Positions 1 through 64,000 of a DNA stretch of 64,000 nucleotides are shown piece after piece. The DNA is taken from contig NC_051450.1 in assembly GCF_001649575.2 (NCBI RefSeq), forward strand, positions 17,140,881 to 17,204,880, read 5' to 3'. The notes beneath the pieces were generated by a model that was not told the DNA's origin, searched no databases, and saw only the letters and a program-made list of their open reading frames with translations. Position 1 is the stretch's first letter, and each line of letters starts with the position of its first letter. The position numbers and the translations under genes are program-made. The DNA is from Kryptolebias marmoratus. Taxonomy: Eukaryota > Chordata > Actinopteri > Cyprinodontiformes > Rivulidae.

Positions 1-3000
1 ATGACTGATCTCACCCTTAGTGAGGCTTCTCTCCGAGGGTGAGCTTGTGCAGACCCCCAGAGCTTTCCCCCAATCCCTCCATCAGAAACCTTGAGAGGGC
101 CTTGAAGAGAAGAAAAAGAACACCCGCCTCTCTCCGAACCGTATAGTCAAGCATAATCAGGCCCAGCCTCCCAATCATGAAACCCAAGTTGAGCAAAGCT
201 TATAACCATTCCCCGTCCTTCTCCTCGGGCCCCCGCCGCTGATTGTTCCAGAAACAACAGATGGAAATTGTGAGCGTAAACACGTAAATATTGAAGGAGT
301 CATGGCTAGGATCGGCGTGGAGCAGAGGTCCTCCCCGCTTCATCACGGGGAAGCTATTACAGCGCTCAACAGCGCAAAACCGTCAGAAAACAGCTGCTTT
401 GGGTCAGAAGTGATAGCTGTCGGGATCCCAAAAAAACAGAAGCATAAATATGAACTCACCCAAACATAAACACACGCAGTCCAAAACAAACCAGCATAAA
501 AAGAGAGCTCGATTTCAAGTAAGTGTTTGCATTTTTTTGGCTAAACTAGCTTCATAAACAATGTTCAGTGCAGAACATTCAGTTATGTTTAGACTAAAAT
601 ATCTCATTCATACATCATTTCACGTGAATTTAAAATTATTATCAATGAGGATTTTTTTTTCTTTTTCTAAAAAAACTCTACCAAAGCATGAAAAAAATCC
701 ATAAGAGAAAAGTAAAGGTTACACAAAGGTAATACAAATGTCTGTCTGCATGTGCGAGTGTGTTCCATATGATGTAAAATTGCTCTAATTTTGGTAGATC
801 TTAATTATGGTGCAGCAATCTACGCAGGGGCACCTGAGAGTCAAAGCACGCAGCACCGTTGAAAAATGTAAACATTTTTAGAGACTGATTAGTATCCAAA
901 CCACAGGACCGTTACCTGTCAGGTCCCAGAAGTGCATACTAACCTGATGAATAAGTGTGTGTGTGTGTGTGAATTAGTGTGCATGTACATGATTACATAT
1001 GATTGAAATTGAGGTCTGCACAAGACATTAAAAAAAAAAAAAAAGCTCTGGTTAGAATCAGAGCCTCTACTTCACTCTAGACTGACAACACCATTATAGC
1101 ATTTAAATTTTCCCCGGTTTAATTTCTGACGACGCAGATGTACATTCGCAAACAAAGTGAGCCGTGATAAACCGAACAAACATCGACTTTTACTTGTTTT
1201 ACTTTAAATTAGCAGGTGAAACTTGAGCTAAAAAATATTTTGAACTGAAGACTGGCAGGAAATATACAAGCAGAAAAGTAATAATCTGTTCCAAATGAAT
1301 ACGTGGAAGTTGTGATGCAAAATTAAAATAATAATAATTTAGAGATGTTTAAGTTCGAAACTAATAGATCAGTAGATCACATTTATTTACTATTTGGTAT
1401 CGCGTTTATAAAAAATATACTTAAAACTTACTTTTTTATGTGAAATGTCCTGATTTTTTCATTTTAAGTCACTAAAAACAAACACGATAAATACAAAACA
1501 TCAAATAAAAAATATCAAATCACAACAAATGCATAATAATTAGCTCCTAAAGATAAATGGTGCAGTTTACTCCAGTTTTTCTGTCTGGTCGTCATGACTT
1601 TGCAATAAGGAGCTTTACCTAAAGGCTGTTTTAATAATCATTTCATCTTAACTGCAAAATCTGTACAAACAGATTTGATTTTTTTTTTCATATTCATAGC
1701 AATAAAATACTAATATTACAAAGTTAGACAGAAATTTATTTATTTTGTTTAGATTTACATGTAGCTTAATAAAATGTAAAGCTGTGCAATCAGTGGGGTA
1801 GTCAGAGTTCTTTTCTGCCTGTGTTAAACTCTTAATTCGTGGGGAAGCTTCCTTATTAAAGTCCAGCGACTGGCAGCTGGGATGAGCCTGGAAACGCTGC
1901 TTGGGGCTCGACACTATAAGGAGGCTGCCATCGATATCCGTTGTGTAATTTTCTATTGGCAGGTGGGTGATGGCTGTGATTAAATCTGGGCTTTAGCTTC
2001 TGCCATCCGCATTATTGTGTCGGGATTCCCCGAGTCCCGGCTCTCCGGATCCTCTGTCACATTCTGTCATGCCAGCTTTGGGCCCTGCCAGCTGGCCTCG
2101 GTACCACAGCATAACACTGACTCCCCACAAGTGGCTGCGTCAAGAACACACACACACGCACACACACACACACTTACTCAACCAGACCTTCTCACCCTTT
2201 TCATGCTGTTTTCCCACCATTAATCACCCGACATTTAAAGTGATAGTACAGATCTTTTAAAGTGGTTATGGAGAACTAATATCTTACCTGTTGTAGATAG
2301 CTCTCTGAATTACTTCAATTTGGAGAAATAAAATTGAATTCTGAGCGGACTGATGAGCTAGCGGGTGGGCTGGCTGCTCAGAGTTAGAGGAGGGTCTCAC
2401 CAGGTTTGTAATGTTATTTTTGTTGGTGTAACTGATTACTATAAATGTCTGGGACTCGCAGGTCTCGTCTTGGTGGCCACAGACTGGGACGGCGGCTAAA
2501 GGTCAGATGTGCTAAAACAAATACGCTTCCTATCGGTGTCTGACTGGAGTGTTTGTTTAGGAGCAAGGAGGCGAGGAGAGTCACAGGAGCTCTCATCGGC
2601 TTTGGCTGAGGCCACTTTACCTCACACACACATAATTGGTCGGCTTCAGGTCGGGTTTGAATCATCTCTGGTTCGTCAACGTCAGAATTATCTCATTTGC
2701 CCTCCAAACATTAGCAAATTATTCTGAGGTGATTTGACTTTTGCTGAAAAAACAAAAAGAGGAGTTGTTGATTTCAAATACTTACATAAATATTTAAATT
2801 ATTTTACTAATAACAAGAAATGCTATCTTTATTTCAAGTAACTAACATATTTTTGGATGCAACAATGGTTAATGATCTGTACTGAGTTAGAAAAAAAAGA
2901 CGTTTTTCAAGACTAGGAAAATATAAATTTGTGACAACTAAAACCAAAAGATTTGTTTGTCTTTTTTACTTTTACAAGGACAAACATTTAAGAAAATCTG

Positions 3001-5211
3001 ATGTAGTGTTTGTGACTGGACAATAAATTCAATATAAGGTGAGGTATTTAAGAGAGAATTATTCTCAGGTATTACATTATTCAAAGATTAAATTCATAAT
3101 CGGGTTAACTGGTGGTTTCCTGCAAATCAACATGACTAATGTGCACTAGGCAGCATATAAATCCTGCTGTGTTATTTCTTAGCTCCATCTTCATAAGGCT
3201 CAGCTTTCTCTCATCTTGTCTCGTGACCGAGACGTTTTACCGATTTAAAATTAGCCCGTGACACATCAGGTGCGTACAGTACATCACCACCGTACGGAGC
3301 TCTTGAATAGCACACCTCATGCTGTGAATGTGTCAATGTTATGAAGTGCTGTCATCTGATCTAATGGGGTCCATGTCAGTGGACAAGCTGTGACCCATGC
3401 CTACACACACACACACACACAGAAATGGACATGACAGAGCTTGTGTCACCATGCCTATTTCTGTCTATTGTTTTAACAAAACGGTTTACCCATATGCAAT
3501 TTGTTCAGTGCCGCATTCGTGACTGAAGATGTATCTGATTACGTTTTTTTTTCCTGCCGTACGACCGTGGCTCACTCGGACACTCGATCTCTTGACAGGA
3601 CCATTTTCCTTCGTATTCGCAGGGTCCCCGTGGATGGCCGTTCCTGATTCTGTTGACTCAAAAATCAAGGCCAGAAAGTGAAATGTATCGCGGCTAGTCC
3701 TTGGCTTGTCTTGTGATTAACACGTAACGCTACGAGCCACCTTGGAACACAGCATCTCCTCACAGATTTAGAAACGCCGGTTGAAAACAGTAATTCGTAC
3801 ACTGGTGAATTGTGTGCGTTTCCATGTATGTGTGTCCAAAAACACTAGATTAGTGCTCAAAGACGGCTTAATTCCAACACTGCCAATGTTTTCCAAGAGG
3901 TGGAAAAATAGGTGTTAAAAAACATCATCTTTATGACTGTATTTACCAGTGATGTTGCCCACCTTAAACTTTCTTATTGTTTATCTTTAGGATCCATATC
4001 TGTTTACCTTGGTTGTGGGTGAGTCCTTTGGGTGCTTAAAAGGATTTAACCATTGACCTCATCCAGTATTTTCAACTGAAACGAGCGTCCATGTACCACA
4101 TTTTGCTACGTTTTTCTAATGTTGATGTAAATGATATGTTTTCTCTTGTAGCTGAATAGTCCAAAAGTCACCAGAGTAGTCAGCACATTTCAGCTGTCCT
4201 GCCTGAGCACACTGGCAACACGATCACCGCAGAAGGTAACGCCTTCAAAGCGAAGGGTAGCTGTGCGTGACATTAGCACACCGAAGCTGTGATGTACGTG
4301 GCGCCCACAATCTTTTCCAACAACATTTAAAACATTCAGGAGTGGGACTGAAGAAAGAGAGGCTCCAGAAGTTCCTGGATTTTCACAAAATTTGAGGCTA
4401 TTTAGAGGTTTTCTGAAGGACCAAGACTTGAGTTCCCCCCACACTATTTATTAAATGTAACTCCTTAAAACACAGACTTTTCCCTAATTTTTTTCCTTTT
4501 TTTATTGACTTATTCTAGGTAAACCGACCCTGTTTCCAATAAAAGAGTAAACTCTGATGACAACCATGCCTTTGTAAATAAAAAAGGTTAATATTTGCTA
4601 GTATATAAATATAGTAAAATATCTGAAGCAGCAAAAAGATTGCACAAAATAGATTAGACATCTTTTTTTAAGAAGAGTGACCAAGACATCCCATACTATA
4701 AACAAAAGTTCATTTCAATAACATTTTCTTGTGTATTATTAGTTGCAGATTATTATCTGTATGTATGTGGTTTATTATCATGTTTGTTATGGGAAATTCT
4801 GTGGAAATTGTCCACATTCCCTTTGCTGACAAATGTGAAGTTACCCAAAAACCTATATTTTCAGTGTCTAAAAAATTAAAAAGGTAAGATAAACTATTTT
4901 TAAGTACATATAATTCATTATGCTCTGTTTCTTGGCTACTGATCCTGTCCAGAATCCATATATTTTACTTGACCAATCAGGTAAGATTTTGAGAATAGAT
5001 GATGGCGTTCACATTTTTACAGTTGTGTTGCCGAGCAGAAAATCTTCTATCCCAATATTTCTGAATGAACGTGCAAGTTTTTGAAAGAAAAAACAACTTT
5101 TTTTTTTTTTTACCTTAAACCTGTTCATTACAAGTCTTTTCCATCAGCAATTCGGATGTTAGAGTCAGCCTTTTGTGCAGCAAAAACTGTTTCCAGCAGA
5201 CTTATTCCTTA
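1..5211. other. Intergenic DNA, no gene recognised
   Basis: Mixed-complexity and AT-rich DNA. It has short GT/AC runs at 955-971, 2148-2173 and 3403-3421 and one arm of the fold-back repeat at about 2249-2335. Blocks at about 220-430 and 3240-3370 look unique. No open frame resembles a protein. Confidence 0.65.
2249..2335 (-). repeat. Fold-back repeat A, single arm
   Basis: Read on the minus strand: CAAATTGAAGTAATTCAGAG, then CTATCTACAACAGGTAAGAT and CCACTTTAAAAGATCTG. It matches the arms of the full copies. The opposite arm was not found. Confidence 0.6.
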
Positions 5212-5264
5212 CCATCCATCCATCCATCCATCCATCCATCCATCCATCCATCCATCCATCCATC
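5212..5264. repeat. (CCAT)n microsatellite
   Basis: About 13 uninterrupted CCAT units. It is the simple-sequence tail of the adjoining retroposon-like repeat, which is therefore in minus orientation. Confidence 0.95.
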
Positions 5265-5406
5265 TTCATTACTTGCTTTTCTGCCCTGGTTGCTGGTACC
5301 TATCTGCGGCGGGGGACACCCTGGACAGATCACCAGTCCATCAAAGCGTCACATAGAGACAAACGTGACAGAACCATTCATGCTTTCACTCACACCTAGT
5401 GAAAAT

Positions 5407-5796
5407 ATAATATTATTTCAGGAATTGGGATTGTTAAAATTTTATGAGTTGGTTGATTATTATGTTTTGCAGATTATGTATAAGGCTCAAATTAAATTTC
5501 GTTAAGAGAATAAGTAATTATAATCTCAAGGGACTAGAAATATTCATAAAACCTAAAATTAGAACAAACTTGAAGGATAAATGCACTTCAGTCAGAGGTG
5601 TAAGATTATGGAATGGTCTGGATTATGATTATAAAAATGCTGGTTCAATTAATTCATTTAAGAGAATGATAAAAGTTCATTTGTTAAAAAACTATGAATT
5701 TGTATAATTTGTATTGTAGGAGTTACTGTTTGAGGAGTTGAATTTTCGTTTTTGTTTTATTTGATGTTATTTGATTATTACCACTTTTGAAATTGA

Positions 5797-5848
<52 letters not shown>

Positions 5849-5965
5849 TTTTTTTTTTTAAATAGGGGCAGATATTATAAGATTTTTTTCTTCTTCTGCT
5901 ACCTTTCATTTTTTTTGTTTGATTTGCATTTTTTTTTGTATGTGAATGTTTTGTTTTTTTTAAAA
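5407..5965 (+). mobile_element. LINE 3' end inserted with a 7-bp target duplication
   Basis: Flanked by TGAAAAT at 5400-5406 and 5966-5972. Its open frame (to 5706) encodes the C-terminal tail of a LINE reverse transcriptase: SVRGVRLWNGLDYDYKN, then SFKRMIKVHLLKNYEF. An (ATT)n tail at 5798-5848 and T-rich DNA follow. It is 5'-truncated, as expected of target-primed retrotransposition. Confidence 0.75.
5798..5848. repeat. (ATT)n microsatellite
   Basis: About 17 uninterrupted ATT units, downstream of the LINE coding remnant. Confidence 0.95.
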
Positions 5966-6080
5966 TGAAAATTTAGAGTTACCAGTTAACCTAACATGGA
6001 TGTTTTTGGTTTGTGGGAGGAAACCAGAAAACCCAGAAAAAAAACCCCATGCAAGCATGGGGTCCTGTTCCCAACTCCAT

Positions 6081-9000
6081 GAAATAATTTGATGGCCCAA
6101 ACGAGTCCTTGGATTTGCATCAATATCATGCCTAGTTCAGATTATCTTAAAAAAGAAAAACTACAACAATACAAACACAAGAGCAAACAACCCCTCTGGA
6201 AAAATCACATCTCTGAACATAATTTATGTGTCGTCTGAAATGGTTCTGTATGATTTGAATTTCCGTGTTATTCAAACCCAAACACTCCAAAAACTCCTGC
6301 ACCGCCTGTGTCTGGGATGCAGCGAGTCCCAACGGTGGAAGCCACATTAAAGGTGAGCGTTGTTATTCTGCCTCCAGTCCTGCTAGACTCATCAGTTATC
6401 CTCTATGGCTTCCAGGATGTCTGCCATCCCCTTCCCCTCCCTCCTGTTTGTTTTAAGAAAAAAAAAAAAAATCCTGTACTCTCAAAATGAGCGCTCGGAG
6501 TGGGTGTGTCTGACACAAAAGTAAAAACATATCTTTCATGTCCAAATAAATCTGACAAAGAAATGCTTTATGAACTGCCACCTGAAGGTAGTCCTAGAGC
6601 CACAGTGAGGAAAGTGGCCATAACGTTTAATCCAATTGGCTTCCTCCCTCCAGAACAGTCTTAGCAGATGGTAGTCTGTAATATGAAAGTTATTCACCCA
6701 CTCACTACTGCAGTGTGTCTGTTATATCACCATGTCCTGTTATTCTTTATGGGTTCCATAGGCACTAAAGAGGAGAGAAGTTATTTTCTTTTCATTACTT
6801 TGCTCTCTTGGGGGACTGGGAGACTTGGTCCAGCTCTTCCCTTTCAGTCCAGAAATTCTTTTCAATTAAAGGCCTATCCTTCCAGATGGTAGAAGCATTA
6901 GGCCAGCGCTCTGCTGATGTGCTGTCCCTGCAACCGATGGACAGCCATTTCATTTACCAGGCAGTAAATCTTAAGGCACCTAATGCCCTGCTGCGCAGGC
7001 AGCCAGAATCCGACAACTCACACCAGCCAGAGGACGGCGTTCCGCACCGAGCTGAACTTTTACCGTGCAGATGTCCGCGCTCTCTCAATCACAAATGTAT
7101 TGTCTTTGCCATGGATCAATTAAAAGGATGAGGTCTAAAAAAAGGGCCATTTGTAAAATGGACATCCTCTTAGAACTGAAACAGCAGCAGAGAGCATTGG
7201 AAGCGTGAATAATTTATCCCGAAACCCTATCACAGTGTTTGTATCAGTTTCCATCATAAAGCTTGGCGAGGGAGAGGAGGGGATACATCAGCAAGCGTGA
7301 CAGGCTCTGCAGGGAGGGTACAGTAGAAGGTTCTTCTGGACAACCACATACACATAAATCCATTTTCTGTTATCAGAGGAAGAGGATCTGAGGAAATGGT
7401 GCAGTGAGAGAGGGGGACTGGGTAAACTCATACACATTTAAAATATCACTTTTTATTAAATGTTTCTTTCATTGTGAGAACAATAAATAATCCGTGCTAT
7501 AAAGGGAAAAGTTTGGTAAATGTTTTTTTATTATGTTAAAACTGTCAATTGAAGGATGGAGTGTCGGAACAGCTAATAAAATCATCGGTCTTGGATGTTT
7601 TTGTTCTTCATTTACAAAAGATAGGCAAAATTTTCAGAGTGAATCTTTGTTTAGCTTTTATTTATACAACTGTTAGATTCCTTTTTTTTGTTTGTTTGAA
7701 AAAGTACACTCATTTCTGCTTTCCTGTGTTGTGATTGGAGTTGTTTTAAGAATCCCATCCAGCAATCCATTTTCATTACTACAACAACCAAGATATCTGC
7801 AGCAGGTAAGATATTATTGTTCATAACGTTCCCAGAGAACCCCACTTTAAAAGATCAGAACTAATCAGGGGCATCTGCAAGAGCGTGAATGTCTTGAATT
7901 TCCTCACAAGTTGCTGAAGTGTGCAGTTTTGTTGCACGAATTTTGAACATGCTTCAAAAATTGATGTGACAAATTTTCTCTCAAAATAGAAGTTGATTTG
8001 TTGTGGGTGTCTTGAACTCATCTCAATTTAATTTCAATATTTCTAGAGCACCAGAGCTGCATTTTGACATCTGTGGAAGCTGCTGTGTGACAGAAAACAT
8101 CCAAGACTTGAGCCCTGAATGTCCAAGTCTAACCACACCAACGATGAATAATAATGCCAAGGTACTTAAGACAGGTATGATGTTGGCAACAAAATATTGT
8201 GCATGGCCTAGAATACAATATTACAAGTCTTGCACACAAAAATGAGGTGTGACTTTCAAATATTGGATGCGCAAAACGTGTCCGAAGAGCTTCCTGGTGA
8301 CTTATCTGCGGACACTAAATGAACATTCAGTGATTCTGTAATTGAAAATCTGCTGATTTCCTCCCAGTCTCGAGTCGCCAACTACATCCCATCAGCTGCA
8401 GCTCAGTAAGCTACCACCCTGAACATTTCTAAAATATCCCATTAAAAAGTCTTGGGGTGTGAGTGAAAAGCAGCTAGTCTGAACTCCCATCAGCCCAGTC
8501 TTGGCCTGTAACTCCCACTGTTCCCAGCTGCTGGAGGAAGAGGAGAAACCTGGGACTGATTGACTTCTGCTGCCAGCAGACCCACTGTGATCTGAGACTA
8601 AAGTATAAGCCAAATCTCGTCTCTCCCACAGGAAAGTGACGTTTTATTCAGGAGTGAGACGAAGTCTGGTTTAAGAGGGAGGCAGGGTGTTAGGCGGCTG
8701 TTTCTTTTACCCACCTGTAGTTTAACAGGAAGGTTGGGATATTTGAGGACATCCCACAGACTGAAGAGACCTGGGCAAAACACCAGCATCGATCATTTTC
8801 ACACATTGTTCTTTTGTGGTATTTGTTTGCAGTTACTGTTTTCATTATCCAGATGTCCAGGTTTCTTTAATTTGAAGGGACTGTGAAGTCCTGGGTAACT
8901 TTAAAAACAGATTTTCTTATTTGTTTGTGCCTCAGATTCAGGTTTTGGTGATGAAAAATAGTCTTTAAAATGTTTTGTAAAGTGTACATTTTTTAAATCT

Positions 9001-9330
9001 TTGTTTCTGGTGGATCTAAGTAGGTATGAAGATTTTCTGAAACAATGATGGAGCAGCCTGTTTTACACCCATTATCACTTTGTGCTCCAAAAATCCATCA
9101 AACAAAGAGCTGATTTTGGAATGAGTAGTGTTTTTATTAACGTGTTGACAAAGAAAAAAATTAATTATACAAATAAAACCTATGAATTTCAAAAATATCT
9201 AGAGCAGTGCCTGTGAAGCCATAATTTCACAAAAAAATTATTTCTTTACTGATTTTAGAAGGTCTGGAGAGAAAAATACTTAACAAAATCTGGTTTTGTA
9301 AACTGAATTTGCAAATGCAACTCTGGCTTC
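6081..9330. other. Intergenic DNA
   Basis: No gene recognised. A fold-back repeat arm lies at about 7790-7866. The block at 6890-7010 is non-repetitive and mixed in composition. Confidence 0.6.
7790..7866 (+). repeat. Fold-back repeat A, single arm
   Basis: ATATCTGCAGCAGGTAAGAT, then ATTGTTCATAACGTTCCCAG and CCACTTTAAAAGATCAGAAC. Confidence 0.6.
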
Positions 9331-9771
9331 GTCATGTTGGGTGGAGAAGGAGGCGAACCCAGAGCGCAGACCCATTTTCAAAAAAGGAAAAAAAACCTAA
9401 TTTATTTACAATAAACACAAAACAAAGGCTGACATGGCAGCAAAACTTAACATAACAGAATCCAGGAACAAGACACAAGACGAGAGGGACAACCAGACAG
9501 CACATGAAGCAACAACAGACCAGCAAGGAGATGATCGGATTTTAAAGACAGAAGGTAATTAGGGGAAGTGGGCACAGGTGAGATGATTACAAAGCTTGGG
9601 GCAGGTGTAGATGGGCGTGGCAGGTAAACAAGAGATAGACTGAGGAGAAGTGAATGATGACAGAGGCACAGAGAACAAGACAAAAAGTGAAGACAACAAT
9701 AAACCCAAACCAAAAGAAACCAGAAACACTAAATACAAAAAGAAACACAGTAAAACTGAATCCTGACAGGC
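9331..9771. repeat. Probable dispersed non-autonomous repeat
   Basis: Begins GTCATGTTGGGTGGAGAAGG with GAACCCAGAGCGCAGAC and ends in AATCCTGACAGG. It has the A-rich, low-T composition on one strand typical of a common teleost dispersed repeat. Identification rests on remembered sequence style, without a family name. Confidence 0.45.
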
Positions 9772-12700
9772 TTCAGTCTGCTTGTTTAGGGCCATTCCTA
9801 TTCAGTTTTAGTCTTTTGCTTGCCCATGAAACAAAATATCTAACATGGGAAAAAAACAGTCTGGGAACAAATGCTAAAAAAAAAAGTGCAGAATCTGAGA
9901 TGAGTTCACCAGTATCCGATGTAGACGATCCATTCACTTACAAATAACAGCAATGACGAAACATCTAAGTTTGAGAAACTAATTAGATATGCCTGCAGTC
10001 TGAGCAAAGCTGTGCAGTTTCTGTAAACTTTTTTATAAATATGCCTGTCTTTTTTTTAAATCCTGGGATGTTTGAAGTTTTCTTGTTTCAGTAATACTGT
10101 ACAAACTTTAACACACTTTCTAGGACTGTTATTAAGGTCAGTCTGTCGTCACACAGACATTAGGAATGGGCAGGGTGTCCATTTAAGCTCAACTGTGGAT
10201 ATTTGACACACAGCTCCTGTGGGGAAATCCTGTAACGACATGGATTCAGAACTCCAACGTGTGTGTGAGAACAGTGTGTCTGATTCCTGCTTCTCCATGT
10301 TTTGTCCCAATCTGTCCTACATGTAACATATGAGACTGGTCTCTGTATTTTCTTTTTTTTTTTTTTTTCCCTTGCAGACGAAGAGTTTTGAGGGTGAAGT
10401 GTCATTTTTCAACATCCATAAATAGAACGTGCAGAGCATGTCCCAATGGAGGTGAATGCATATCATGTTAGCAGGGCTGAGTAGGTGCTAACCTGCTGCT
10501 GGCAACCTCCACGCTAAACAATACTTGTTACAGAGAAACACAGAAATTGGATCACTGTTGTGTGAAAAGTGAACTAATGTTATGTGGAGTAAAACACAAG
10601 AAAGTGTAACGCAATCTAACGCTTATTGTTGTCAAGTGCTGGTTCCCTTGACAGAATTAGGTTACAAGAAAGTGAATAGCAACATGGATGTTTTAAGGTT
10701 GGGATGGGAGTGATTAAAAATAATGGAAAATTATCAACTTCAATAAAAATAAATGAATTTCATTTCAAATGCTTAAATTAAAAACTTTGAAATGACCAGA
10801 GACATTGCTTTTGAAAAGCACTTGGAAATATAGAGAAACATGGAAATATACACTATTACAGTTATTAATATAGTTATTCAGAGTTTTCCTTTAAGCACAA
10901 CCAGTTATTTCTCATGAAATAATGCTGCTAAATGCTTGTTTGTGCTGCTAGAAGCATTAGCATAGCTCCACATTTTACCAAACAGAGCTAAACTGTGTTA
11001 ATATTGGCACAAGTGGAGAAAAACATGCCAGTAAATTGACCACTTAAATATGTTATACCTTTTTTCAAATGGACAGTTTTTATTTTAATTAAATCTTTGA
11101 CATCTGGAATAGGCTCCAGTGTAATTAGCTCTTAGTTTGACTCTATGAAAATTTCTGTTTTTCCAAACTGAGATTGTTCTGACTGCTGATAAATAGACCG
11201 ATTAGAGGTAAATACTCCACTCAACCCCTTTGAAAGAAACAATTCATTTGAAGTGGACAAAACGCTAAAAGCTCATATATTTGTCTTTCAACAATCTGGA
11301 TTTGTTGCTTAAAGTAAAATCTTAGACACATATTTGATAGCACCCTTGGTTTTCTTTCTGACGTATTGCTTCTTCCTGCCAAATCTTTTGATCTTGTCTA
11401 TTCTTTACTGCTTCAATCGCTTCAGAGCTTTAAATTTCAGGCTTAGCCTCGTGGTTAGTCAGGTTACAAATGTGTAAAACTTTCATGCATTAGGACAACC
11501 TCAATTACAGAAACCGCAACAAAGCTTTTTTCAAAAGAGCAGGCACAGCAGCATTTTCATCTTTTGACACGGTACACGCCCGGATATATACCTGAGCTTG
11601 TAAGTCAATTGCAAAACCAAAGTTTATCTCCAGGCGTCGAACAAGCTGCCTGAAAAACCACCAACAAGTCGGCGTCCTTTCGGAACACCCCCCATCAGTT
11701 AGGAGTCAGTGCTATCAACATGAAGACGTGATAAGTAATAAAGTCTTGGCTAACTCGACGTGCCCTGCAGTCACACATAAGCCTATTGTTGTCAGGCTCT
11801 TCTGAAGCCTGGAAAAAATATCAAAGTGTTGGACAGAGATGTAAATTATTAGAGTTTGGCTGAGAGACAGAAAAACAGACAAAATGGGAGAAAGATGAGG
11901 TGAAAAAGATGAACCTGGCATTTTAAGAAGAAATAGGTGTGTATATGCGGTCTCTTCCCGTTTCTGATGGGGTGAGGCATGGGTGTGGGGACTCAGATAT
12001 TAGTGTCATAAAAGTATGACAACTTGACAAGGCAGGATCCATTTTAAGCTTTACAGGAAGGATCAGGGTGCTCACAAGCCCTGGCACATGGGTGAAGCAA
12101 ACAAGCAATACGGTTGCGTACTCGTGCACATATGGACATGCTCAGGAATGCGTGTTCGTATCAAACGGCCTGCTGCGAGATCAACTTGTTCAGAAGCCGA
12201 GCAGACAAGACAAGATGGATGCCAAAGAACTACAGTTATCCATTAGAAACGAGCCTGCCAAATCACCATCGTCTGTCTAACAGACCGGGGGGGAGAGGAG
12301 AATATGAAAGGCAGCAGAAGAGTGTCGGGTCTAGCTGAAGCCTGTGCTGCTCCCCTGTTCCCAGCCAGCGCAGGAAATGAAGAAATAGGATCACATCAAA
12401 ATATGCAAGCCCTATCATCCTGAGTACACCTTTTCAAAGGCCACACACAAACCAACGCTGGGTTTAGCATTTGGCTAGATGAAGCTGTTTTTATTTCGCT
12501 TGTTGAGAAACTTGTTGGGAAAAGGAGCAAGAAGTGTAACGATTGTTGTGCAATAAACCAAACACACGACAAGAGTTAAGCCAGACATGTAAGGCAACAC
12601 GAGACTTTTCTAAAAGTCAATTATAAAATCACGTTTTTCCTTAACTTCACCACGTTGAAATCTAAATCTGACTGGGTGGTAAAACCTATTCAAAACCTGA

Positions 12701-15445
12701 TCAAAATATAAAACAGTTAGAAACAAAATGAGATGTAAAATGAAGCTGAACAACACGTAAAAGTAATTCATGATGGACACTTGTGTCTTCAGGTAAAAAT
12801 TACAATTTTCACTACCACCCCTCCAACCTTCTAATTAAGAAGTTGTTACTCTCTAAAGCTGGACAAACTGTTTTTAGTCTCTCCATAAAAACCAGAACTA
12901 ACATGAAACAACAGATTTCCATGCATATTTTTGGTTACTGCTGTGGAACCAAGAAAATAAAGAGGATTTTTGCAAAAGACTTAGAAAAAAAGACTTGTTA
13001 AACACATGCTCAACGCTGCAAACTGACTCCCAACAAATGCAAATACGCACCTGCTTCGAAATAAAACAAGTTGTTTCTCTCGTGTTTTGAGTGATTTACA
13101 TTCTCAGCAGGAATCTGATGGGTTTGAGAAAAGTTTGAGGAAAACAGAGTGTTACAGATGGGTGGGAGCACATGCATCGAGACATAAATATATCACTCAG
13201 AAGATCTGTGAGAGGAGGAAGCTGCATGCAGCGGAGCAGGGGGGGCTGTTTTCCTCTTGGTGAGCAGTGATTACTGTTGGCTGAGGGCCACCCTGCCTGC
13301 AGCTAGCAAAACATTATCTATGGCTCAGTGAATTCGCTTTTATTTGGTTTGTTCTTTAACTTTTAGGCCGAGAGCTGCTCCGTTTTCATGACCGAAACTA
13401 ACACTCGCAGGCCTTAGAGCCTAAAAATTTTATAAATTACACCTTTATTTTGAGCTTTGTGCTCTTTGGGTGATGTTATCAATTATAAACAGGTGTGATG
13501 TTGTGGATCATCTGCGCTATAATCGACACCCAGGCCCCTGATTAATTTAGTGTCATTAAGAAAGACTCTCCCAGTCCGTCGCACACATGCAAAGAACTTT
13601 TATTATGATTTATAATGGTTCCCTCACTTTATCAAGTCTGATTCATTTAAAAGGTGTTATTTGCAAAGTATGAAATCAACCGTAAAAAAAGAAAATGGTT
13701 GAGTTTGAAAGAGTTTATTCAAGTAGTTTTCCAGATATGTTCGATTCAATTCTGAAACGCGGGTCCACACTAAATGTAAACAAAGCACTTGGCTAAATCT
13801 GCCCCAAACCACGTGGAAGCTTCTTATGACTGACCTACATGAGGCTGGCTGGAATCTATAGGTAAACAAATATGTTCGGTAAGTTTAATTTATGGTTTGT
13901 TTTCTCACACTTCGTCTGTTTCTGTTGGTAAATAAACACTTGTGGTAATTGGAACAAATTTTGCTTACAAATTTTTAATTTAACCCTCCTGTGGCCTTCA
14001 GGTCAAATTGACCCAAAGTTACAAGGGCTTCTTTATCTCTCTTTGTCCCTCTTTCCATTAGGGCTTTAAGAGGGTTTAGGACATGTTGATATAAGAAAAC
14101 TATTGCTTACTTTATAAATTTATTTTTTGTTTGGTATTCATGATTTGGCAATGGATATCTTTTAAAGAGTGTTGTAAATCTGTAGTTATTGTAAAAAAAA
14201 AAAGGATTTTGTTTTCATTGTAGGTCCTTTAAATGAAGACATTTATGCCTAAATGTAAAAACAGACTCTTATCAGCTGGGCTTCAGTCGTCTCTTTTCCA
14301 GTTTGAGATGCGGGGAGCTCATAAAGAGGCAGAGAGTGAAGATCCGGGTGATGTAATTTGCTCTTAGCGTCAGCGTGGAGCAGCCCGGTGATTTAGCGGG
14401 AGTGTGCTGAGGACATGACAAAGACTAATTGCTTTCATTAATCACGTTTTGCCGGGCCCATTCCGAGGTAAACTAATAGAAATCCTCTTACCTGTCAGGA
14501 CGCCAACCATTGTGCGCCCGGCAGGCAGTCACAGAGGGAGGAGAGGGGCGGCGGGGGGAGGGGGCAAAAAGGTGCAGGGAAAGAGTGCAGCCGAAGGAAC
14601 AGGCAGGAAATGAAGCTCTAACTACAAATAAACCACGTCTTTGTCTAGACAAATCTCTTTTCAAGCCATAATGCTCTCTGAAATGTGTTAATGTCATGTA
14701 AAGTCTTTCAGGGGGCTGCAGAGCTGAGGAGAAGCCAAGCACAAATGTGGCTTGGGAAGAAAGGCTCTTTTCCAGCATAAAATACCAAATCAAATTATTC
14801 CCCTGGTCCAGCTGCCAGTGGCGTCGGGGAAAGGGAGAGAGGCTTTGGGCCTTAATACCTTTGTGTGTGACAGGGGCCATTACTGAGGCCCCTTTATGGA
14901 GGAGCACAACAGAGACGTCAGGACAGGCCGATCTCTGCAGACAGATGGAGGGAAAGACAGACAGTGCAGAGATAGAGGAGAGTGCATTCCCTGGGAAGCC
15001 TGTAAATAGCCTGCAGCGGTGAAGTACTTTCACCATCACTTTGTACTTAAAATGGAGTACTCAGAAGGACTGACTGGGATCTTTATGAAAATATGAATAT
15101 AAACAGCTTTTGAGTTGGCATTTTGTACATTTAGAAAGAGCTGCACTGGGTAAAAATTTGATGCTTCCTTTAAGCATTTGAGCATCTCAGAGAGTTAATA
15201 ATTACAAATTTATCTGATTAGAACTGATTCTATCAACCCCAATTGTTCAATCACCCAATTTATCCTCCTGCAAATAAAACTGGTCATAGTTTTGTGCTTT
15301 TATGATATAAAAAAAACACAATTTTCTTATTTATTTTAATTATAGTGGCCATTATTAACATAATGCAGATCAAAAGTTACGCCTCAACAAACTAGTAATT
15401 AGTTTAATTTATGGTATAGAATGAGTGTGGTGGCCATGAAGGGCA
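9772..15445. other. Intergenic DNA
   Basis: No gene recognised. A TTAACCCTCCTGTGGCCTTC motif at about 13980 resembles the end of a piggyBac-like MITE, but no partner end was seen. The block 13470-13600 looks unique. The stretch 14455-15040 has a chance 183-codon frame (see rejected items). Confidence 0.6.
13470..13600. promoter_or_regulatory. Candidate conserved regulatory block downstream of eya1
   Basis: Unique DNA with GTTATCAATTATAAACAGG, CCTGATTAATTTAGTGTCAT and balanced composition, standing out from neighbouring AT-rich DNA. Confidence 0.25.
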
Positions 15446-15451
15446 AAAAAC
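15446..15451. repeat. Target-site duplication, left copy
   Basis: AAAAAC directly outside the left inverted repeat; identical to the six bases outside the right one. The A-rich context means one or two bases of the boundary could shift. Confidence 0.65.
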
Positions 15452-15508
15452 TACGGTGGCTCTGAGGTGCAAAGCACTACAACATTAACAAAAACACTAC
15501 AACATTAA
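15452..15508 (+). repeat. Left terminal inverted repeat of the transposon
   Basis: Starts TACGGTGGCTCTGAGGTGCA and continues into the first 20-bp subterminal units. It pairs with 19257-19313 with only two differences visible. Confidence 0.85.
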
Positions 15509-15580
15509 CAAAAACACTACAACATTAACAAAAACACTACAACATTACCAAAAACACTACAACATTAACAAAAACACGTT
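15476..15580 (+). repeat. Subterminal tandem array of a 20-bp unit
   Basis: Five consecutive units of AACATTAACAAAAACACTAC (15481, 15501, 15521, 15541, 15561). The fourth has one substitution (ACC for AAC) and the last diverges at its end. The right end carries at least two matching units before the gap. Subterminal repeats of this kind usually bind the transposase (inference). Confidence 0.9.
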
Positions 15581-16078
15581 TCTCTGCCAAGGCCCTAACT
15601 GCTTCAGACTTGGAGACCATGTTCAAACCGGATCTCAGCCCAGTAGGAAGCAATAGGCGGCAAAAGGAGGGCAAAACAATGGTCTTCTGGGCAATTATTT
15701 GCTTGATTGCGAAGGTTAGTAAGGGCACATTGTGTTTTATTCTAAAATTGTTCATTTTGTTGATTATTGGGAGGAAAGCAGAACTAAAAATATCATTTGT
15801 GCAATGCATTATCTATTAACTAAATTGTTTATCATCTTTCAGAGAAAACAACTGCAGTGTCTGTAGAGGAAGTGCTGATGTTTGCCACAGGTCTAACAGC
15901 AATTCCACCTGCAGGCATGACGCCATCTCCACATTTGGAGTTCTTGAGTGATTCACCATTTCCAGTGGCAAACACTTGTGCTAACATACTTAAGCTGCCA
16001 CTTTTGGAAAGTTATGCCACTTTTAGGGACAACATGGACTTTGGGATACAGAATGCTCCAGGATTTGGATGCTACTAA
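15579..16078 (+). pseudogene. HECT-type E3 ubiquitin ligase, C-terminal lobe fragment inside the transposon
   Basis: Two exons can be joined: about 15579-15718 (FSAKALTASDLETMFKPDLS, then SPVGSNRRQKEGKTMVFW) with donor GTAAGG, and 15843-16078 ([20 protein letters not shown], then [20 protein letters not shown] and [14 protein letters not shown], stop TAA). The pattern follows the HECT C-lobe: GSNRR-KE, a VLMFATG strand, the ANTC motif carrying the ubiquitin-accepting cysteine, and the final FGI-N-PGFG tail, as in G2E3-like fish proteins. The N-lobe is absent: homology starts where the subterminal repeat array ends, so this is a truncated captured or resident gene. It runs convergently to the transposase. 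With no upstream exon or promoter, it is unlikely to give a working ligase. Confidence 0.75.
15598..15681 (+). repeat. 84-bp direct duplication, copy 1
   Basis: Begins ACTGCTTCAGACTTGGAGAC, within the first HECT-fragment exon. It recurs at 16080-16163 (offset 482) with three mismatches. Confidence 0.9.
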
Positions 16079-16079
16079 G

Positions 16080-16163
16080 ACTGCTTCAGACTTGGAGACC
16101 ATGTTCAAACCAGATCTCAGCCCAGTAGGAAGCAATAGGCAGCAAAAGGAGGGCAAAAAAATG
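16080..16163 (+). repeat. 84-bp direct duplication, copy 2
   Basis: Starts two bases after the HECT fragment stop codon. It repeats the GSNRR-region coding sequence (here GSNRQQKEGKKM, then stop) with three substitutions relative to 15598-15681. Confidence 0.9.
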
Positions 16164-16366
16164 TAAATGTTAAAAAAAAAACTTGTTTGTTTTGCTAAAC
16201 CGTTTTCCTGTTCTTTTGTTTCTTACAAGTAAAGCAATTTAACACAAATACTCAAAACTTTGTTATAATGTTTAATCCACTTGTTGCTGTTCACAATAAC
16301 AATGATGATTCATTTGAGCAGGACAGGAGACAAACTATTAAGAGATTTGATTCTGGTTGTTTGTGT

Positions 16367-16574
16367 CTACAGCCTTGCTATGTGATTGAGCAAGAAATAC
16401 AGTTCCATAGCTGACTCCCAGTTTTGTGGCTGCTGTTGTCCATGTTGTTGCATGGCTTGCAGTAGGTATTCCTCAATGTCTTTATCGCCACACAACTCTG
16501 TCACCTGACTTGCTTCTGGGAAAACATCCAGATCACTGTCCTCAACAGGAAATCCACAATCTCTTGAACCGTAT
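16367..16574 (-). CDS. Transposase exon 3 (stop codon)
   Basis: 208 nt beginning RYGSRDCGFPVEDSDLD, with an acidic segment and a glutamine-rich stretch (MQQHGQQQPQNW), ending with TAG at 16367-16369. Acceptor TTTTTCAG. Confidence 0.8.
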
Positions 16575-18852
16575 CTGAAAAAGTCAGAATATAATTTATA
16601 ATAGAATTGTGATGGATATTTTCTATACTTAGTACAAGTACTTGGAATTGTCAGATTTTTCTTTGCTGGTTACATGACCCAGTATAAGTGAGCACTATCA
16701 GTGATGCCTTATGCAGTGTATCACAAAAGTGAGTACACCCCTCACATTTCTGAAGATATTTCATTATATCTTTTCAAAATGACACGTTAACACAATGAAA
16801 AGTAGTATGCGTACAGCTTATATAACAGTGTAAATTTATTTTTCCTGCAAACTAACTCTACATACAGCCATTAATGTCTAAACTAAAGTGAATAAGTCCT
16901 TTGTGAAAATGTCTATATTGTCAATATTTTGTGTGGACACCATTATTTACCCAAACTGTCTTAACTCTCCTGGGCTTGGAGGATGTCCCAAAGATGTTCT
17001 ATTGGGTTTAGGTCTGGAGACATGCTTGGTTCGTCCTTCACCTTTAACTGCATCTTCTTCAATAAGGCAGTGGTCATCAAATGTAAGTGCATAGAGGTGC
17101 TCTTACATTTGTGATACAAAGCTATAGGTTTTTTGTACATATATAATAGATATCCTAACTTGTGCTAACAGCACTTATGCATTATTATGTAATGTCAAGC
17201 ATTATTTTTATTTGTGAAAATGTCAATTACCTGTGAGGCAAGAGATAGAGTTCGTTTGGAATCCCCCCAGGACATGATGCAAGTCTGCTTGGTCGGATCC
17301 TGTGGTTATTCCAGAGATCTTTGCATTCATCCAGGTCTTTCTGCAGAACTTCGGTGAAGCAGAATCTGAGCAAGCACTGGTGCTCATGGCTTCCGTTGAA
17401 GTTTCCAGAGTCTCTTAAATCTCCAAACAAGTCCATCCAAAACTGAGACCTGAGGATACATTGAATTAGAAACGGTTCTGTTCTTTTTCATATGAAAATG
17501 ATTAAACGATTGTCTGTCCTCCATGTCCATAACATTGAATATTAATGTATTTGAAACTGAATATCATGTTTCAAATACATGAAATATTAGTTTGTATTGT
17601 TCCCACATACAAACTAAAACTTTGTATAGCATCTGAAATATTCTAATTTGGAAACAAAATATTTGCTAAAGCATTATGAAAATATATGTTTGAAACAAAT
17701 TCAATATGGCATGTTAACTGGCAACCGACAGCCATGTGACTGCCAAATTCTTAGGCACTTTATATGGAGTTGCCATGACAAAAATAAACAAACCACTAGC
17801 TTAGAACTTGCTTTCACCTCATCACAAATTTATAAACAGTAAATAGTACGTTGCTCCATTACGATTTTTGAGTACCCACCTCTGTGTAATACTAAAATTA
17901 ATATCACTGAAATGTATTGTAGTAATTACTGCCGAACTAGCAAAATTTGCTTAATAGCTTACATGTATGTTACTAAAGCTACCAGAACCTTGTTTTTTTA
18001 AACGAATGCTTTACAAATCCGTTTTATCTCAGACTGTATGCTTCTATGGATTTCAGACCATGATCAGCTTTAGCTGTACTTCACATTTAAAAAACACAAA
18101 TGTACCCACCTTCCTCTTCTGAAAAAAGACCACCATGACTCGATGCGTTGATTCCCTGTGGATGATCCGTAACTGTGGCTTAATGATCCAGCATAATAAT
18201 CCGTATGCGCATGGCGAAGGGCACACTGTATTGCTGCCAGAGTCCCGTTCTCTGTGCCGAGGTCTGTTCGTAGTCTCATTGGTATCACTCCAAGACTCTT
18301 GACACAGTTTATATAATGCTGGGCAATGACAGAAGGATTGTTGTTTGTTGACCCGCAAACAAGCCACATCATTCTTCTCGAAAAACCATCAATGCATCCT
18401 GAGATGGCCAAGCCAAATGGCTTCAGTTTATCGTAGCCATCTACATGCCATATGTAATTGGGCCCCATAGAATGATACGTGCGTCTTGTAAACCTCCTGC
18501 GAGTCCTCAGAGCGATGCCTTGAGGATTCAGCTGCCTCAGCAGTCTCATTACAACATCACGTTTGACACGCAGGTTGTGTTTTTGTTTGAGAATTTGCCA
18601 CATGGTCCGATAGCCAAATAATTGCCCTGGTCCTCTCAGCTCGGTCATAATGGCACGCCTCACTTCAGGGAGTGGAGAGTAGTTACCTCTTCTATGCAGT
18701 CCTGCTTCTTTCAAATGATTTTTTAGTGAACGCATACTAACTGACACTTCGTGGTTGGTCCGAAGCATGTCCAGTATTATCTCATACGTATGCCCTGCCT
18801 CAAAATACTGTTGAATAGCAGAAGCAAGGTTTGGATCACCTAGAACGTTCAT
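16367..18852 (-). CDS. Integrase-core (DDE) transposase, three exons, apparently intact
   Basis: Predicted to cut and paste the surrounding element. Joining 18110-18852, 17231-17449 and 16367-16574 gives 1170 nt, or 389 residues, with GT-AG junctions in phase and no internal stop. Order: helix-turn-helix-like N-terminal part (residues about 20-57), a second helical domain with GYRTMWQILKQK-H at 80-92 like the HTH of bacterial IS3 transposases, then the integrase core with WHVDGYDKLKPFG (D138), RTDLGTENG (D197) and QRIESWWSFFRRG (E238), then WNNHRIRPSR and a C-terminal tail ending near MELYFLLNHIARL. This matches a protein family abundant in teleost genomes and usually annotated only as integrase-core domain protein. 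The start at 18852 was chosen because homology begins there; an in-frame ATG at 18936 would read through the palindromic promoter region. A Tc1-like fragment lies in the second intron. Confidence 0.85.
16714..17079 (-). mobile_element. Tc1-like transposon fragment nested in the transposase intron
   Basis: Starts with the Tc1-type end CAGTGTATCACAAAAGTGAG followed by TACACCCCTCAC. Further in, the minus strand encodes SPDLNPIEHLWDI, the transposase motif around the second and third catalytic positions. The element is internally deleted and lacks its other end. It lies between exons 2 and 3 of the integrase-core transposase. Confidence 0.75.
17231..17449 (-). CDS. Transposase exon 2
   Basis: 219 nt joining in phase after exon 1: RSQFWMDLFGDLRDSG, then LWNNHRIRPSR and LYLLPH. 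Acceptor ATCCTCAG, donor GTAATT. Confidence 0.85.
18110..18852 (-). CDS. Transposase exon 1
   Basis: 743 nt coding residues 1-247 plus two bases, including both helical DNA-binding regions and all three catalytic residues D138, D197 and E238. The donor is GTGGGT after AGAAGAGGAAG. Confidence 0.85.
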
Positions 18853-18902
18853 GTTTCTAAAAAACACGTGAAAGAGTAACTTCCGGTTAAAAAGTAAAAC
18901 GA

Positions 18903-18933
18903 GCTGTCGTCCAATCAGCGATTGGACGACAGC
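18903..18933. promoter_or_regulatory. Perfect palindrome with inverted CCAAT boxes upstream of the transposase
   Basis: Arms of 14 bp (18903-18916 and 18920-18933) are perfectly complementary around a 3-base loop. Each arm contains a CCAAT box, giving CCAATCAGCGATTGG at the centre, and a third CCAATCAG follows at about 18934-18941. The centre is about 65 bp upstream of the transposase ATG, so this may be the core promoter, with CCAAT boxes of the type bound by NF-Y (inference). Confidence 0.6.
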
Positions 18934-18968
18934 CAATCAGAGGTCTCCCACTGGGACCTACCTTTTCC

Positions 18969-19256
18969 NNNNNNNNNNNNNNNNNNNNNNNNNNNNNNNN
19001 NNNNNNNNNNNNNNNNNNNNNNNNNNNNNNNNNNNNNNNNNNNNNNNNNNNNNNNNNNNNNNNNNNNNNNNNNNNNNNNNNNNNNNNNNNNNNNNNNNNN
19101 NNNNNNNNNNNNNNNNNNNNNNNNNNNNNNNNNNNNNNNNNNNNNNNNNNNNNNNNNNNNNNNNNNNNNNNNNNNNNNNNNNNNNNNNNNNNNNNNNNNN
19201 NNNNNNNNNNNNNNNNNNNNNNNNNNNNNNNNNNNNNNNNNNNNNNNNNNNNNNNN
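18969..19256. other. Assembly gap (288 N)
   Basis: Unresolved bases inside the right end of the transposon. The gap sits where the right subterminal tandem repeats are expected, which probably caused it. Confidence 0.99.
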
Positions 19257-19313
19257 TTAATGTTGTTGTGTTTTTGTTAATGTTGTAGTGCTTTGCACCT
19301 CAGGGCCACCGTA
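19257..19313 (-). repeat. Right terminal inverted repeat of the transposon
   Basis: Read on the minus strand it starts TACGGTGGCCCTGAGGTGCA. The inner end runs straight into the N gap, so the true length is unknown. Confidence 0.85.
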
Positions 19314-19319
19314 AAAAAC
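19314..19319. repeat. Target-site duplication, right copy
   Basis: AAAAAC directly outside the right inverted repeat, matching 15446-15451. Confidence 0.65.
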
Positions 19320-19431
19320 AACAGTATATGCAAAAACAAAACAAAACAAAAAATTATTTTGTCACCAACAATCCTCTTTGGTCTTGACCCCACATGGACT
19401 AACCAAAATTAAACTTAAATTCTCTAAACTC

Positions 19432-19516
19432 AGATCAGCCAAAGAGCTATCTGCAACAGGTAAAATATTAATTGTTCATATGCTTTCCACAGAACACCAC
19501 TTTAAATGAGCTGAAC
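19432..19516 (+). repeat. Fold-back repeat A, single arm
   Basis: CAAAGAGCTATCTGCAACAG, then GTAAAATATTAATTGTTCAT and AACACCACTTTAAATGAGC. Confidence 0.6.
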
Positions 19517-19820
19517 ATGTACTTAGGGACTTTTTTGATTTAAACACAGAGAAAGTTTCCTAAAAATGTAAAATAGAGTTAAATTTTTAGAACGTTTCTT
19601 AAATTTTTTGAATAACATTCAGCATTTGTTGATGTTATGAATTGTCACACCTGTTGCTTCATAAGTTTGAATAATTATATTTTATTACTTCTTCTATCAA
19701 AACATCAAAAGATAATCCTAATGTGGATCTCTGATTTACCTGCTCACTTCAGATGTGCTGCTGCCAATCAACAAAGTACAAGTCCTAATGTGAGATTTAA
19801 AGAAGCTGTCACACCTGCAT

Positions 19821-19929
<109 letters not shown>

Positions 19930-22900
19930 GTTTTGGCAATGGCATTCAGGAGCTGCATAGAGGACAAATGCAAAAGTGATTGCCGTGTGAAAGGCCCTCC
20001 TCCTGCCTTGAGAGTGCGTCTCCAGTTACGAGGTCACAGACAATTAGAGCGAGAGGATCAGACAGCTCCACTGTTGTCATGGCACTGCGTCGTGACTCAC
20101 ATGTGCACAACAAGTTTAGTTACAATGAGCGTGAAACACACATCCTGACAGCTATTTACCCCAGCGCTCAATAATCACATACAAAACAGGGTCATACATG
20201 AACACACACACATCTCCCCGCCTGCAGAGACCATCAGCTCGCACCTTGCACTTCCTCTTCCACCCGACCCAGACAAACATGGCCTCCGGCTTCAAGAAGC
20301 CCTGAAAGGTGACTGTAATTTAAGAATCAGGAATGATTTTATTCACCAAAAAAAGGAGTGATCTGCTGATCCCGGGGGTGTTCGCTGTGCTCTGAACACC
20401 TCCTGTCAGTGATGTGCTGCCCCCCCCCCATGTTGTAGTGAGGTGGAGCAGGGCCTGCAGGGACACATGCAGACTCCAGATCTTATCGCAGCTACCATCC
20501 CCTATTGGGTTACATCCATTTTTTAATTTAGCATACTGGGAGACAAGTCAGCATTCACAATGAAGCCTTTATGATCCGTGTCACCTCAGTGTGGAGGATG
20601 AGTAGTTCTTCTCATCACACCAACAGCCATCCAACTCTCACCTCCCTTCCTGCATGTACTTCCTTATTCTTTAATTCCACCTGTGAGCAGGTAGAGGGTT
20701 AAAGGTAAAACTACATGGGTTAGGTCTAAATCCTGTAAAATGCAAAGTTAAAGGTAAACAATACAGCTACAGATTACAGAGATTTGCAGATTACACACCA
20801 TAGGCACATTAAGTTAATTGAAATCACTGATATCATGTTTGACACCTCAGTAGCTGTGCATTGCAGTAATGAAAACTTGTGTTTACTTTTCCTGATTCCA
20901 TGATTATTTTTAACTCGATCTCGCTCCCACGCTGACCTTTGCAGTGTATTAGAAAAGGGCCGAGCAGCTTTTAGTCCTGATTAATAGCCGTGGTGTGGGT
21001 TAATATGAACTGGCGCTGGCTGTGTGGCTGAACAGTTCCAAGCGGCTCATGGACGACCAGAAACAATCACCATAGTGAACTCTGTCAGAGGAAGAATCAT
21101 GAATTATGGATTCAGGTTTAAATACCTCCACATTTGTTTTATTCAGCCTGTCAGAAGCAGGCCTGCAGATCATACGGGGCACATATTCATCTCTGCATGG
21201 AGTAAAGAGTACTCCAAACATTCCCTTTATTAACTTTGCCACTTGTAACGAGCACACAGATATACTGTTTAACAGGCTCAGTCCAAGCCCAAGTCCCAAC
21301 GATGAGGGAAGGGGGCTGGCAGCGATAGGAAGAGGGCATCACATGCAGTGAAAGTGGGGCGTGTGTTTGTAGGGCAGCTGGGGGCACGAGGAAAAGAGGC
21401 TGGAGGGGAGGTGTGGGGAAGAAGGCGGAGGGGAGGGGGGGCAGCCTCGGTTTCCTGTTCCCCAAATTCCCAGCTCCTGTCTGCAGAGCAGGTACACAAA
21501 GCCTCCCTTGAAGGTTTTTGGAGACGGGCGGCGGGATGAAACACATCCACTGATGGTTAACAGATCTGTCCCCCTGGACCCCCTCCCCCCCTCGCTGCTG
21601 TACCCTCCGTCACTGCAAGCCAGCAAAACGTTTGTTTACTCTCTCCAAAAACCTTTTTAGCAATTTCTGGCCTGGCTGTTCAGCTTGGCGGGGGTCCATG
21701 CTGCTGGATGCTATATGCCACTTATTCTTTATCCGCCAATTAAACTCTTAGTAATCCTCAAAGAACAGCAGAGTCACCCAGGATATGGAATATTCTGTCT
21801 TGTCCCAGTTGTCACTCCATCCCCTCTGTGTCACCAATAAAACCATTCCAGCCAACTGGAACAGGACATTAACATTCCTGCTGGACCAGTCAAGAGAATA
21901 CAACCAGATAGAGATGATAGCAAGAAAAGTGGCACAAAGCAGCCATTTTGTATATCATGCCTGTTCTTTTTTGTGATTTTGAAGTTGATGAGTTTTTCTC
22001 TTTGCGCTAAAAGCTGCACAGCTTTCCATGCTTGTAAAAAGGCTTGCACATACCCAGTTTACACAAAAATAAATACATTTATTTCAAATTATTTTACTAC
22101 ATACTCTATACCAGAGGTCCCCAACCCTGGTCTGGATTTTATGCTAGCTATAATTTTTCATCTATATTTAAAAAACTTATTTTTCCTATTTTGGCTTAGA
22201 TGATGAACTGCCTTAAAAGTTTCTTTGAAAAAACACATACAAAGAAACAAAGATGAAGTGAATTATCTTTGAATTTCAAGCCATAAAACAGCAGAGAAAG
22301 TCTTAAGCCTCAGAGAAAATGCTTTAAATTAGAGCAAGCACACCTCACCTGTGAACCTTCATTTCTATGCAAAGAAAAATAATACGAGAGCTGAGCAGAA
22401 ACATTACTGATGACTTATCAAGCAAAAACGAGCCAAGGTGGGACGCCCGGCTGTTTTATTAACAAATGACATCCAGTTTATTAAAGTGGCCCCTGCCAGA
22501 TGAGGGGGGGGAGCTTGGCCCTGGTCCGAGACCTGACTGAGGAGATCCGGACCAATTAACACCCAGGAGGAAGGTTCTTTTCAAACATATGCACACTCAG
22601 CAAACAGGGAGGTCCAAACTGGCTGCAAAAATAGTCATGCACATGAACACCTCCACACACAAACACACACGGTTATAGAGTGGCCTCAGGTCGACATATA
22701 AATCTCTGCCACTCACTTTTTGATGGAAAGGTGCGGTGGGCCTAGTAAATACGAGGCGGTGTGTGTGTGTGTGTTCAACCGCAGATGCAGGTGGAGCTGC
22801 GGTGGGGTTGAGTCAACGGCGAGCATCGGTCCAAGCTTCGGTCCTGGCATTCGCCACTCGAACTCATAACAAGTCAAACAATGCAGCCTCACAGTGGTTA

Positions 22901-23299
22901 GGAGCTGAAGAGAGAGGTTACAGAAAGTGTTGGTGAATTTGTTCTGCAAATTAGTTTTGGTACGGGCCAAGTCGCAGAAGCTGATGTGCATTTTGTGGAA
23001 GCTGTGCAGCGGGGAAGTTTGATTCGCAAAATACGTAAAAAGGAACACCTTTGCAATAATTACCAAAACATTAAATTAGTCTTTCTCAAATTTAAAATGT
23101 GTAAATGGTAGATAATCAATCTTTCAGAGTACTAAAATACCTTACTGGCTACTCAAAAGACAGCTTGCTGGTTGCTTTGCTGCAAACACTCAAACTTCAG
23201 TGAGACTGCAGAACAACAACAAGCAAATAAAAACCCCAAAACAAGCAAATATCTATTTTCTTGCAATTTTGAGTCACTAACTAGACTCAGACAGACTTT

Positions 23300-23390
23300 A
23301 TTTCTCCAAACTGAGGCCAAACAAAAAGTTATCTACAACCGGTAAGATATTAACTATTCATAACTTCAAAAGACCTGAACTATCAACTGA
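23300..23390 (+). repeat. Fold-back repeat A, single arm
   Basis: AACTGAGGCCAAACAAAAAG, then TTATCTACAACCGGTAAGAT and ACTTCAAAAGACCTGAACTA. Confidence 0.55.
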
Positions 23391-24024
23391 ATGCCAACAA
23401 CCAATATCTTTTTGGTCCAACAAGACCCACCAACAGCATACATTAATAGCATTTTGTATTCCAGACTCATTTGAGAATCCCTGGTCTGAATGGGACAGGC
23501 ATAGCTGTGGTCACCGGGCCCCATTCGGAGTTGACACTCACGGCTGAGATGCCTGGCATCTGCAGCTTTCTGATGACCAGCTGTCCCTGCCCTGCTCTGT
23601 CTTTCAAATCCCAGTAACTGGGAAATAAACAAACAGTAAACAAAGGATCCAGCTTAGCACTCCCAAACATCGCAGCATGACAACAGAGTCACCGCTCTCA
23701 CACAAGAGCTGCAATCAGGAACACCGGCTTTGTCTGACACGTCTCAAGACAAACACCAAGAATGAGGACAAAATGTGGGAGGCTTAGATCAGAGAAACCT
23801 AATGCAGCTTTGCTAGGGGTGGAGTTTTGCTTTAAGTCTACTTCATTTCCTGTTTCTTATTGTCTTAATCTGTGGACTTCAGATACATTAGCCACCAAAA
23901 GAACACAGGCCTGTTAATAGACATGTAAAAGGAGATGTAGCTCATGTAGACGTGTATCAAATTTTTTATTTATTATTTTTATTTTTGGGCAGGGGTGATT
24001 TTGATACGCATGTAATACAATATT

Positions 24025-24150
24025 AGTTCAATTGTGATGCATCGTCAGAGGGCCCCGCCGTGGAAATCTGCATGAAATCACTGTCTGGGCAAGGCTGTAA
24101 ATCACCAATGGCATTGTTTATTATTACAGTACAGTTTTATGGAGCGTGGG
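24025..24150. promoter_or_regulatory. Candidate conserved regulatory block 3' of eya1
   Basis: Mixed-composition unique DNA (GTGATGCATCGTCAGAGGGC, then TAAATCACCAATGGCATTG) within otherwise AT-rich surroundings. Confidence 0.25.
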
Positions 24151-24809
24151 CACTTTGTTGAGAAGTCATAACACAAGACCTGCAAGGTAATGGGTCCTCT
24201 TATTTCCACAGAGCAGTTTGGTGGGAGCTCAGCGAAGAGGATTTGCACAGTTACCGTCAGGCAAGAAAAAAGTGCAAGAATGTCCAGCAAAATCAAGATG
24301 CATCCACTAAGCAGCCATAAATATTAAAGCAACAATCACAAGATTTAAAGTCAGGTAAATGAGACGAGCTGAATGTCTGTTCTGTCTGTTCTGCACAAAC
24401 AGCCAGAGCGGCTGGCTGGCGTGCATCAACACCCACTCTTTCTTTCACAAAATGTCTGGTCTGGTCTTGTCTGGTTATTTCTGCCAGGCATCAGGAAAAC
24501 TTATCAAGGAGAACAGACAGACACTTTCAGCTGTTCCAACGGAGGAAAAGCTCATGCAGGGTCATTGTGGTGATGAATTCTGATGGTCTGACTCGGCTCT
24601 GTCCTGCCTGACAGATCAGCACGCTTCACCCCAGCCGTCACTCCTGTTTAATAATAAAAACATCATTGATCTGGATATTACACAGGCTTCGTGGCTTTAA
24701 ATAAAAATCCATATGTGCTTAATTATTCAACGTGGTTTGGGAGGCTGGAGTTCCAAGCTGTGACCGCCTTTTAAAATCTGCCTCAAAAATACTTAAAGAA
24801 TTGTTATTT

Positions 24810-24970
24810 AAGCTCTCAGTGATTTTATTATCATCCGCTGAAATTCCTAGACATAAACTGCGATATAATGGGTGAGTTATTGGCTCGCATTTTAATGCAT
24901 TATCCATTTGTGCATTTATATTTAATATCATCTCAAGGGAAGGATGAAAAATACGAATTGGCCAAATTAT
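24810..24970. promoter_or_regulatory. Candidate conserved regulatory block 3' of eya1
   Basis: Unique AT-rich DNA with repeated TTTAATGCATTATCC-like, TTATTTAAG and ATTTAATATC motifs and no simple repeats, just beyond the proposed 3' UTR end. Confidence 0.3.
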
Positions 24971-25039
24971 GGAGTCAACAAGGTTAAAGTCAGATTGATG
25001 ATACAAAGAAAAAGGTCACTTTTGACATGTTTAGCATGG

Positions 25040-25190
25040 ACTTATGGGATGTTCTTTGGTTTGGATTCTTACCAGCTCCCAGTATGTGCTGGGAATGACT
25101 CTTAGCTTCTACCATACCAGATTTTAGCTCAATGTGTATAAAACCGACTAACTTATAGCCATTTTGGTGTTGATTAGCCGTGGCAGCCAT
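25040..25190 (-). repeat. Dispersed repeat B, copy 1
   Basis: Minus-strand reading contains AAAATGGCTATAAGTTAGTC, then GAGCTAAAATCTGGTATGGT and AGAAGCTAAGAGTCATTCCC. Shared with 27440-27610 and 29790-29930. No coding capacity. Confidence 0.6.
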
Positions 25191-25284
25191 CTTAAATTAG
25201 ATTCGCTCAGAAAATTCCTTTTGCCTTTTAGCGGCGGGTGATAAATATGTCAAAACTCTGACATAAGAGAATCTGAGAGCAACA

Positions 25285-27215
25285 TGCAACAGTTCACAAA
25301 TCAGTTTTATTAATTTAAACACAATCAAATAATAATGTCAAAAACATCTGTACACATATTTTGCAGACACGACAATCTTTTGCGTTTTCACAATGAGGCC
25401 CATGTAGTGTAAAATATTTCCAGTTTGCATTTATGATTGCAACAAAATTTAAAAAAAAAAAAGCGTGCTGTATGAACCTATAAAACATTTCCTCTATTTA
25501 TTTACCTACCATTACCTTGATCTAGCAGCAATATGTAGATACCCCGAAGAGAGGGGGGGGGGGTCCTGTTCGGAGAGAGGGATTTGAACTGAAACGCAAA
25601 GGCCAAACAGTGATCATGTGCAAAGGAGGGAGAAAATTAGAAACACAACACGTCGGTTTCTATTTAAGAAATTCACAGTTGATAGCACATGTCCTCCAAG
25701 TTAGTGGCTTTTGCTCTCGCTGTTCGTTATGGTTTCCCCGTCAAAGTCAAAGCTGAAATAAAAACACTACATCATACAAAATTATGCTTGCTGTACAAGA
25801 GTTTTTATAGTGCTTGTATAAAAGATAATAAAACCTATTCAAGCTTGTTTTTAAATATCGGATTTATTCAAATTTGTGATTAAAATGGCTCTCGGGAGGC
25901 TGTTTCTGAAACCCATCATCGGATTTTAGTTTACCTTCAGATGGACGGGTCGGGGCTGCAAGCTGGTGAAATGCCGTAAGGACACAAGTTTAGAGCTAAC
26001 TTTCTGAAAAACTGAAAAATAAAAAAAACTAGTTTCTTTTGAAGTCTTAGGAGTAGACCTGTTACTTTATACAAAGACATGACTGAACTTTACCAGAAGG
26101 TTGAGAACGCTACAGAATTAAAAAAGAAAAAGTCCTTGACACTTGACATCCGTGCTCTTTTGGTCTTGACAAAACAGTTGATCACAAAAATCCCATTATC
26201 TACACATTTGTTTTTATCAAACTCAACACGTCAACACTTTCAGGCGTCACACGGGGTTTACGTGCGACCGGAGGCCGTTCCGTTTTTACTTCCATTAAAA
26301 AAGCAATGCCACCTTTCAAGAGTGTGTACTTAAATGATTATAGGAAGGAATAGTCCAGTGATTACAAACTTACACACGCACAAAAAAACCCCAACATCCT
26401 CTGTACACGATTGTCTCAGCATTGTAAATAAAGTTTTTTTTTTGTTAATTTTCTTGAATTATTAGAAAACCCCCCCTTTTTTTGTTTCGTCCATAAACGT
26501 GTTCCTCTCGCTGTGGTGGAAATCGTGGTACTTCGTAAAAGGCACGAGTCTTTTGTCGTCGTGGTACCTTCTCCGTGGCACGCTGCCACGCACAAAGTCT
26601 CCGTTCATAAATAAGAAGCTCAGGACTTCCACGCTGACGCCCAACAGAGTCTGACTGTCCCGTTATGGAGGGGAGGCTTTAAACCGAGGAAAGAAGCAGT
26701 TGCGGCTGACTGTAGCTGAGTTCTGAGGCGAGGAAGGCGAGGAAGGCTAGGAAGGCGAGGCCGTCAGTAGCTCTGCTCTCCTCCAAGGTGTGAACCCTGA
26801 CAGAGTCCCGGCACATACATGGAAGAAGGAATGGGAGGGAAAGGGGGGGCATAAAACACTCAGACAGCTTCAGAAAGCAGCCGATTCACAGTAACCAGGG
26901 CGAGCAGCTGCTGCGTCGTAAATCCACCTCTCTCTCCTTCGCTTTGCAGGAGAGAAAAAGAAATGAAAAAGTTCAGGGTTAAGACGACGTGTGACAGTAT
27001 GTCAGCACATTAACCGTGTGCTTCTTTCCCCCCCCACACTTCTTTTTTTTTTTCCTTTTGTAGTGAAAGACAGATGCCAGGCAGCACTAGGGGCGAAGGG
27101 CGGGGAGACGTTTCTTTATTTCTGAGCTGCAAGCGTGGAACGGGCCTTGGAGGGCAAAGGTGAAAGGTTGCTTGATGTGCTGCGGCGCAGAGGGGTGCAG
27201 GATGGAGATGTAGTG
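25285..27215 (-). other. eya1: Probable 3' UTR of eya1
   Basis: This stretch follows the stop codon. The transcript-sense strand has no open frame worth calling. It includes A-rich and pyrimidine-rich runs near 27030-27060, short GGCGAGGAA-type repeats at 26723-26760 and a purine run at 25550. The end is uncertain. An AATAAA on the minus strand at 25306-25311 is a plausible distal signal, while another at about 27115-27120 could end a much shorter form. Confidence 0.5.
25306..25311 (-). terminator. eya1: Candidate distal polyadenylation signal of eya1
   Basis: AATAAA in the transcript sense about 1.9 kb after the stop codon, within TTAATAAAACTG. About 15-25 bases downstream the sequence becomes TG-rich (TGTGAACTGTTG), as expected of a cleavage region. 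No transcript evidence is available. Confidence 0.4.
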
Positions 27216-59274
<32,059 letters not shown>

Positions 59275-59280
59275 AGACCT

Positions 59281-59308
59281 GACACACACACACACACACA
59301 CACACACC
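59281..59308. repeat. (AC)n microsatellite forming the acceptor tract of eya1 coding exon 1
   Basis: In the transcript sense this is a (GT)n tract ending directly in the CAG acceptor at 59279-59281, taking the place of a pyrimidine tract. Confidence 0.95.
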
Positions 59309-59759
59309 AAATCAGATTACACAAATCATTCTGGTTTCAGGGAAGACACAGAGCTCTGATATGCAGTGCTGTGCACACGGTGTGCAAAGTTGTAAAATCT
59401 AAAAGGAATACTGTGATGCAAAAAGTCTTTAGGTCTGCATGAGAAAATAAAAAAATATATCAATGAAATTATACAGCTTACAGAATTTTAATTTTGACAC
59501 AAAATTAAAAAAAAAATCAATATACAAAGAGCAACACGTGACACAAACAGATTTATATAAACAAATGGAAAATATTTTAACTATAAAATGCTTTCTGATA
59601 TTACTCCTATTCACTGTTTTATATGTTTACTTTCAAATTAGTCTGGTGTTTCATGAAGCTTTTACTGTTTATCATTCTGTGTGTGGTGATGATGACTGCT
59701 AACAGATGTCTGCTGGTTTGAGGCGATGCCTAATGTGTTAAAAATGCAGCATTCTGCCT

Positions 59760-59985
59760 GATTATAAGGGCCAGTGATGGGCGGATGAGAAGCCCATGAG
59801 GCATGTGTTTGCTCTGGCAAGCTCCTTAATTGTTTCTGTGTTTATACAAAAGACCACGCCACTGAAAACATTATTCTATCATTTGTGTGCTCAGAGGATT
59901 TGATCGGGATCAGACAATGGAGCATAAGGAAGGCACGAGTGATTTGAAGCAATACGGCCGTAGAGTCTATACCCAAGTTGTCTCG
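59760..59985. promoter_or_regulatory. Candidate conserved regulatory block upstream of eya1 coding exon 1
   Basis: Non-repetitive block (GGCATGTGTTTGCTCTGGCA, CTTAATTGTTTCTGTG, GATTTGATCGGGATCAGACA) flanked by AT-rich low-complexity DNA. Possible intronic enhancer; inference only. Confidence 0.25.
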
Positions 59986-62900
59986 CCACTGTTCCTGTTG
60001 CAACAGTTTACTAAAATTACTGCCAGAATGTTTTATTTTTCATGACATTGCATTTTTTAAAATTATATTTCAGGATTTTTTTTTTGTTACAGATAAACTT
60101 TCATATAATTTTAAAAGATAAACAAACAGAACAAAACAAAAAACTTCAAGTATAGTCAGATGCCAAATAAAAGATTAAAAAAATATATATATATACTTGC
60201 TAATTTTAAACATGACATTTAGTGTAGCTTGACAAATATAAGTCTTTCTTTAGGTTAAAAATGCAAAGTAGTTATTATTACAAATGTATTACATGTTTTA
60301 ATGACTCTATCACAGAATAAAAAGACAATGAAACAAGCAGTAAAACCAATTTTAAAAATTGGTAATGAGGAGAAACTGACCCAGTAATGGAAGCTGCAGT
60401 GTCTTTTTCCCAGAGGCATATTAATTTACTTCTGCCCTAAAATTATCACACACTACGAACTGAAAATACTTGAGGATGATGCAGAGGCTGCTAACTCTAA
60501 TTCTGCTTAGCTCTTTGCTCTTTTAGTTTGCTCAGACCTTTCAGTTGTAGACTAAAGGCTGTAAATCCTTTGCTTTACGGTCAGTCAGAAAACAAAAATA
60601 ATCAGAGAAACGTTGTCGTTTGTTTAGCAAAGGCTTTACGGCGATCTCTGATGCGACACAGACACCTACATTTCTATAGTGTTACTGAAACTGGCTCTTA
60701 CCTGGACCTAGATAGGTCTGAGTCCTCTAAAAGCACACTCCCTTTCTTTATTCTGCCTCCACCTGCCCCAGCAGAAACAACGTCAGTCCTTGTTACTGCA
60801 GCTCAATGTCACAGTCCGGAGCCATCCATGACACAAAAAAGGCCTATCTGAGAAAACATTATTGTTATTCTGGAGCAGAATGGGAAGAGAGGGCTGGCGG
60901 GGGGAACAGAGGCTCACATTGTCTGTCTCTGAGCCGCAGCCCTGCTCCACTGTTGTTTCCTCCTCCAGGTCCTCCCTCCTCCCTGAGCAAAGGGAGCATG
61001 GCCAAATGACGGAAAGGTGATTCATCATTGGTCTACGACAGCTGCAAACTGGATTAGCCCTCCCCCAATCAACATGCAAAGCGGCTTAGCCAAGGTAAGC
61101 AGGAAGGGTGGGGTGGGGGTGGGGGGGAGGGTTGTGAAGGTAGGCAGAAGGGTGAGGGGTTGGGGACTGGAGGGGCTGAGGGGCAGCGGAGTGTGGGAGA
61201 GCCTTTCTACTTTCCTGCTGCCTGGAAAGAAGATGGGACTTGTTGAGCAGAGGCAAGCCAAGCGTGACACCCCCAGCATCTTCAGCAGATCTTTCATCTG
61301 CAATTGACACTATCTGAAATTTATCAGCACTCCTGCTCCAGGCAAACTGACAGGTCCTAATGACCATCAGGGCTGCTTCCCACAGGCCTGCCCCAGCCTG
61401 CGGCCATGACGCAGTACGAAAATACGCAGCTTCCCGACTTCACAGCCACTTCCAATGACCACATATGCAACACGTACCCTCAAACAAACACATCAACATA
61501 AACTAAAAAAAAAGTTCATGTATATGCCTATTTCTTCAGCACAAAAAGAATCATAACTCATGCCTGTATGTCTGCAGACACATATACACACTCATGCAAA
61601 GGGCACCTCAGAGGCCCCAGATGAGTGTTGTAAATGCACACACACACATCCCTCACACACACGGGGCACTTTAGAGGCCCCCAGATCAGTGGTGCATCTC
61701 AGACAATGAAGGAGACTGGAAACAAGAACATGGAGAGCATATGGAGCCACATATGTTTCCTATGACGCTACGAATGCCTCTATTACTCTCCGTTAGCTGA
61801 CAGTTAACGTTTCGCTGTCCACTCCGGCTCGGCCTGCCTCTCTGCAAACATCAAGCAGAGCCATATACTCGCACGGCTATAACACTATATTAGACTTGAC
61901 TCAAGCCCACCATGGGAATAGAGGGTCCAGAAAAAGGTCAAAGGTATTCATCTGGTCAGGAAAAAAAAGACATATAAGGTCTTTTTTTTAAAAAATACTG
62001 GCAGGATTTTTTTAATGGCTCACTGTTTACATGAGCAAGGGTAACCTGAGCTCCATGGTCTTAAGTTTTTTTTTTTCAGCAGGCTTTGCTCTTCACACCA
62101 AGGCAAAGCCTTCATGAATACCATTCTAGCTTTACAATTTGCCTTCTCTCCCACTGCTTATGGCACAGCAAAGATAACCAACGTTATTCATTCTCACTGT
62201 GAAAATCATAAACAACGGCTGTTTCTCTTTCTAGCATTTCCTAATGTTGAAATCTACAAAGGGAAAGTAAAAACAGAAAAAATATGTATATAAAATAGAA
62301 CTGATTGAGGTAAAAGCCAAAAAAAAAAAAAAAAGAAGAGAGAACTCTGTTCTACCACAGCACATTAACAGCGATCACAGAGTTGAGGGGAAGTTGTGGA
62401 GTAAGAGTCCTGTGGTGGATTGATGTGGTGTGTGTGTGTGTGTGTAGTGGCTGGTTTCTGCTCAGTGCAGGCCAATAAAGCCATTACTGTGTTGGTGTCT
62501 CTACCACCGCCAACAGGTGAAATCAGCCAGGTGGAGATGGAGTGAGAGGAGCCCAGATTTAACCCCAAAAACAAACCATTTCTTTTTCTTCACCACTAAA
62601 TATTTATTGTTTTTAAAAAAAGGGGGTCTGCATTCAGCATATTTGATGTGCATCTTACTTCAACCTGAACAGCCAGGTCTTTGAAGCTGCCAAGAACAAA
62701 GCCCGGCGAGATGAAGCGCTGGAAGAGTCATCAAGAAGACAAAGTGCCACAACAAGCTTCTTTCACGCTGGTTTGCCAGCCTTTTCGTTTTGCTTTACTT
62801 ATTTCAAGACCTGCATTTACAAAGGTAAATATAACCACAGCCAAGCTTTTAGCATAAATCATCACAGCATGCAGGGCGTCTAATCTGCAGCAAATCTTTT

Positions 62901-64000
62901 TTTTTTTTAAACCTATGCAACAGTTTGTTGATTCATACAGATCGTGCCATTTTAAATGCAAAATTTGTCAACTCAGAAAAAAAAAATCAAGAATTTCTTT
63001 TTATACACTTCAAATACATCTCCCATAGTTCTACTCCCATAGAATCTCTCTGTTTACTCAACTCATGTCTGTTACAACCTTTGCAAAACAACACTTTAAT
63101 CAAAATTTAACTTTAAAACAGCTAATCCCCACTTAAGCTGGTCAGCTGAATCCACATGGTGGCCCAGGAAAAATAAATCCACTCGCAAAGAATGTAGATG
63201 CAGACAACAATTGGACACAGATGTGAATGGAGTGAGGCAGAGTTTACAAAATGCTACACTTCATTTGTGTCTCTGTACGTGGCCAAAGAAATGACTGCCT
63301 CCAACAAAGGCAATGCTAAACTGACTGAATTTAGTTTTTTACTCTAAAAAGTTAAAACATTTCATGAGGCTATTGCTCACCTTTTACAAAACAAAACACA
63401 AAAAACAAAAAAATTGAAATTACGATAAGGAACCTTTTTTTTTACTTGATTTAAAATTTAATTTATAGCATCTTTGATAAAAATGTAATAAAGTGACCAG
63501 CCATGCTAAATTTTTCACAAAAATTTAAATTTCATCAGATCTAAAATGACCTCACAGAAGGTTTAAAATCAATGTAGATTTTTTAAAAATAACCAAAGCA
63601 CAAAAATCACAAGACGTTGCTTGTCGACCTGCAGTTTGTCTCTTTTATTTGGATTAATCCAACACGGTTCTCCAGCAGTTCACACCACGGCTACATTAAA
63701 TCTGTTAATACGGCGCTCTCCAACCTTCAAAATTATTTCCAGAAGGCCACTTTGCCTTTGAGGGGGCCATCAAACAAGATTTAAGGTGGATATTTTATCA
63801 CAACTTGCCCGACCACCGTGACCACTGCAGAGCGAGGGAGACTTTACAAGAAAAAAACCTGAAAGCAGGTCAAGGGACAAATCCTAATGATTTTGTCACG
63901 TAATGCTTCTAACTCGAGCGTTGAGTCTGTCATTTATAAAATAAAGATCAATATGTTGAAGAGAGAAGATACTTAATTTGTATATTTAGAATTTCTTTTT

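Follow-up and report, generated by a model that had tools for sequence, protein, structure and literature searches.

The window analyzed here is a 64,000-nucleotide stretch of Kryptolebias marmoratus DNA, and at 15452-19313 it holds an element with ends of the form TACGG..CCGTA. IS3EU families are described with TA..TA termini and usually 6-bp target duplications in the available part of PMC10045372, and fungal members with termini TAYGG..CCRTA in the available part of PMC12730594. In the window, the termini are TACGGTGGC...GCCACCGTA, a perfect AAAAAC lies on both flanks, and the transposase has an integrase-like DDE domain with residues D138, D197, and E238. Using the termini, the target duplication, and the transposase domain, we assigned the element as IS3EU/GingerRoot-like. 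Besides the transposase on the minus strand, it contains part of a HECT ubiquitin ligase gene on the plus strand, so that the two genes are convergent, both pointing inward. The features are as follows.

15446..15451, no strand: left target site duplication AAAAAC, identical to the 6 bp at 19314-19319
15452..15508, no strand: left terminal inverted repeat (TIR), beginning TACGGTGGC, 57 nt, 96% complementary to 19257-19313
15471..15577, no strand: subterminal array, 5.3 copies of a 20-bp repeat (Tandem Repeats Finder)
15578..15714, plus strand: HECT C-lobe exon 1 piece with a one-base frameshift near 15700 (tblastn with P0066; putative end)
15598..15681, plus strand: 84-bp direct repeat, copy 1, 96% identical to 16080-16163
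15715..15842, plus strand: putative intron GTTAGT...TTTCAG (sequence; phase match to relatives)
15843..16078, plus strand: last HECT exon (C-lobe), holding the catalytic Cys codon 15977-15979, the PGFG tail, and the stop codon (PF00632; tblastn)
16080..16163, plus strand: 84-bp direct repeat, copy 2, behind the HECT stop codon (same HECT residues by tblastn)
16367..16574, minus strand: transposase exon 3 with stop codon (joined frame; tblastn with P0067)
17231..17449, minus strand: transposase exon 2 (PF24764, E 1.3e-5, slightly under the cut-off)
18110..18852, minus strand: transposase exon 1 with ATG and catalytic D138, D197, and E238 (PF24764, E 2.9e-20)
18969..19256, no strand: assembly gap (N) in the right subterminal region of the element
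19257..19313, no strand: right TIR, ending GCCACCGTA, pairing with 15452-15508
19314..19319, no strand: right target site duplication AAAAAC, identical to the left 6 bp

The three transposase exons join into a reading frame of 389 amino acids that reads intact, with a domain of the rva_4 type (Pfam PF24764). Its three acidic residues are invariant across 28 aligned relatives, and a Xiphophorus protein matches it along the entire length at 93% identity. Nested in transposase intron 2 is a Tc1-like deletion element (16717-17118) with 26-nt inverted arms (81%) and a minus-strand DDE_3 transposase fragment (PF13358, E 2.1e-5, slightly under the cut-off). The transposase gene possibly has its promoter at 18903-18933, where a self-complementary sequence containing CCAAT-type boxes lies upstream of the ATG.

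An earlier note on this DNA had placed a HECT C-lobe on the plus strand, beginning where the 20-bp array stops and carrying a cysteine motif and a PGFG tail, and had proposed a profile search of the open reading frame. That search found the similarity: the last-exon frame matched PF00632 (E 3.9e-11, profile positions 231 to 304 of 306). Using tblastn with fish HECT proteins, residues 550 to 591 of P0066 aligned to 15580-15705 (E 7e-19) and P0003 aligned to 15842-16075 (E 3e-36). The homology begins immediately past the end of the array at 15577, and both an NTC motif around the Cys codon and the PGFG tail are present. In a modeled full-length relative, the C-lobe would span approximately residues 552 to 671 and the window match begins at residue 550; thus, the label "catalytic lobe" is accurate. 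The fragment therefore has a C-lobe with its catalytic cysteine, and it lacks the N-lobe and an open frame. Where relatives read FWADYLLDCEE, the window reads FWAIICLIAKV, which indicates a one-base frameshift near 15700 in exon 1, and the window copy consequently encodes no working lobe.

Two details of the earlier description had to be revised. It had named GTAAGG as a good donor. In the relatives' frame, exon 1 ends GAAG ahead of GTTAGT at 15715, and its junction with exon 2 keeps the phase, so the relatives' donor is most likely GTTAGT and not GTAAGG at 15719; without the frameshift, GTAAGG would be out of phase. The K. marmoratus protein P0066 (LOC108243755), a 100% match over 31% of the fragment by BLAST, ends in LLDCEG, the expected product of read-through at a GTTAGT donor. 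The HECT region had also been extended to 16163; however, 16080-16163 repeats 15598-15681 at 96% identity and is not a continuation of the domain. The fragment is a relic in which a deletion joins the subterminal array to the C-lobe.

The full-length relatives of the fragment are fish proteins with a zinc ribbon, a ubiquitin-like domain, and a complete HECT domain, most of which bear the database name "G2/M phase-specific E3 ubiquitin-protein ligase-like." In P0003, PF00632 matched over profile positions 13 to 304 of 306 (E 4.1e-22), and residues 302 to 670 of a relative's predicted structure aligned to HECT structures. Some database models join HECT exons of this family to other proteins, namely, a VAPB-like protein in P0046 (Melanotaenia) and a GIY-YIG domain in P0210 (Gymnothorax); these fusions could be transposon exonization or model errors. 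Medaka LOC101163634 (P0205, P0206, and P0229 to P0233) has isoforms numbered to X41, of approximately 850 to 1,040 amino acids, which begin with the zinc ribbon, match the ligase over about one-third of the query, and have no HECT domain in their precomputed domain annotation.

We examined whether the HECT and transposase genes lie together in other fish, taking consecutive NCBI gene (LOC) numbers as neighboring genes. Eight species had listed LOC numbers for the HECT protein and the transposase alike. In three of them, the two numbers were consecutive (LOC117828943/944 in Notolabrus, LOC115776738/739 in Archocentrus, and LOC117544014/015 in Gymnodraco); in Poeciliopsis they were 14 apart, and in four of the eight there was no close pair among the matches listed. 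Assuming 25,000 genes per genome, approximately 0.001 adjacent pairs would be expected by chance. Contigs of the same species and equal size were likewise taken as one contig. On this basis, 11 contigs were common to the HECT (114) and transposase (81) lists among the matches listed (NCBI rows only). Seven of these exceed 19 Mb and say little alone. The other four are smaller than 10 Mb, drawn from 38 HECT and 26 transposase contigs of that size, and include a 31,142-bp contig of Takifugu flavidus and a 463,084-bp contig of Brachyhypopomus, each listed for both proteins. Most small contigs among the matches listed were unshared. Both genes inside one TIR pair were seen in the broken window copy alone.

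The two proteins also vary together. Across seven HECT/transposase pairs, one of which joined P0066 to the window transposase without demonstrated linkage, the Pearson correlation was 0.82, a value reached by 10 of 5,040 permutations (23 of 720 without the window pair and 8 of 120 when Gymnodraco was removed as well). The Spearman correlation for the same pairs was 0.49 (84 of 5,040 permutations). For the HECT protein and the transposase alike, Brachyhypopomus clustered with Archocentrus and Takifugu, a grouping that runs against host relationships. Two species were not parallel: Metynnis had 78% identity for HECT and 67% for its transposase, P0086, and Oreochromis aureus had 70% and 83%, respectively. 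These values suggest either that element lineages have swapped ligase genes or that some gene models are missing.

A further connection lies at the N termini. Among the matches listed, 38 of 120 transposases and 48 of 140 HECT proteins had a zinc ribbon within their first 70 residues, and one of each had it beyond residue 70. In several genera, nearly the same ribbon starts both proteins. In Archocentrus, 25 zinc-ribbon residues are identical between P0203 and P0083, the products of the consecutive genes, and the first 40 residues of P0203 are common with another Archocentrus transposase, P0084. For six pairs from the same genus or family, the observed ribbon sum was reached by the true assignment alone of 720; because the pairs were picked after the ribbons were seen, this figure overstates the case. 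The ribbon is absent from the window transposase and from the linked P0080, P0095, and P0170 (Notolabrus, Poeciliopsis, and Gymnodraco models). Because the window genes lie on opposite strands and the Archocentrus proteins diverge right behind the common ribbon (GPE versus RPD), we lean toward two near-identical copies of the ribbon rather than one shared, alternatively spliced exon. The shared ribbon hints that the ligase and the transposase have a common partner.

Taken together, these results make it likely that the window copy is a rearranged member of IS3EU/GingerRoot and that complete members in ray-finned fish carry both a transposase and a HECT ligase. The earlier note had offered two alternatives: that the family normally carries an E3 ligase, truncated here, or that this element captured a piece of a host gene. 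The first has held up better, given the full-length relatives, the transposase linkage in several fish, the co-variation, and the common zinc ribbon. With the linkage, co-variation, and near-identical ribbons, the ligase is probably a standing accessory gene of the lineage. In the window, the HECT sequence lies inside one TIR pair with one duplication and is fused to the subterminal array. Complete members would encode, in a content and order that we infer, the DDE transposase and a ligase of approximately 590 to 700 amino acids with an N-terminal zinc ribbon, a ubiquitin-like domain, a disordered linker, and a full HECT domain. In the window copy, the ligase gene has lost its 5' part as far as the C-lobe, carries a second copy of one exon piece past the stop codon, and is frameshifted in what is left, while the transposase reads intact. 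Interrupted gap repair with template switching following excision would be the likely cause. An intact ligase would likely have a regulatory accessory role, with the transposase or host proteins at the element as its ubiquitination targets, and the ribbon that it has in common with transposases in certain lineages could plausibly serve to recruit it.

A bolder proposal is possible but tentative: that fish IS3EU is a two-protein system in which the same N-terminal ribbon, alike within a lineage, recruits the ligase. The ribbon would be kept alike by a shared exon or by paired copies near both ends of the element; the ligase would thereby be guided to the subterminal repeats, to the transposase, or to a host partner of both proteins; and ubiquitination would then control transposition or remove silencing factors at the element. 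We judge it rather unlikely that the ligase has no influence on transposition and persists as a passenger through hitch-hiking alone. The window HECT gene is broken though its transposase reads intact, and 56 of 140 listed HECT proteins are without NTCxN, many because that region is absent, as a passenger might be. Against this, 27 of the 140 are at least 590 amino acids long with NTCxN near the C terminus, and many columns are invariant in the ubiquitin-like and HECT regions of 40 aligned relatives.

We consider it improbable that the family normally lacks HECT and that aberrant repair once captured the 3'-terminal part of a HECT gene of the host. Such an event would suit the abrupt junction, the survival of the last 124 residues alone, and the duplicated exon piece, as in a repair-made patchwork. 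However, a deletion within a resident gene also accounts for the junction, the source would be a fish-wide gene set that adjoins the same transposase family in several species, and HECT co-varies with the transposase and in some lineages shares its ribbon. Least probable is a chance neighborhood, in which a multicopy host ligase family sits in transposon-rich regions and the fragment arrived by nested insertion: seven of the 11 common contigs are chromosome sized, but consecutive gene numbers in three fish, the 31-kb T. flavidus contig, and the common ribbon speak against it. Nor were ends of a second element found around the fragment: the listed repeats of the element comprise the 20-bp array, the TIRs, the 84-bp repeat, and some short inverted pairs, and these last do not flank the HECT fragment.

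Some DNA transposons are known to carry accessory enzymes acting on host regulation, with the TET and alpha-kinase genes of fungal IS3EU elements as examples. If a transposon-borne ligase is the correct reading, a ubiquitin ligase as a standing part of a vertebrate transposon family would add protein turnover to the things that such elements may manipulate. It would also explain the many "G2E3-like" genes in fish genomes, which annotation and gene-family studies should then handle as genes of transposons. Whether a transposon controls its own transposase, or silencing, via ubiquitin becomes a testable question.

The fish family can be set beside several known systems. Cellular HECT ligases (AREL1, the NEDD4 family, UBR5, and HUWE1) have the same HECT fold, C-lobe, and catalytic cysteine position at 12 to 22% identity in the structural alignments listed; what sets the fish family apart is an N-terminal zinc ribbon and a ubiquitin-like domain of its own. 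The host namesake, G2E3, shares a C-terminal HECT domain with the fish family and has PHD fingers. In four full-length or near full-length fish members (P0003, P0066, P0060, and P0013), no PHD model was among the Pfam matches up to E 10, which speaks against G2E3 orthology for these proteins. A literature search mostly by title and abstract brought up no DNA transposon reported to contain a HECT gene, and a Repbase entry with a HECT ORF may exist; HECT was not found in the main text of PMC4255032, and matches to "HECT" in two papers on transposases and teleosts were the name Hector. Collections that do not hold fish DNA gave no relatives: IMG/VR for the HECT fragment, the transposase, or either alignment, and GTDB (transposase alignment) and plasmids (P0067). 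The available part of PMC5638112 mentions, for the unclassified repeat candidates of Cottus, a single blastx match to G2E3, which fits a transposon-borne ligase.

Within the superfamily itself, the window element agrees with IS3EU/GingerRoot in its TA..TA ends and 6-bp duplication, and its rva_4-type core stands beside a DDE transposase described without an HHCC motif (available part of PMC10045372). It differs in that the same part of that account has no HECT or ubiquitin gene. A further parallel is the fungal TET+ IS3EU elements, which carry TET/JBP dioxygenase and alpha-kinase accessory genes (PMC12730594, available part). No HECT or ubiquitin is mentioned among the accessory enzymes in that text. 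The fungal and window elements have in common TAYGG..CCRTA ends and 6-bp duplications, and the fungal alpha-kinase lies opposite to the transposase, with TET between, as the window's enzyme gene likewise lies on the opposite strand (same source). Accessory enzymes are therefore a known habit of this superfamily.
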